64,000 nt of DNA. It comes from Acidobacteriota bacterium (GTDB lineage Bacteria > Acidobacteriota > Polarisedimenticolia > J045). A program made the translations under genes and the position numbers. The notes beneath the pieces are model-generated. The model did no database searches, was not told where the DNA came from, and saw nothing but the letters and a program-made list of their open reading frames with translations. Below are positions 1 to 64,000 of the stretch, piece after piece (within the stretch, counting starts at the first letter, position 1; each line of letters begins with the position of its first letter). The stretch covers positions 1 to 64,000 of the forward strand of contig JALOKP010000001.1 of NCBI GenBank assembly GCA_025456425.1, read 5' to 3'.

Positions 1-274
1 CGTTCGCCATCTCATGGGAGCCGGAGAGAGCAAGCCGCGGGCCGACGGGAAACCCCCGTCTCTCCGCGCTCCCGATCCCACGCCCGTCCGCCCGCGGTCA
101 TTCCGGGCCGGACACCTGTCTGCCGGCGGTCACGCGCCCGGGCCGCTCACCAACACGCTTGCGGCCACCGTGGACGATCGGTCGGAGCGCGGCTTACTCC
201 TGGTATGGGTCCGGGTTTGCGGCCGGATCGACCGCACGCCATCCTCCCCACCCGCTATCCGGAGAGGACACGCC

Positions 275-991
<717 letters not shown>

Positions 992-1194
992 CCACCCCGC
1001 CGTTGTCGAGCGGCCCGGGTGTGGGAGCCCGGGCCGTGGCCACCGCACCGCCTCCTTGAGGTCGTTTACGAGGCAGAGCATTCCGGTTTGTGGGGCCCTC
1101 GAGCGTATCCTTCTCGCGTCGTCTCGAGCCGGCCGCCGGCCCTGAAATCGTCCCTGGCGCGCCCTCTGAGACCCAGGCGCGCTAGGGGGGTGCC

Positions 1195-4100
1195 ATGAGC
1201 CGTCGCCGGTGGTTCGTCGCAGGCTTGGTCGTCGTGTTCTCGCTGCTCGGTCTCGGCTCTTCGCCCGCGCTGGCAGACCCGCCCTCGCTCGAGAAGATGC
1301 TCGCCCCGGATCACCTGCCGGGCGAGCTGCTCGTCAAGTTCCGGGAGGGCGCACCCGAGCCCGCCGCGCGCTCGCTGCGTGTCCAGCTCGCGGCCCGCGT
1401 CGCGACGCGCTTTCGCAGCGGCGCCGAACACTGGCTGCTCGGCCCGGGCCACGACGTCGAAGAAGGGCTTCGGCTCCTGGTCGGACATCCGCTCGTGGCC
1501 TACGCCGAGCCGAACTACCGCGTCTTCCCGATCCGCACGCCCGACGATCCGAGCTTCTCCGCGCTGTGGGGCCTGCACAACACGGGGCAGTTCGGCGGCA
1601 TCCCCGGCGCCGACATCGACGCCCAGCGGGCCTGGGACCTGACGACGGGCGATCGCCGTGTCCGCGTCGCGGTGATCGACACCGGGGTCGAGGCCGCGCA
1701 CCCCGACCTCGCGGCGCAGATCTGGACCAACCCCGGCGAGATCCCGGGCAACGGGCTGGATGACGACGCCAACGGGTACGTCGACGACGCACACGGCTGG
1801 GACTTCTGCGACGACGACAACGACCCGGCCGACGATCACGGACACGGTACCCACGTCTCGGGGACGATCGGCGCGATCGGGAACAACGGGCGTGGCGTCG
1901 TCGGTGTGGCCTGGTCGGTGTCGATCGTCCCGATCAAGTTCCTGTGCAACGGGTGGGGTACCAACGTCGACGCCATCGCATCGATCGAGTACGCGACGGC
2001 GCTCGGCGTCGACGTGATGAACAACTCGTGGGGAGGCGGCGAGTTCTCGCAGGCCATGCTGGACGCGATCAACGCCGCCGCGCAGCGGGAGATCCTGTTC
2101 GTCGCAGCAGCCGGCAACAACACCAGCGACAACGACCTCTGGCCGTTCTACCCCGCGACCTACGACGCACCGAACCTCGTGTCGGTTGCCGCCACCGGGG
2201 GCTCGGACGAGCTCGCCTGGTTCTCGAACTGGGGCGCCCAGTCGGTCGATCTGGGGGCGCCGGGCATCGACATCTACAGCACGTACATGGGCGGCACTTA
2301 CGGCTACATGAACGGCACCTCGATGGCCACGCCGCACGTCAGCGGCGTCGCCGCCCTGATGCGCGCGCTCGTCCCCGACATGGGCGTGGTGGAGCTCAGG
2401 CAACTGCTGTTCGAGTCGGTCGAGCCGGTTGCCAGCCTCGGCGGAATCACCGCGACGGGCGGCCGCCTGGACGCATTCCAGGCAATCTCGGGGATCGACG
2501 GCACGCCCCCGGCCGCGGTGGGCGACCTCGCTGTCGAAGGGACGACCTCGAGTTCCGTGACGCTGACCTGGAGCGCCCCGGGAGATGACGGCGACCAGGG
2601 GACCGCCAGCGCCTACGACCTGCGTTACTCGACAGCGCCGATCGACGCCGGCAACTTCGCAGCCGCGACGCCGGCGCCCGCCCCCGCGCCGCAGCCGGCC
2701 GGCTCGCGGCAACAGGTCGAGGTTGGCGGCCTCGACGCGGCGAGCTCGTACCACTTCGCGCTCGTCGGTTCCGACGAGGTGGGCAACGCAGGCCCGCTGT
2801 CGAACGTGGTCTCGGGAACGACGCTCGACCCCCCCACGATCGCGACCGCTCCGGCCTCCTTCTCGGCCAGTCTGATCACCGGGGCGCGAAGCAACCAGGT
2901 GCTGACGATCGAGAACGTCGGCGTCGGCACGCTGGACTGGGTCATCCCGCCTCCCGAGCGGGGCGCGCCTCCCGCCAAGAGTACGTCCGACCAGATGAGC
3001 CTGGGCAAGGGCGAGCCCGACCCGCGCAAGGGGCCGGCTCCGGCCTCGCTGGGCGGACCCGATCCCTTCGGCTACCGGTTCATCGACAGCGATGAGCCGG
3101 ACGGCCCGCCGTTCGAGTGGGTCGACATCTCGGGCTCGGGAACGGCGATCGCCGGGCTGACCGGGGACGATCAGTCGGTGGCGATCCCGATCGGCTTCCC
3201 CTTCGATTTCTACGGCACGCGCTTCGAGTTCGTGAACGTCGCCACCAACGGCTTCCTGAGCTTCACGAACGGGAGCGCCGAGTTCAACAACCAGCCGCTG
3301 CCGGGCAGCCTGGCACCGGAGTTCCTGATCGCGCCGTTCTGGGACGACCTCGACTTCGGCGGGCAGGCACGCGCTTCCTACCTCACCGACGGCTCCTGCC
3401 TCACGATCCAGTTCACGAACGTCGCGCGCCTGCAGGGTGACGGCGTCTTCACCTTCCAGGTCTCGCTCTACCACGACGGCGGGATCGTGCTCCGCTACCA
3501 GTCGATGAGCGGCCTGTCTGACAGCGCGACGATCGGGATCCAGGACGGGACGCAGTCGCGCGGGCTGCAGGTCGTCTTCAACGCGCCCTACGTCCATGAC
3601 GGCCTTGCAGTCCGGATCTACCGCACGCCGGACTGGCTCCGCGCCGCGCCGACGACCGGCCGGCTGTGGAGCGGCGAACGGGCGGAGGTGACCGTCACGA
3701 TCGACGCCGCGCGCCTGTTCGGCGGCCACTACGACGGCTTCCTGACCGTCGATTCGAACGACCCGCAGCGCCCGTCGATCCCGCACCCGGTGTCGCTCGA
3801 CGTCACGGCAGCCCCGGACATCGCGGTGTCGCCCGCGACGCTCGACTTCGGGCCGGTGCTGCTCGGCGAGTCGCGCTCCCTGCCGCTCGCCGTCAGCAAC
3901 GACGGGACCGAGCCGCTGCAGGTCGACTCGATCGGAAGCGACCGCTCCGAGTTCGTTCCGGACCACAGCTCGCTCGCGCTCTCGCCGTTCGACGCCGAGA
4001 CCGTCGGCGTCGTCTTCACCCCGGCCGAGATCGGCGCGTTCGAGGGGACCCTGACGCTCGCAAGCGATGACCCCGACGAGCCGGTGACCACCGTGCGCCT

Positions 4101-7100
4101 GGCCGGCGTCGGCGCGGTCCCGCCGCGGATCGAGGTGGCACCGCCCGAGCTGGACGCGACCCTGAACCAGTTCGCGCAGGAGACGCAGCCGTTGACGGTC
4201 TCCAACGTCGGCGGGCTCGTCCTGGACTTCACGGCCGAGGTCGTGCCACGCGGGCCCGGCCTGCAGCGCTCGCCGTTCGCCGGGCTCTCGACCGGCGACG
4301 GGCGGTCGGACAACGCGGCGCCGTCCAACTCCGGCAACGGGCCCGCAGCGCCGTCGGCGTTCCACGGCGCCGACGCGTCGTTCGAGCCGCTCCCGGCCAG
4401 CCCGGCCGCGCTGACCTGTGTGGTCGGCGACCCGGAGGGGAGGGCCGTCTACGCGCAGGCAAACCAAGGTTACGACTTCTTCCGTTTCCGTCCCGAAACG
4501 GGAGCGTGGGAGACGCTGAGCGGCTGCCCGCTCCACTCCGGCAACAATGGTGGCGCGGCGCTGCTCGGTGGAGCGGTCTACACCAGCTACACGGCCTCAG
4601 GGACCGAGCTGGGCGTCTACGACGTCACGACCGACAGCTGGACGAGCCGACCGCACCCGCTCGGAGGGGGGACCGCCAACATCGCGAGCGACGGGACCGC
4701 GTTCCTTTACTTCGCCCTGGGGCGGCGGCTGGTCCGCTACGATCCCGCCAGCGGCGAACAGATCGACCTCGCCGCACCGCCCTTTGCGTTCGAGCCCTGG
4801 GGCGGCCTTGCCTACAACGGCGGACGGCTCTACGGCCACGAAGGTAACGGGCTGACGGGGTTCGCGGTCTACGAGGTCGCGCACGATGTCTGGCGCGAAC
4901 TCCCGCCGATCCCGGCGGGAGCCGTGGCGGGGGCGGCGATCGACCCGCTGGCGCAGGAGTACGCGGCCGCCGGGCCCTACGGCGGCAGCAACCTCTACCG
5001 CTTCTCGCTGGCCGACGAGTCCTGGCGCGTCTCGACGCTGCCCTTCTTCGTGGGCGACGGTGGGCTGGGCTGGCTGCCCGGGCGCCCCTCGGGGCTCTAC
5101 GTCGTGCAGGGCGAGGACGGCGTCGCATTCACGCGCCTGGTCGGCGCGCCCTCCTGGCTGCGGGTGACGCCCGACTCGGGAAGCGTGCCGCCCGGCAGCG
5201 CGGCAGTGCTCGACGTGACCTTCGACTCCGCCCCACTGCTCGGCGGCGACTACGCCGCGACGATCGAGATCCGGAGCAGCGACCCGGACACGCCGCTGGT
5301 CTCCGTGCCGGCGGACCTGACGGTCACCGGGGTGCCGGACATCGCGCTGGCCGGAGTCGAGCAGCGGCTCGAGTCGGCAATCGACTACGGCGGGAGCGGC
5401 GCCCTGACGCCGCACTCGTTCTGGATCGTCGTCCCTCCGACGACTGGCGGCACGATCGAGCTGGTCGCCGACGGCGACTACGGCGACGAGACCGAGCAGG
5501 CGACGGCGAGTGCCGAGGGCCTGACTCTGGGGACGGTCGGCTCGACCGGCTTGGACTGCAGCGCGGCGAGCGGGCGGTTCCCGATCTCAGCCGTGGACCT
5601 GGCCGCCCTGGCCGCGGACGGCGTGGTGCGCGTCGACGTCCAGAACAGCGCCTGGGTCGAAGTATTCTGCGCGGTGAACCGGCACACGGTTCGCCTGCGC
5701 TATCGCGGCGCCGCTGACCGTCTCGAGTTCGGGGAGCTGTTCCCCGGCCAGTCCCGGATCCTGGAGCTGGAAGTGCGGAACGGCGGGTCCAGCCCACTCG
5801 ACATCTCGTCGATCGTCAGCGACCTGCCGGAGTTCGTCCCCTCCGCGACCTCGCTCGACCTGGCGCCTCACGCCACCGTGTTCCTCGCCGTCCAATTCAC
5901 GCCGGGGGCCGTCGGCACGTACGACGGCACGCTGACCTTCACCAGCAACGACCCCGACGAGCCGGCCGTGACCGTGGCCCTGTCCGGCGCCGGTGTCGAG
6001 CCACCGCAACTCACGGTCACGCCGTCCGGGTTGAGCGCGACCCTCGAGCAGGGGAACCAGGAGACGCAGCTGCTGACGCTGTCGAACTCGGGTGGCGGCT
6101 TGCTCGAGTACACGGCCGAGGTCGTACCGCGCGGCGCTGACCTGGTGCGCACGACGTACTCCGCGCTCTCCGCCGGGGGCCCTTCCAACAACCCGCCGCC
6201 GGCGCCCTCCGGTGCCCCGCCCGCGGAACCGCCCCCCTTCCGGGGCGCCGACGCGGCGTTCGAGCTGCTGCCCCCCAGCCCGGCCGCGCTGACCTGCGTC
6301 GTCGCGGACCCCTCCGGTCGGGCGATCTACGCGCAGCAGGAGGCTGGCACCCGGTTCTTCCGCTACCGCCCCGAGAACAGGGCCTGGGAGCCGCTGTCCC
6401 CGGCGCCGATCTATCCGGGCAACAACGGCGGCGCGGCACTGCTCGGGGGCACGATCTTCACGACCTACAACGACTGGGGATCGCTGCTCGGCGTGTACGA
6501 CATCGCAACCGACAGCTGGTCGACGCGCCCGCATCCGCTCGGAGGCGGTACCTCCAACGTGGCGAGCGATGGGACGCGCTACCTTTACTTCGCTCTGGGA
6601 ACGCGGCTGGTGCGCTACGACCCCGCCAGCCAGGAGCAGACCGAGCTCGCCGTCCCTCCCTTCGCATTCGAGAGCTGGGGCGGCCTCGCCTACTCCAACG
6701 GCCTGCTCTACGGTCACGCCGGGAACGGACGGGTCGAGTTCGCGACTTACGACATCGCCGGCGACGCCTGGCGCCTGCTGCCCCAGCTCCCCGGGGGGGC
6801 GGTGCTCGGTGCGGCGATCGACCCGCTGGCGCAGGAATACGCGGCGGTCGGGCCGTACTACGGGACCAACCTGTACCGCTTCTCGCTGATCGACGAGACC
6901 TGGAGCGTCTCGAGCCTGCCGTTCCTCGTGGATGACAGCGGCCTGGCCTGGCTGCCGGGCCGGCCCTCCGGGCTCTACATCGTCCAGGGCGAACGCGGTG
7001 CCTCGTTTGCGCGCCTGGTTGGCGCGCCGGCCTGGCTGCAGGTCTCGCCCGACGCCGGGAGCGTGCCGCCGGGCGGCTCTGCCGACCTGCAGGTCACGTT

Positions 7101-10100
7101 CGACAGCAGCCTGCTGCCCGGCGGCGAGTTCGGGGCGGAGATCGAGATCCGCAGCAACGATCCGCTGGCGTCTCTGGTCGCGGTGCCGGCCGACCTGACG
7201 GTGACCGGCGCACCGGACATCGCGCTGCTCGGAGCCGCGCAGCGGCTCGAGTCCGCGGTCGACTACAGAATGGAAGGGGCCGTCACGCAGCACCAGCTCA
7301 CGGTGACCGTGCCCCCCGGCGGTGACGGTGAGTTCGAGCTGGTCGCCGACGGCGACTATGGTGACCCTGGCGAGCGGGCGTACGCGACTGCAGACGGCCT
7401 GGAGCTCGGGAGCGTGGGCGCGGTCGGTTCCGACTGCGTTCCCGCGACCGGCCGGTTCCCGCTCGGGGCCGAGCAGTTGGCGGCGCTGGCCGCCGACGGC
7501 TTCGTCAACGTCGAGGTCCGCAACGATTGGTCCGTTGGCGTGTTCTGCGGCGTCAACCGGCATACGGTGCGCCTGCACTACCGCGCGGCGGCCGACCGGC
7601 TCGACTTCGGGGCGCACTACCTCGGCCTGTCGCCGGTCCTCGAGATCGAGGTAAGGAACGACGGGATCGCCCCGCTCGAGGTCTCCTCGATCACCAGCGA
7701 TCTCCCGGAATTCGTCCCCTCCGCGTCCTCGCTGACGCTTGCGCCGCGCACGACCACGCGCCTCTCCGTGACCTTCACCCCCAGCGCCGACCAGGTCTTC
7801 GACGGCATCCTCACGCTCGTCAGCAACGATCCGGATGAGCCACTCGTGACGGTCGCGCTGTACGGCGAAGGGGTCGTCCCTCCCTCGATCTCGATCGATC
7901 CGCTGTCGTACTCGGAGGCCCTGAACTCGGGCGAGACGACCGTCCGGACGCTGACCATCGCAAACAGCGGTGGCGACACCCTGCGCTGGACGGCCGAGAT
8001 CGACGCCGCCGAGGCGGGTCGCCTGCTCAGCGCCAGCCCGACTTTTGGCGGCCTCGAGCCGCAGGCCGGCCAGCCCAAGGATGAGACGCCCGCGCCGCAG
8101 GGACCTCCGGCCGCCGACCGGCTGTACACCGCGGAGTTCCCCGCCGCGCCCGGTCCGGCCGACTCCCACCCGACGGCCGCGCCGCGCCCGCCGCTCGAGG
8201 ATCTCCTGCCGGAGCTGGACGCCGGCTACCTGGGGATCACCAGCCTCATCCCCGGCCGCTTCGACTTCTCCGAAGGGGAGACCGGGACCTACATCTCGGA
8301 CGGCGGCGGCGACATGTACGACGGCGGCAACTACCTCTCCACGGACCTTGGCGACAGCCTCTCCTACTCGAACGGGGTGATCACCGGCTCCGGACTGTTC
8401 GGACCCGGAGGGCGCTACTTCACGCGCAAGTACCCCGGCCTGTTCGTGCTCGCGGCGGACCTGGACGGCGTCTCGGGGTTCACGATCAGCGGCGGCCTCG
8501 GGGCGGACGGGTCAGGCAGCGTGGACGGCGCCGTGTTCGAGACGACGATCTCGGGTGCGACCTACCGCGGGTTCGTCAAGCGGGTCTTCAACGCGGGCGA
8601 CCCGAGCGTCAACCACCTCGTCATCGTACCGCTCGACCCCCTGGTCAGCCACGAGTTCTCGACCTATACCGACAACGACTACCACCGCGTCTTCGGCCTC
8701 CGGGGCGTCGCTCGCCTCTATTACCTGCTGTACTCGACGACGAACGGAAGCCGGGTGGACGACGCAACCACGCTGTCGATCATGGAGTCGTTCCTCCGGC
8801 TGCTCGGGGCGGGCTGGCTGCAGATCGAACCGGACGCCGGCGAACTGGCTCCGGGGGCGTCGCTCGCCGCCGCGGTGACGTTCGACGCATCGGAACTCGA
8901 CGGCGGCCGGTACGCCACCACGATCCGTATCCGCAGCAACGACCCGCTCTCGCCGGAGATCCCGGTCCCGGCCGATCTGGCGGTGACGGGGGTGCCCGAC
9001 ATCACGCTCTACGGGGCCGACCAGCAGGTCGAGTCGGCGGTCGATTTCTACGCGGACGGCGCCGTGACGCAGCACGCGTTGTCTCTCGTCACGCCGCCGT
9101 CCGGCGGCGGGACGATCGAGCTGGTCGCGGACGGCGACTACGGCGACCAGTCCGAGCAGGCGACGGCAACGGCCGAGGGGTACACGCTGGGGAGCGTCGG
9201 CGTTACGGGCAACGACTGCTCGCCAGCGGACGGCAGCTTCCCGATCGCGCCGGACCAACTGCTCGAGCTGGCCGCGGACGGCGTCGTCGCCGTGGAGGTG
9301 CGGAACACCCCCGACGTCGGGACCTTCTGCGCGCTCAACCGGCACACGGTCCGCTTGCGCTACCGGGGTTCCGCCGACCGGCTCGACTTCGGTCCGCTCT
9401 TCATCGGCCTGTCGCGGACGCTGGAGATCGAGGTCCGCAACGGCGGAAGCGACCGGCTCGAGGTCACTTCGATCTCCAGCGACCTGTCGGAGTACACGCC
9501 ATCCCACGCGTCCCTGAGTCTCGCCCCCCGCTCCTCGACGATCCTGACTGTTACCTTCGCCCCCGCGTCCACCGGGCCGTTCGACGGCGCCCTGACGCTC
9601 GCCAGCAACGATCCGGACGAGCCGGTGACGACGGTCTCCCTGGCGGGGGTCGGGCTCGAGCCGCCGGTCCTCGGGGTCGCACCGACCGAGCTGGACCTGG
9701 TCCTCGACCAGGGAACGCAGCAGACCCTGCCGCTGACCCTCTCCAACTCGGGCGGCAGTCCGCTGGAGTTCACGGCCGAGGTGGCGCTCCGCGGGCCCGG
9801 CCTGCGGCGCACCAGGTTCACTGCGCTCTCCGCCGGCGACGGCCGCTCCAGCAACCCGCCGCCGGTCGGCGCGGCGGCCGCGCCGGCGGAGCCCGCACCC
9901 TTCCGCGCGGCGAACGCGACGTTCGAGATGCTGCCCGACAGCCCGAGGACGCTGACCTGCGTCGCCGGCGACGCCGACGGTCACGCGGTCTACGCGCAGA
10001 TGGACTCGGGCTACGAATTCCGGCGCTTCCGTACCGACGCTGGAACCTGGGAGCGTCTCGCCGACTCTCCGCTCCATTCCAGTGGCAACGGGGGGGCCGC

Positions 10101-13100
10101 GCTGCTCGGCGGCCGGATCTACACCAGCTACACGAGTCAGGGCAGCTCGATCGGGGTCTACGAGATCGCCACCGATAGCTGGACGACCCGCGCGCACCCC
10201 GTTGGCGCCGGAACGGCGAACCTCGCCAGCGACGGGGAGCGGTACATCTATTTCGCCCTGAACAGGCGGCTCGTGCGGTACGAACCGGCGACGCTGGCCT
10301 GGGAGGACCGGGCGGTACCGCCGTTCGCGTTCGAGCCCTGGGGCGGGCTCGCCTACTTCGAGGGGAAGCTCTATGGCCACGCAGGCAACGGGCGGAGGGA
10401 CTTTGCGGTCTACGACGTCGCTGCGAACGCGTGGAGCGTGCTGCCCGCCCTGCCGGCGGGAGCCGTGCTGGGAGCGGCAATCGACCCGCTGGCCCGCGAA
10501 TACGCGGCCGTCGGGTCCTACGGCGGAACCAACCTCTACTCATTCTCGCTGACCGACGAGACCTGGAGCGTCTCGACGCTGCCGTTCGCGGTGGACGACG
10601 GCGGACTGACCTGGCTGCCCGGCCGGCCGTCGGGCCTGTACCTGGTGCAGGGCGAGCGCGGCACCGCGTTCGCGCGCCGGGTCGGCGGGCCGGCCTGGCT
10701 GCGGGTCGCGCCCGACGCGGGGAGCGTCCCGGCGGGGCAGAGCGCAGTCCTCGACGTGACCTTCGACAGCAGCCTGCTGCTCGACGGCGAGTTCGGGGCG
10801 GCGCTCGAGATCCGCAGCAACGACCCGCTCGCGCCGCTGGTGTCGGTGCCGGCCGACCTGCGTGTGGTCGGCTGGCCGGACTTGGTGCTGCGCGGTGCGG
10901 AGCAGCGGCTCGAGTCGGTCCTCTCCTATGGTACGGACGCGGCCCTGACGCGGCACGACCTGTCGGTCGCCGTGCCCCCCGCGGGCGAGGGCTCGCTCGA
11001 GGTGCTCGCCGACGGCGACTTTGGAGATTACTCCGAGCTGGCGACCGTCACGGTCGAGGGGCTCGCGCTGGGCAATGTGGGCAACACCGGAACGGACTGC
11101 TCCGAGGCGCGGCAGGAGTTCCCGCTGGAAGCCGACACCCTGTTGGCGCTGGCCGCCGACGGCGTCGTGCAGGTCGAGGTCCAGAACGCCGGCGATGTGG
11201 GTGCCTTCTGCACGCGGAACCAGCACACGGTTCGGCTGCGCTACCGCAACGCCGGGAGCAGCCTCGACTTCGGTGCGCTGTTCGTCGGCCTGTCGCGGAC
11301 CCTGGAGGTCGAGGTGCAGAACGCCGGGACCCGTCCGCTCGAGGTCTCCGCGATCTCGAGCGACCTCCCCGAGTTCGTACCCGCCGAGACCTCGCTGATC
11401 GTGCCGCCGCGCCAAGCGGCGATCGTCTCCGTCACCTTCACCCCCGGTGCCGCGCAGGCGTTTGACGGCACCCTGTCGTTCGCCAGCAACGATCCAAACG
11501 AACCGGTGACGACGCTGGCGCTGCACGGCGAGGGGCTCGTACCGCCCGAGATCGCGGTCACGCCCGATTCGCTCGCGGCCGACCTGCTCACCGGGGGAGC
11601 CGACCTGCAGGCGCTGACGATCGAGAATCTCGGCGGCAGCGACCTCGTCTGGTCCGCGGAAGTGGTCTTCGGCGACGAGGGCCGCGTCGTGAGCACGAGC
11701 CCCGTCTTCCGCGGACCCGAGTCGGGCCGTCCGGAAGTCGAGAGGGTGCTCCCGCCGCCGGCCGGTCCGCCGGCCGACGGGGATCTCTACTCCGCCGGCG
11801 TCGCCGGGCCGCAAGATCCCGCGGCGAACATGCCGGCGCAGGCGCACCCCCCGGCCCTCGGCGCAGCCCTGGACCATCTGGATTCCCGCTTCGCCGACGT
11901 CACGCAGCTGATCCCCGACCGCTTCGACTTCAGCGAGGGCGTGAGTGGCACCTCGATTTCAGACGGCGGTCTCAACATGTACGACAACGGCAACTACCTC
12001 TCGTCGGATCTGGGGGGCGGCCTGTCCTACTCCGATGGGAAGATCGTCGGGGCCACCATTCTCGGGCCTGGCGGCCGCTACTTCACCCGGAAGCACCCGG
12101 GTCTGTTCGTCTTCGCGGGCGACGTCCAAGGCATCCAGACCTTCACGATCGACGGATACCTGGGAACGGGTGGCCGCGGCGCCGTCGACGGCGCCGTGCT
12201 CGACGCCACGGTGCAGGGCGTCGCCTACCGCGGCTTCGTCAAGCGCGTCTTCGACGCGGGCGTGCCCAGCGTCAACCACCTGGTGATCGTGCCGTTCGAC
12301 CCGGCCCTCGATCACCAGTACAGCTCCTGGACCTACTACGATTACCACCGCGTCCAGGGTCTGCAGAACGTCCGGCGGATCTACTACCTGCTCTACGCCA
12401 CGGAGGGTGGCGGATACGTCGACAACGCGACGACGCTGGCGATCATGAAGGCGTTCCTCGAGGCACTCCTGCCCCCCTGGCTCTCAGTGGACCCGCCCTC
12501 CGGAACGGTCCCCGTGGGGGAGTCGGCCGCACTGGCTGTTCGGTTCGACGCGGCCGGGCTGGACGGCGGCGACTACGCGGCCACGATCCGCCTGTCCAGC
12601 AACGACCCCGACGAAACCGTCGTACGCATCGCGGCGGCGCTGCACGTTACGGCCGCCCCGGACATCCTGCTCGCCGGCCCCGGGCAGACCCTCGAGTCGG
12701 CGGTCGACTACGGCACGGCCGGCGCCCTGACGCAGCACGCCTTCCCGGCCGGCGCACCGCCGGTCCTCGACGGGACGCTCGAACTGGTCGCGGACGGCGA
12801 CTACGGCGACTACTACGAGTGGGCGACAGTGAGCGCCGAGGGCCTGGTTCTGGGCCGCGCGGGCGCGACCGGAACCGACTGCTCGACCGCGAGCGAGCAG
12901 TTTGTCGTATCGGCGGCCGACCTGGCCCTGCTTGCGTCCGACGGCGTGGTGCACGTCGACGTGCAGAACAGCCTCGACGTCGGCTCGTCATGCGGCGTCA
13001 ACCGGCATACGGTTCGCCTGAGCTTCCGTACCGAGGCCGACCGGGTCGAATTCGGGCCCGTCTACATCGGATCGCCGCGGACGATCGAGATCCAGGTCCA

Positions 13101-16100
13101 CAACGTCGGGACCGCTCCGCTCGAGGTCACCGCGATCGCCAGCGACCGGGCGGAGTTCGTCCCGTCCGTCGCATCCCTGACCGTCGCGCCGCGGAGTTTC
13201 TCACCGCTGACGATCACCTTCGCGCCCGGCGCCGTGGAGAACTACGCCGCGACGCTCAGCCTGTCCAGCAACGACCAGGACCAGCCGCTCGCGACCCTCG
13301 CACTGCTCGGTGCCGGGCTGGTCCCGCCCGATATCCAGGTGGATCCGCTCGCGCTCGAGGCCGACCTCTACACCGGCCGCTCCGCTACAAGGACGCTCGC
13401 GATCGCCAACGGCGGAGGAGACACCCTGCGCTGGACGGCGGAGATCGACTACGGCACGGGGGGGCGCGTGCTGAGCGCCAGCCCGCGGTTCGCCGGCGTC
13501 GAGCCGCAGCAGGACCGGCCGAAAGACGATCGTCCACCTGCCGACGGACGGCCCCCCGCCGACCAGGTCTACACCGACGGCCTGGCGGGAACCCCCGCCC
13601 CGGCCGCCGCGGAGGAGCCGGCCCGTCAGAGCGCGGCGCTCGAGGATGTCCTGCTGCAGCTCGACGCCCGCTTCGGTGAGGTCACCGCCCTCGTCCCGAA
13701 CCGCTTCGACTTTTCCGAGGGGGTGACCGGAAGCAGCATCTCGGACGGCGGCAACGACATGTACGACGGCGGGAACTACCTGAGGACCGATCTGGGATCC
13801 TACCTGGACTACTCGGACGGCTCGATCCGGGGGTCCTACCTGCTGGGCCCGACCGGGCGGTACTTCACGCGCAAGGTCCCCGGTCTCTTCGTGCTGGCAG
13901 CCGACCTCGACGGCGCGGCGCAGTTCACGATCGACGGCAACCTGGGCGCCGACGGCGGCGGAAGCGTCGGCGGATCCGTGCTGGAGACGACGGTCTTCGG
14001 TACCCGCTACCGCGGGTTCGTCAAGCGCGTCTTCGCCACCTCCGACCCGAGCGTCAACCACCTCGTCATCGTCCCGTACGACCCGGCAGTCGGTCACGAG
14101 TTCTCGACCGACTCGAACTCGGACTACCACCGCGTCACCGGGCTCCGGCAAGTTCCGCGGATCTACTACCTGCTCTACTCCTCGGCCAGTGGCGGCTACG
14201 TGGACGACGCAACCACGCTGTCGATCATGGAGGCGTTCCTGCGGCTGCTCAGCCCGCCGTGGCTGGGGATCGAGCCCGCGGCCGGCGAGCTGGCCCCGGG
14301 TGCGGCCGTGGCGCCCACGGTGTCGTTCGATGCGGCGGGACTCGACGGAGGCGACCGTCGCGCCACGATCAGGATCAGAAGCAACGACCCGGACCAGCCC
14401 GAGGTCCCGGTCTCGGCCTTACTCCGGGTGACAGCCGCGCCGACGATCGGCGTCGCACCCGACCGGCTCGATTTCGGACGGCTCTACGTCGGCGCGACCG
14501 AAGCGCTGCCGCTCACGGTCCGCAACGATGGCACGCTCCCGCTCTCGGTCTCCGACGTCGCGCCAGACGACGGCGCTTTCTCGGCCGAGCCGCGCGCCTT
14601 CACGGTCCTGCCCGGCGGACAGGTCGAGATCGTCGTCGCCTTCGCTCCGCCCGAGGCGCGCGAGTACTCCGCCAGCCTCTCGATCGCGAGCGACGACCCG
14701 CTCCAGCCCGTGACGACGGTCGCGCTGCTCGGCATCGGACTGGTACCCCCGGAGATCGTGATCACTCCGCCGGAGTTCGACGAGTCGCTCTACTCCGACC
14801 AGCTCGCGACGCGAACGCTGACGATCGAGAATGCCGGCGGGTCCGACCTTGCCTTCCAGATCGACGCGCTGTCGCGATCCGGCACCCGGCGGGACGCACC
14901 GGACGGGGCGCCCGGCATTCCCGGCGACGAACCGCGCAATCCGCCCGCGCCGAGCGAGACGGCGGGGCCGCCGGACCGGCCCCTCGACCCGGCGGGAAGC
15001 GTCCCGCCGGCCGCTCTGCCGCTGCGCGACGGCTTCGAGGACGGGGATTTCCTCGGCTGGCAGGTCGCGATGTCCGCCAACCTCAGCGAAGTGACCGAGC
15101 TCACCGCGGCTCCCGGAGGCCGCTTCAGCTTCCACCACCGGACGGTCACGGACGGCGTTCACATGTCGGGCATCTACCGCGACCTGGGCCCCGTCCAGCC
15201 GCGGTACATTTCCTTCTGGGTCCGCTCGGGATCGACCGGCGCGAACGACGGCTACTTCGTGCTGCGCAACCGGAACGCCGACGAGGTCATCTGGTTCTTC
15301 GCCCGAGCCGACGGGAAGTTCTACGTCAACACCGACGTCGGCGGGGACTCGAGCTACCCATACGCCGCTCAGACCTGGTACCACGTCGAGTTCCGCGGCA
15401 TCGACTTCGCCACCAAGCGTTTCGACTACTACGTCGACGGGCAGCTCGTACGGGCTGGCATCCCATTCCGCAACTCCTGGCGCACGGAGGACGTCGCGCG
15501 GCTCGATCTCTACAACTGGACGCCCGGCTCGGAGGCCTGGTGGGACGAGATCGTGATCCAGGCCGAGGAGCCGCCAGGCTGGCTGCGCATCGAGCCGCCG
15601 GCCGGGGTCGTGCCCGCGGGCGGGCGACTCGACGTCGCGGTGACCTTCGACGCAACCGGCCTCTTCGGCGGCGACTACGCCGCGGACCTGGAGCTGACCA
15701 GCAACGACCCGGACGAGCCCCTGACGGTGGTTCCGGTCCGGCTTCACGTGACCGGGATTCCGCGGATCGAGGCGCGCGGTCCAAGTTCCGCCCCGGAGTC
15801 CACGGTCCCCTTCTATCTGAACATGGCGACGACGGTGCATCGTTTCGACGTACCCGGTTTCCCGCTGGACCGCGCGGAACTGGAGCTGGTCGCCGACGGG
15901 GATTTCGGCTGGTCCTCCGAACAGGCCGTCGCATCCGCCGAAGGCCAGCCGATCGGCTCCGTCGGGGGCGTCGGCAACGATTGCGCCCCGGCCGCCGGGG
16001 CCTTCGCGATCGACGGAGCGACCCTCGCGGCGCTGGCTGCCGACGGGAGGGTCGACGTCCACGTCTCCAACACGTACGACGTCGACCCCTCCCTGTGCTC

Positions 16101-18324
16101 CGTCAACCAACACACCGTCCGCTTCGCGTTCTTCGGTCCGTCCGACCGGCTGGACTTCGGCCCGATCTTCGTCGGGACCTCCCTGGAAGTTCAGCTGGAG
16201 CTCGCCAACGGCGGCACCGATACGCTGACCATCTCGTCGATCGTCTCCGACCGGGGCGAGGTCGTTCCGCTCGTGACGCAACTGGACATCCCGGCGCGCG
16301 GGTCCGCTCTGGTGCCGATCGTCTATTCGCCGCTGGCCGAGGGTCCACTCGAGGGAACGCTGCGGATCTCCAGCAACGACCCGTTCCGGCCCGAGCTCGC
16401 GCTCCCGCTCGCGGGCGCCGGGCTGATCCCGCCGGAGATCGCGACGCGGCCCGGCGCGCTCGCCGAGCGGCTCCTGCCGGGCGACGTGGTCACGGTTCCG
16501 GTCGCGATCGACAACGACGGCGGGAGCGACCTGGAGTTCAAGGTCTCGATCGCCCCGAACGCCGTCCGGGCCGGGCTGCCGCCGGCACCCGAGGGCGCTC
16601 CGCAGCGGAGCGACAACCGCCCCGCGGGACTGGCCGAGGCGGTCTCCTCGCCGCGCACGATGACGGGGGCCGAGGTCCTGATCGTCGAGGATGTCCCGCC
16701 CTGGAACTCGAGTTCCAGCGCCCGGATCCTGGATCTCGACGGGATTCCGTACGACCTGGTCTCGGCCGCTTCGCTGCCTGCGACCGACCTCTCGCGATAT
16801 CGCCTCATCATCCTTTCGTCCGACCAGCCCGCGGGCTATTACGCCGCGCTCTCCGGCCTCGGTCCGGAGCTGGACCAGTTCGTGTCGGCCGGGGGAGTGC
16901 TCGAGTTCCACGCCGCGGACGGCGGCTGGCAGTATGGCGATTCGTCGCTGGTACCGGTGCCGGGGGGCCTGTCCGCCGTGACCGCGTACTCCGCGACGAA
17001 CTTCCTGCTGGACGAGACGCACCCGATCGTGATTGGGGTGACGTCCCCGATCTACGCCTCCAACGCCAGCCACGCCTATCTCACCGGAGTCCCTGTCGGC
17101 GCAGTGCTGCTCGCGGCGGACGAGTTCATGCGCCCCACACTTCTCACTTACCCTCACGGAGCCGGTCTCGTCGTCGCTTCGGGCCAGACCCTGGAGTTCC
17201 TCTACAGCCGGGGCCACGACGCCGGTCGCCTGCTCGTCAACATGATCCCGTTCTCCCTCGGCGCGGCCCGCCGCTGGCTGGCCGCCGAGCCGCTCTCCGG
17301 GACGGTGGCTCCGGGAGCATCGCTGGATCTGACGGTGACGCTCGACGCGAGCGGCCTCTCACCCGGCACCTACGCCGGCGAGCTCTCGATCCGGAGCAAC
17401 GATCCGACCACTCCTCGGCTCGGCCTCCCGGTGAACCTGGCGGTCGTTCGGCTGATCGCCCAGGGCGGCCCGGACCAGTCGGTCGAATGCGAGGGCGGCG
17501 GCGCGAACGTGACGTTCGATGGGTCCGCGTCACGGCACATCGACGGCCACGGCGCGATCCTGCGCTACCAGTGGTACGAGGGCGATGCGCTGCTCGGCGA
17601 AGGCGAGCGGCTCGCGGTGGAGCTGCCGCTCGGGTCCCACGCGATCACCCTCCGGATCTCCGATGCGGCCGCCGACACCAGCAGCGACGAGCTGCTCGTG
17701 CAGGTGGTCGACACGACCCCGCCCGCAGGACGAATCACCGCGCCGTCGGGCGGGCAATGCTTCGGCCCGGCGGCGCTCCCCGTGACCGTGACCGACAGCT
17801 TCACGGATGCGTGCGCCGGGACGGTCGAGCGGTTCTACAGCCTGCCCCAGGGCGCGGTCTACACGGAGCACGGCGACTGGTCCGTCGGTCTCGTGGCGAG
17901 CGATCCGTCCGGGAACGCCGCGGCCGAGGAGACCGTCTCCTTCACGATCGACACCGTGCCGCCGGCCGTCGACATCATCATGCTCCCTGCCCGCTGGACC
18001 TTCCCGAAGTTCATTCCCTTCCAGAGCATCTTCGTCTCCGGCGACGACGACCGGGCGAGCGGCGCCGTCGTCCACGAGACGATCGCCGTCGACGGCTGCG
18101 TCATGTACGACGGGCTGACGTTCGGCGACGGGGACGGTCTGCTGCTGGACGAGGTCCTCCCCGCCGCCGAGGACGAGATGTGCCGGTTGGTGCGGCTCTG
18201 CGGTCGGCGGAACTGGGAGAACCCGGTCGTGACCGTGACGGTGACCGACTGTGGGGGCAACCCGGCGACCGACACGATGATCAAGCCGGGGAAGTACTAC
18301 GCCTCCCCGCAGCGCTGCCCGTGA
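1195..18324 (+). CDS. Giant (5709 aa) secreted S8 subtilisin-like protease with FnIII, repeated Ig/BACON- and HYDIN-like scaffold, kelch-like and other inserted domains, PKD-like C-terminal part
   Basis: Signal peptide MSRRRWFVAGLVVVFSLLGLGSSPALA; S8 triad motifs VAVIDTGVE, HGHGTHVSGTIG, GTSMATPHVSG; one uninterrupted ORF with many repeated modules. Confidence 0.95.
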   Translation: MSRRRWFVAGLVVVFSLLGLGSSPALADPPSLEKMLAPDHLPGELLVKFREGAPEPAARSLRVQLAARVATRFRSGAEHWLLGPGHDVEEGLRLLVGHPLVAYAEPNYRVFPIRTPDDPSFSALWGLHNTGQFGGIPGADIDAQRAWDLTTGDRRVRVAVIDTGVEAAHPDLAAQIWTNPGEIPGNGLDDDANGYVDDAHGWDFCDDDNDPADDHGHGTHVSGTIGAIGNNGRGVVGVAWSVSIVPIKFLCNGWGTNVDAIASIEYATALGVDVMNNSWGGGEFSQAMLDAINAAAQREILFVAAAGNNTSDNDLWPFYPATYDAPNLVSVAATGGSDELAWFSNWGAQSVDLGAPGIDIYSTYMGGTYGYMNGTSMATPHVSGVAALMRALVPDMGVVELRQLLFESVEPVASLGGITATGGRLDAFQAISGIDGTPPAAVGDLAVEGTTSSSVTLTWSAPGDDGDQGTASAYDLRYSTAPIDAGNFAAATPAPAPAPQPAGSRQQVEVGGLDAASSYHFALVGSDEVGNAGPLSNVVSGTTLDPPTIATAPASFSASLITGARSNQVLTIENVGVGTLDWVIPPPERGAPPAKSTSDQMSLGKGEPDPRKGPAPASLGGPDPFGYRFIDSDEPDGPPFEWVDISGSGTAIAGLTGDDQSVAIPIGFPFDFYGTRFEFVNVATNGFLSFTNGSAEFNNQPLPGSLAPEFLIAPFWDDLDFGGQARASYLTDGSCLTIQFTNVARLQGDGVFTFQVSLYHDGGIVLRYQSMSGLSDSATIGIQDGTQSRGLQVVFNAPYVHDGLAVRIYRTPDWLRAAPTTGRLWSGERAEVTVTIDAARLFGGHYDGFLTVDSNDPQRPSIPHPVSLDVTAAPDIAVSPATLDFGPVLLGESRSLPLAVSNDGTEPLQVDSIGSDRSEFVPDHSSLALSPFDAETVGVVFTPAEIGAFEGTLTLASDDPDEPVTTVRLAGVGAVPPRIEVAPPELDATLNQFAQETQPLTVSNVGGLVLDFTAEVVPRGPGLQRSPFAGLSTGDGRSDNAAPSNSGNGPAAPSAFHGADASFEPLPASPAALTCVVGDPEGRAVYAQANQGYDFFRFRPETGAWETLSGCPLHSGNNGGAALLGGAVYTSYTASGTELGVYDVTTDSWTSRPHPLGGGTANIASDGTAFLYFALGRRLVRYDPASGEQIDLAAPPFAFEPWGGLAYNGGRLYGHEGNGLTGFAVYEVAHDVWRELPPIPAGAVAGAAIDPLAQEYAAAGPYGGSNLYRFSLADESWRVSTLPFFVGDGGLGWLPGRPSGLYVVQGEDGVAFTRLVGAPSWLRVTPDSGSVPPGSAAVLDVTFDSAPLLGGDYAATIEIRSSDPDTPLVSVPADLTVTGVPDIALAGVEQRLESAIDYGGSGALTPHSFWIVVPPTTGGTIELVADGDYGDETEQATASAEGLTLGTVGSTGLDCSAASGRFPISAVDLAALAADGVVRVDVQNSAWVEVFCAVNRHTVRLRYRGAADRLEFGELFPGQSRILELEVRNGGSSPLDISSIVSDLPEFVPSATSLDLAPHATVFLAVQFTPGAVGTYDGTLTFTSNDPDEPAVTVALSGAGVEPPQLTVTPSGLSATLEQGNQETQLLTLSNSGGGLLEYTAEVVPRGADLVRTTYSALSAGGPSNNPPPAPSGAPPAEPPPFRGADAAFELLPPSPAALTCVVADPSGRAIYAQQEAGTRFFRYRPENRAWEPLSPAPIYPGNNGGAALLGGTIFTTYNDWGSLLGVYDIATDSWSTRPHPLGGGTSNVASDGTRYLYFALGTRLVRYDPASQEQTELAVPPFAFESWGGLAYSNGLLYGHAGNGRVEFATYDIAGDAWRLLPQLPGGAVLGAAIDPLAQEYAAVGPYYGTNLYRFSLIDETWSVSSLPFLVDDSGLAWLPGRPSGLYIVQGERGASFARLVGAPAWLQVSPDAGSVPPGGSADLQVTFDSSLLPGGEFGAEIEIRSNDPLASLVAVPADLTVTGAPDIALLGAAQRLESAVDYRMEGAVTQHQLTVTVPPGGDGEFELVADGDYGDPGERAYATADGLELGSVGAVGSDCVPATGRFPLGAEQLAALAADGFVNVEVRNDWSVGVFCGVNRHTVRLHYRAAADRLDFGAHYLGLSPVLEIEVRNDGIAPLEVSSITSDLPEFVPSASSLTLAPRTTTRLSVTFTPSADQVFDGILTLVSNDPDEPLVTVALYGEGVVPPSISIDPLSYSEALNSGETTVRTLTIANSGGDTLRWTAEIDAAEAGRLLSASPTFGGLEPQAGQPKDETPAPQGPPAADRLYTAEFPAAPGPADSHPTAAPRPPLEDLLPELDAGYLGITSLIPGRFDFSEGETGTYISDGGGDMYDGGNYLSTDLGDSLSYSNGVITGSGLFGPGGRYFTRKYPGLFVLAADLDGVSGFTISGGLGADGSGSVDGAVFETTISGATYRGFVKRVFNAGDPSVNHLVIVPLDPLVSHEFSTYTDNDYHRVFGLRGVARLYYLLYSTTNGSRVDDATTLSIMESFLRLLGAGWLQIEPDAGELAPGASLAAAVTFDASELDGGRYATTIRIRSNDPLSPEIPVPADLAVTGVPDITLYGADQQVESAVDFYADGAVTQHALSLVTPPSGGGTIELVADGDYGDQSEQATATAEGYTLGSVGVTGNDCSPADGSFPIAPDQLLELAADGVVAVEVRNTPDVGTFCALNRHTVRLRYRGSADRLDFGPLFIGLSRTLEIEVRNGGSDRLEVTSISSDLSEYTPSHASLSLAPRSSTILTVTFAPASTGPFDGALTLASNDPDEPVTTVSLAGVGLEPPVLGVAPTELDLVLDQGTQQTLPLTLSNSGGSPLEFTAEVALRGPGLRRTRFTALSAGDGRSSNPPPVGAAAAPAEPAPFRAANATFEMLPDSPRTLTCVAGDADGHAVYAQMDSGYEFRRFRTDAGTWERLADSPLHSSGNGGAALLGGRIYTSYTSQGSSIGVYEIATDSWTTRAHPVGAGTANLASDGERYIYFALNRRLVRYEPATLAWEDRAVPPFAFEPWGGLAYFEGKLYGHAGNGRRDFAVYDVAANAWSVLPALPAGAVLGAAIDPLAREYAAVGSYGGTNLYSFSLTDETWSVSTLPFAVDDGGLTWLPGRPSGLYLVQGERGTAFARRVGGPAWLRVAPDAGSVPAGQSAVLDVTFDSSLLLDGEFGAALEIRSNDPLAPLVSVPADLRVVGWPDLVLRGAEQRLESVLSYGTDAALTRHDLSVAVPPAGEGSLEVLADGDFGDYSELATVTVEGLALGNVGNTGTDCSEARQEFPLEADTLLALAADGVVQVEVQNAGDVGAFCTRNQHTVRLRYRNAGSSLDFGALFVGLSRTLEVEVQNAGTRPLEVSAISSDLPEFVPAETSLIVPPRQAAIVSVTFTPGAAQAFDGTLSFASNDPNEPVTTLALHGEGLVPPEIAVTPDSLAADLLTGGADLQALTIENLGGSDLVWSAEVVFGDEGRVVSTSPVFRGPESGRPEVERVLPPPAGPPADGDLYSAGVAGPQDPAANMPAQAHPPALGAALDHLDSRFADVTQLIPDRFDFSEGVSGTSISDGGLNMYDNGNYLSSDLGGGLSYSDGKIVGATILGPGGRYFTRKHPGLFVFAGDVQGIQTFTIDGYLGTGGRGAVDGAVLDATVQGVAYRGFVKRVFDAGVPSVNHLVIVPFDPALDHQYSSWTYYDYHRVQGLQNVRRIYYLLYATEGGGYVDNATTLAIMKAFLEALLPPWLSVDPPSGTVPVGESAALAVRFDAAGLDGGDYAATIRLSSNDPDETVVRIAAALHVTAAPDILLAGPGQTLESAVDYGTAGALTQHAFPAGAPPVLDGTLELVADGDYGDYYEWATVSAEGLVLGRAGATGTDCSTASEQFVVSAADLALLASDGVVHVDVQNSLDVGSSCGVNRHTVRLSFRTEADRVEFGPVYIGSPRTIEIQVHNVGTAPLEVTAIASDRAEFVPSVASLTVAPRSFSPLTITFAPGAVENYAATLSLSSNDQDQPLATLALLGAGLVPPDIQVDPLALEADLYTGRSATRTLAIANGGGDTLRWTAEIDYGTGGRVLSASPRFAGVEPQQDRPKDDRPPADGRPPADQVYTDGLAGTPAPAAAEEPARQSAALEDVLLQLDARFGEVTALVPNRFDFSEGVTGSSISDGGNDMYDGGNYLRTDLGSYLDYSDGSIRGSYLLGPTGRYFTRKVPGLFVLAADLDGAAQFTIDGNLGADGGGSVGGSVLETTVFGTRYRGFVKRVFATSDPSVNHLVIVPYDPAVGHEFSTDSNSDYHRVTGLRQVPRIYYLLYSSASGGYVDDATTLSIMEAFLRLLSPPWLGIEPAAGELAPGAAVAPTVSFDAAGLDGGDRRATIRIRSNDPDQPEVPVSALLRVTAAPTIGVAPDRLDFGRLYVGATEALPLTVRNDGTLPLSVSDVAPDDGAFSAEPRAFTVLPGGQVEIVVAFAPPEAREYSASLSIASDDPLQPVTTVALLGIGLVPPEIVITPPEFDESLYSDQLATRTLTIENAGGSDLAFQIDALSRSGTRRDAPDGAPGIPGDEPRNPPAPSETAGPPDRPLDPAGSVPPAALPLRDGFEDGDFLGWQVAMSANLSEVTELTAAPGGRFSFHHRTVTDGVHMSGIYRDLGPVQPRYISFWVRSGSTGANDGYFVLRNRNADEVIWFFARADGKFYVNTDVGGDSSYPYAAQTWYHVEFRGIDFATKRFDYYVDGQLVRAGIPFRNSWRTEDVARLDLYNWTPGSEAWWDEIVIQAEEPPGWLRIEPPAGVVPAGGRLDVAVTFDATGLFGGDYAADLELTSNDPDEPLTVVPVRLHVTGIPRIEARGPSSAPESTVPFYLNMATTVHRFDVPGFPLDRAELELVADGDFGWSSEQAVASAEGQPIGSVGGVGNDCAPAAGAFAIDGATLAALAADGRVDVHVSNTYDVDPSLCSVNQHTVRFAFFGPSDRLDFGPIFVGTSLEVQLELANGGTDTLTISSIVSDRGEVVPLVTQLDIPARGSALVPIVYSPLAEGPLEGTLRISSNDPFRPELALPLAGAGLIPPEIATRPGALAERLLPGDVVTVPVAIDNDGGSDLEFKVSIAPNAVRAGLPPAPEGAPQRSDNRPAGLAEAVSSPRTMTGAEVLIVEDVPPWNSSSSARILDLDGIPYDLVSAASLPATDLSRYRLIILSSDQPAGYYAALSGLGPELDQFVSAGGVLEFHAADGGWQYGDSSLVPVPGGLSAVTAYSATNFLLDETHPIVIGVTSPIYASNASHAYLTGVPVGAVLLAADEFMRPTLLTYPHGAGLVVASGQTLEFLYSRGHDAGRLLVNMIPFSLGAARRWLAAEPLSGTVAPGASLDLTVTLDASGLSPGTYAGELSIRSNDPTTPRLGLPVNLAVVRLIAQGGPDQSVECEGGGANVTFDGSASRHIDGHGAILRYQWYEGDALLGEGERLAVELPLGSHAITLRISDAAADTSSDELLVQVVDTTPPAGRITAPSGGQCFGPAALPVTVTDSFTDACAGTVERFYSLPQGAVYTEHGDWSVGLVASDPSGNAAAEETVSFTIDTVPPAVDIIMLPARWTFPKFIPFQSIFVSGDDDRASGAVVHETIAVDGCVMYDGLTFGDGDGLLLDEVLPAAEDEMCRLVRLCGRRNWENPVVTVTVTDCGGNPATDTMIKPGKYYASPQRCP
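1675..2420 (+). other. S8 peptidase catalytic domain (Asp/His/Ser motifs) at N-terminus of the giant protein
   Basis: DTGVE, HGHGTHVSG, GTSMATPHVSG in frame. Confidence 0.9.
3055..3630 (+). other. Insert N: IGFPFDFYG...VNVATNGFLSF beta-sandwich-type domain
   Basis: Motif IPIGFPFDFYGTRFEFVNVATNGFLSFT; flanked by LTIENVGVGTLDW and DWLRAAPTTG. Confidence 0.7.
4381..5148 (+). repeat. Kelch/galactose-oxidase-like insert K1
   Basis: SPAALTCVVGDPEGRAVYAQ...GAALLGGAVYTSY...GGLAYNGGRLYGH; strongly similar to K2 and K3. Confidence 0.8.
6259..7029 (+). repeat. Kelch-like insert K2
   Basis: SPAALTCVVADPSGRAIYAQQ...GAALLGGTIFTTYN; paralogous to K1. Confidence 0.8.
8191..8808 (+). repeat. Insert P1 (unnamed domain, FDFSEGxxGxxISDGGxxMYDxGNYL type)
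   Basis: RFDFSEGETGTYISDGGGDMYDGGNYLSTDLG...RGFVKRVFNAGDPSVNHLVIVP; similar to P2 and P3. Confidence 0.8.
9919..10692 (+). repeat. Kelch-like insert K3
   Basis: SPRTLTCVAGDADGHAVYAQ...GAALLGGRIYTSYTS; paralogous to K1/K2. Confidence 0.8.
11851..12474 (+). repeat. Insert P2 (unnamed domain)
   Basis: RFDFSEGVSGTSISDGGLNMYDNGNYLSSDLG...RGFVKRVFDAGVPSVNHLVIVPFDP. Confidence 0.8.
13630..14256 (+). repeat. Insert P3 (unnamed domain)
   Basis: RFDFSEGVTGSSISDGGNDMYDGGNYLRTDLG...RGFVKRVFATSDPSVNHLVIVPYDP. Confidence 0.8.
15019..15571 (+). other. Insert L: LamG/concanavalin-like jelly-roll domain
   Basis: LRDGFEDGDFLGWQ...YFVLRNRNADEVIWFFARADGKFYVN...WYHVEFRGIDFATKRFDYYVDGQLV. Confidence 0.6.
16672..17262 (+). 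other. Insert G: class I glutamine-amidotransferase/ThuA-like Rossmann domain
   Basis: EVLIVEDVPPWNSSSSARILDLDGIPYDLVSAASLPATDLSRYRLIILSSDQ...LDQFVSAGGVLEFHAADGGW; fold assignment by pattern only. Confidence 0.5.
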
Positions 18325-18329
18325 TACCA

Positions 18330-18378
18330 CCCGCCGGGCGGGCGCGGCCCCTTCGGGCCGGGTCCGCCTGGCGGGGTC
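18330..18378 (+). terminator. GC-rich hairpin downstream of the giant protease gene
   Basis: CCGCC..GGCGG...GGCCC-CTTC-GGGCC...CCGCC..GGCGG directly after the stop; followed by gtctt but no real T-tract. Confidence 0.45.
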
Positions 18379-18688
18379 TTCCGGGCTCCATCCCGGCGGC
18401 CGAGCAGGAACTCGTCCAGCGACCGCGGAGGCCCATGACCATCCCGCGTTCGTCTCCCTTCGCGATCGCCGGATCGGGCGGTTCTGAACGACGCCCGATG
18501 CGGTTCAAATCGTCCCCGGGCCAGGCGCAGAGGCCCAGCGGTCGCGTGACGGCGACATGACGTCGGCCTGACCCGCGCGACGCGTCAACCCAGCCGCGGA
18601 ACGCCCGTCCTGACTGAAGGGGCGTCGCGCGCCGCGTCCCGAGGGGCAGGACGACCCGCCGGGAGCGACATTCCCCGTGGAGGGCGAG

Positions 18689-20320
18689 ATGTTCGTCAGC
18701 AGCAGTAGGTCGGGGCCGCTTCCGATCCGGTTCGCCGCAGCGGGCTTCGCCTGCGCCGCGGCGCTGGCGCTCGCGGCGCCGCCCTCTCCGGGATGCACCC
18801 CGAGCTTCGTCCAGGCCGACGCCGTCGTCGACCTTCACCGGGTGGAGCGCGGTCTGCCGGGTGCGGCGATCGCGGTCTTCGACGGCGCGGGAGCGTCGTA
18901 TCACGAGCGGTTCTTCGGGACATACGGGCCCGGCACTTTCGTGCCGATCGCATCCGCGAGCAAGGTCGTGTCGGCGAGCGTCATCATGAGCCTCGTCGAC
19001 GACGGTACGATGTCGCTCGACGACACGATCGCCGACTACCTGCCGCAGTACGCGGGGACGCCGAACGGCTCGATCACGCTGCGGCAGGCGTTCAGCCAGA
19101 CCTCCGGACTCTGGAACGATGAGTGGCCTTGCGTCGCCGACCCCGGCGCGACGCTGGCGGACTGCACGATCGACATCCTCGACCGCGCGCCGCGCGTCTC
19201 CGCGCCCGGGGCGACGTTCTTCTACGGCAGCAACTCGATGCACGTCGCAGGCCGGATGGCCGAGATCGCGTACTGCAACCGGTTCCCGGCGAACTGCGTC
19301 GGGCTCGGCTCGGGCGCCGTCTGGCGCCGCATCTTCGCCGAGCGCGTGCGCGACCCGCTCGGCATCGGGATGTTCTACAACAGCACGACGAACCCACGGA
19401 TCGACGGCGGGGTCATCAGCCGCTTGTCCGACTACCGTACGCTCTGGCGCATGATCATGAACGGCGGCGAGGTGGACGGTGTGCGGATCCTCTCGCCCGA
19501 GGCCGTGCAGGAGATCACGCGCGACCAGACGCGCGGGGCGGCGCTGTACTACTCCGCCGCCCAGCCCTACAACCGCTACGGCCTCGGCATGTGGCGATTC
19601 AATCCCGACTCCCGGGGCGTGCCGCGCGTGCTCAGCGACCCGGGGCGCTTCGGGTTCCACCCGTTCTGGCAGATCGCGACCGGGATGGGCGGCATCGTGA
19701 TGATCAACGACCCGCAGGGCGCGGGACCGGGGGGCGGGCGCCACGTTGCGAACCAGGTCGAGCGGATCGTGCACGACCGGACCGCCGGAGGGGCCACCAC
19801 CGACCGGGACGGCGACGGCGTGTGCGACGCGGCCGACCTGTGTCCCGGCGTGGCCGATCCGGCGCAGACGGATGGCGACGGGGACGGTGCCGGCGACGCG
19901 TGCGACGACGCACCGGCGACTCGTCGGGCGTGGAGCGCGCCCGGCGAGACGGGCATCCTGGTCTTCTACCCGGCGGGCGGCTGCCTGTCGGTCTCCTACA
20001 GCCAGCAGACCGGCGCGATCACGTGCCTGCCCACCGAGAACGTGCTCGACTGGTACCAGCCGGACGAGCCCGGCGCGATCGTGACCGACCTCAGGTACGA
20101 CGTGATCCGGAGCTCGGACCCCGCGGAGTTCACGGCGGGCGCGTCGTGCGAGGCCTCGTCCATCGAACGCAACGGGCCGTTCAACGACGCGTACATGGTC
20201 CTGGACCCTATCGCCGGGAGCCTCTTCGCATACCTGGCGCGGGCGCGCGGCCCGGGTGCTGTCGGCCCGGCAGGTTTTGCGAGCGACGGCAGCGCGATCG
20301 CGGCACGGGACTGCCCCTGA
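18689..20320 (+). CDS. Secreted serine hydrolase (beta-lactamase/class C family) with thrombospondin type-3-like repeat and C-terminal domain
   Basis: SASK nucleophile motif in FVPIASASKVVSASVIMSLVDDGTMSLDDTIADYLPQY; DRDGDGVCDAADLCPGVADPAQTDGDGDGAGDACDD. Confidence 0.88.
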   Translation: MFVSSSRSGPLPIRFAAAGFACAAALALAAPPSPGCTPSFVQADAVVDLHRVERGLPGAAIAVFDGAGASYHERFFGTYGPGTFVPIASASKVVSASVIMSLVDDGTMSLDDTIADYLPQYAGTPNGSITLRQAFSQTSGLWNDEWPCVADPGATLADCTIDILDRAPRVSAPGATFFYGSNSMHVAGRMAEIAYCNRFPANCVGLGSGAVWRRIFAERVRDPLGIGMFYNSTTNPRIDGGVISRLSDYRTLWRMIMNGGEVDGVRILSPEAVQEITRDQTRGAALYYSAAQPYNRYGLGMWRFNPDSRGVPRVLSDPGRFGFHPFWQIATGMGGIVMINDPQGAGPGGGRHVANQVERIVHDRTAGGATTDRDGDGVCDAADLCPGVADPAQTDGDGDGAGDACDDAPATRRAWSAPGETGILVFYPAGGCLSVSYSQQTGAITCLPTENVLDWYQPDEPGAIVTDLRYDVIRSSDPAEFTAGASCEASSIERNGPFNDAYMVLDPIAGSLFAYLARARGPGAVGPAGFASDGSAIAARDCP

Positions 20321-20375
20321 CGCAGGAGTCGTCGCATCCTCCGGCCCATGGCGACGACAGGAAGGGCGGGCGAGA

Positions 20376-23300
20376 TCAGGGCCCCTCGTCCGAAGCAGCC
20401 TGCTTCTTCAGCTCCGTCTTCGTCGCCCGCCACTGGGCGATCTCCTCGTCCACGTAGGCGTCGAGGTCCTCCGGCGGGTCCGGGCCGAGCCGCGCGTACC
20501 AGTGACGCGCTCCGAGCAGGTCGAGCTCGGTCTTCTTTCCGCCCAGGCCGATCCCGACACCGATCCAGTCGTAGACGATGAGGAGCTGTCCCGCCGGCTT
20601 CCTGTCGTCGACCTGCAGCCGGGCCTTGGCCTGCGCGCGGTTGCTGACGATCTCCAGGTCCTTCACCTCGACCCGCTCCGGGCTGTAGGAGACGACGGCG
20701 CTGCCCGAGACGTCGCTGACGTCCATCGCGCGGGCGAGAAAGCGCGGGAGGTGCGTTCGCGAGGTGAAGAACTGCACGATCGGGGCGGTGTCGCGCATCT
20801 TCAAGGAGACATCGCCTGCGGCGGTGATCTCCCCCTTCAGGACGAGATCCGCGTCGTCGACGCCGACGTTCGCCCACCAGCCGGTGGTCCAGTCGCCGCG
20901 CCCGGTCTCGCCACCCGCGACATCGAACTGCGACAGGCCGACCGTCGCCCCGTCGATCTTGAAACTGCCGGCGAGCAGGTCGCCATCGGACAGCGGCACG
21001 TCGACTGCGACGTCGCCGACGAAGTCGTAGCCCGGTGCCGACATCGCCAGCCGTTCGCCGCGGACCCGGATCGAGCCGTTCCCGTCCTTGCCGCCGGAGG
21101 AGCCCGCCAGCTCGGCGTCGACGCGCGCGCTGCCGTCCGTGAAGACCACGCCGGTACCCTTCGGCAGCAGCCCGTTGAGGCCGACGATCGTGTCCAGGCG
21201 CGCGTTGCGGAGCGCGACCTTCACGTCGACGTCCTTCGGTGCCTTCCCGAGCTGCAGCTCGCGCGTGCGGGCCTGGAGCGTCACCCCCTCGGCCTCGGCC
21301 AGCCCCTCTGTCCTCCTGCGCGAGACCTTCACGTCGGTCAGCTCGGCCTCCAGCTCCCCGAACTCGCCCCCTGCGTCGCTGCCGATCCAGGCCCGGACGT
21401 TCGCGTCGCCGCCGGCGCGGAAGTCGGTGACCGTCAGCGCCAGGTCGTCCAGCTGGAGCGTGGCGCTGGAGCCCGGCATCAGCGAGCCCTTCTCGGCAAC
21501 CGCCTCCAGCGTGACGAAGCCGATCCCGCCCTCGAACTCCAACCACTGGACGTTCTTCAGCAGGTTGTTCAGAGCGCGCAGCCCGGCAGCGGTGCGGGCC
21601 GTGAGCAGGGCGCGCCCCGAGGTCACGGGCAGGATCCCGCCGCGCTCGCGGGTCCCGTAGTCGTACGGTCCCAACGTCGCCTTGCCGGCGACGGTGGCGC
21701 GCGCCAAGAGCGCCGTGCCATCGATGTCGAGATCGAGGTGCGGGAAGTCGACCGTGTCGCAGTCCAGCAGGAACTGGCTCCCCGGGCCCAGCGCCAGGTT
21801 TCCCGCGATGCGCGCGGTCCCGGCCAGGGCCAGGTCGAGCCGCACGGTGTCCGGCCCGATCTCCTCCTGGACTTTCCGGGGCAGGGGATCGTCGAGGCGC
21901 GCCACATCGTCCAGGTTCAGCTCCGTCATCGAGAGCGTGAAGTCGAACGCCTTGCGCGGCCCCTGCAGCGCGCCCAGTGGAGCGTGCGCCGTCAGCACGA
22001 GGCGCTCGCCGCGGCCCGCCGCGGTCTCGGCTTCTGGGTGCGTGACGCTGATCCCGGTGAGGGTCGTCTCCAGCGCCAGCTCGTTCTCCGGTTTCACCTG
22101 GGCCGTCAGGTCGACCGCCGCTCGCGCCACCACGCCCGATGCGGTGACCTCGAGGCCGTCGCTCCGGACGGCGACGCGCGAGCCGGGGAGGGCCACTCCG
22201 TGCTCCAGCGAGACGTCGGCGGCGAGGTTCACGGCGTCCCCGCCGAACGCGACCTGTGCGTCGGCCGGCAGCAGCGCGCGCAGCCCCGCCAGTCCGGCCG
22301 GCGTGCGGGCGTCGAGCTGCACGCGCCCGGACAGCGACTCCAGCAGCCGCCTGCCGTCGATCCGCCTCGACAGTGCAACCGGGCCCAGCGTGCCGCGGGT
22401 CGCCAGGCGCAGCTCGTCCAGCAGCGGCTGCCCGTCGAGCCGGACTGCGAGCCCCGGGACCTCCAGCGGTCCCCACCGCAGGAGCGTGGCGCCCGCGGTC
22501 GTCGTCACGCCGGCGTCGACGAGCACCGGGCCCGCTGTCGTCGCCGACAGCGCCCGAGCGCGCGGTCCGACCGCGCCGTCGTAACGCAGCCCGGAAAGGT
22601 CGCCGACAATCGAGAGCTGCCGCGGCAGGCCGCGAAGCGTGATGCCGTCCGCGGCCGCCTTCAGGGCGACCCGCTCGCCGCGCATCACCGCGGCGCCGGC
22701 CGCCGGGAGGCGCAGCACGAGCCCGCCGAGCACGACGTCGGCTCTGCCCGCCCCGTCGCCGGTCAGCACGGCGTCCAGGTCGATCGCCCCGAGCGCCTCG
22801 AGCCCCTTCCCGGCCCGCACACCGACGCGATCGGACCGCAGCGACAGCGTCGAGCCGGCCGCCGGCCGGCCCCGGTCCACGGCGCCCTTCAGCGCGACGC
22901 GCACCGGCCCGCCCGAGAGCGAGAACCCGGCGCGCGGCCCCAGGATCGGCTGCAGCGCGGCCAGTTCCGGGCCGGCCATGAGCTCCAGGTCGACGGTCCC
23001 GGAGATCGTAGAAGCCCACGCGCCCCGCGACGCGCTGTCCTTCGGAATCGGCCCGACGCTCCCGGTGCTGGCCAGGCGCCCCCTGTCGACGATCGTCCGC
23101 CCGTCTGCCGTCGCCCTCAGCCCGGAGAACTCGACCGGGCCCCAGCGCGCGGAGAACCCGCCCCCGTCGCCCAGCTCGACCTGGCCCGCGGCGCGTGCGT
23201 TCCCCTCCAGGGCCACGTCGAGGCGCGGCCCGACGCGCCCGCGGGTGCGGTCCGGTGGCAGGTCGAGCAGGTTGTCGATCCGCAGGTCCGCCACCGTCAC

Positions 23301-24476
23301 GCCGAGGTCGGCCCGCTTCGGCCGCACCCCCAGCGCGAGTCCCGGCAGGCCGGCGACGGCGTGCAGCGTGCGCGCGCCCGCGACCTCCACCGTCCCGTCG
23401 CGCCCCTCCGCGCGCACCCGCAGGCCATCCAGCGCCAGGTCGAGGTCCAACCCGCGCGCCGGCCCCACGCCGCCGATCGTCGCCGCAAGGCGCAGCGCCG
23501 CGCTCGCGTGCAGTCCTCGGAACGAGGCGTCGCCGCGCGCGGTCGAGAGGTCGACCCGCGTCCCGGGAACCAGCGCCCCGGATTCCATCCGCACCGCAAC
23601 CGTGTACTCGAGCGGCTCTCCGGCCAGGGACAGCCCCGCGACACCCGCCAGCAGCGGCTGCACGGCAGCGAGCCCGCGCGACGTGATCCCCTTCAGGTCG
23701 GCCAGGCCGGAAAAGTGCGACAGCAGCCGGGCGACGTCCTCCTCGTCGGACTCGAACGGCGTGATCCTGCCGGTTGAGCGCAGCTCGGCAGCGGGCAGCA
23801 CGGTCTCGTTCCGGAAGAGCAGCTCGAGTGCCGGGAAGTCGCACTCGTCCCAGCGGACTTCGACCCGCCGGGCCGGGCCGATCGTGAACGCGCCACGCAC
23901 CGTGCCGGGGCCCTTCACCCGCACGGACTGGTACCAGAACTCCCGGACTTCCAGGACCTCGACCGCCTCGATCACGAACCTCCACTGCGACGGCGGCCGG
24001 AATTTCCGCGGGACCCGCAGGCTGAACGGCAGCCCCTCGATCGGCGGGACGAAGGGCTCGGACGCCCGCTGCTCCTCCGCGGTCTCGGGGCGCGAACGCA
24101 GCCAGACCTTCGGGCCCCGAACCTTGCCCTTCAGGATCCGGACCTCCTTCGCGAGGAGCGGCAGCGGGTTCGCCACCGCCCAGACCCTGTCGGCCGTGAT
24201 CTGGAGCTGGCTGCGCGAGGCCTGGTTGCGGACCGACACGCCGTAGGCCAGTACGTGGCCCGGGAAGAAGGTGAAGGCCCGCCGGTATGTGATGAGCAGC
24301 TTCTCGGGGCGCTTGTTCGTCAGCGACTCGATGAAGGGCGTCTGCAGCAACAGGTTGGCGGCCACCAGGTAGACAGCGCAAAGGCCGACGACGCTCAGGA
24401 CCAGGGCACGCAGAATCCTGCGGCCGCGGCCGATCGGCCGATCCGCCTGCTCCTCGCCCTCGCTCCCGCCCGGCAT
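20376..24476 (-). CDS. Large AsmA/DUF748-like inner-membrane-anchored protein (1366 aa)
   Basis: N-terminal TM helix ALVLSVVGLCAVYLVAANLLL, long periodic beta-rich body (LxVxLxxxLxGLRVRAEGRDGTVEVAGART...) typical of AsmA-like proteins; opposes + strand shadow ORFs. Confidence 0.7.
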   Translation of the reverse strand: MPGGSEGEEQADRPIGRGRRILRALVLSVVGLCAVYLVAANLLLQTPFIESLTNKRPEKLLITYRRAFTFFPGHVLAYGVSVRNQASRSQLQITADRVWAVANPLPLLAKEVRILKGKVRGPKVWLRSRPETAEEQRASEPFVPPIEGLPFSLRVPRKFRPPSQWRFVIEAVEVLEVREFWYQSVRVKGPGTVRGAFTIGPARRVEVRWDECDFPALELLFRNETVLPAAELRSTGRITPFESDEEDVARLLSHFSGLADLKGITSRGLAAVQPLLAGVAGLSLAGEPLEYTVAVRMESGALVPGTRVDLSTARGDASFRGLHASAALRLAATIGGVGPARGLDLDLALDGLRVRAEGRDGTVEVAGARTLHAVAGLPGLALGVRPKRADLGVTVADLRIDNLLDLPPDRTRGRVGPRLDVALEGNARAAGQVELGDGGGFSARWGPVEFSGLRATADGRTIVDRGRLASTGSVGPIPKDSASRGAWASTISGTVDLELMAGPELAALQPILGPRAGFSLSGGPVRVALKGAVDRGRPAAGSTLSLRSDRVGVRAGKGLEALGAIDLDAVLTGDGAGRADVVLGGLVLRLPAAGAAVMRGERVALKAAADGITLRGLPRQLSIVGDLSGLRYDGAVGPRARALSATTAGPVLVDAGVTTTAGATLLRWGPLEVPGLAVRLDGQPLLDELRLATRGTLGPVALSRRIDGRRLLESLSGRVQLDARTPAGLAGLRALLPADAQVAFGGDAVNLAADVSLEHGVALPGSRVAVRSDGLEVTASGVVARAAVDLTAQVKPENELALETTLTGISVTHPEAETAAGRGERLVLTAHAPLGALQGPRKAFDFTLSMTELNLDDVARLDDPLPRKVQEEIGPDTVRLDLALAGTARIAGNLALGPGSQFLLDCDTVDFPHLDLDIDGTALLARATVAGKATLGPYDYGTRERGGILPVTSGRALLTARTAAGLRALNNLLKNVQWLEFEGGIGFVTLEAVAEKGSLMPGSSATLQLDDLALTVTDFRAGGDANVRAWIGSDAGGEFGELEAELTDVKVSRRRTEGLAEAEGVTLQARTRELQLGKAPKDVDVKVALRNARLDTIVGLNGLLPKGTGVVFTDGSARVDAELAGSSGGKDGNGSIRVRGERLAMSAPGYDFVGDVAVDVPLSDGDLLAGSFKIDGATVGLSQFDVAGGETGRGDWTTGWWANVGVDDADLVLKGEITAAGDVSLKMRDTAPIVQFFTSRTHLPRFLARAMDVSDVSGSAVVSYSPERVEVKDLEIVSNRAQAKARLQVDDRKPAGQLLIVYDWIGVGIGLGGKKTELDLLGARHWYARLGPDPPEDLDAYVDEEIAQWRATKTELKKQAASDEGP

Positions 24477-24556
24477 CTGGAGGGGATTATGGGGTGGGGG
24501 CGGCGACCCCGACTAGCCCCGGCGACGGCCCCGCGTCAGGCCAACGACAGCCAGTT

Positions 24557-24567
24557 GGTGCTAACCT
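24557..24567 (+). promoter_or_regulatory. Possible extended -10 (GGTGCTAACCT) upstream of beta-barrel gene
   Basis: TGcTAACCT (TGn-TAnnnT) about 55 nt before the ATG; the same 11-mer occurs at 36670-36680. Confidence 0.35.
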
Positions 24568-24620
24568 TTGCCCGTACGGAGACGCGGGACGCTTCGCCGG
24601 CCCGCCACACAGGAGAGCTC

Positions 24621-25496
24621 ATGACGATCCCGCTGCCCTTGTGCCGCACTGCGGTCGCGGCCGTTGCCTCGGCCGCTCTCTTCGCCTTCCTGGCGCTGCC
24701 CGCGGCTGCCGCCGACGAGTCGGCCGGCCCCCGGCCCGCGCGCGTGCTGTCCGATACCTGGCACTTCGAACTCGGCGGGCTCTGGGCCAACTTCAACTCG
24801 TCCCTCCAGCTCAGCAAAGGCAAGGTCATCGGGACCGCCATCAACCTCGAGGACGACCTGGACCTCTCGTCGGACACGACGACATGGAACCTCAACGGGT
24901 CCTGGCGCTTCGGGAGCGCCAGCTCCCTCGGTTTCGCCTATACCTCGTTCAACCGCGACGGCAGCAACAAGCTCGACCGGACGTTCACGGTCGGCGACAC
25001 CGTCTTCGACGTCGACGCGAAGATCGACACCGAAGTGGATCTCGACTTCCTGCAGCTCTATTACCGGTGGTCGGCGATCAACAGCGGGAAGACCGAGGCC
25101 GGCTTCTCGTTCGGCCTCAGCACCTACAAGATCAGCGCTTCGATCGCCGGCGAGGGGACCGTGACCGAGGGGGGCGAGTCGACCTTCCGCAAGCAAGCTC
25201 AGGAAGGAGAGGACATCACCGCCCCGATCCCGGTGGTCGGCCTGTTCATCAATTACGCGTTCACGCCGAACCTGATCCTGATGGCCGACGCGAATTTCTT
25301 CCGCATCGACGTGGGCGACATCTCGGGCAGCGTCATCTCCAGCCAGGCCAAGCTGGACTACTACTTCACTAGGAACATCGGCGCCGGCGTCAGCGTCTTC
25401 GGGAACTACGTCCGGGCCGACGTGTCGGGTGACACCGACTGGACCATCGGGCTCAACCAGAACGGTTTCGGCGCCCACCTGTCGTGCGTGTTCTGA
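24621..25496 (+). CDS. Outer-membrane beta-barrel protein
   Basis: Signal peptide MTIPLPLCRTAVAAVASAALFAFLALPAAAA; alternating strands WNLNGSWRFGSASSLGFAYTSF..., ends in aromatic GAHLSCVF. Confidence 0.8.
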   Translation: MTIPLPLCRTAVAAVASAALFAFLALPAAAADESAGPRPARVLSDTWHFELGGLWANFNSSLQLSKGKVIGTAINLEDDLDLSSDTTTWNLNGSWRFGSASSLGFAYTSFNRDGSNKLDRTFTVGDTVFDVDAKIDTEVDLDFLQLYYRWSAINSGKTEAGFSFGLSTYKISASIAGEGTVTEGGESTFRKQAQEGEDITAPIPVVGLFINYAFTPNLILMADANFFRIDVGDISGSVISSQAKLDYYFTRNIGAGVSVFGNYVRADVSGDTDWTIGLNQNGFGAHLSCVF

Positions 25497-25558
25497 CGCC
25501 AGTGCCTTCACCCGCGTTCTGATCGCGGCCGCAGGCGCCCCGCGGTGGTCGGGGCGCG

Positions 25559-25567
25559 TGCGATAAT
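25559..25567 (+). promoter_or_regulatory. Extended -10 (TGcGATAAT) 8 nt before kinase ATG
   Basis: TGC-GATAAT at 25559-25567; ATG at 25576. Confidence 0.4.
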
Positions 25568-25575
25568 CCCGGCCG

Positions 25576-28125
25576 ATGTCGAACCCGAACGGACCTCCGC
25601 ACGACGATCCCGGGAAGACTTCGACGCACCTCCCCGGGCAAGGGGGCTCCTCGGCGCCGACCGGGTCCGGCCAGGGGGTCCTCCCGGCCGGGCCAGGGCC
25701 GGCGATCGGGCCCTACCGGTTGATCCGGCAGATCGGTGAGGGCGGGATGGGCCAGGTCTGGCTCGCCGAGCAGACCGAGCCGGTCACGCGTCGGGTCGCC
25801 CTCAAGCTGGTGCGCGCGGGCCGCTTCGACGCGGCCCTGCTCGGCCGCTTCGAGGCCGAGCGGCAGGCCCTGGCGATCATGGAGCACCCGGCGATCGCCA
25901 AGGTCTTCGACGCCGGCTCGACGCCTGACGGGCAGCCGTACTTCGTCATGGAGTACGTCGACGGCCAGCCGATCACCGAGTACTGCGACGCCAGGCAGCT
26001 CCCGCTGCCGGCGCGACTCGCCCTGTTCATGCAGGTCTGCGAGGGAGTGCAGCACGCGCACCTCAAGGCGATCATCCACCGCGACCTGAAACCCTCCAAC
26101 GTGCTGGTGACGGAGATCGACGGGAGGCCGGCGCCGCGGATCATCGACTTCGGCATCGCCAAGGCGATCGACCCCGTGGGGCGTGAGGCGACCCAGGCGA
26201 CGAGCGCCGGGAGCGTGATCGGCACGCTGGGGTATATGAGTCCCGAGCAGGCCGATCCGCGCATCGCCGACATCGACACGCGGACCGACGTCTATGCGCT
26301 GGGCGTGATCCTGTTCGAGCTGCTCACCGGGGCGCGGCCATTCGAAGTGCACCGTGCGCCGCTCGACGAGGTGCTGCGGCGGCTGCGCGAGGACGATCCG
26401 CCCCCGCTGATCACCGCGATGTCGAAGGACACCGGCACTGCCGGAACGACGGCCGAGCGTCGCGGCGTGGACCTCAAGCGGCTGGCCGGGATGCTGAGGG
26501 GCGACCTGGACAGCATCACGCGCAAGGCGCTCGCCCGCGAACGGGACCGGCGCTACGCCACTCCGCTCGAGCTGGCCGCCGACCTGCAGCGCCACCTGAG
26601 CGACCTGCCGGTCGAGGCGAGGCCTGCGAGCACGCTGTACCTGGTGCGCAAGCACGTGCGGCGGCACCGCTTCGGCATCGCCGCCGGGGCTTTGGTGCTG
26701 ATGCTGCTCGTCGGGTTCGCGATCGCGCAGGCGGTGCAGCTGCGACGCATCACGCGCGAGCGCGACCGGGCCGACCGGATCGCGGACTTCATGACCAGCA
26801 TCTTCCGCGTCGTCCACCCCAGCGAAGCGCGCGGCAGGAGCGTTTCGGCGCGCGAGGTGCTCGACCGCGCCGCGCGCGAGATCGCCGCGACGCCGGATCT
26901 CGACCCGGTCGTCCGGGCGCGGTTGATGGCGACGATGGGCAGGACCTACACGGGGCTCGGCCTGTACGAGCGGGCCGAGGAGCTGCTGGCGCCGGCGGCC
27001 GAGATGCAGGCGCGCGCACTCGGCCCCGACGCGAAGGAGACGCTGGAGACGACCGCCCGGCGCGCGTTCGCGTTGTCCGGGATCGGCCGGCTCGATGAGG
27101 CCCGGGAGCTGCTGGCGGCGACGCTGGCCCGGCAGCAGGCGCTCTTCGGCCCCCATGACTCCTCGGCGCTGGTGACGATGGACGACCTGGCCCAGGTGCT
27201 CTCGAGGCAAGGAAAGCCTGCCGATGCCGAGAGACTGCTGCGGGAGGCGATCCGCGCGGGCACCGCGGCGCGGGGGGCGGATCACCCGGAGACGCTGCAC
27301 GCGCGGCGGAGCCTCGGCGCGACGCTGTACGACCAGGCGCGCTACGCCGATGCCGAGGCCTGCGAGCGCGAATCGCTGGAGATCGAGCGGCGGGTGCTGG
27401 GGCCCGATCACCCGGGGACGCTCCTGACGATGAGCAACCTGGCGCGCGCCCTCGGCCGGCTGGGGCGCCCCGCGGAGGCCGAGCAGATCAACCGCGAGGT
27501 CCACGCGGCGTCGGTGCGCGTCAACGGGCCGGATCACCGCAATACGTGGGTCGCCTTCGCCTCGATCATCGACGACGTGCGCCAGCAGGGACGCTTCGAC
27601 GAGGCGGTGAGGATGAGCCGCGAGCTGCTCGCGGCGCAGCAGCGCCTGAACCCGCCGGAGAGCCCGGATGTCCTCGAAGCGCTCGACGTGCTGGCGGTCG
27701 CGCTCGGCACGGCGGGGCAGACCACGGAGGCGGCCACGATCCAGGAGCAGGCCCTGGAACTCCGACGCAAGCAGCTGGGGCCCGATGCGCCGAGCGTCGG
27801 CGCCTCGACGCTGAACCTCGCCTTCACGCTCAGCTATGCCGGACGGCACGCCGAAGCCGATCCGTACTACCGCGAGGCGATACGCATCGCGGGAACGACC
27901 CAGCGCCAGAATGCGGTATCGGACGCCTGGCTGGGCTATGCGATGGGCGCGACGATGGCGGGGAAGAAGGACCTCGCGTTCGACTGCCTGCGCAAGTCGC
28001 TCGACAGCGGCTTCGGCTACATCGCACAGCTCGGCGCGCTGGACGACCTCAAGCCGCTGCGCGGTGATCCCCGCTACCAGGTGCTGCTCGCGGAGATCAC
28101 ATCGAGGAGCGCCGGGAAGCCCTGA
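25576..28125 (+). CDS. Serine/threonine protein kinase with TM helix and C-terminal TPRs
   Basis: IGEGGMGQVWLAEQ, IHRDLKPSNVLV, IIDFGIAKA, MSPEQA; TM FGIAAGALVLMLLVGFAIAQAV; TPR array. Confidence 0.95.
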   Translation: MSNPNGPPHDDPGKTSTHLPGQGGSSAPTGSGQGVLPAGPGPAIGPYRLIRQIGEGGMGQVWLAEQTEPVTRRVALKLVRAGRFDAALLGRFEAERQALAIMEHPAIAKVFDAGSTPDGQPYFVMEYVDGQPITEYCDARQLPLPARLALFMQVCEGVQHAHLKAIIHRDLKPSNVLVTEIDGRPAPRIIDFGIAKAIDPVGREATQATSAGSVIGTLGYMSPEQADPRIADIDTRTDVYALGVILFELLTGARPFEVHRAPLDEVLRRLREDDPPPLITAMSKDTGTAGTTAERRGVDLKRLAGMLRGDLDSITRKALARERDRRYATPLELAADLQRHLSDLPVEARPASTLYLVRKHVRRHRFGIAAGALVLMLLVGFAIAQAVQLRRITRERDRADRIADFMTSIFRVVHPSEARGRSVSAREVLDRAAREIAATPDLDPVVRARLMATMGRTYTGLGLYERAEELLAPAAEMQARALGPDAKETLETTARRAFALSGIGRLDEARELLAATLARQQALFGPHDSSALVTMDDLAQVLSRQGKPADAERLLREAIRAGTAARGADHPETLHARRSLGATLYDQARYADAEACERESLEIERRVLGPDHPGTLLTMSNLARALGRLGRPAEAEQINREVHAASVRVNGPDHRNTWVAFASIIDDVRQQGRFDEAVRMSRELLAAQQRLNPPESPDVLEALDVLAVALGTAGQTTEAATIQEQALELRRKQLGPDAPSVGASTLNLAFTLSYAGRHAEADPYYREAIRIAGTTQRQNAVSDAWLGYAMGATMAGKKDLAFDCLRKSLDSGFGYIAQLGALDDLKPLRGDPRYQVLLAEITSRSAGKP

Positions 28126-28264
28126 ACGACCGGGGTGGGGCCCGGCGCCGGGGATCGCGGGCCGGCGTTCGAACATCCCAGGTCGGCGTCCCTGTTACTG
28201 GTGCGGCGCCAGCGGGATGGGAGTACCCTTAGGGCGGTGTCGTACCGAGCAGATCGGGGGCCCC

Positions 28265-28735
28265 ATGGAGGTGACTGTCATGAGGAACGGCCGCGGTTTC
28301 ACCCTGATCGAGCTCCTGATCGTCGTCGCCATCATCGGCATCATCGCCGCCATCGCGATCCCCAACCTGCTCAACGCGATCGACCGCGGCAAGCAGAAGC
28401 GGACGATGGCGGACATGCGCTCGATCGGGACGGCGGTGGAAAGCTACTCGGTTGATTTCAACTTCTATCCGGTCTACTCCGGTCCCGTCGACGGCAGCGC
28501 TGCCGGCCTGAGCATCGAGCCGGTCTACATCAAGAAGGCCCCGACGAAGGACGGCTGGAGCGGCGTCATGCAGTACGACTGCGCCGATGGCTCCGAGTAC
28601 ACCGTGCAGTCCTACGCGAAGGGCGGCGCCGACGACGGGCTCGTGGGCACGGGCGGCCCCACGCAGAGCTTCTCGGCCGACATCTTCCTCAGCAATGGCG
28701 CCTTCGTGCAGTGGCCGGAGGGCCAGCAGCGCTGA
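28265..28735 (+). CDS. Type IV pilin-like/pseudopilin protein
   Basis: Prepilin motif GFTLIELLIVVAIIGIIAAIAIPNLLNAIDRGKQKRTMADMRSIGTAVESYSVDFNFYPV; alternative start at 28280. Confidence 0.9.
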   Translation: MEVTVMRNGRGFTLIELLIVVAIIGIIAAIAIPNLLNAIDRGKQKRTMADMRSIGTAVESYSVDFNFYPVYSGPVDGSAAGLSIEPVYIKKAPTKDGWSGVMQYDCADGSEYTVQSYAKGGADDGLVGTGGPTQSFSADIFLSNGAFVQWPEGQQR

Positions 28736-29039
28736 CCTGAGCGACTGGCACGGCGATCCGGCCTCGTCGATGCCCGCTGCGTTCCGGCTCCGGGCGCGGC
28801 TCGCGGTCATCCTCGTGAGTGTCCTGCTCGCCGGGCACACGAAAGGCCTGGGCTGGGCTCCCGGCTGCGGCCCCTTGGATCCGTCCCGGGCCTGAGGCGA
28901 TACTCCTCCGACCGAGCCCGGCCCGGGCGCCGTCCCGGGTCGCAGACGGCAAGAGGGCGGTGGACAGCCGCGCAGCGGCACCAGCTCACGGCGCACCGCA
29001 GCACGGGCGTCGATCGAACAGCGATCAAGGAGCCGAAAG

Positions 29040-29924
29040 ATGACCGAGCGATTCACGAGATCGGAGATCTGGCGCGTGGCGGTCCTCGGGTGCGTCCTGG
29101 CCGCGGGGATGCTTGCATCGGGCCCCGTCTTCGGCGCTTCCGCGCCGGCCGAGACGCGGGCCGTTCCGGCCGGCGAGAACGTCGAGATGAAAGGCGTGAT
29201 CGTCAGCCGTGACGGCGAGACGCTCGTGCTGCGGGATTCCACCCGTACCGACACCGTCCTTCTCCTGACCGACACCACGACCATCAAGACGAAGGCCTCG
29301 GGCGACAAGCCCGGCGAGAAGTTCGACGTCACCGCGCTCGTCCCGGGCCTGATCGTCACGGCCAAGGGCACCGGCGATGCCGAGGGCCGGCTGGTGGTCC
29401 GGGGCATCCGGTTCAAGAAGTCGGACTACAAGGCGGCGGTCACGGCCTACACGATGACGGACCCGGTTGCGGACAAGGCCGACCAGGCGCTGCGGGACAT
29501 CGCGTCGACCGACCAGCGGATCGCGGCCCTCGACGACTACGACCTGGTGAAGACCGTGACCGTGTACTTCGCCGTCAACAAGGCCGACCTGTCGCCGGAG
29601 GCCAAGGCGTCGCTCGACGAGGCCGCCGCGAGCGCGCCCGGCGCCAGGAACTACACGGTCGAGGTCCAGGGATTCACCGACTCGACGGGCGACTTCGACA
29701 AGAACCTCGAGCTGAGCCAGCGCCGCGCCAACGCCGTCGTCCAGTACCTGGCGGTGAAGCACGACATTCCGCTGCGGCGGATCGTCACGCCGATGGGCTA
29801 CGGCTCCACGAAGGCCGTCGCGGACGAAAGCACCGCCGAGGGGCGCGCCCAGAATCGCCGGGTCGAGGTCCGGGTGCTGGTCAACAAAGGGCTCGGTCAG
29901 GGGTCCGCCGGCGGGGCGAAGTAG
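29040..29924 (+). CDS. OmpA-family peptidoglycan-binding protein with N-terminal OB/DUF5666-like region
   Basis: VTVYFAVNKADLSPEAKASLDEAAASAPGARNYTVEVQGFTDSTGDFDKNLELSQRRANAVVQYL. Confidence 0.9.
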   Translation: MTERFTRSEIWRVAVLGCVLAAGMLASGPVFGASAPAETRAVPAGENVEMKGVIVSRDGETLVLRDSTRTDTVLLLTDTTTIKTKASGDKPGEKFDVTALVPGLIVTAKGTGDAEGRLVVRGIRFKKSDYKAAVTAYTMTDPVADKADQALRDIASTDQRIAALDDYDLVKTVTVYFAVNKADLSPEAKASLDEAAASAPGARNYTVEVQGFTDSTGDFDKNLELSQRRANAVVQYLAVKHDIPLRRIVTPMGYGSTKAVADESTAEGRAQNRRVEVRVLVNKGLGQGSAGGAK

Positions 29925-29982
29925 CCAGCCGGGGCGGCGCCGCCTTCGCCAGGCCAGTCCGGAGGCGGGGGCGTGGGCCGGC

Positions 29983-30011
29983 AAAAAAAAGGCGCGGCCA
30001 GTGGCCGCGCC
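29983..30011 (-). terminator. Intrinsic terminator of the 67-aa gene
   Basis: Perfect 9-bp stem GGCGCGGCC-act-GGCCGCGCC followed by T8 on the minus strand. Confidence 0.9.
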
Positions 30012-30036
30012 TCGCATCGTTCGCGATGTGGACCGG

Positions 30037-30240
30037 TTACCGACGCGCGCCCCTCTGCAGCGCCGCCCAGAGCGAATCCGACACGGCGATCTTCTGGTCG
30101 GGCGACAGGTTGCCGATGGCCTTCATGTTCGCCGGCAGGGTGGAGTCCGCCGGCAGCATCGCCAGGAGCTGGCCGATGGTGGTGAAGACGGTCGGGGCAA
30201 CGCGGTTCTCGAGTTCGGTCACCTGCAGCTTGCGGCTCAT
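30037..30240 (-). CDS. Small orphan protein (67 aa), unknown function
   Basis: MSRKLQVTELENRVAPTVFTTIGQLLAMLPADSTLPANMKAIGNLSPDQKIAVSDSLWAALQRGARR; strong SD GGAGGAG 6 nt before ATG and perfect terminator downstream. Confidence 0.75.
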   Translation of the reverse strand: MSRKLQVTELENRVAPTVFTTIGQLLAMLPADSTLPANMKAIGNLSPDQKIAVSDSLWAALQRGARR

Positions 30241-30492
30241 CTAGCTCTCCTCCGGCGGGGTCTCCGCCTGTCCCGGATCGGGACTCTCCTCTTTCCTGGG
30301 CATCGCCGTCCGCCACGCCCGACTGCGCGGGAACGACTTCCCAATGAGCAAGACGCGGGCCAACGCGCCGTTTCCTTGGCGTGCTGCAGAGGCCCTTTTC
30401 TGGTGGAGGTTTCCGCCTGCGGCGGCGCCGGCGTCGAACGGGCGGTCGCTGCCGCGAAGACGAACCGCGCAAGGTCGTCGACGAATCCGGCA

Positions 30493-30508
30493 GGGAGTGT
30501 TCACTCCC
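30493..30508. promoter_or_regulatory. Palindrome GGGAGTG-TT-CACTCCC, candidate operator
   Basis: Perfect 7-bp arms with 2-nt centre in the intergenic region upstream of the 67-aa gene. Confidence 0.3.
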
Positions 30509-30613
30509 GAGACAGGCGCCCCTCCGCCCCGCGGCGAAAAGCGTGAGCCATCGGGCGTGGCCGCGGCGAGGCGTGAAACCGGGTGCCGGGGGTGTTCGGC
30601 CGGGTTCGGACGA

Positions 30614-30642
30614 GGGGGCGGCGCCTGCCGGGCGCCGCCCCC
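30614..30642 (-). terminator. Perfect 12-bp GC hairpin directly after the S8 protease stop
   Basis: GGGGGCGGCGCC-tgccg-GGCGCCGCCCCC; stop codon at 30644-30646; no T-tract. Confidence 0.5.
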
Positions 30643-30643
30643 C

Positions 30644-33600
30644 TCAGGGGCACGCCGCCCGGCCGTGGTCGTCCGCGCTCATCCCGCAGAGCGTGCCGAC
30701 GGTCCAACCGCGGGGCCCGCTCGACGAGAAGCCCGGGTGACCCGCCGTCTCTTCGGCCGTCCAGAGCAGGTTGTACCAGACGTTCTCCTGGCCCGTGCTG
30801 TCGACCACGGTGGAGCCGCCGTTGCCGCCGTCGGCCTGCGCGCAGCCGGCGTAGCCGTCCCAGGCACCGAGCGCGTTGTAGAGCACGACCACCTTCTGCG
30901 CGCTGCAACTCGCCGCGTCGTAGGTCACGCTGAGCAGGTTCCCCGCGCTGCGCGTGAACCGGACGCTGTCCGCGACCGGCGGAGGCGGGGCTTGACCCGT
31001 CTCGCAGGTCGATCCGACGGCCGCGTCGCGAACGACGACGGTATCGACGTACCACCCGGCCGAGGCCCCGCTGCTGTCTTCGCCCTCGTGCCAGCGCAGG
31101 CGCACGGTCTGCCCCGCGAGCGCTCCCAGGTCGAGCACCACCGGCTGCGCCGAGCTGTTCGACACGCACCACGCGCGCTTGCCGGCGAGCGGGTTGCTGC
31201 AGCAGGTGCTCACCGTGCCGTTGAAGCCGTTGGCGGTGAACCACGCGTCGGGGACGACCGTCCAGGTTGCAAAGGTCGGGCCGACCGCGTACTCGAGCGT
31301 TCCGCCGTCCTTGCACGACGCCACCGTCCCCTCGAAGCGGAAGCCGTGGAAAAACGAGAGCCGGCTTCCGGCCTGCACCCCGAACGCCGGGCTCGTGAGC
31401 ACCTTGTCCCCGCGGCTGCCGGCGTCCCGCGCGTACCACGAGTGGGTCGGCGACTCGGCGTAGGTGTCGGACCAGGCCCAGTTCACCGCCCCGCTCAGCG
31501 CAGCGGCGCTCCAGCCGGGCAGGTCGAAACCACCCGCCCCCTCGAAGGTCTCGGTCAGGGTCTGGGTCGAGATCGGTCCGGACGGCGCGCCCGCCCGCTC
31601 CACGGCGTTCGGATCCTCGGAGCCGTTCGACAGGTCGACGGCCCGCACGACGTAGTAGTAGGTCGCGCCGCCGGCCAGGCCCGCGGCGTCGAGGTAGCTC
31701 GTCCCGTCGACGCCCGAGGCGATCACGTTGCCCGGCACGAGCGCCACGGGACTGGTCGTGGAGCGGTAGACCCGGTAGCGCACCGGACCCGGGCAGGCGG
31801 CGGTCGCAGCGGGCCACGCGAGCGACAGGGCGCAGGTCGACTGACCCGGGTTCGTCACCGACTCCAGCCCGGCGAAGGACGGGGCCAGCGTGCACGGGCC
31901 CGTCGCCGTGGCCTCGGCGCAGGCCGACGGCGCGGACTCGCAGCCGCCCGTCGAGTCGACTGCCGCGACCTTGTAGGAATACGTGATGCCGCCGCTGACG
32001 CCGGTGTCGGTCCAGGGCGACGCGGGCTGGCCGGAGCGGACGAGTTCGAACGCGCCGCCCGGGCAGGCGCCGGTCGAGCGGTAAACGCTGTAGGTCTCGC
32101 CAGCCGGGACGCCAGCGTCCCAGCTCACGGTAATGCTGTTGTCAGCGGGCACGGTGGCCCCGTCGATCGCGGGGGTCCCCGGAACGGTGCACAGGCACCC
32201 CGCGTTCACCGCCGAGAGGATGTTCAGTCGGCCGTTACCCCAGGTGTTGTTCGGACCGGTGGTGTAGTCCCCGCCGCAACTCTCCACCGTACCCGGCAGG
32301 TCGAGCGCGGCCGCGCTCAGCGCGATCTGGGTGTCGTCCTGCGCGTTCAGGAAGCAGGAATGAGCCGACCAGAGCAGCGCGACCGCGCCCGCTACGTGCG
32401 GGCCGGCCATGCTCGTCCCGTCCATCGTGGTGTAGGCCGAGTCGCTCGAGTTGTACGCCGAGCGCACACCCGATCCCGGGGCCACGATCTCGGGCTTCAT
32501 CGCTCCGGTACCGGTAGCGTAGCCGCGGCTGCTGAAACCCGAGATCGAATCCGAGCTGGTGGTGGAGCCGACGGTATAGGCGGAGAGGTAGAGCGCGGGC
32601 GGGTCGGTGACCGTGTTGCAGCTCGAGCCGGAGTTGCCGGCCGAGGCGACGGTCATGATCCCCGCGGCCTTCTGGTTGTCGACGGCGGCCTGCAGCGTGT
32701 CCCACGAGCAGCCTTCCGAGGTCGGGCAGCCCCAGGAGTTGTTGGTCACGTCGGGGGCCTTCGTCGGGTCCGGGTTCGTACCGTCGATTCTCGTCGGCGC
32801 CAGGAAGAACTCGAAGCACTCGAGATAGGTCGCGGGGGTGCCGACGCCGGCGTTCATGTTGCGGCAGCCGATCCACTTCGCGCCTGGCGCCATTCCGACC
32901 TGGTTCGAGCCGCCGTCGTCACCGACGACCGTGCCCATCGTGTGCGTGCCGTGGCCGTGGTCGTCGCAGGGGACCGGCGAATCGGCGCCGCAGCTGCTGC
33001 CGGTCTCGTGGATCGCGTCGTGCCAGTTGTAGTTGTGATCGGCGGCCGAGCCGTTCCAGCCGCGGTACTTGCTCTTCAGAGTGTTGTGGGTCCAGCGGAT
33101 CCCGGTGTCCTGGCCGGCGACGACGATCCCCTCGCCGCGGAAGCCGAGGTTCCAGACCGCGGGGGCCTGCACCTTGCTGATGTTCCACTCGACGGCGTCG
33201 GGCTCGCCACCGGCGGCCGGTGATCCCGGCGCGGCAGCGGGCGCGGGCCCCGCCTGCTCGTCGATCGCGCCCGGCCGGGGCAGGAGGTTCCGGATCGCGG
33301 GGTTCCCCTCGACGCGGTCCACTTCCGGCCGGCGGGCCGCCTCCACGGCGAGCGCGCGGTCGCCACCCTGGACCAGGATCGCGTTGACGATCCAGTACGG
33401 CCGGTACCGCACCCCGCGCGTGTCGAGCCAGGTGCGCACCGGGCCCTGCGCCGCGTCCGCGGCCTGGGTCAGGGCCGAGAAGACGAAGCGGCCCTTGTCC
33501 TTCTTGTCGGCCAGGGCGCGGGCCGCCGACAGGTCGGCCTGGTGCTTGAGCACGATGAAGAAGTCGGCCCGCTGGCCGTTCTCGGTCTGCTGCACGACCC

Positions 33601-33712
33601 ACCAATGAAGGTTCGGCGGGAGATCCGAGGCGGCGTCGCCGGCGGAGGACACGGGAAGGAAGGCGGCGCAGAGCAGCAGCGACAGCAGGACGGGCCGGGC
33701 GATCCGGAGCAT
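30644..33712 (-). CDS. Secreted S8 subtilisin-like protease with FnIII and C-terminal beta domains
   Basis: MLRIARPVLLSLLLCAAFLPVSSA signal; VAGQDTGIRWTHN, DDHGHGTHTMGTVVG, DGTSMAGPHVAGAVALL; FnIII segments. Confidence 0.93.
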   Translation of the reverse strand: MLRIARPVLLSLLLCAAFLPVSSAGDAASDLPPNLHWWVVQQTENGQRADFFIVLKHQADLSAARALADKKDKGRFVFSALTQAADAAQGPVRTWLDTRGVRYRPYWIVNAILVQGGDRALAVEAARRPEVDRVEGNPAIRNLLPRPGAIDEQAGPAPAAAPGSPAAGGEPDAVEWNISKVQAPAVWNLGFRGEGIVVAGQDTGIRWTHNTLKSKYRGWNGSAADHNYNWHDAIHETGSSCGADSPVPCDDHGHGTHTMGTVVGDDGGSNQVGMAPGAKWIGCRNMNAGVGTPATYLECFEFFLAPTRIDGTNPDPTKAPDVTNNSWGCPTSEGCSWDTLQAAVDNQKAAGIMTVASAGNSGSSCNTVTDPPALYLSAYTVGSTTSSDSISGFSSRGYATGTGAMKPEIVAPGSGVRSAYNSSDSAYTTMDGTSMAGPHVAGAVALLWSAHSCFLNAQDDTQIALSAAALDLPGTVESCGGDYTTGPNNTWGNGRLNILSAVNAGCLCTVPGTPAIDGATVPADNSITVSWDAGVPAGETYSVYRSTGACPGGAFELVRSGQPASPWTDTGVSGGITYSYKVAAVDSTGGCESAPSACAEATATGPCTLAPSFAGLESVTNPGQSTCALSLAWPAATAACPGPVRYRVYRSTTSPVALVPGNVIASGVDGTSYLDAAGLAGGATYYYVVRAVDLSNGSEDPNAVERAGAPSGPISTQTLTETFEGAGGFDLPGWSAAALSGAVNWAWSDTYAESPTHSWYARDAGSRGDKVLTSPAFGVQAGSRLSFFHGFRFEGTVASCKDGGTLEYAVGPTFATWTVVPDAWFTANGFNGTVSTCCSNPLAGKRAWCVSNSSAQPVVLDLGALAGQTVRLRWHEGEDSSGASAGWYVDTVVVRDAAVGSTCETGQAPPPPVADSVRFTRSAGNLLSVTYDAASCSAQKVVVLYNALGAWDGYAGCAQADGGNGGSTVVDSTGQENVWYNLLWTAEETAGHPGFSSSGPRGWTVGTLCGMSADDHGRAACP

Positions 33713-33873
33713 GGGGGACCCTCGCGCGAGTTTCCGGAAAGGTACGCTGGAACGAACGGGAAAGTAAACGGCAGGGCCGGGTTTCACGATCCGGCCGGGC
33801 CGCAGGGCGAGGCGGTTCGGCATGGAGTCGGGGCTGGACCGCGGCTATCCTGCGCAGCAGGAGGGAACAGGCG

Positions 33874-34467
33874 ATGGCGACCACGCGTGTCGGAGGCCGG
33901 AGCGCTTCGGGCCCGAGCCACGCGGCCTTCCTGCGCGCCATCAACGTCGGCGGGAAGGGCCAGGTCGGGATGGCCGAGCTCCGGGAGGCGTTCACCGCGT
34001 CCGGTTGCCACGACGTGAGCACCTGGATCCAGAGTGGCAACGTGCTGTTCGCCGCGCCGGGCGGGTCGCTGGAGCGGGTCCGGCCGCGGATCGTGGCCGC
34101 GGTGTCGGAGCTGCTGCGGGGCGATGCCGTGATCGTCTTCCGGACCGTCGCCGAGTTGTCGGCGCTGGTGCGTCAGGACCCCTTCGCCGGCCGAGTCGAG
34201 GACGGCGATACGAAGCTCTATGTCGCGTTCCTGGCCGAGGCGCCGCGCCGCTGGCCCGCGCTCCCGCTGGCCTCCGAGAAGGACGGGCTGGAAGTACTTT
34301 CCCGGCGCGGGCTCGACCTGCTCCTGCTGAGCCGGCGGCTCCGGAGCGGCCGCTTCGGCTTTCCGAACAACTTCGTCGAGCAGACACTCGGCGTCGCCGC
34401 GACGAGCCGCAACTGGAACACCGTACGGAGGGTGGCGCCGTTGGCGGCGGGGCCCGGCGGCGGGTGA
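33874..34467 (+). CDS. DUF1697 family protein
   Basis: HAAFLRAINVGGKGQVGMAELREAFTASGCHDVSTWIQSGNVLF is the hallmark of DUF1697. Confidence 0.88.
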   Translation: MATTRVGGRSASGPSHAAFLRAINVGGKGQVGMAELREAFTASGCHDVSTWIQSGNVLFAAPGGSLERVRPRIVAAVSELLRGDAVIVFRTVAELSALVRQDPFAGRVEDGDTKLYVAFLAEAPRRWPALPLASEKDGLEVLSRRGLDLLLLSRRLRSGRFGFPNNFVEQTLGVAATSRNWNTVRRVAPLAAGPGGG

Positions 34468-34531
34468 GCACGCAGGCGCGGCGACTTCGACGGCAGCGCA
34501 CCACGCTGCGCGCGGGACAGAGGGAGGACTG

Positions 34532-35635
34532 ATGCGTCCTGGACTGGCGTACCTGGCTCTCGTCGTGCTGCTCGCCTCCGCCGGCTGGTTCTCTCTTCCG
34601 GCAGCCCGGGCGGCAGAGCCGCAGCTCGTGCTCCGGGGTCTCGACCCGATCGAGCTGATCGCGGGGCGCGAGGTCCCCGGTCGGCCCGCGATCAGCTCCG
34701 TGCGGGGTGCCTACCGGTACCAGTTCGCGAGCGAAGAGAACAAGCGGCGTTTCGAGGCGGGCGGCGAACGCTACGCGGTCCAGATCGGCGGCGCCTGTGC
34801 CAAGATGGGACCGCTCTCCGGGAAGGGGAGCCCCGATCGATTCCTCGTCTTCGACGGGCGGATCTTCCTGTTCGCCTCCGACTCGTGCCGCAACGCCTTC
34901 ACCACCGAGCCGGAGAAGTACGTCGATCGCGCCGATCCGGCGCCCACCGGGACGCCCGAGCAGGCGCAACGCGCGGCCGTGCTGCTCGAGAAGGCGATCG
35001 CGGCAGTCGGGGGGCCGGAACGGCTGCGAGATCTGGCCGAGGTGCAGGAGCGGAGGAGGATCTCCGGCGAGTCGGGCGGCACGCCGTACTCCTACACCGA
35101 GACGATCCAGCTTGGTTTCCCGGAGTCGATCCGCGTGATCGACGATTTCGGCGGGTCGACGTACGGATGGGCGCTCGAGCCGGCGGGCGCCGTTCTCCTC
35201 GAGAAGGGCGAGGCAACGCCGACGGAGCCGTCGGTCACCGAGTTCGTTCGCCGCGAGTACTACCGCCAGCCCCTGGCGCTGCTCGAGGCATGGCAACGAC
35301 GTGCCGCGACCGCGTTTGCGCGCGGCCCTGCTCGCGCGAACGAGACCGCACTCGAACGCGTGACCATGCACGCCGGCGGTGCGACCACGACGCTGGGGAT
35401 CGACCCCGCGACGGGTCGGGTCGTGGAAGCGTCGTACCGGGGCCGGATCACCCGCGGAATCAGCGAGGCGGTGCTGCGCTACTCCGACTTCCGCGACGTG
35501 GACGGGATTCTCGTTCCCTTCAGGATCGATCGCTGGGCGGATGGGGCACCGCTGACCCAGCCGGGCCTCGCGATCGAGTCGGTGGAGGTGCGGTTCCGGA
35601 CGCGCGCCAAGCCTCCGGTCCCGCAGGCGCCCTGA
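34532..35635 (+). CDS. Exported YHS-domain-like protein
   Basis: Signal peptide; LRGLDPIELIAGREVPG...RYQFASEENKRRFEAGGERYAVQIGGACAKMGPLSGKGSPDRFLVFDGRIFLFASDSCRNAF. Confidence 0.7.
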   Translation: MRPGLAYLALVVLLASAGWFSLPAARAAEPQLVLRGLDPIELIAGREVPGRPAISSVRGAYRYQFASEENKRRFEAGGERYAVQIGGACAKMGPLSGKGSPDRFLVFDGRIFLFASDSCRNAFTTEPEKYVDRADPAPTGTPEQAQRAAVLLEKAIAAVGGPERLRDLAEVQERRRISGESGGTPYSYTETIQLGFPESIRVIDDFGGSTYGWALEPAGAVLLEKGEATPTEPSVTEFVRREYYRQPLALLEAWQRRAATAFARGPARANETALERVTMHAGGATTTLGIDPATGRVVEASYRGRITRGISEAVLRYSDFRDVDGILVPFRIDRWADGAPLTQPGLAIESVEVRFRTRAKPPVPQAP

Positions 35636-35696
35636 CGCTCCCGGCCGGGCCTGGCGCCCGCCACGGGGGGGCCCTCCCGGCCCCTGCGGGCGTCCC

Positions 35697-35725
35697 TTGA
35701 CATTCTGACAGTACGCACTTACACT
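35697..35725 (+). promoter_or_regulatory. Sigma70-type promoter TTGACA-N17-TACACT
   Basis: Perfect -35 at 35697-35702, 17-nt spacer, TACACT at 35720-35725; GTG start at 35749. Confidence 0.75.
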
Positions 35726-35748
35726 ACGCGGCGATCGGGAGGCCCGCC

Positions 35749-36336
35749 GTGCCGCGTCCCAACCGTTCCGCCAAGAAGCGTGAGGAGCTGCTCCCCGTCC
35801 TGGCCGAGGCCTTCGCCGAGGTCGGCTACCGCCGGGCCACCACCGCGGAGCTGGCCCGCCGCTGCGGGGTCCAGGAGACGATCCTCTACCGTCTCTGGAA
35901 CGACAAGAAGGCGATGTTCCTGGCCGCGATCGACCACGTCTACGAGCGGTCCCTGACGATCTGGGACGGGCTGCTCGACGCGGGCGAGGGGAAGGGGACC
36001 GGGGCGGAGCGGATCCTCGCGCACGAGGCGACGCACCACGGCGAGTTCGGCCTCTACCGCGTGCTCTTCGCCGGGCTCGACGAGGTCGACGACGACGAGG
36101 TCAAGGAGCGCCTGCGGGCGACTTACCGCCGCTTTCACCGCTACATCCGCGACCGGATCTTCGAGCACCGCGCCGCCCGCGGGATCCGGGACGGCGTCGA
36201 CGCCGACGCCGCGGCCTGGGCGCTGCTGGGGCTCGGCACGATCTCGAACATCGGGCGCGAGGTGGGGCTGCTGACGGGTGCGGCGCGCCGGACGCTGCTC
36301 AGGGACATCGGACAGATTCTGCTGGAGGGACGATGA
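35749..36336 (+). CDS. TetR/AcrR-family transcriptional regulator
   Basis: LLPVLAEAFAEVGYRRATTAELARRCGVQETILYRLWNDKKAMFLAAIDHVYER HTH. Confidence 0.9.
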   Translation: MPRPNRSAKKREELLPVLAEAFAEVGYRRATTAELARRCGVQETILYRLWNDKKAMFLAAIDHVYERSLTIWDGLLDAGEGKGTGAERILAHEATHHGEFGLYRVLFAGLDEVDDDEVKERLRATYRRFHRYIRDRIFEHRAARGIRDGVDADAAAWALLGLGTISNIGREVGLLTGAARRTLLRDIGQILLEGR

Positions 36337-36623
36337 GCAAGTTCCTGTTGATGGTCGGTGCCGCGGTGCTCGCCGCGGTCGTGCTGTTCACCCTTTGGGT
36401 CCGCACGCCGCGCGGCTGGACGAAGACCTTCCTGGCGATCGCCTGGATCTCCGCGATCGCCTTCCCGGTCTGCGCCGTGCTGCACAACGCGGTGGACGCG
36501 GTCTTCCACGTCGACGAGCCGGTCTTCTTCCTGCTGGCGATCATCGGTGCGCCCGTCGGGCTCGCGGTCGGACTGCTGGGGGCGGCGATCACCGAACTTC
36601 TCGCGCGCCGCAGGCCGGCTTAG
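36333..36623 (+). CDS. Small membrane protein, ATGA-coupled to tetR
   Basis: Start overlaps tetR stop; TM segments FLLMVGAAVLAAVVLFTLWV, FLAIAWISAIAFPVCAV, FFLLAIIGAPVGLAVGLLGAAI. Confidence 0.75.
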   Translation: MSKFLLMVGAAVLAAVVLFTLWVRTPRGWTKTFLAIAWISAIAFPVCAVLHNAVDAVFHVDEPVFFLLAIIGAPVGLAVGLLGAAITELLARRRPA

Positions 36624-36761
36624 GGAGACGCTCCTGCGGCGACTCGGCCCGTCGCCGCAGCCCCCGGCGGGTGCTAACCTGCAGGCTCCGGGCGAGGGTG
36701 TTTGGATGCGCAGGCGCGAGGGGCGGACGAACGGTTTCCGGGCGCGCCCGGGGACTGCACC

Positions 36762-37403
36762 GTGAGCGCCGAGCGCCGCTACGGCGCGGGCGACCCGGTC
36801 TTCGACCTTTGCCGGGCCTGCAAGGCCGAGCGCCGGCACACCGTGATCGTGGCCGACCCCGCCGGGCGGCCGCTGCGGGTCACCTGCGATTTCTGCGGCA
36901 GCCAGCACAACTTCCGCGGCGGCGCGCCGGCCGCCCCGGCCGCCGCTGCCGGCGCGATGCCCGGCGCGGCACGCCCCGCCACCTCCCGCAGCACCTTCCC
37001 GCTCGCCACCGAGCGCGAGCGCCGGGACCCGCCCATGGCCATCGATCTGAAGGACGGCTCCGTCGCCGATCTCGAGACCTTGCTGCGCCGCGTGATCCGC
37101 GAGGAATGCGGCATTACGCCGGTCGCACCCGCCGAGAAGTGGCGCGGAGGCGAGCTGGTGCTGCGGCCCGGCCGGCCCGGCGTGGCCGAGAAGAGCTGGC
37201 CGATCGAGACGCTGTTCCAGAAGATCGTGGCGGTCCGCAATCGCCTGCGCGTACTCGAACAGCAGATCAACGCGGCCGAGGAGCTGTCGGCGGAAGCCCG
37301 GCTGAAGCTGCAGGGCTACATCACGGGGTGCTACGGCTCGCTCACCAGCTTCAACGTGCTGTTCGCCGAGGACGACGATCGATTCAAGGGCAGCGGCGAG
37401 TAA
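36762..37403 (+). CDS. Uncharacterised zinc-ribbon protein
   Basis: CRAC...CDFC (two CxxC) then conserved-looking helical C-terminus SWPIETLFQKIVAVRNRLRVLEQQINAAEELSAEARLKLQGYITGCYGSLTSFNVLF. Confidence 0.7.
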   Translation: MSAERRYGAGDPVFDLCRACKAERRHTVIVADPAGRPLRVTCDFCGSQHNFRGGAPAAPAAAAGAMPGAARPATSRSTFPLATERERRDPPMAIDLKDGSVADLETLLRRVIREECGITPVAPAEKWRGGELVLRPGRPGVAEKSWPIETLFQKIVAVRNRLRVLEQQINAAEELSAEARLKLQGYITGCYGSLTSFNVLFAEDDDRFKGSGE

Positions 37404-37499
37404 GCGAGCGGACCCGCCCCGCGCCGCCCCCGGCCGGACGGCCCCGAGCGGTGGCGGAGGGAAGTGGAGTCCGCGCCGGCACTGCCTGACCGATTTGTT

Positions 37500-37523
37500 T
37501 GTTCGGCAAAAGAACGCCGAACA
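37500..37523. promoter_or_regulatory. Inverted repeat TGTTCGGC-N8-GCCGAACA upstream of repeat protein
   Basis: Perfect 8-bp arms in AT-richer intergenic DNA 138 nt before the ATG. Confidence 0.4.
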
Positions 37524-37660
37524 GCTCTCCTCGAATCGACGTAGAATTCCGCTTCGTCTCACGCAGGTCCGTGGCACGACTTCGCGCCATCGAAGCCCGA
37601 TCCAGCCGCCGGCGAGGGGATGCGGCTGGTCGCCGCTGTTTCCCCTCCCGAGGTGAAGGC

Positions 37661-40462
37661 ATGCGCTCGACCCGTCACAAGCTCACCGTGGCACTCGCGC
37701 TGCTCCTGGCGTTCCTGGCCACGGGCAGCAGCGCACTCGCACAGTCCACCAAGCCGTTCAAGATCAAGGCGACCGCGGGCAAGGGCGGTTCCGTGTCGCC
37801 GCGCTCGGCCAGCGTGCAGCCGGGAGCGGACCAGACCTTCCAGGTCACCGCGAGCAGCGGGTTCTACATCTCCTCCGTCGCGGTCGACGGGTCGAACCAG
37901 CCGGTGCCGCCGCAGGCGACGAGCTACAGCTACACCTTCACCAACGTCCAGGCCAAGCACTCGCTCAAGGCGAGCTTCGCGGCCTTCACCTACCCGGTAA
38001 CGGTCGAGGCGCGGGATGGGATCTCGGTCTCGCCCATGTCCGGGTCGTATACCGCGGGCAAGAAGGTCAAGTTCACGATCCGGCCGCCGGCCAGCGGCGG
38101 GACGATCCTGGCGACGCTCGACGGCCGGACGATCTCGCTCTCGCGCGCCGGGAAGAACTTCAGCTACACGCTGACCGTGTCCGGGCCGCACACGCTGGTC
38201 TTCGCACTCGACCTCCCGAACCAGTCGCTCACCGTCTCGCGCACCGGCAGCGGCAGCGGCGTGGTGACCAGCAACCCCGCCGGGATCAACTGCGGTGAGT
38301 CCTGCACCGCGAGCTACGACGCCGGAACGGTGGTCACGCTGACCGCTACGCCGATCCAGGGCTCGGTGTTCGCCGGCTGGAGCGGAGCCTGCACCGGGAC
38401 CGGGACCTGCAGCGTGACGATGAGCGCGGCGCGCAGCGTCACCGCGACCTTCAACGCGATCCCCGTCAACCGCACGCTGACGGTCAGTGTCACGCCCGAG
38501 CAGGGCGGTTTTGTCATCAGCGAGCCGCGCGGGATCGGCTGCGGGTCCGGCTACACCCTTTGTCAGAGTGATTTCCCCTCCGGCACCGTGATCGTGCTCA
38601 ACCCCGACCCGACCACGGGCTTCAGCTTCGCCGGCTGGACCGGGGCCTGCAGCGGCACCGGCCTCTGCGTGGTCACGCTCAACGCGGACTCGACGGTCGG
38701 GGCGAACTTCAGTGGGGTGGCCCAGCCGACGCTGAGCGTCAGCGTGACGCCGGACGCGGGCGGCTCGGTCGCCAGCGCGCCGGCCGGGATCTCGTGCGGC
38801 GCGGGCAATACGCAGTGCTCGAACGCATGGCCCGTCGGCACGGGGATCTCGCTCACGGCCACGCCGGTTTCGGGCTGGAACTTCACCGGCTGGAGCGGGG
38901 CCTGCACCGGCACCGGGAGCTGCGCGATCACGCTCAACGCCAACGCCAGCGTCGGCGCGAACTTCGCGCAGGTCACGCCCAAGCGCACACTTTCGGTCAA
39001 TGTCAGCGCCGGCGCCAACGCGGCCGGCGGCCGGGTCGACAGCACGCCGGCCGGGATCAACTGCGGCCAGGGGAACTCGGCCTGCTCCGCGCAGTACGAC
39101 GACGGGACCCAGGTCGGCCTCGCCGCCCACCCGGCGTCGGGCTGGAAGTTCACCGGCTGGAGCGGCGCCTGCAGCGGGACGGGCGCCTGCAGCGTCACGC
39201 TCAACGGCGATGCCTCGGTGGGCGCCGCCTTCGTCCAGGACGACGGCGGCGGCGGCAACCCGACGCTGGGCGTCAAGGTTGTCGACAACTGCGGCGTGCC
39301 CGTGTCCGGCGCGCTGGTGGCCGTCCACGACCGGAGCGACGGCACCGTCGAGAAGACCTTCACCACCGGGCCCAGCGGCGTGGTCGACCTCAGCTCGGAG
39401 ACGAAGCCGCTGACCTTCTCCGCCGGCCGGCCCAACACGACCGTCTCGGGCGACCTGATCTTCAGCTTCGTCGACATCCCGGACGGCGTCGGGACCCTGG
39501 TGGTCTCGCTGCCGGGCGGCGTCGAGGGCTGTGGCGTGACCGACCCGGAAGTGGGCACGGTGACGGTCTCGCTGAACCCGACGCCGACGCTGTTCGGCCG
39601 CGTCCAGCCGTTCGAGTTCGGCCCGACCTCCTGGATCGGCCAGACGTCCAAGCAGTACACGGTCAAGCAGAGCCACCTGCAGAACAACGGCACGATCTCG
39701 CTGATGGGCGACAACTCGAGCTTCAGCGACACCGGGCCGCCGAGCTACGGCTTCCTGCTGGACCAGCCTTTCACCAACGGCGCGAGCTACACGATCGACC
39801 TCAACCGTACCGCCGCCGCGCGGCTGTTCAACGCGGTCGACCCGGTGGACGTGATCACGGTCACGGGCGTCCGCGGCGAGCAGGCCTTCAGCGTCGGGAC
39901 CAAGAACTACTTCCCGGCCGCCTCGAACGGGCAGTACAACCTGTTCGACCAGTTCCCGCTGGACTACTGGATCACGCTGGCCAACCAGAGCTTCTTCCCG
40001 GTCAACGGCGCGCCGACCGCCTTCTCGACCTACACCGAGACCAGCAACACCGCCCCGCCCGCCACGCTCCAGGTGCCGCGCCTGATGCGGATCGATCCGT
40101 TCTCGTACTCCAGCGGCCTCATGACCTGGGGCCTCGACGACCCGCCGCCGGCCAAGAACAACAAGGTGGGCCGGGTCTGGTTCGTCTACACCGACCCCGC
40201 GCAGTCCGGCAAGGACCGGACCTGGCAGGTGGTGCTGAACCCCAAGGCCCGCACCAGCTGGAACGTCACCAACCTGACGCTCCCGCCGGAGCTGGCGCCG
40301 ACGGGGCTCAACCTGGATCGGCTCGTGTCGCTCTACGTGACCGACTACAGCCCGTCGTCCTCCTACGCCGAGACCCTCTCCCTGTTCTTCGCAGGCCAGG
40401 GCTCGTCGCCGTCGCTGCCGTTCACGGTGGTGACGACGCTGCGCTCGCCGCCGCTGAACTAG
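37661..40462 (+). CDS. Secreted protein with four InlB-type bacterial repeat domains
   Basis: Signal peptide; repeated F(A/T)GW(S/T)GAC(T/S)GTGxCxVTxxxxxxVxAxF units with paired cysteines at about 38230-39235. Confidence 0.85.
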   Translation: MRSTRHKLTVALALLLAFLATGSSALAQSTKPFKIKATAGKGGSVSPRSASVQPGADQTFQVTASSGFYISSVAVDGSNQPVPPQATSYSYTFTNVQAKHSLKASFAAFTYPVTVEARDGISVSPMSGSYTAGKKVKFTIRPPASGGTILATLDGRTISLSRAGKNFSYTLTVSGPHTLVFALDLPNQSLTVSRTGSGSGVVTSNPAGINCGESCTASYDAGTVVTLTATPIQGSVFAGWSGACTGTGTCSVTMSAARSVTATFNAIPVNRTLTVSVTPEQGGFVISEPRGIGCGSGYTLCQSDFPSGTVIVLNPDPTTGFSFAGWTGACSGTGLCVVTLNADSTVGANFSGVAQPTLSVSVTPDAGGSVASAPAGISCGAGNTQCSNAWPVGTGISLTATPVSGWNFTGWSGACTGTGSCAITLNANASVGANFAQVTPKRTLSVNVSAGANAAGGRVDSTPAGINCGQGNSACSAQYDDGTQVGLAAHPASGWKFTGWSGACSGTGACSVTLNGDASVGAAFVQDDGGGGNPTLGVKVVDNCGVPVSGALVAVHDRSDGTVEKTFTTGPSGVVDLSSETKPLTFSAGRPNTTVSGDLIFSFVDIPDGVGTLVVSLPGGVEGCGVTDPEVGTVTVSLNPTPTLFGRVQPFEFGPTSWIGQTSKQYTVKQSHLQNNGTISLMGDNSSFSDTGPPSYGFLLDQPFTNGASYTIDLNRTAAARLFNAVDPVDVITVTGVRGEQAFSVGTKNYFPAASNGQYNLFDQFPLDYWITLANQSFFPVNGAPTAFSTYTETSNTAPPATLQVPRLMRIDPFSYSSGLMTWGLDDPPPAKNNKVGRVWFVYTDPAQSGKDRTWQVVLNPKARTSWNVTNLTLPPELAPTGLNLDRLVSLYVTDYSPSSSYAETLSLFFAGQGSSPSLPFTVVTTLRSPPLN

Positions 40463-40479
40463 CGAACCCGCCGGACTCC

Positions 40480-40514
40480 GGCCGCGCCGGGCGGAACCCC
40501 CGCCCGGCGCGGCC
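40480..40514 (+). terminator. Perfect 15-bp GC hairpin after the repeat protein gene
   Basis: GGCCGCGCCGGGCGG-aaccc-CCGCCCGGCGCGGCC; no T-tract. Confidence 0.55.
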
Positions 40515-40553
40515 GCAGCCGCGAGCCATCTCCTTGCGCCGCGACCGGCCGTC

Positions 40554-40581
40554 TTGCCGGTCTCCCCGCGGCCGGTACAAT
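40554..40581 (+). promoter_or_regulatory. Sigma70-type promoter TTGCCG-N16-TACAAT
   Basis: TTGCCG 40554-40559, TACAAT 40576-40581, upstream of DUF2911/bsh genes. Confidence 0.5.
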
Positions 40582-40649
40582 CCCGCGGTTCGGCGTGCCA
40601 CCGCGTCCCCGGCCGCCACTCCCGGCGTCCGGCAGTTCAGGAGCCCTCC

Positions 40650-41513
40650 ATGCACAGATCGTTCGTTTACAAGGCAGTTTGTTCCGCCCTCGTCCTGGCC
40701 GGCCTCGCGGCCGCCCCCGCCCTCGCGCAGAGCGCGATGGAGACCCCGGCCTCCAGCCCCAAGGCCAAGGTCGAGCAGCGGATCGGGATCACCGACTTCT
40801 CGATCGAGTACTCGAGCCCGGCGGTCAAGGGCCGCGTCATCTGGGGCGAGCTGGTGCCGATCGACACGCTCTGGCGGACCGGCGCCAACATGGCGACCAA
40901 GCTGACCGCCAGCCGCGATTTCGCGTTCGGCGGCAAGCCGGTCCCGGCCGGCAGCTACTCGCTCTTCACGATCCCCGGCAAGGCCAGCTGGACCGTGATC
41001 CTCAACTCCAAGCCCGACCTGTCGGGGACCAACGGCTACGACGAGAAGAACGACGTCGCCCGCATCACCGTCACGCCGCAGGCGATGGGCGCCTTGCGCG
41101 AGCGCCTGACCTTCCTCTTCTCCGACACCACCGACTCCGGCGCGAACCTCGACCTGGAGTGGGAGAAGATGCGGGTCCGGATCCCGATCACCGTCGACAC
41201 CAAGGCCCAGGTCGCGGCCAGCATCGACAAGACGCTGGGTGACGCCTGGCGTCCGCACTGGCAGGCGGCCCGCTACCTGCTCGACTCGGGCGGCGACCTG
41301 AACCAGGCCCTCTCGTACATCAACACCTCGATCGCGATCGAGCCGAACTGGTGGAACAACTGGGTCAAGGCCAGCATCCTCGGAAAGCAGGGGAAGAAGG
41401 CCGAGGCGCTCGCCGCCGCCGAGCAGTCGCAGAAGCTGGGGCCGGGCAACAGCATCTACGACCAGTTCTTCAAGGAAGACATCGCGAAGGCGATCGCCGA
41501 CTGGAAGAAGTAG
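40650..41513 (+). CDS. DUF2911 domain protein with C-terminal TPR-like region
   Basis: SAMETPASSPKAKVEQRIGITDFSIEYSSPAVKGRVIWGELVPIDTLWRTGANMATKLT...YSLFTIPGKASWTVILN. Confidence 0.88.
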   Translation: MHRSFVYKAVCSALVLAGLAAAPALAQSAMETPASSPKAKVEQRIGITDFSIEYSSPAVKGRVIWGELVPIDTLWRTGANMATKLTASRDFAFGGKPVPAGSYSLFTIPGKASWTVILNSKPDLSGTNGYDEKNDVARITVTPQAMGALRERLTFLFSDTTDSGANLDLEWEKMRVRIPITVDTKAQVAASIDKTLGDAWRPHWQAARYLLDSGGDLNQALSYINTSIAIEPNWWNNWVKASILGKQGKKAEALAAAEQSQKLGPGNSIYDQFFKEDIAKAIADWKK

Positions 41514-41515
41514 CC

Positions 41516-43039
41516 GTGACGCACGACGACCGCCGCGCGGCCCCGGGCCGCGCGGCGCGTCCCGTTCCACCCGGGCTGCTGGACGCGCTGGCGGCGCAGA
41601 ACGCCTGCCGGGCGCCCAGCCCCGCCCGCGACGCGCACCTGGCCGCACTGGCTGCCGGCGCGCCCGCGGTCGTCACCGGCCAGCAGGTCGGGCTGTTCCT
41701 CGGCCCGCTCTTCACGCTCTACAAGGCCGCGAGCGCGGTCCGCGTCGCGCAGGCCCTGGCCGCGGAGTCGGGCCGCCCCGTCGTCCCCGTCTTCTGGCTG
41801 CAGACTGAAGATCACGACCTCCCGGAGCTCGCGAGCATCCGGATCGGGCGGCCGCAGGGCGAGCCGCTGACGCTGTCTCTTCCCGCGGACGCCGCCGGCC
41901 GCCGCTCCGTCGCGCACGCGGTGCTGCCGTTCGAAGTGGGCGGGCAACTCGACGCGCTGCGCGCGGAGCTGGCGCACCTGCCGCACGGCGCGGCCCACGC
42001 CGAGCGCCTGGCGCGCCACTACCGGCCCGGCGCGGGCTGGGCCGAAGCGTTCGCCGGCGTGCTGGCCGAGCTGTTCGCCGACGAGGGGCTGCTGCTGCTC
42101 GATCCGCGCGACCCGGCGATCGCCGCATTGGCCGCGCCGGTCCACGCGCGGGCGCTGCGCGAGGCGGCACCGCTCGCGGCCGCGCTCGCGGCGCGGGCGG
42201 CAGAGCTGGAGAGGGCGGGGCGCGCCGTGCAGGTCCCGATCCGGGCGGGCGCGCCGCTCTCGTTCTTCCATCCGCACGGCGCGGCCGGGCCGCGCTATCG
42301 CCTGGAGCCGGAGGGCGACGCCTTCCGGACCGCCGGCGGCGGCACGCGGCACTCGCTCGCCGAGCTGCTGGCCGCATTGGAGGCCGATCCGCGCGCCTTC
42401 AGCAGCAGCGCGCTGCTGCGGCCGATCGTGCAGGACACGCTGCTGCCGACGGCGGCCTACGTCGGCGGCCCGGCCGAAGTCGCCTACTTCGAGCAGCTCC
42501 CGCCACTCTACGCGGCGTTCGGCATGACGATGCCGCGGGTCGTGCCGCGGGCGCGCTTCCGCGTCGTGGACGAGAAGACCGGGGCGCTGCTCGACCGACT
42601 GGGGCTGGCCCCGGCCGACGCGGAGCGGCCGGAGGCCGAGCTGCTGGCACGGCTGGCCGGCGGCGCCGACGTGGCACGCGACGCGGCCGAGATCGAAGGG
42701 GCGCTGACCGGACCGTTCGACGCGGCCCTGGGTGCGCTGGCGCCACGGCTCCTGGCCGCCGGTCCCGGTCTCGACACCGCGCTCGAGAAGACCGCCGCGA
42801 GCGTGCGCGGGTCGGTCGAGAAGCTGGCGGCGAAATACCGCGCGGCGCTGCTGCATCGCGATGCCGCCCGCGTCGAGGAGCTGCGCCGCGTGCAGCGGAT
42901 GCTGCACCCCGGCGGCGCGCCGCAGGAGCGTGTCTTCGGCCTCGCCACCTTCGCCTCCTGCTGGGGCGATCGCGCGTTCGTGGCCCGCCTGCTGGACGCG
43001 ATCGACCCGTTCGATTCCACCTTGAAGGACCTCCGATGA
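41516..43039 (+). CDS. bshC: Bacillithiol synthase (cysteine-adding enzyme)
   Basis: VTGQQVGLFLGPLFTLYKAASAVRVAQAL...VPVFWLQTEDHDLPELA...VLPTAAYVGGPAEVAYFEQLPPLYAAFGM; GTG start 2 nt after the previous stop. Confidence 0.93.
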   Translation: MTHDDRRAAPGRAARPVPPGLLDALAAQNACRAPSPARDAHLAALAAGAPAVVTGQQVGLFLGPLFTLYKAASAVRVAQALAAESGRPVVPVFWLQTEDHDLPELASIRIGRPQGEPLTLSLPADAAGRRSVAHAVLPFEVGGQLDALRAELAHLPHGAAHAERLARHYRPGAGWAEAFAGVLAELFADEGLLLLDPRDPAIAALAAPVHARALREAAPLAAALAARAAELERAGRAVQVPIRAGAPLSFFHPHGAAGPRYRLEPEGDAFRTAGGGTRHSLAELLAALEADPRAFSSSALLRPIVQDTLLPTAAYVGGPAEVAYFEQLPPLYAAFGMTMPRVVPRARFRVVDEKTGALLDRLGLAPADAERPEAELLARLAGGADVARDAAEIEGALTGPFDAALGALAPRLLAAGPGLDTALEKTAASVRGSVEKLAAKYRAALLHRDAARVEELRRVQRMLHPGGAPQERVFGLATFASCWGDRAFVARLLDAIDPFDSTLKDLR

Positions 43040-43800
43040 GCGAGTTCGGCCTCGACCTGCTGGCGGTCGGCCCGCACCCCGACGACGTCGAGCTGTTCTG
43101 CGGAGGGACGCTGATCCGCGCGGCCGAGCTGGGGCACTCGACCGGCGTCCTCGACCTGACCCGCGGCGAGCGGGCGACGCACGGAACGCCCGACGAGCGC
43201 GCGCGCGAGTCCGCGGCGGCGGCCGAGGTGATGGGCCTGAAGCGGCGCGAGAACCTCGGCCTGCCCGACGCGGGCCTGGACCCGGCGGCGCCGGAGCAGG
43301 TGGCCGCCGTCGTGCAGGCGCTGCGCCGGATCCGTCCCGAGATCGTGCTGATCCCGTGGATCGAGGACCGGCACCCCGACCACGAGGCGGCCGCGGCGCT
43401 GCTGCTCCGGGCGACCTTCCTGGCCGGTCTGGCGCGCTATCCGGACGGCGCGGGCGCCGCGGCGCCCTTCGTTCCGCGCCAGGTCCTGCACTACGCGCTG
43501 CGCCACCGGATGACGCCGAGCTTCGTCGTCGACACTTCGGCCGCCGCGGCGCGCAAGGCGGCGGCGATCGCCTGCCACGCTTCGCAGGTCGCGCCCCCGG
43601 CTGGCGGCGCGCCGACGTTGATCGGCTCGTCCGGCGCGCTGGCGGCGATCGAGGCCCGCGACCGCTACTACGGCAGCCTGATCGGCGTCGCTCACGGCGA
43701 GCCGCTGCGCGCGGTCGCGACGCCGGGGCTGGCCGACCCGGTGCGCCACTTCCGGGACAACCCGTTCGCGGGCGCCCACGCCTTCGAGCCCCGCCGATGA
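43036..43800 (+). CDS. bshB1: Bacillithiol biosynthesis deacetylase, PIG-L/LmbE family
   Basis: LLAVGPHPDDVELFCGGTLIRAAELGHSTGVLDLTRGERATHGTPDERARE...RHPDHEAAAALL; ATGA overlap with bshC. Confidence 0.92.
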   Translation: MSEFGLDLLAVGPHPDDVELFCGGTLIRAAELGHSTGVLDLTRGERATHGTPDERARESAAAAEVMGLKRRENLGLPDAGLDPAAPEQVAAVVQALRRIRPEIVLIPWIEDRHPDHEAAAALLLRATFLAGLARYPDGAGAAAPFVPRQVLHYALRHRMTPSFVVDTSAAAARKAAAIACHASQVAPPAGGAPTLIGSSGALAAIEARDRYYGSLIGVAHGEPLRAVATPGLADPVRHFRDNPFAGAHAFEPRR

Positions 43801-44984
43801 CCTCGCCGCTCGCGATCGGCATCGTCTGCTTCCCGAGCCTCGGCGGGAGCGGCGTGGTGGCCTCGGAGCTGGCGCTGGGCATGGCCCGGCGCGGCCACCG
43901 GATCCACCTGATCGCCTCGTCCCGCCCCAGCCGCGAGCTGCCCCCCTGCGCCGGCGAGACCTTCCACGAGGTCCGCGTCCCGCCCTACCCGGTGTTCGAG
44001 CATGCGCCGTACACGCTGGCCGTGGCCTCGACGATCGTCGACATCGCGCGGACCCACGGGCTCGACCTGGTGCAGGTCCACTACGCCGTGCCGCACGCGA
44101 CCAGCGCGCTGCTGGCGCGGCAGGTGCTCGAGGCCGGCGGCGCGCGGGCGCCCGCGCTGGTGGCCTCGCTGCACGGCACCGACGTGACGCGCGTCGGCTC
44201 CGACCCGGCCTACCGGCCGGTCACGGCCCACGCCGTGGCCGCCGCCGACGGGATCACGGTCCCCTCCGACTTCCTCCGGCGCGAGGCGCGCCGCTGTCTC
44301 GGGATCCCGGAGGGGCAACCGATCGACGTGCTGCCCAACTTCGTCGACACCGAGCACTACGCGCCGGCGCCCGCGCCCGATCCCGCGCGCCTTGCCGCAC
44401 TGTTCGCGGGGCCGGAAGCGCCCGGCACGGCCTACCTGTTCCACGTCAGCAACTTCCGCGAGGTGAAGCGAGTCCCGGAGCTGATGGAGGTGCTGGCCCA
44501 CGTGCGGCGCGAGCGGCCGGCGCGGCTGGTACTGGTCGGCGACGGCCCGACCCGCGGCGCGGCGGTCGAGCGCGCCGACGCGCTGGGGGTCAGCGACGCG
44601 GTGGCGTTCCTGGGCCGCCGCGCGGAGTTCATCGAGTACCTCCAGCACGCCGACGCCTTCGTCCTGCCGAGCGAGACCGAGAGCTTCGGCGTCGCCGCGC
44701 TCGAGGCGCAGAGCGCCGGCGTGCCGGTCTTCGCCTTCCGCGTCGGCGGGATCCCCGAGGTGATCGTCGACGGTGCGACCGGCTGTCTGGTCGAACCGCA
44801 CGATCCCGAGCGCCTGGCCCGCGCGCTGATCGAGGTGCTGGGCGATCCGGCGCGCCGCGCGGCGATGGGCGGGGCGGCGCGCGCCCACGCCGTCGCGCAC
44901 TTTGCGGAGCCGGCCGCCTTCGACCGCTACGAGGCCTTCTTCCGGCGCGTGCTCGAGCGCCGCCGGTCCCGGGACAGCCGATGA
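43797..44984 (+). CDS. bshA: N-acetyl-alpha-D-glucosaminyl L-malate synthase (GT4)
   Basis: IGIVCFPSLGGSGVVASELALGMARRGHRIHLIASSRPSREL...SLHGTDVTRVGSDPAYRPVT...VLPNFVDTEHY; ATGA overlap with bshB1. Confidence 0.94.
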   Translation: MTSPLAIGIVCFPSLGGSGVVASELALGMARRGHRIHLIASSRPSRELPPCAGETFHEVRVPPYPVFEHAPYTLAVASTIVDIARTHGLDLVQVHYAVPHATSALLARQVLEAGGARAPALVASLHGTDVTRVGSDPAYRPVTAHAVAAADGITVPSDFLRREARRCLGIPEGQPIDVLPNFVDTEHYAPAPAPDPARLAALFAGPEAPGTAYLFHVSNFREVKRVPELMEVLAHVRRERPARLVLVGDGPTRGAAVERADALGVSDAVAFLGRRAEFIEYLQHADAFVLPSETESFGVAALEAQSAGVPVFAFRVGGIPEVIVDGATGCLVEPHDPERLARALIEVLGDPARRAAMGGAARAHAVAHFAEPAAFDRYEAFFRRVLERRRSRDSR

Positions 44985-47464
44985 TCAAGCCGCTCTCCGC
45001 CCCGGCCGCGACGGCCGCCGTCCTCCTCGCCGCGGCCCTCCCCGCCGCGGCCGCGGAGCCCCTCATGCACGCCGGACACCTCGCGCACGAGCTGGACCGC
45101 CTGAGCAGCACCGGCCGCGTGCTCTACGTCGCGGCCCACCCCGACGACGAGAACACGCGCCTTTTGGCCTACCTCGCCAACGGCCGCCACCTCGCCGCCG
45201 CCTACCTGTCGATGACGCGCGGTGGCGGCGGGCAGAATCTGATCGGCGCCGAGCAGGGTGACCTGCTCGACGTGATCCGCACCGAGGAGCTGCTGGCCGC
45301 CCGGCGCACCGACGGCGCGCAGCAGCGCTTCACGCGGATGCGCGACTTCGGCTACTCCAAATCGGCGGCCGAGACGCTGTCGTGGTGGGATCACGACGAG
45401 GCGCTGGCCGACGTGGTCTGGGTAATCCGCACCTTCCGGCCCGACGTGATCGTCACCCGCTTCGACGAGAACCCGCCGAACCACGGCCACCACACCGCGT
45501 CGGCGATCCTGGCACGCGAGGCGTTCGCCGCCGCGGCCGACCCGGCGCGCTTCCCCCAGCAATTGCGGGGCGGCGTGACGCCGTGGCAGGCCGAGCGCCT
45601 GTTCCGCAACCAGGGGTTGTGGCGCGGCGATCCGCCGCCGGAAGGCGCGCTCAAGCTGAACGTCGGCGCCTACGACCCGCGGCTGGGCCTGGGCTACGGC
45701 GAGCTGGCGGCGCTCTCGCGCAGCCAGCACCGCAGCCAGGGGTTCGGCGTGCCGGGCCAGCGTGGCGAGGTCCTCGAGTACTTCGTCCCGCTGGCCGGGT
45801 CGAAGCCGCCCGGCGACGACGTCCTGGGCGGGCTCGACCTGACCTGGAGTCGCTTCGGCCCCCCCGCTGCGCCGCTGATCGAGGCGCTCGATCGGGCCCG
45901 TGCGACGCTCGAGCGCGACGCGCCGGAGCGCGCGATCCCGGCGCTGCTCGACGCGCACCGTGCGCTCGACGCGCTCCCCGCAGCGGACGTCCGGGTGCGC
46001 GACGCGCGAGCGGCGTTGGAGCACCTGGTCGCATCGGCGGCCGGCCTGTTCGTGAGGGCCACCGCCCCCACGCCGACGGCCTCGCCCGGCAGCGAGGTCA
46101 AGCTCGAGCTGGAGATCGCACTGGGCCGGCCGACCGCGGTCGTGCTGCAGCGGATCGAGTTCCCGTACGCACCGCCGCTCGAACCGGGCGCGGCGCTCGC
46201 CGCCGGCGCGCGCCGGACCTTCCCGCAGGCGGTCCGGTTGCCGGCCGACGCGCCGGTCTCGGTCCCGTACTGGCTGGCTGCGCCCGGCACGCGCGGGCGG
46301 CAGGCGGTGACCGACCCGCGGCTGGTGGGGGAGCCGCTCGGCCCGCCGCCGCTGGCGGTGACCGCGCGCTTCCGCTTCGGCGAGCGCGAGCTGGCGATCG
46401 CCGTGCCGGTCGAGCACGCCGCGGTCGACCCCGTGCTCGGAGAGCGCCTGCGCCCGTTCGTGATCGTGCCGCCGGCGACGGTCACGCCGGCGCGCGAGGC
46501 GGCGATGCTGGTCAACGGCCGCCCGGCCACGGTTGCCGTGCGCGTGCGCGCGGGACGCGACGCGCTGGAGGCCGAGGTGGCGCTGCCGCTCCCGGCCGGC
46601 TGGAAGGCCGAGCCGGCGGCGCAGCCGGTGAAGCTGACGAAGGCGGGCGAGGAGACGACGGTCGCGTTCACGGTCACGGCGCCGGCCGGCGCCGCGCCGA
46701 TCGAGGCCGCGCCGGTGCTGAGCGCGGACGGCCGCCGCTGGTCGCTCGCCGAGTCGACGATCGACTACCCGCACATCCCGGTGCAGCTCGTGCTGCAGCC
46801 GGCGACGCTGCGGCTGGCGCCGCTGTCGATCGAGCTGCCGCCCGGCGTGATCGGGTACATCCTCGGCTCCGGCGATTCGGTGGCGGACGACCTGGCCTCG
46901 ATCGGGGCGTCCGTCGCCGTGCTCGACGAGGAGACGGTCCGCGCCGGCGACCTCTCGCGGTACGCGGCGATCGTCGTCGGGATCCGGGCCTACAACACGC
47001 GCCCCTGGCTGCGCGCGGCGCACCCGCGCCTGATGGCCTTCGTCGAGCAGGGCGGGACGCTGGTGGCGCAGTACAGCACCAACAGCCGGCTCGCCCCGAT
47101 GGAGTCGCAGATCGGGCCCTACCCGTTCGAGATCAGCCGCGACCGGGTCACGGACGAGACGGCGGCGGTCGCGCTGCTGGCCCCGGGCGACCCGGCGCTG
47201 CGCGTCCCGAACGCGCTCGGCGAGGCCGACTTCGCGGGCTGGGTCCAGGAGCGCGGGATCTACTTCGCGGCCAAGTGGGACGAGCGGTACACGCCGCTGT
47301 TCGCGATCGCCGACCCCGGCGAGGAGCCGCTGAAGGGGAGCACGATCGTCGCCCGCCACGGCAAGGGGCGATTCGTCTACACCGGCCTCGCCTTCTTCCG
47401 GCAACTCCCGGCCGGCGTGCCGGGCGCCTACCGGCTGCTCGCCAACCTGCTCGCCAGGGGCTGA
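44981..47464 (+). CDS. Secreted PIG-L family deacetylase-like protein with large C-terminal extension
   Basis: Signal peptide; VLYVAAHPDDENTRLLAYLANGRHLAAAYLSMTRGGGGQNLIG...NPPNHGHHTASAIL; ATGA overlap with bshA. Confidence 0.88.
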   Translation: MIKPLSAPAATAAVLLAAALPAAAAEPLMHAGHLAHELDRLSSTGRVLYVAAHPDDENTRLLAYLANGRHLAAAYLSMTRGGGGQNLIGAEQGDLLDVIRTEELLAARRTDGAQQRFTRMRDFGYSKSAAETLSWWDHDEALADVVWVIRTFRPDVIVTRFDENPPNHGHHTASAILAREAFAAAADPARFPQQLRGGVTPWQAERLFRNQGLWRGDPPPEGALKLNVGAYDPRLGLGYGELAALSRSQHRSQGFGVPGQRGEVLEYFVPLAGSKPPGDDVLGGLDLTWSRFGPPAAPLIEALDRARATLERDAPERAIPALLDAHRALDALPAADVRVRDARAALEHLVASAAGLFVRATAPTPTASPGSEVKLELEIALGRPTAVVLQRIEFPYAPPLEPGAALAAGARRTFPQAVRLPADAPVSVPYWLAAPGTRGRQAVTDPRLVGEPLGPPPLAVTARFRFGERELAIAVPVEHAAVDPVLGERLRPFVIVPPATVTPAREAAMLVNGRPATVAVRVRAGRDALEAEVALPLPAGWKAEPAAQPVKLTKAGEETTVAFTVTAPAGAAPIEAAPVLSADGRRWSLAESTIDYPHIPVQLVLQPATLRLAPLSIELPPGVIGYILGSGDSVADDLASIGASVAVLDEETVRAGDLSRYAAIVVGIRAYNTRPWLRAAHPRLMAFVEQGGTLVAQYSTNSRLAPMESQIGPYPFEISRDRVTDETAAVALLAPGDPALRVPNALGEADFAGWVQERGIYFAAKWDERYTPLFAIADPGEEPLKGSTIVARHGKGRFVYTGLAFFRQLPAGVPGAYRLLANLLARG

Positions 47465-47467
47465 GCG

Positions 47468-47626
47468 GTGGGGACCTCCGAGCCGCGCGAGCCATCGGCC
47501 CGGCCCGGCACCGGGGACGAGCCGCCCCCGCTGCTCGGCAGCTGGCGCAACGTCTACCTGCTGCTGCTGGCGGAGCTGGCGGCGCTGGTCGCGGCCTTCG
47601 CGCTGCTGGCCTGGTGGGCGGCGTGA
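47468..47626 (+). CDS. Single-TM small protein (52 aa)
   Basis: GTG start, MGTSEPREPSARPGTGDEPPPLLGSWRNVYLLLLAELAALVAAFALLAWWAA, overlaps next gene GTGA; not in the supplied ORF track because it is short. Confidence 0.65.
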   Translation: MGTSEPREPSARPGTGDEPPPLLGSWRNVYLLLLAELAALVAAFALLAWWAA

Positions 47627-49323
47627 CGGCGCTCGACTGGGTCGTCCTGGCCGCGACGCTGGGATTCATCGCGATCTACGGCGCGTGGAAGTCGCGCGAC
47701 GTCAAGGACCTCGACGGCTACCTGCGCGGCGGCAACACGCTGGCCTGGCCGACGATCGGGCTCTCGATCATGGCCACCCAGGCCAGCGCGATCACCTTCC
47801 TGTCGACCCCCGGCCAGGCCTACCAGGACGGGATGCGCTTCGTGCAGTTCTACTTCGGCCTGCCGCTGGCGATGATCGTGATCGCCGCGGTCTTCGTGCC
47901 GATCTTCCACCGCCTCAAGGTCTACACCGCCTACGAGTACCTCGAGCACCGCTTCGACGGGCGGGTCCGCACGCTGGGCGCGCTGCTGTTCCTGATCCAG
48001 CGCGGACTCGCCGCCGGAATCACGATCTACGCCCCGTCGATCATCCTCAGCACCGTGCTGGGCTGGCCGCTCCACCTGACCAACCTCGGGATGGGGCTGT
48101 TCGTCGTCGCCTACACCGTCTCCGGTGGGACGCGCGCGGTCAGCCAGACCCAGAAGCAGCAGATGATCGTGATGCTCTCCGGGATGGCCGTGGCCGGCGT
48201 GGTCATCCTGTTCAACCTGCCCGACTCCGTCTCGCTGCCGAACGCGGTCAAGCTGGCCGGCGCGCTGGACCGGATGAACCCCGTCAGCTTCCAGCTCGAC
48301 TTCGAGAGCCGCTACAACTTCTGGTCGGGGATCGCCGGGGGGTTCTTCCTGGCGCTGGCCTATTTCGGCACCGACCAGTCGCAGGTCGGGCGCTACCTGG
48401 CCGGCCGCTCGGTCACCGAGAGCCGGCTGGGACTGGTCTTCAACGGACTGTTCAAGATCCCGATGCAATTCGGAATCCTGTTCATCGGCGTGCTGGTCTT
48501 CGTCTTCTACCTCTTCACGCCCCCGCCGGTCTTCTTCAACGGCCCGGCGCTCGAGCGCGTGGCCCGGGGGCCGCACGCGGCCGAACTGGCGGCGCTGGAG
48601 TCGCGCTACGAGGCCGCCTTCGCGGCGCAGCGCGGCGCGGCCGAGGCCTACGTCGCGGCGCTCGACCGCGGGGCGGGGGAGGAGCCGGCGAAGGCCGCCC
48701 TGCGCGCGGCCCACGGCGCGACCGAGGAGCTGCGCGAGGAGGCCCGGGCGCTGGTCGCAAAGGCGGTCCCGGGGGCCGAGACCAAGGACGCCGACTACGT
48801 CTTCATCTCGTTCGTGCTGCGCTACCTGCCGCACGGGATCGTCGGGCTGCTGATCGCGGTGATCCTCTGTGCGGCGATGAGCTCGGTCGCGAGCGAGCTG
48901 TCAGCGCTGGGCAGCACCAGCGTGATCGACCTCTGGAAGCGCTTCGGGCCGCTCGCGGCGCGGACCGCGACGCCCCGCGCCGACCTGCTGGTGTCGAAGG
49001 GGTTCACCGTGCTGTGGGGCCTCGTCGCGGTCGGCTTCGCGACCTTCGCCTCGCTGCTGGACAACCTGATCCAGGCGGTCAACATCCTGGGCTCGATCTT
49101 CTACGGCACGGTGCTGGGGCTGTTCGTCGTGGCCTTCTTCCTCAAGCGCATCACGGCGACGCCGGTCCTGGTCGGCGCGCTGGCGGCGCAGGCCACGGTG
49201 ATCGCGCTCTTCTTCGCGTCCGACCTGGGGTTCCTCTGGTACAACGTGGTCGGGTGCGGGGTGGTCGTGCTGGTCTCGACGGTGCTGCAGGGGCTGGGAG
49301 TCAGCTCCCGCCCGCCGCGCTGA
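47623..49323 (+). CDS. Sodium:solute symporter (SSS family)
   Basis: ALDWVVLAATLGFIAIYGAWKSRDVKDLDGYLRGGNTLAWPTIGLSIMATQASAITFLSTPGQAYQDGMRFVQFYFGLPLAM; multiple TMs. Confidence 0.93.
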   Translation: MTALDWVVLAATLGFIAIYGAWKSRDVKDLDGYLRGGNTLAWPTIGLSIMATQASAITFLSTPGQAYQDGMRFVQFYFGLPLAMIVIAAVFVPIFHRLKVYTAYEYLEHRFDGRVRTLGALLFLIQRGLAAGITIYAPSIILSTVLGWPLHLTNLGMGLFVVAYTVSGGTRAVSQTQKQQMIVMLSGMAVAGVVILFNLPDSVSLPNAVKLAGALDRMNPVSFQLDFESRYNFWSGIAGGFFLALAYFGTDQSQVGRYLAGRSVTESRLGLVFNGLFKIPMQFGILFIGVLVFVFYLFTPPPVFFNGPALERVARGPHAAELAALESRYEAAFAAQRGAAEAYVAALDRGAGEEPAKAALRAAHGATEELREEARALVAKAVPGAETKDADYVFISFVLRYLPHGIVGLLIAVILCAAMSSVASELSALGSTSVIDLWKRFGPLAARTATPRADLLVSKGFTVLWGLVAVGFATFASLLDNLIQAVNILGSIFYGTVLGLFVVAFFLKRITATPVLVGALAAQATVIALFFASDLGFLWYNVVGCGVVVLVSTVLQGLGVSSRPPR

Positions 49324-49336
49324 CCCGCGCTGCGCG

Positions 49337-51223
49337 CTACGGGCAGGGATGGGCGTTGGGCCGCGTCACCCCCGATCCGGCGCCGAGCGGTTCCTCGCCT
49401 CCCGCGCCGACCCCGGCCGCCAGCCAGTAGAACGCTTCGCCCGGGTCCGGCAGCAGCCCGTCGTCCTGCCAGGGAACAGCCAGCCCGCAGAAGCGGCCGG
49501 CGTAGGGGTTGGAGCCGGGCTCCTGCGTGTACTCGCCGGTCGCACGCAGCGCCGCGAGCGAGCCCCGGTAGAGGTTGAACGACGGATACGCCGGGTCGCC
49601 CTGCCAGGCGACGCGCGGCTGCTCGATCCGCTCGAAGAGCGTGACCGCGTCGTCGAGGTCGCAGGCGTCGCCCTCCCCGTCCGCGTCGAGGTCCGACTGC
49701 GGCTCGTTGCGCGTCTCCGGGCAGTTGTCGCAGGCCCCGGCGACGCCGTCGAGATCGCCGTCCACCGTCCCCGCGCGATCGTCGACCAGCGCGTTGCAGT
49801 CGTCGTCGCGGCCGTTGCACGCCTCGGTCGCGCCCGGGTAGGCGGTCGGGTCGCCGTCGTCGCAATCGGTGCAGGAGGACGCGAGGTCGCCGTCAGCGTC
49901 CAGGCAGTTGCACCCGACGATATTCGTCACGACGCGCCACGCCCCGGACTGCTCGCGCGACGCGATCCCGTAGCGCGCGCCGGTCCAGGCCAGGCAGGGG
50001 TAGTCGAACGGCAGGGAGCCGGAGGAGACGCGGACCGCGGGGGCGGCGGGAGCGCCGTCGGCGTCGGCCGTCGTGAAGACGATCTTCCGCTCGATCCCGT
50101 CCCGGGGTTCGCTCCACGCGACGCCGAACTCCTGCCCGGTCCACGCCACGTCCGGGTCGAGCGAGACGGCGTCCGAGAGCGGCTGGTCCGCGCCGAGCTT
50201 CGCGCCCGAGGCGTCGAGTCGCGCGAGGAAGGCGCGGTGGCTGCCCAGCCGCCGGTCGTGCCAGGCGACGGCGAAGCCGCTTCCGGACCAGGCCAGCCGC
50301 GGGTTCGAGGTCTCGGCCGCCGTCGCGTTCGAGGTCACGGGGGCGGGCCCCCCGAGCAGGTCTCCCGCCGCGGAGAGGCGCTGCAGGAAGACCTGCCCGC
50401 GGCCGCCGTCGAAGCCGCTCCACGCCACCGCGAACTCGTCGCCGGTCCACGCGATCGCGGCCCGGTTGGGCCACGCCGTGTGCGTCGCGACGCTCGTCAC
50501 CGGGCCCGTCCGCAGGCCGGCACGGTCGACGGCCGCGAAAGTGAGGCCGCTCGCCTCGCCGGTCCAGACGATCCCGAAGACGCGTCCGTTCCACGCGAGG
50601 TCGGGCCAGCCCGAGATCTCCTCGCCGGCGGTGAGCGCGACCTCCGGAAAGAGCTTCGCCCCGGCGGGATCGAGCAGCGTGAAGTAGATCTCGAGCGCAC
50701 CGTCGCGCGAGTCGGCCCAGACGACGCCGTAGCCCGATCCGGTCCAGGCGATCGCGGGGTCCTTGGCCCAGCCCGCGCTGGCCGAGACCGGGATCTCGCC
50801 CCCGAGGCGCGAGCCGGACGCGTCCGCGAAGGCGACGAAGATGGCGTCGCGCCCACCGCGTGCGTCGGACCAGGCGGTGGCAAAGCCGCCGCCGTTCCAC
50901 GCGGTCCGTGGCCGGCTCCCGGCGCCGATCCCGCCGCCGCTGCTGAGAAGCCGGTCGCCACCGACCGCTTCCGGCGGGCTGCAGGTGCGGTCGCAGGCGG
51001 GGTCGTCGTCGATCAGCCCGTCGCAGTCGTTGTCGAAGCCGTCGCACGGCTCGGCCGCCCCGGGGTAGGCCGCCGCCCAGCCGTCGTTGCAGTCGAGAAA
51101 CACGAACGGGCAGGCCGCGGAGGCGGGGTTTCCGTAGCCGTCCCCGTCGGTGTCGACGCACTGGGCGGACGCTTCCAGCCCGCAGCACGCGGCGAGGCAC
51201 GCGACGATCGTCGCAAGGCGCAT
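49337..51223 (-). CDS. Secreted protein with MopE-type putative metal-binding motifs and beta-propeller-like repeats
   Basis: CVDTDGDGYGNPASAACPFVFLDCNDGWAAAYPGAAEPCDGFDNDCDGLIDDDPAC; repeated AWTGxxFGVxWxDxRDG blades. Confidence 0.85.
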   Translation of the reverse strand: MRLATIVACLAACCGLEASAQCVDTDGDGYGNPASAACPFVFLDCNDGWAAAYPGAAEPCDGFDNDCDGLIDDDPACDRTCSPPEAVGGDRLLSSGGGIGAGSRPRTAWNGGGFATAWSDARGGRDAIFVAFADASGSRLGGEIPVSASAGWAKDPAIAWTGSGYGVVWADSRDGALEIYFTLLDPAGAKLFPEVALTAGEEISGWPDLAWNGRVFGIVWTGEASGLTFAAVDRAGLRTGPVTSVATHTAWPNRAAIAWTGDEFAVAWSGFDGGRGQVFLQRLSAAGDLLGGPAPVTSNATAAETSNPRLAWSGSGFAVAWHDRRLGSHRAFLARLDASGAKLGADQPLSDAVSLDPDVAWTGQEFGVAWSEPRDGIERKIVFTTADADGAPAAPAVRVSSGSLPFDYPCLAWTGARYGIASREQSGAWRVVTNIVGCNCLDADGDLASSCTDCDDGDPTAYPGATEACNGRDDDCNALVDDRAGTVDGDLDGVAGACDNCPETRNEPQSDLDADGEGDACDLDDAVTLFERIEQPRVAWQGDPAYPSFNLYRGSLAALRATGEYTQEPGSNPYAGRFCGLAVPWQDDGLLPDPGEAFYWLAAGVGAGGEEPLGAGSGVTRPNAHPCP

Positions 51224-51340
51224 GAGGTCCTCCCCTGACCGCCGACCAGAGTAGCGCGAGGCGCCGAGAAACCGAGCCGTCAAGTCGAGTTAGACGGGGT
51301 TTCGCGCCCGGGCCGCGGGCGGAGGGAGCGGAGGGGGGAA

Positions 51341-51369
51341 GCGGGCGGAGGGCTGTGCCCTTCGCCCGC
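51341..51369 (-). terminator. Hairpin downstream of the beta-helix gene
   Basis: GCGGGCGGAGGGC-tgt-GCCCTTCGCCCGC (13-bp stem, one mismatch) just past the stop. Confidence 0.45.
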
Positions 51370-51379
51370 CCCGCTCGAA

Positions 51380-54300
51380 CTACGGACAGGCCTGCGGCGA
51401 GGCCGCGATCCCCGGGTCGCGGGGGGCGGCCAGGCCGGCCTGCGCCGATTCGCCGGCGTCGTAGCTGCTGACGCCGGCGCAGTTCGCGGCGCGCACGAGG
51501 TACCAGTGCCCGTCGCCCGGCGCGGGCACCTCCGGCGCCCCCCAGGAGGTCAGCTCGACGTTGTCGATCAGGCACAGGTCGGTCGCCACGCTGAAGTCCC
51601 CGCCGCTGGTCACCAGCAGCGGCAGCCGGCCGCGCAGCACGTCGTAGGTGAGGGCTGCGGGGACGGACGGCCAGCTCAGGATCGCCGAGCCGGAGGAGGG
51701 TGAGCGCTCGGCGCCGAGCTGCAGCGGCCCGTCGGGGACCGGGATGTTGTTGTCGCCGATCCCGTCGCAGTCGTCGTCCAGGTAGTTGCAGACCTCGGGG
51801 CTGGGCTCGCCGGGGGTGCAGACCTCGACCGGCCGGCCGGCCTCGCACACGATCGAGCCCAGCGCCGCGCAGGTGCCGACGCCGCAGACCGTCGGCTGGA
51901 CGGCGTAGTCCTCGTCGACCTGGCCGCTGCAGTCATCGTCCTGTCCGTTGCACGAGGCGTCGTCGGGCGCCGCCGGCGGGCCGGGCACGCAACTGTCCTG
52001 GACCGCCCCGCCCACGCAGGAGGTCGAGCCGACCCGTTCGCAGACGCCGGTGCCGCAGGCGGTGACGAGCGGCAGGTAGCCGTCGTCGACCAGGCCGTCG
52101 CAGTTGTCGTCGACGCCGTCGCAGGTCGTGTCGGAGGGCGCGAGCGGCGGTCCCGGCACGCAGGAGTCGCCCGCCACGCCGTCGACGCAGGAACTGACGC
52201 CGGTCGAGGCGCAGACCCCGAGCCCACAGCTGGTCGGGCCTGCGGCGAATTCCTCGTCCGACTGGCCGTCGCAGTCGTCGTCCAGCGCGTTGCAGGTCGC
52301 GTCGGTCGGCGCGATCGGGTTGCCGGGAGCGCAGGTGTCCTGGACCACCCCGCCGACGCACGAGACCGCGCCCGACCGCGCGCAGACCCCGATGCCGCAG
52401 GTCGTCGGCGTCGTCGGGTAGTCGTCGTCGGCCGTGCCGTCGCAGTCCTCATCGACCGCATCGCAGGTCGCGTCGGTCGGGGAGGGCGGCTCCAGCGGCT
52501 GGCAACTGTCCTGGACCAGCCCGCCGACGCACGCCGTCACGCCGGTGGCGGCGCAGACGCCCGTCCCGCACTGCGTCGCCGCCGGGAGGAAGTCCTCGTC
52601 GAGCGTGCCGTCGAGGTCGTTGTCGAAGGCGTCGCAGCCGTCGACGGGGTGGATCAGCGGGTTGCCGTCGTCGGGGTCGCCCTGGCACTCCGAGACCCCG
52701 TCGCCGTCCGCGTCGTCGAGCGCCGAGGAGGCCAGGAAGTCGGCGTAGTCGACCCCCGCCGTGACGCTCGTGCCCGTTCCCGGCCCGGCGCCCGACGGCC
52801 CGCTCGGCGAGCCCCACCAGTTGCGGCGCGCCAGCAGCGTGTCGGCGGTGTTGTTGACGATCCCGCTGGTGTCGGAAACCAGGTCGGTCCGTTCGAGCTG
52901 CGCGCCGCCGACCCAGTCGGCGACCACGCCCTTCCAGGCGCCGCGGATCGTCGAGCAGGAGACCCGGGTGTCGACCGGCGCGCCGTTGTCGCCGGCCTTG
53001 TGGACCAGGTACAGCCCGGTTCCCGAGTTGTCGATCATGTCGATGGTCGAGCGCTCGACCCGCGTCCGCGCGCTGTCGGCGGCCTCGCACGAGCGGCTGC
53101 CCAGGATCGCGATCGCGCGGTTCACGCCGCGGTTCCCGATCTCCGGGTTGTCGTGGATCCAGGTGTCGCTGGAGGCCTCGATCCAGATGTTCTGCGCGTC
53201 CGGCTCCGGCCACTCGTCGCTGGGCACGCCGTGGACCACGCTGCCCGCGATCTCGGTGGCGTTGGCCCAGCGCAGCTTGATCGAGCGCGTGATGTGGTAG
53301 GTGCTCGAGTTGAGGATCCGGTTGCGGTCCGCCGTGGCGCCGGCTCCGCCCTCGCAGGCTCGCGGGCCGCCGTCGATCAGGAACCCCTCGCGCGAGCGGT
53401 GGCCGCAGCGGTCCTCGTTGTCGCCGTCGCGGATCATCCCGTCCAGGTAGATCTCGTCGAAGGTGTTGTCGTCCGAGTCCCCGCGCACGCGGATCTCGGT
53501 CGTGCCGTTCTCCCGGAGGTCGAGGAACTGGAACAGCGAGTTCTTGACGTTGACCAGGTCGAGCCCGACCTCCGTGTCCTGGTGCCCTCCGTAGCAGGCC
53601 GGCGTCCCCATCCCGGCCCCGTGGATCGTCAGGTAGCGCAGCGTGACGCCGCTGACGCTGGAGAGGGTCAGCGCCGGCCGGCGCGGCCCGCTGAACTGCG
53701 TGCCGTCGATCACGGCGCGGTAGCAGTTGTCGCAGTACGGCAGCGGGATCTTGCCCGGGATCCCCTCGAGGTCGACCGGCCGGGTCATCGTCGCCTGGCC
53801 GCGGATCTCGCCCTCGCCGATCAGGATCAGGCTGCCGGTCGGAGCGGCGTCGAGCGCGGGCTGCAGCGTGTCGTAGCAGGCGCCGGTGGCGCGCGACCAG
53901 CCGCCGGTCTTCGGCGCCTTGGCCAGCACCGGCTGCAGCGTGCGCGCGATGAAGTTGCCGACATCGGCCGGGCCGGTGACGGTGTCCCCGGTTCCGCCCA
54001 CGCCGCCCGGTCCGCCCGGTCCCGAGGCCGCGCCCCACCAGTTGTGGCGGGCATCGACCGGCGCGGTACCGCCGTTCAAGAGCCCCTGTCCGTTGGCGTA
54101 GACGATCGTCTCGTTGATCCGCACGCCGGGCGCGCTCCCGGCCGCGATCTCGATCGCCGGGCCGGTCTGGTTGAAGAACCGGTTCTGCAGCGCGGCGAGC
54201 CCGGTCACGGTGCCGCTCACCGCGAGCCCGCCGTCGTTGCCGCGCATCTCGTTGCAGAAGAACTCGACGCCGTTCGCGCCGTCGATCCAGGCTCCCCGCC

Positions 54301-55129
54301 CGTCGTCGACCGCGCCCAGGCCGGTCTGCCCGGTGAACAGGTTCCCTTCCATCCGCAGGTCGGTGGCGCCGTGGATCTCGACCGCGGCGCGGCCGGAGGC
54401 GAGGATCGCGAGCGCATTGTTCGTGAAGGTGTTGCCGGCCAGCTGGAGCGTCCCGTTGCCGCCGGACGCCAGCTTCACGGCCGGGCCGCCGTTGCCGCTG
54501 AAGTCGTTCTGGCGGATGTCGACGCGGCCGGCCCCGCCGGTGAGCAGCACCCCGACGCCGCCGTTCGCGGAGCCGTCGGCCGCGTGGTTGGCGACGATGT
54601 TGCCCGTGATGCGGATCCAGTCGCCGGCAGCCCCGACCGAGTCGACGACGATGCCCGTGGTGCAACCGGAGACATTCAGGTTCGTGAGCTGGGTGGTGCG
54701 CACCCCCGGGTGCGCCGCGTCGCCGATCCGGATGCAGGCCCGGCCGGGGTTGGGGCCGGTGACCGCGAACCCGTTGAGCTGCGCGCCGGAGGCCAGGATC
54801 CGCACGATGTCGGAGACACCGGCGCCGCGCAGGATCGTGTTGGCGTTGTTGCCCGTGCTGTTGACGTAGACCGCGCGGTCGATCAGCACGTCCTCGGTCC
54901 AGGTCCCCTCGCCGACCTCGACCGCGTCGTTGGCGCAGGCGAGCGCGATGCCGTGGTTGATCGTCCGGCACGGGGAAGCGGAGGACAGGCAGTTGTTGGC
55001 GGCGTCGCTGCCCGTCTGGGCGATCCAGCGGGTGCCGCACTGGGCCCGGGCCGGGACGGACCCGGCGGCGAGGGCCAGTGCGAGGACGGCCAGGGGGAAG
55101 AGCACCCGCATGCGACGCGTCACGGTCAT
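51380..55129 (-). CDS. Secreted right-handed beta-helix protein with tandem MopE-type metal-binding repeats
   Basis: CGTRWIAQTGSDAANNCLSSASPCRTINHGIALACANDAVEVGEGTWTEDVLIDRAVYVNSTGNNANTILRG; C-terminal CDxxDxDCDGxxDxx repeats. Confidence 0.88.
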   Translation of the reverse strand: MTVTRRMRVLFPLAVLALALAAGSVPARAQCGTRWIAQTGSDAANNCLSSASPCRTINHGIALACANDAVEVGEGTWTEDVLIDRAVYVNSTGNNANTILRGAGVSDIVRILASGAQLNGFAVTGPNPGRACIRIGDAAHPGVRTTQLTNLNVSGCTTGIVVDSVGAAGDWIRITGNIVANHAADGSANGGVGVLLTGGAGRVDIRQNDFSGNGGPAVKLASGGNGTLQLAGNTFTNNALAILASGRAAVEIHGATDLRMEGNLFTGQTGLGAVDDGRGAWIDGANGVEFFCNEMRGNDGGLAVSGTVTGLAALQNRFFNQTGPAIEIAAGSAPGVRINETIVYANGQGLLNGGTAPVDARHNWWGAASGPGGPGGVGGTGDTVTGPADVGNFIARTLQPVLAKAPKTGGWSRATGACYDTLQPALDAAPTGSLILIGEGEIRGQATMTRPVDLEGIPGKIPLPYCDNCYRAVIDGTQFSGPRRPALTLSSVSGVTLRYLTIHGAGMGTPACYGGHQDTEVGLDLVNVKNSLFQFLDLRENGTTEIRVRGDSDDNTFDEIYLDGMIRDGDNEDRCGHRSREGFLIDGGPRACEGGAGATADRNRILNSSTYHITRSIKLRWANATEIAGSVVHGVPSDEWPEPDAQNIWIEASSDTWIHDNPEIGNRGVNRAIAILGSRSCEAADSARTRVERSTIDMIDNSGTGLYLVHKAGDNGAPVDTRVSCSTIRGAWKGVVADWVGGAQLERTDLVSDTSGIVNNTADTLLARRNWWGSPSGPSGAGPGTGTSVTAGVDYADFLASSALDDADGDGVSECQGDPDDGNPLIHPVDGCDAFDNDLDGTLDEDFLPAATQCGTGVCAATGVTACVGGLVQDSCQPLEPPSPTDATCDAVDEDCDGTADDDYPTTPTTCGIGVCARSGAVSCVGGVVQDTCAPGNPIAPTDATCNALDDDCDGQSDEEFAAGPTSCGLGVCASTGVSSCVDGVAGDSCVPGPPLAPSDTTCDGVDDNCDGLVDDGYLPLVTACGTGVCERVGSTSCVGGAVQDSCVPGPPAAPDDASCNGQDDDCSGQVDEDYAVQPTVCGVGTCAALGSIVCEAGRPVEVCTPGEPSPEVCNYLDDDCDGIGDNNIPVPDGPLQLGAERSPSSGSAILSWPSVPAALTYDVLRGRLPLLVTSGGDFSVATDLCLIDNVELTSWGAPEVPAPGDGHWYLVRAANCAGVSSYDAGESAQAGLAAPRDPGIAASPQACP
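51737..52571 (-). repeat. Tandem 57-aa (171-bp) repeats, four full plus one degenerate
   Basis: CGTGVCAATGVTACVGGLVQDSCQPLEPPSPTDATCDAVDEDCDGTADDDYPTTPTT and three further units of exactly 57 aa. Confidence 0.85.
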
Positions 55130-55335
55130 GGCGCCTCCATCGCTCACCGGCTCGGGTTGGGCGGAGGGCGGTGCCCGAATCATCGCGGAACGGGCGCGGC
55201 CCCTTCTGGGCCGCCCGCTCCGTGGGCACACCGCCAGCCCCCCCTGCGCCGTGGCGACGCTCGGCAGGAATGTACGCGGAGCGCCCACGGAAAGAAGGGA
55301 CAGTCGCGGGGGAGGGACCGAGGATGTTTGTCCAA

Positions 55336-55364
55336 ATTATACCGTATTAAACCAGAATCGTCCA
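55336..55364 (-). promoter_or_regulatory. Sigma70-type promoter TGGACG-N17-TATAAT
   Basis: On the minus strand TGGACG attctggtttaatacgg TATAAT in an AT-rich pocket between divergent genes. Confidence 0.6.
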
Positions 55365-55522
55365 CTGTTCAAGATCCACCACCCCTCCGGCCACACCCCT
55401 CCGGACCGGATCGCGGGTCCGCCGGCTGCCGAGCCAGGCTTGATCCGTCCCGGCCCCAGGCGTATAGGAGGGCCGCGGAGCAGTGCTGCCAGCAGTCGAG
55501 GCGTCCAGGGGGAGGACCCACG

Positions 55523-58500
55523 CTGCAGATCGGTCCGTACCAAGTCGAGCGCCTGCTGGGTAGAGGGGGCATGGGCGAGGTCTTCCTCGCCCGGGACACG
55601 CGGCTGGACCGCCCGGTCGCGATCAAGGCGGTACATCCCGACCTGCTCGCCCGCCCCGACGTCCGCGCCCGGTTTGTGCGCGAAGCCCGCATCGCGGCAT
55701 CGATCGTCAATCCCTTCGTCGCCACCGTCTTCGACGTGCTCGAGCAGGAAGACAGGACCTTCCTCGTCATGGAGTACCTCGAGGGCCGGTCCCTGGCCGA
55801 CGCCGAGAGAGACGGGAGCGTCGGGATCGACCAGCGCCTCGCGTGGTGCGCCGAACTGGCTGACGCCCTGCGCGCGGTACACGAGCACGGACTCGTCCAC
55901 CGCGACGTCAAGCCCACGAATGTCATCGTCACGAGCAGCGGACACGTGAAGCTGCTCGACTTCGGCCTGGCGCGAGCGGCCTCCGTTTCCCCCGTGCCGG
56001 ACTCGACCGCCGCCACTGCGGACGAATCGCTGACGCATCACGGCGCGGTCGTCGGAACGATTGCGTACATGTCTCCCGAGCAGTTGCGGGCCCAGGAACT
56101 CGGGCCCGCCAGCGATCTGTTCTCGCTCGCCGTCGTCGGTTTCGAGCTGACGACAGGTGTGCACCCGTTCCGCCGCGAGACGCAGGCCGAGACGATCAGC
56201 GCGATTCTCTCGGAGCCGCCCGCCGAGCGGGAAGCGTCGCGCACATTCGACAGTACGCCCGGTCTGCGCGCGGTCCTGGAGCGCGGGCTGCGAAAGCGCC
56301 CCGAGGAGCGCTACGCCAGCGCGGAGGAACTGGCGGAGGACCTGCGGCGGGTCCAGCGCGGCGAGTGGACCCGGGCACGCGGCGCCGCGGATGCGTTACG
56401 CCGCCGTCGCCTCGCCCTGGTGCTCGCGATCGTCACCGTGCCGACGCTGGCGGGGGCGGCCGCCGGCTGGCAGTGGCTGCGCACGCCGCCACGACGGGAC
56501 GAGCCGCGGGTCGCGATCGCGGTCGCGGCCCTGGAGGACCGCACCGGGGAGCCCGACGGTGCGGTGCGGGCGACGATGGTCGCGGACCTGATCTCGACCG
56601 ACCTCTCGGCCTCGCGGCTGGCGCGGGTGCGCGGGCCGGCCCAACTCGCGGAAGTGCTCGGCAGGTCGCGGGTCCGCCTCGACCCCGTCTCGGCGCGGCG
56701 CTTCGCCCAGACCCTCGGCCTCGACTACCTCCTCACAGGCACGCTCTACCGCGACGGCGCCCGTTACGTCGCGACCCTCGAGTCGGTGCCGGCGGAGGGC
56801 CGAGTCGAGCTGGCCGCGGTGCGCGCCGAGGCGGGCGATGCGCTGGAACTGGCGGAGCGTCTCTCGTCCCAGCTCCGGGCGATGCTGCCCGGCGTCGGCC
56901 GCCTGACCGCCTGGCGCGACGACCAGGTCGATCTGGCCGGCCTGACCTCCGACTCGGAAGAGGCCCGGCTGCTGTTCGAACGGGGCCAGGCGGCGATGCG
57001 CGACGGGAAGCTCAACGAGGCGATCGCGCGGCTCGAGGCGGCGGTCCAGGCGGATGCCGGTTTCGCGATGGCCTACGGTCGGCTCGCCGAGGCCTTCGAT
57101 GAGGCGGGCTACGGCTCCAAGGCGCGCGACGCGGCCACGCGGGCGATGGAGCTGGCGCCCGGCGCCGACACGCCCGAGGGTGAACGGCAGGCGCTGACGC
57201 TGAAGGCGATCTGGGCCCGGACCTTCGGCCGTACCAGCGAAGCCGTCGACGCAACCGCGGCGTTGGTCGAGCGCTTCCCCGACGAAGCGAACCTGCTGCG
57301 CCTGCACGCTGGAGCTCTGGCCGACGCCGGACGGCTCCCGGAGAGCGTCGCCACGCTGCAGCGCGCGATCGAACGCGAGCCGGCCGATCCCTCGCTGCAC
57401 CTGGCGCGGGCCGAGACGCTGATCCTCGCCGATCAGCCGCTCCGCGCGGCCGCCGAACTGGACGCGGCGGAGCGGCTCTACGGGCAGCTCGACAGCGCCG
57501 AGGGGCTGGCCGCGACGACCTTCACGCGGGGTCAGGTGGCCGTGATGTCGGCCGACTTCGGCGCGGCCGGGCCGGCCTTCGCGTCGGCTGCGGACCAGTT
57601 CGAGCGGGCCGGACGCACGGTCGGCGCCACCCGCGCGGAGATGGAGTTTGCGGCCAACGAGCTGCGGCTGGGCCGGCCGCGCGAGGCCGACCGCGCGCTG
57701 CAGAAGGCCGAGGCAACGGCGCGCGCGACCGGCCACCTGGCCTTGCTGAACGAGGTGTTGCTGCGCCGCGGCGTGCAGGCCTACCTGCAGAGCGACTTCG
57801 GCCAGGCGGAGCGGCTGATGCGCGAGTCGCTCGACCTGGCGCGGCAACTGCAAGACGAACCGCTGATGCTCGATCCGCTCGTCAACCTGGGCAGCCTGTT
57901 CCAGTACACCGGGCGCGCGGCGGACGCCGGGCCGATGCTGGCGGAAGCGCTCGACCTGGCGCGCAAGCTGGATCGGCCCGACATGGCGGTGACGAGCGCG
58001 GCGATGCTGGCCGATCTCCGCTATCAGGCGGGAGAGATCGAGGCCGCCATCCAGCTCTACCGCGAGGTGACGGGCGATGCGCCGCCGGAGAAGGCCTCGC
58101 AGGCGGCCGGGTGGGGCTGGGCCGGGCTGGCAGAAATCTTCGAGCGGCAGGGACGACTCGCCGAGGCCCTCGACAGTGCCACGCGCGCCGCGGCCGTGTT
58201 CGACGCACGCGCGTTGCCCGCCTATGTCGCGTACGCGAACCTGCGCCGCGCGCAGCTCCTGGCCGCGCTGGGCCGCGACGGCGAGGCGCAGGACGAGATC
58301 GAAGCGGCTCACCGCGCGGCGCGCAAGGCGCGCGGGCTGGCCGACCTCGAGGCGCGAGTCGAGCTGGCGCGCGGGATCGCGTCGGCCTACGCCGGCCGGT
58401 GGGACGACGCCCGGCGCGCGGCCCGCCGGGTGCAGTCGATGCCGGGCGGAAGCGTGGCCATGCTGCGCATCCTGGCGCTGGAGCTGGAAGCGGAGGCCGC

Positions 58501-58918
58501 GCTCCGGCGGGGTCGCAAGAGCGAGGCCCGCCAGGCCTGCGATGCCGCGCTCGCCCTGAACGGGGCCCCGCGACCGGATCGAGTCGACACCGTCGCGCTG
58601 CGGGCCGAGGTCCTGGCGGCGTCCGGGGACCACGCCGCCGCAGCGGCCGCGGCCCGGGAAGCGTTCACCGAAGCGGAGCGGATGGAGCTGCGGCTGGCCA
58701 CCGCGCGCGCTGCGGCGGTGCTGGTGGCCGAGAGGGCAGGGAACGAGTCGGAACGCGCGGTCTGGCGCCAACGAGGCCTGGCCGCGCTCGACGCATACGA
58801 GGCGGGGGCGCCTCCCGAGAGTCGGGAGCGCGTCGCCGCGCGAGTCGATCTGCAGCGGATGCGGGCCGCGCTGGGGGGCGGTTCGGCCGCTGCCGAAAAC
58901 CAGGGGAGGGGTCCATGA
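55523..58918 (+). CDS. Serine/threonine protein kinase with TM helix and long TPR region; probable CTG start
   Basis: LQIGPYQVERLLGRGGMGEVFLARDTRLDRPVAIKAV, VHRDVKPTNVIV, LLDFGLARA; SD GGGGGAGG 7 nt before CTG at 55523; no nearby in-frame ATG/GTG/TTG. Confidence 0.9.
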   Translation: MQIGPYQVERLLGRGGMGEVFLARDTRLDRPVAIKAVHPDLLARPDVRARFVREARIAASIVNPFVATVFDVLEQEDRTFLVMEYLEGRSLADAERDGSVGIDQRLAWCAELADALRAVHEHGLVHRDVKPTNVIVTSSGHVKLLDFGLARAASVSPVPDSTAATADESLTHHGAVVGTIAYMSPEQLRAQELGPASDLFSLAVVGFELTTGVHPFRRETQAETISAILSEPPAEREASRTFDSTPGLRAVLERGLRKRPEERYASAEELAEDLRRVQRGEWTRARGAADALRRRRLALVLAIVTVPTLAGAAAGWQWLRTPPRRDEPRVAIAVAALEDRTGEPDGAVRATMVADLISTDLSASRLARVRGPAQLAEVLGRSRVRLDPVSARRFAQTLGLDYLLTGTLYRDGARYVATLESVPAEGRVELAAVRAEAGDALELAERLSSQLRAMLPGVGRLTAWRDDQVDLAGLTSDSEEARLLFERGQAAMRDGKLNEAIARLEAAVQADAGFAMAYGRLAEAFDEAGYGSKARDAATRAMELAPGADTPEGERQALTLKAIWARTFGRTSEAVDATAALVERFPDEANLLRLHAGALADAGRLPESVATLQRAIEREPADPSLHLARAETLILADQPLRAAAELDAAERLYGQLDSAEGLAATTFTRGQVAVMSADFGAAGPAFASAADQFERAGRTVGATRAEMEFAANELRLGRPREADRALQKAEATARATGHLALLNEVLLRRGVQAYLQSDFGQAERLMRESLDLARQLQDEPLMLDPLVNLGSLFQYTGRAADAGPMLAEALDLARKLDRPDMAVTSAAMLADLRYQAGEIEAAIQLYREVTGDAPPEKASQAAGWGWAGLAEIFERQGRLAEALDSATRAAAVFDARALPAYVAYANLRRAQLLAALGRDGEAQDEIEAAHRAARKARGLADLEARVELARGIASAYAGRWDDARRAARRVQSMPGGSVAMLRILALELEAEAALRRGRKSEARQACDAALALNGAPRPDRVDTVALRAEVLAASGDHAAAAAAAREAFTEAERMELRLATARAAAVLVAERAGNESERAVWRQRGLAALDAYEAGAPPESRERVAARVDLQRMRAALGGGSAAAENQGRGP

Positions 58919-59490
58919 AGCTCGCAGTCGTGCTCCTGCAGATTCTGTTGTTGGTCACCATCACAGCAGTGGTGGCGGGGGGGGGCGCGCAGTCCGGGCC
59001 GCCGGATACTCCACAGGAGACGCCCAAGTCTGGGGATGGGCCGGGCCCCGGACCCGCCCCGGGACCGATCGTCGTGATCAAGGGCGGCACCGGAGGCGCC
59101 GGCATCTCCTTCCAAGTGGACGAGATCGCACAGACGGCGGGTTCGCCCACGACTGGCTTGCTGCGCGGGGACTTCATCGGCCAATCCGTGAGGTCACTGG
59201 AGTGCAAGAACAGGACGACGGGGATCTGGGGCCCTGCCAGCAGCATCAGCATCACCGACGAGGGCGATCAGGTCTATCGGCTGGTGATCGAGAAGACGGC
59301 ACAGAAGACGCTCTGGTGGACGCTGGAAGAGAAGCAGCCGTCGCCGCCCCGTACGATCGCGCTCCGGCCCTCCAACCCGACGCCAGGGAAGGTCCCAGCG
59401 CAGTTTCTCGAACTCTCGGCTGGGACGATGAGGACCGGAGCGAATGTCGCCTGCTCTGAAGTCAGGTTCCAGGTCAACGTGGCGGAGTAG
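58915..59490 (+). CDS. Exported or membrane-anchored protein of unknown function (191 aa)
   Basis: MKLAVVLLQILLLVTITAVVAGGG signal/anchor; ATGA overlap with kinase. Confidence 0.8.
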   Translation: MKLAVVLLQILLLVTITAVVAGGGAQSGPPDTPQETPKSGDGPGPGPAPGPIVVIKGGTGGAGISFQVDEIAQTAGSPTTGLLRGDFIGQSVRSLECKNRTTGIWGPASSISITDEGDQVYRLVIEKTAQKTLWWTLEEKQPSPPRTIALRPSNPTPGKVPAQFLELSAGTMRTGANVACSEVRFQVNVAE

Positions 59491-59495
59491 CGACG

Positions 59496-60080
59496 ATGTG
59501 CCGCAGTTCCTGCTTTGGGCTGCTTCTCCTGGCGACTGTGTGCCCCGGTGAGCACTGCCCCAGGCCCTTGGACGAGAGAATCTGCCATGCCGCATTGGCA
59601 TGGAAGATCGAGAACTCGCTCCACGGGGAGTACGCCCCCCTGAACGGGGACGAGCGCGTCCTTGGGCTGGTCTATGTCGGACCCGACGAGTTCGGGCCCG
59701 GATCGGCCACGCTTCAGCTCGTTTCGGACGGCATTCTGCCGCCCGCGTCGACCCGGCCTGAGCATCCTTCGGACGCGTTGCGGGAGGCTGGCTACTACGT
59801 GGGCACCTTCACCGCAGCCGATCAACCGCGCTTTCTGGCTCGCCTGGGAGCGCGAAGCGCGGTGCTCGGGGAGGGCGCCGTGGACGGTGGGCTGAGCGCC
59901 GTCCTCGAGGAGCCCGATAAGGTGGTCCTCGCCGGGCGGATTCCCTTCGTTGGCGACGACTATGTTGCGATGTTCGATGCTCGTGACGGGAAGGTGATGC
60001 AGGTTCGCTGGTCGTACAAGCTGGAGAAGAACCTGCGGACATCACAGTTGCCGCAGGCCGGCAGATGGGTGAGTCCATGA
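59496..60080 (+). CDS. Exported protein of unknown function (194 aa)
   Basis: MCRSSCFGLLLLATVCPGEHC signal-like start; 5-nt gap from the preceding stop. Confidence 0.75.
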   Translation: MCRSSCFGLLLLATVCPGEHCPRPLDERICHAALAWKIENSLHGEYAPLNGDERVLGLVYVGPDEFGPGSATLQLVSDGILPPASTRPEHPSDALREAGYYVGTFTAADQPRFLARLGARSAVLGEGAVDGGLSAVLEEPDKVVLAGRIPFVGDDYVAMFDARDGKVMQVRWSYKLEKNLRTSQLPQAGRWVSP

Positions 60081-61324
60081 GCGCCCGGGCCGGACTGGCC
60101 GCAACGCTGCTCCTCCTCGCCGCCGGCGCGTCCACGGCATCTCCCTGCCCGACCGTCCACTGGATCGTCAAGGGCCAGGACCCGAAGATCACGTACAACA
60201 TCCTCTTCCTCGGGGCTGGTTTCGGGGAAGACGATCTGCCCGCATTCCGGACGGTCGTCCAGGAACTAGCCTCGCAACTCCTTGAGCGCCCATCGTTCGC
60301 ACCATACAGCGGTTGGATCAATGTCTACAGGATGGACTTGGTGAGCAGCAGCGATGTCGATGTCGGAAGCTGCCCAGAGGGTTGCATCGGCGGAACGCCG
60401 CTAGCCACCGAGATCGACGAGCGAGTTGATGCAGTCTCCAGCAACGGAGGATCGGAGGACACGTTGGAGATCGATCTGGTGGCGCGGCGCTGCTGGCTCT
60501 CCCCAACAAGCCCCCCAAAAAAGCTCGGGAACTGCAACCTCGTCTGGCTCGACGCCGAAGACCGAGCCACCGTGTTGAAGCTGCAATTCTGCGCGCCCCA
60601 TATCAAGGCTGTCGTCGTCGTCGCGAACCTACGCGCCCTCGTGGGAGGGGGGGAGGAGGACCCCTTCTCGGCTGGGGTTGGTCTGACGGTTGTCGGATAT
60701 TCCCCGGGGGCCGAGGACGGCGATTCGTTGGCAGGCCCCTCGGCAGTAGCTCTGCTGGAGCACGAGTTCGGCCACCTGTTCGGCCTCTACGACGAGTACG
60801 TCACGGCTGCGGGCGCACCGCGAGGGGAATTCCACGCCGACCGAAACGTCTGGAGACCGATGGCGCCCGACGAGACGCAATCCGTCCTCGCCGATGCGAG
60901 GCACGACTACGAGAGATGCAAGCGATGGAGCCTTCGCACGGGCGAGCTGGCGCCGCCGATCCCGTGGCAGGCCACACTGGACGCGCACTGCAAGGAGCTG
61001 GGTCTCGGGATCTGCGAGAAGGAGCTCGGTCCTGGTCGGGAATACTGCGTCTGGAGTCCCTCGGAGGATCCCTGCGAGGTCACAGAGGCCGCGGAGGCCC
61101 CAGGGCTGTGGGAGGGAGCCTATTACAGCGAGGGGTGCTTCCACCGGGCGAAGTACAGTTGCCTGATGAGGGTGGCCTCACCCGACGATAAGCCGTGCGA
61201 GGCCTGCCAGCGACAGATCCATAGGGCCCTGTGCGGTCTAATACCCGGTGCGGAGAAATGCGGCGCGCAGTACGTGCCGCCCGCCGGAGAGCAGCGGATG
61301 GAGGAGAGTTCACCAGCCCAGTAG
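60077..61324 (+). CDS. Secreted M64-like zinc metallopeptidase
   Basis: LLEHEFGHLFGLYDEYV (HExxH...DEY) and C-terminal WEGAYYSEGCFHRAKYSCLMR...PCEACQRQI; ATGA overlap with preceding gene (60065 alternative start). Confidence 0.82.
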   Translation: MSARAGLAATLLLLAAGASTASPCPTVHWIVKGQDPKITYNILFLGAGFGEDDLPAFRTVVQELASQLLERPSFAPYSGWINVYRMDLVSSSDVDVGSCPEGCIGGTPLATEIDERVDAVSSNGGSEDTLEIDLVARRCWLSPTSPPKKLGNCNLVWLDAEDRATVLKLQFCAPHIKAVVVVANLRALVGGGEEDPFSAGVGLTVVGYSPGAEDGDSLAGPSAVALLEHEFGHLFGLYDEYVTAAGAPRGEFHADRNVWRPMAPDETQSVLADARHDYERCKRWSLRTGELAPPIPWQATLDAHCKELGLGICEKELGPGREYCVWSPSEDPCEVTEAAEAPGLWEGAYYSEGCFHRAKYSCLMRVASPDDKPCEACQRQIHRALCGLIPGAEKCGAQYVPPAGEQRMEESSPAQ

Positions 61325-61347
61325 ACCACCCGGCCCGCCACAACGTT

Positions 61348-61381
61348 GCCGGCGGCGGAGCGCTTCCGCCCCGCCGCCGGC
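61348..61381. terminator. Hairpin between convergent genes, possibly bidirectional
   Basis: Perfect 11-bp stem GCCGGCGGCGG-N12-CCGCCGCCGGC. Confidence 0.55.
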
Positions 61382-61395
61382 CGATCCACTAAGAC

Positions 61396-62577
61396 CTAGT
61401 AGTCCGTGAACAGCAGCAGGTCCGGCGAGCCGGTCCCCGCGTTCGCCACGACGCCCGTCGTCGCGTTCCCGGTCAGCGCCGCCGCCACCTGGGCCGGCGT
61501 CGCGCCGGGATTGCGCTGCAGGTAGAGCGCGGCCACGCCCGCGACGTGCGGTGCGGCCATCGAGGTCCCGCTCATCGTCGTCGTGGCGGTGTCCGAGCTG
61601 TTGTAGGTCGACTTGACCCCCTCGCCCGGGGCGAACAGGTCGAGGCAGCCGCCGTAGTTGGAGAACCCGGCGCGGCTGTCGCCCGAGTTCGTGGCGCCGA
61701 CCGTCAGCGCGGCCGGAACGCGCGCCGGCGAGGTGAAGCAGGCGTCGGCGCTGCTGTTGCCGGCCGCGATGGCATAGGTCACGCCGGCCGCGATCGAGCG
61801 CTGCACCGCGTCGTCGAGCGAGGTCGAGGCGCTGCCCCCCAGGCTCATGTTGGCGACCGCCGGCTTGCGGTGGTTGGAGGTCACCCAGTCGACCCCCGCG
61901 ACCACACCCGAGGTCGTCCCCGAGCCGAAGCAGTTGAGCACGCGGACCGGGTACAGGTTGACCTTCTTCGCCACACCGTAAGGCTTGCTGCCGACCGTGC
62001 CCGCGGTGTGCGTGCCGTGGCCGTTGCAGTCGCTGGTGCCGCGGCCGTCGTTGATCGAGCTGTAGCCCGCGCGCACGCGGCCGCCGAAGTCGACATGGGT
62101 GGAGCGGATCCCGGTGTCCAGGATGTAGGCGTGCACGCCGGTGCCGTTCACGGAGTAGGTGTAGTCGCCGCTCGACGGCAGCGCGCGCTGGTCGATGCGA
62201 TCCAGGCCCCAGGTCGGGTTGGGCTGCGTCGCGTCGGCGGTGACGATCCCGTCCTCCTCGACGTACCGTACCCGCTCGTCGCGCGCCAGCCGCTCCGCGG
62301 CCTCGGCGTTCAGGTTGATCGAGAAGCCGTCGAGTGCGGCGTGGTAGACGAAACCGACCGTTCCGCCATAGGCGAAGGCCAGCTCGCGCGCGAGCTGGTC
62401 CACGGTGGGCAGCAGGGCCGCGCTGCCGAATGTGCCCTTCAGCGCCGAGGGCTCGAGCACCACGATGTAGCTCCCCGCGACCGGCTGGGCGCTGCGCAGG
62501 ACCGGGCCGTTCCCGGCGAGCGCGGCTCCCGTGACGGCCACGGTGGCGAGCAGTACGAGGATCCTGTCCATCCGCAT
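61396..62577 (-). CDS. Secreted S8 (proteinase K/aqualysin-like) protease
   Basis: I9-like propeptide [62 protein letters not shown]. Confidence 0.95.
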
Positions 62578-62766
62578 CCGAATCTCCTCCTCCCGGGCGG
62601 CGCCATCCGCGCCCGCCCGCGGCGAAGCGAGAATATCTCCCGAATCTCGCTCCGTGGCACCCCTCATCCCGCGTCTTGGGGGCGCGGTTCATCCGCAGCG
62701 CGGCTGCCACGCCAGGGCCGGCCCCCGCGTTATCATCCGGTAAGGCGCGGAGGGGGCGGTGGACTC

Positions 62767-64000
62767 TTGAGCGCACGGAGCAGTCGGCCCGGCCGGGGCC
62801 TCGCGCTCGGACTCGGGCTCGCGGCGCTATTCGCCGTCCCGGTCGCGGCCGGCGAGTTGCCCCTGCGCTTCGAACGGCTCTCGCTCGAGCAGGGGCTCTC
62901 CCAGAGCATCGTCGAGTGCATCCTGCAGGACGCGCGCGGCTTCATGTGGTTCGGCACGGAGGACGGCCTGAACCGCTACGACGGCTACCAGTTCGTCGTG
63001 TTCCGGCCCAGCCCGGTCCGTGCCGGAGGGATCAGCACGGCCCACGTCACAGCGCTGACCCAGGACCGCACCGGGATCCTCTGGATCGGCACCTTCAACG
63101 GCGGGCTCAACCGCTACGATCCCCGGACGGGGGAGTTCCAGGTCTACCGCAGCCAGCCGGGCGACCCCCGCAGCCTGGGCCACGACCTGGTCCGCGCGAT
63201 CCGCGAGGACCGCGAGGGGCAGCTCTGGGTCGCCACCGGCGGCGGCGGGCTCTCCCGCTTCGATCCGGGGCGCGGGACCTTCACCCACTACGCGCACGAC
63301 CCGGACGACCCGCGCAGCCTGCCCGCGGATTTCGTCGACTCCCTGCTGATCGACCGGGCGGGGATCGTCTGGGCCGGGACGCGGGGCGGAGGGCTCGCGC
63401 GCCTCGACCCGCGCGAGGGCGCGTTCCGCACCTTCCGGCACGACCCCGCGCGCGCCGGATCGCTCAGCCACGACGACGTGACGGTGCTGCTCGAGGACCG
63501 GCAGGGCCGGCTCTGGGTCGGCACGCGCGGCGGCGGCCTCGACCTCCTGGACGATCCCGCGACCGGGACCTTCCGCCACTTCCGGCACGACCCCGCGCAG
63601 GGCGTGTCGCTCGGCCACGACCACGTGACGGCGCTCTACGAGGACCGCGCCGGCCGGCTCTGGGTCGGCACCAATGGCGGCGGCCTTCAGCTGTACGTGC
63701 CCGAGACCGGGAACTTCGAGCGCTACCGGACCGACCCGGCGGAGCCGGGCAGCCTGAGCCGCAACGAGGTCAAGGCGGTTCTCGAGGACGCCGGCGGGAT
63801 GCTCTGGGTCGGGACCTACGGCGGCGGCCTGAACCGCGCCGACCCGGGCCGTAAGCCGTTCCTCACCTACCGGGCGCGGCCGGGCGACCCCGACAGCGTG
63901 GGGAACGAGATCGTCTGGACCTTCCTCGAGGCCGCGGACGGAGGCGTCTGGGTCGGGAGCCACGGCGGCGGGCTCGAGCGGCTCGATCCGGCGACCGGGA
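62767..64000 (+). CDS. Two-component regulator propeller (ligand-binding sensor) protein, truncated by window edge
   Basis: TTG start; LRFERLSLEQGLSQSIVECILQDARGFMWFGTEDGLNRYDGYQF then repeated LxEDRxGxLWVGTxGGGLxRxDPxTGxFxxYRxDPxxPxSL blades; open to 64000, so absent from the ORF track. Confidence 0.93.
   Translation, partial: MSARSSRPGRGLALGLGLAALFAVPVAAGELPLRFERLSLEQGLSQSIVECILQDARGFMWFGTEDGLNRYDGYQFVVFRPSPVRAGGISTAHVTALTQDRTGILWIGTFNGGLNRYDPRTGEFQVYRSQPGDPRSLGHDLVRAIREDREGQLWVATGGGGLSRFDPGRGTFTHYAHDPDDPRSLPADFVDSLLIDRAGIVWAGTRGGGLARLDPREGAFRTFRHDPARAGSLSHDDVTVLLEDRQGRLWVGTRGGGLDLLDDPATGTFRHFRHDPAQGVSLGHDHVTALYEDRAGRLWVGTNGGGLQLYVPETGNFERYRTDPAEPGSLSRNEVKAVLEDAGGMLWVGTYGGGLNRADPGRKPFLTYRARPGDPDSVGNEIVWTFLEAADGGVWVGSHGGGLERLDPATG

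Follow-up and report, generated by a model that had tools for sequence, protein, structure and literature searches.

Positions 55,523 to 61,324 of the window (the whole 64,000-nt stretch analysed) hold four linked genes on the plus strand, a kinase gene (A), two small genes (B and C) and a peptidase gene (D), whose reading frames were all confirmed in the window sequence. The genes and their features are:

55510..55516, plus strand: Shine-Dalgarno-like GGGAGGA 5' of gene A, seen in the sequence; GGGAGG ends 7 nt before CTG 55523
55523..58918, plus strand: gene A, 1131 aa, Hanks-type Ser/Thr kinase with one transmembrane (TM) segment and a TPR C-terminal region (Pkinase, 2.4e-44, and several TPR families)
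55538..56326, plus strand: kinase domain of A (PF00069, residues 6-268), expected to be cytoplasmic
56408..56482, plus strand: single TM segment of A with Arg residues ahead of it (hydropathy; residues about 296-320)
56945..58897, plus strand: TPR region of A (Pfam TPR matches), expected to lie outside the membrane
58915..59490, plus strand: gene B, 191 aa (open reading frame), with an N-terminal hydrophobic anchor, a Pro/Gly-rich linker and a conserved domain
59496..60080, plus strand: gene C, 194 aa, looks exported; its homologues are N-terminal domains, or companions encoded upstream, of other M64-type peptidases
60077..61324, plus strand: gene D, 415 aa, exported, a predicted M64-like zinc peptidase with 17 Cys (PF09471, 37.7 bits against a cut-off of 26)
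60761..60799, plus strand: zinc motif HEFGHLFGLYDEY of D (HEXXHXXGXXD), with H, E, H, G and D invariant in five D proteins
61160..61207, plus strand: CxM...CxxC tail of D, with C362, C374 and C377 invariant in the five proteins; it aligns with the tail of a classical M64
61348..61381, plus strand: GC-rich hairpin between D and a convergent subtilase gene (fold of 61318-61402, -33.7 kcal/mol, z -3.0)

The ATG of B at 58915 overlaps the stop codon of A (58916-58918) in the sequence ATGA, the stop codon of B ends at 59490 and is followed after a 5-nt gap by the ATG of C at 59496, and the stop codon of C (60078-60080) overlaps the ATG of D at 60077 in a second ATGA. An earlier note on this DNA had proposed a coupled four-gene set, and all three junctions lie exactly where it placed them. 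The window has no ATG, GTG or TTG near the expected start of A. CTG 55523 is the best candidate and the probable start as judged from the sequence; use of the first downstream ATG (55571) would cost part of the glycine loop. The lack of a usual start codon could mean that a rare one is used or that the sequence contains an error. The hairpin downstream of D has no T run in its sequence and is a possible transcript end. The GC3 of B, C and D (window 58915-61324) is 0.78-0.83, compared with 0.89 for A and 0.96 for the flanking genes. Both flanks are encoded on the minus strand, with a 1243-aa exported Cys-rich protein bearing DxDxDG-type repeats at 51380-55111 and the convergent S8 subtilase, which has an I9 propeptide, at 61396-62577.

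The kinase domain of A contains the Gly loop, VAIK, HRD (HRDVKPTN) and DFG motifs expected of Hanks-type kinases. It scored 251 bits, from the kinase part only, against the PknB/PASTA cut-off of 450, and A has TPR instead of PASTA repeats. The TPR region, put at about 700 residues in the earlier note, is real and spans about 650-670 residues by Pfam. Since a kinase domain is followed by one TM segment preceded by Arg and then by the TPR region, A is expected to have its kinase domain inside and its TPR region outside. In the A homologue of one genome (G033), the region preceding the TPR shows a weak resemblance to TolB_N.

D was searched for in 120 relatives, and a D profile was run against 396 genomes of the phylum and all 41 genomes of the window's class. 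Five clear D members were obtained, from G000 (the window's genome), G002, G025, G020 and G033; outside the class, absence refers to a sample of the phylum. B-C-D is present in 5 of the 41 class genomes, always in the same order and in four cases behind a related TPR kinase. The kinase-B-C-D order of the window recurs in G002 (L010) and G025 (L013), and G033 (L053) has kinase-B followed by a fusion of C and D. The neighbour of the B-C-D set in G020 (L011) is a divergent kinase, which is of a different TPR type and lies outside the A subfamily. A 4-nt C-D overlap was found in all four unfused loci, and spacing is tight in most loci. A C profile built before the G033 locus was known gave strong matches only in D loci among the 120 relatives, as did a B profile within the window's class. 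Kinases of the A subfamily occur in 6 of the 41 class genomes, and their association with C-D gives a Fisher p of about 7e-4 when presence alone is counted. Two of the genomes with D are incomplete (G002, 74% complete; G000, 85%). Because the order recurs in other genomes, the linkage of the four genes is more than chance, and the A-B-C-D architecture is well supported. The earlier note would have been refuted had the companions never accompanied the kinase/peptidase pair in other genomes; they do co-occur with it, and the self-contained unit that the note had suggested does recur. A-B-C-D appears to be a conserved unit for signalling at the cell surface. Literature searches found no published kinase/M64 operon.

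The kinase subfamily was delineated with a profile of the TPR region (A9). Scoring of some best candidates per genome, a procedure by which more distant members may be missed, gave at least eight loci at E <= 1e-207, all in the window's class, with the next match at 2e-69. Four of these kinases are at C-D loci; the others are in G001 and G009 and as second copies in G025 and G002, the G002 kinase genes being readable in part only (N stretches or a truncated frame). B or a B homologue lies directly downstream of all eight, including the four that have no C-D. Comparison of B with the four B-like proteins of the kinase-only loci, which like the comparisons of C below rests on few and diverged rows, gave P 2.3e-7 for the full proteins; with the mature parts only, the score was 41.5 and the best of 60 shuffles reached 13.6. 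Since B follows every subfamily kinase with or without C-D, it is a constant partner of the kinase subfamily, and it is the kinase, not the peptidase alone, to which B is tied. As half of the kinases in the subfamily lack a C-D peptidase alongside, the kinase-B pair does not require it. An N-terminal hydrophobic stretch is present in 5 of 9 B proteins; B may not be exported in every genome, because the predicted starts in G020, G001, G009 and G002b lack an anchor. Single-sequence AlphaFold modelling of B had very low confidence (mean pLDDT 40.5).

In the kinase tree, kinases with C-D do not form a clade; the one in G025 is sister (98/98) to the G025 paralogue whose B precedes another exported pair, of 364 aa and 748 aa with an HxxxD...HxH pattern (L093 6783-10120, G025:C104). 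We found no relatives of this pair elsewhere in the window's class. The HxxxD...HxH metal-site pattern recalls M23 peptidases, but this likeness found no backing in Pfam and PDB searches. It is possible, and we would put it no higher than that, that a TPR receptor kinase and B form a constant core with an exchangeable exported pair, C-D at four loci, the HxxxD...HxH pair at one and none at three.

Two other arrangements were observed around more distant kinases. A second but more distantly related member of the kinase clade is encoded in the window's genome, ahead of two small proteins (L103 7324-7863 and 8016-8576, G000:C164) that have N-terminal hydrophobic anchors and resemble each other; they were set aside as B homologues, homology being undetectable by comparison with B. 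Exported proteins of about 680-820 aa lie behind more distant TPR kinases in three genomes (L104 4512-6977, G033:C8; L105 4514-6559, G016:C46; L106 5483-7636, G030:C16). They look mutually related and represent another kinase/exported-protein pairing.

The two middle proteins had been described in the earlier note as unknown. Neither B nor C matches a Pfam or NCBIfam family above noise, but B proved to be the kinase partner and C to be related to the N-terminal domains of M64-type enzymes. In G033, C and D are fused in one 684-residue protein. Domains of similar pattern are present at the N-terminus of other M64-type peptidases of the phylum (L014, L015, L070 and L071). In profile-profile comparisons of 4 or 5 C rows against 7-8 other M64-linked N-domains, whose segment borders were picked by eye, local matches in the same register over 69 columns were obtained with P of 6e-6 to 3e-5. 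The real scores were 34-38, and 150 shuffled or reversed controls for each of the four comparisons reached maxima of 17-20 in all but one, where a single shuffle scored 139.9, above the real value, an outlier without explanation. Set directly against classical PF16217-type domains, C gave no match, and the AlphaFold model from the single C sequence again had very low confidence (mean pLDDT 37.2). Because of the G033 fusion and the match to M64-linked N-domains, the best reading of C is that of an N-terminal domain split off from an M64-like enzyme. At L012, L054 and L068, other M64 genes of the phylum are directly preceded by a small gene (4-nt ATGA overlap in L012 and L068), which looks like a split N-terminal domain too.

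D carries LLEHEFGHLFGLYDEY together with the C-terminal CxM...CxxC tail found in M64 enzymes. All five D proteins match PF09471 at the threshold used, and a profile of the five retrieved 3p1v (2.9e-17) and 4df9 (3.5e-16) from the PDB. The earlier note had called D an M64-like metallopeptidase; the PF09471 match and the Cys tail bear this out, and the zinc motif is one residue short and the proteins form a clade of their own. M64 clusters retain HEXXHXXXGXXD according to a 2025 survey (PMC12402451). D lacks this hallmark: all five D proteins have HEXXHXXGXXD, and the spacing is one residue longer in all 25 other M64 rows compared. In a tree with these 25 rows, the five D proteins form one group with support of 99/98, a placement that carries a long-branch warning. 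For want of the hallmark we do not file D as a plain M64 member; by its sequence it is M64-like, a divergent sister clade of M64. D probably works like an M64 peptidase, and its zinc-dependent activity is predicted from the HExxH...D residues present. The D proteins contain 17-23 Cys, and most C and D proteins have hydrophobic or lipobox-like N-termini. Neither the D proteins nor the G033 fusion matched PF16217 (M64_N), and tblastn of D against plasmids gave no match. Members of M64 differ in substrate (PMC12402451), and the sequences studied here lend no support to IgA or mucin as a substrate of D.

The reading that we tentatively favour, at somewhat less than even probability, is an envelope signalling operon working from the outside in. 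A would be a receptor-type Ser/Thr kinase with its kinase domain inside, one TM helix and its TPR region outside, and B, usually membrane-anchored, would be the constant partner of the outer TPR region. C and D would together make one exported zinc peptidase whose N-terminal domain has been split off as C, most likely acting on a protein outside the inner membrane. As the TPR region is expected outside and D and most C proteins look exported, TPR, B, C and D could meet there. The TPR-B ectodomain would then bind the C-D complex, its substrate or its products, and the kinase would report the extracellular proteolytic event to the cytoplasm. The earlier note had supposed signalling in the other direction, from kinase to protease. 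That part is not borne out: the membrane is expected to separate the cytoplasmic kinase domain from the exported peptidase, so the kinase is unlikely to phosphorylate it directly.

An indirect route from kinase to peptidase would accommodate that separation. The kinase could act inside-out, using a cytoplasmic regulator such as a sigma factor to control expression of the peptidase genes behind it; the operon would then be a regulated secretion unit, with TPR-B sensing something unrelated to proteolysis. A kinase-sigma pair of this kind, PknS-EcfK, is described for Xanthomonas citri (PMC13147305), and in G033 the kinase gene has a divergently oriented neighbour that encodes an ECF sigma factor (PF07638, 3.3e-38). 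G033 is the exception, however, as neither in the window nor at the other loci read was a sigma gene recognised beside the kinase, and the subfamily has as many kinases lacking this peptidase as kinases having it; we regard this route as rather unlikely. The scattered position of the C-D kinases in the tree and the lower GC3 of B, C and D than of A and the flanks would also fit a stand-alone exported peptidase cassette, C-D or B-C-D, that has settled behind a kinase and shares its transcript while serving a separate pathway. G020, with B-C-D and no subfamily kinase, would fit it too, yet this genome also has a TPR kinase next door. The presence of B behind all eight subfamily kinases, and of four of the five C-D pairs behind a kinase found in so few genomes, argues against this arrangement and makes it distinctly unlikely.

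The patchy occurrence of the unit (5 of 41 genomes), the rapid divergence of B and C (identity of about 15-25%) and the different exported pair behind the G025 paralogue would be in keeping with defence or inter-bacterial antagonism, the secreted peptidase being an effector and the kinase with B a sensor or immunity part. We consider this improbable, since the loci read showed no link to secretion systems, toxins or mobile elements and D resembles an extracellular peptidase family.

Little is known of what bacterial receptor kinases with TPR ectodomains sense. The ectodomain of the A subfamily is accompanied throughout by B and, in half of the loci, by a dedicated exported peptidase, which makes concrete interaction and cleavage tests possible. 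The M64 family, known chiefly from gut enzymes that cleave IgA, is extended by the D proteins, a related clade in which the zinc motif is altered and the N-terminal domain is split off.

Compared with known systems, A shares a kinase domain, one TM segment and an expected extracytoplasmic repeat region with Hanks-type membrane Ser/Thr kinases, both PknB/PASTA and TPR-bearing. It differs from the PknB/PASTA kinases in its repeats and in scoring far below the cut-offs of the PknB_PASTA and StpK7 models, and the constant small partner gene B is a feature of the A locus. PknS-EcfK is alike in joining a membrane Hanks kinase to a regulator, as the ECF sigma gene beside the G033 kinase would, whereas the window kinase has no recognised sigma neighbour and instead an exported peptidase pair. 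With the M64 metallopeptidases (PF09471; BF3526/4df9, 3p1v and the ThomasA IgA protease) D has in common the family match, a NIVFLGDGF-type region and the C-terminal CxM...CxxC; it is set apart by the shorter zinc motif, the separate clade, the genetic link to a kinase and an N-terminal domain encoded by a separate gene in four of the five loci. In the C-D fusion, C stands before the catalytic domain just as M64_N (PF16217) does, but its supported relatives are the N-domains and upstream genes of other, non-classical M64 enzymes.
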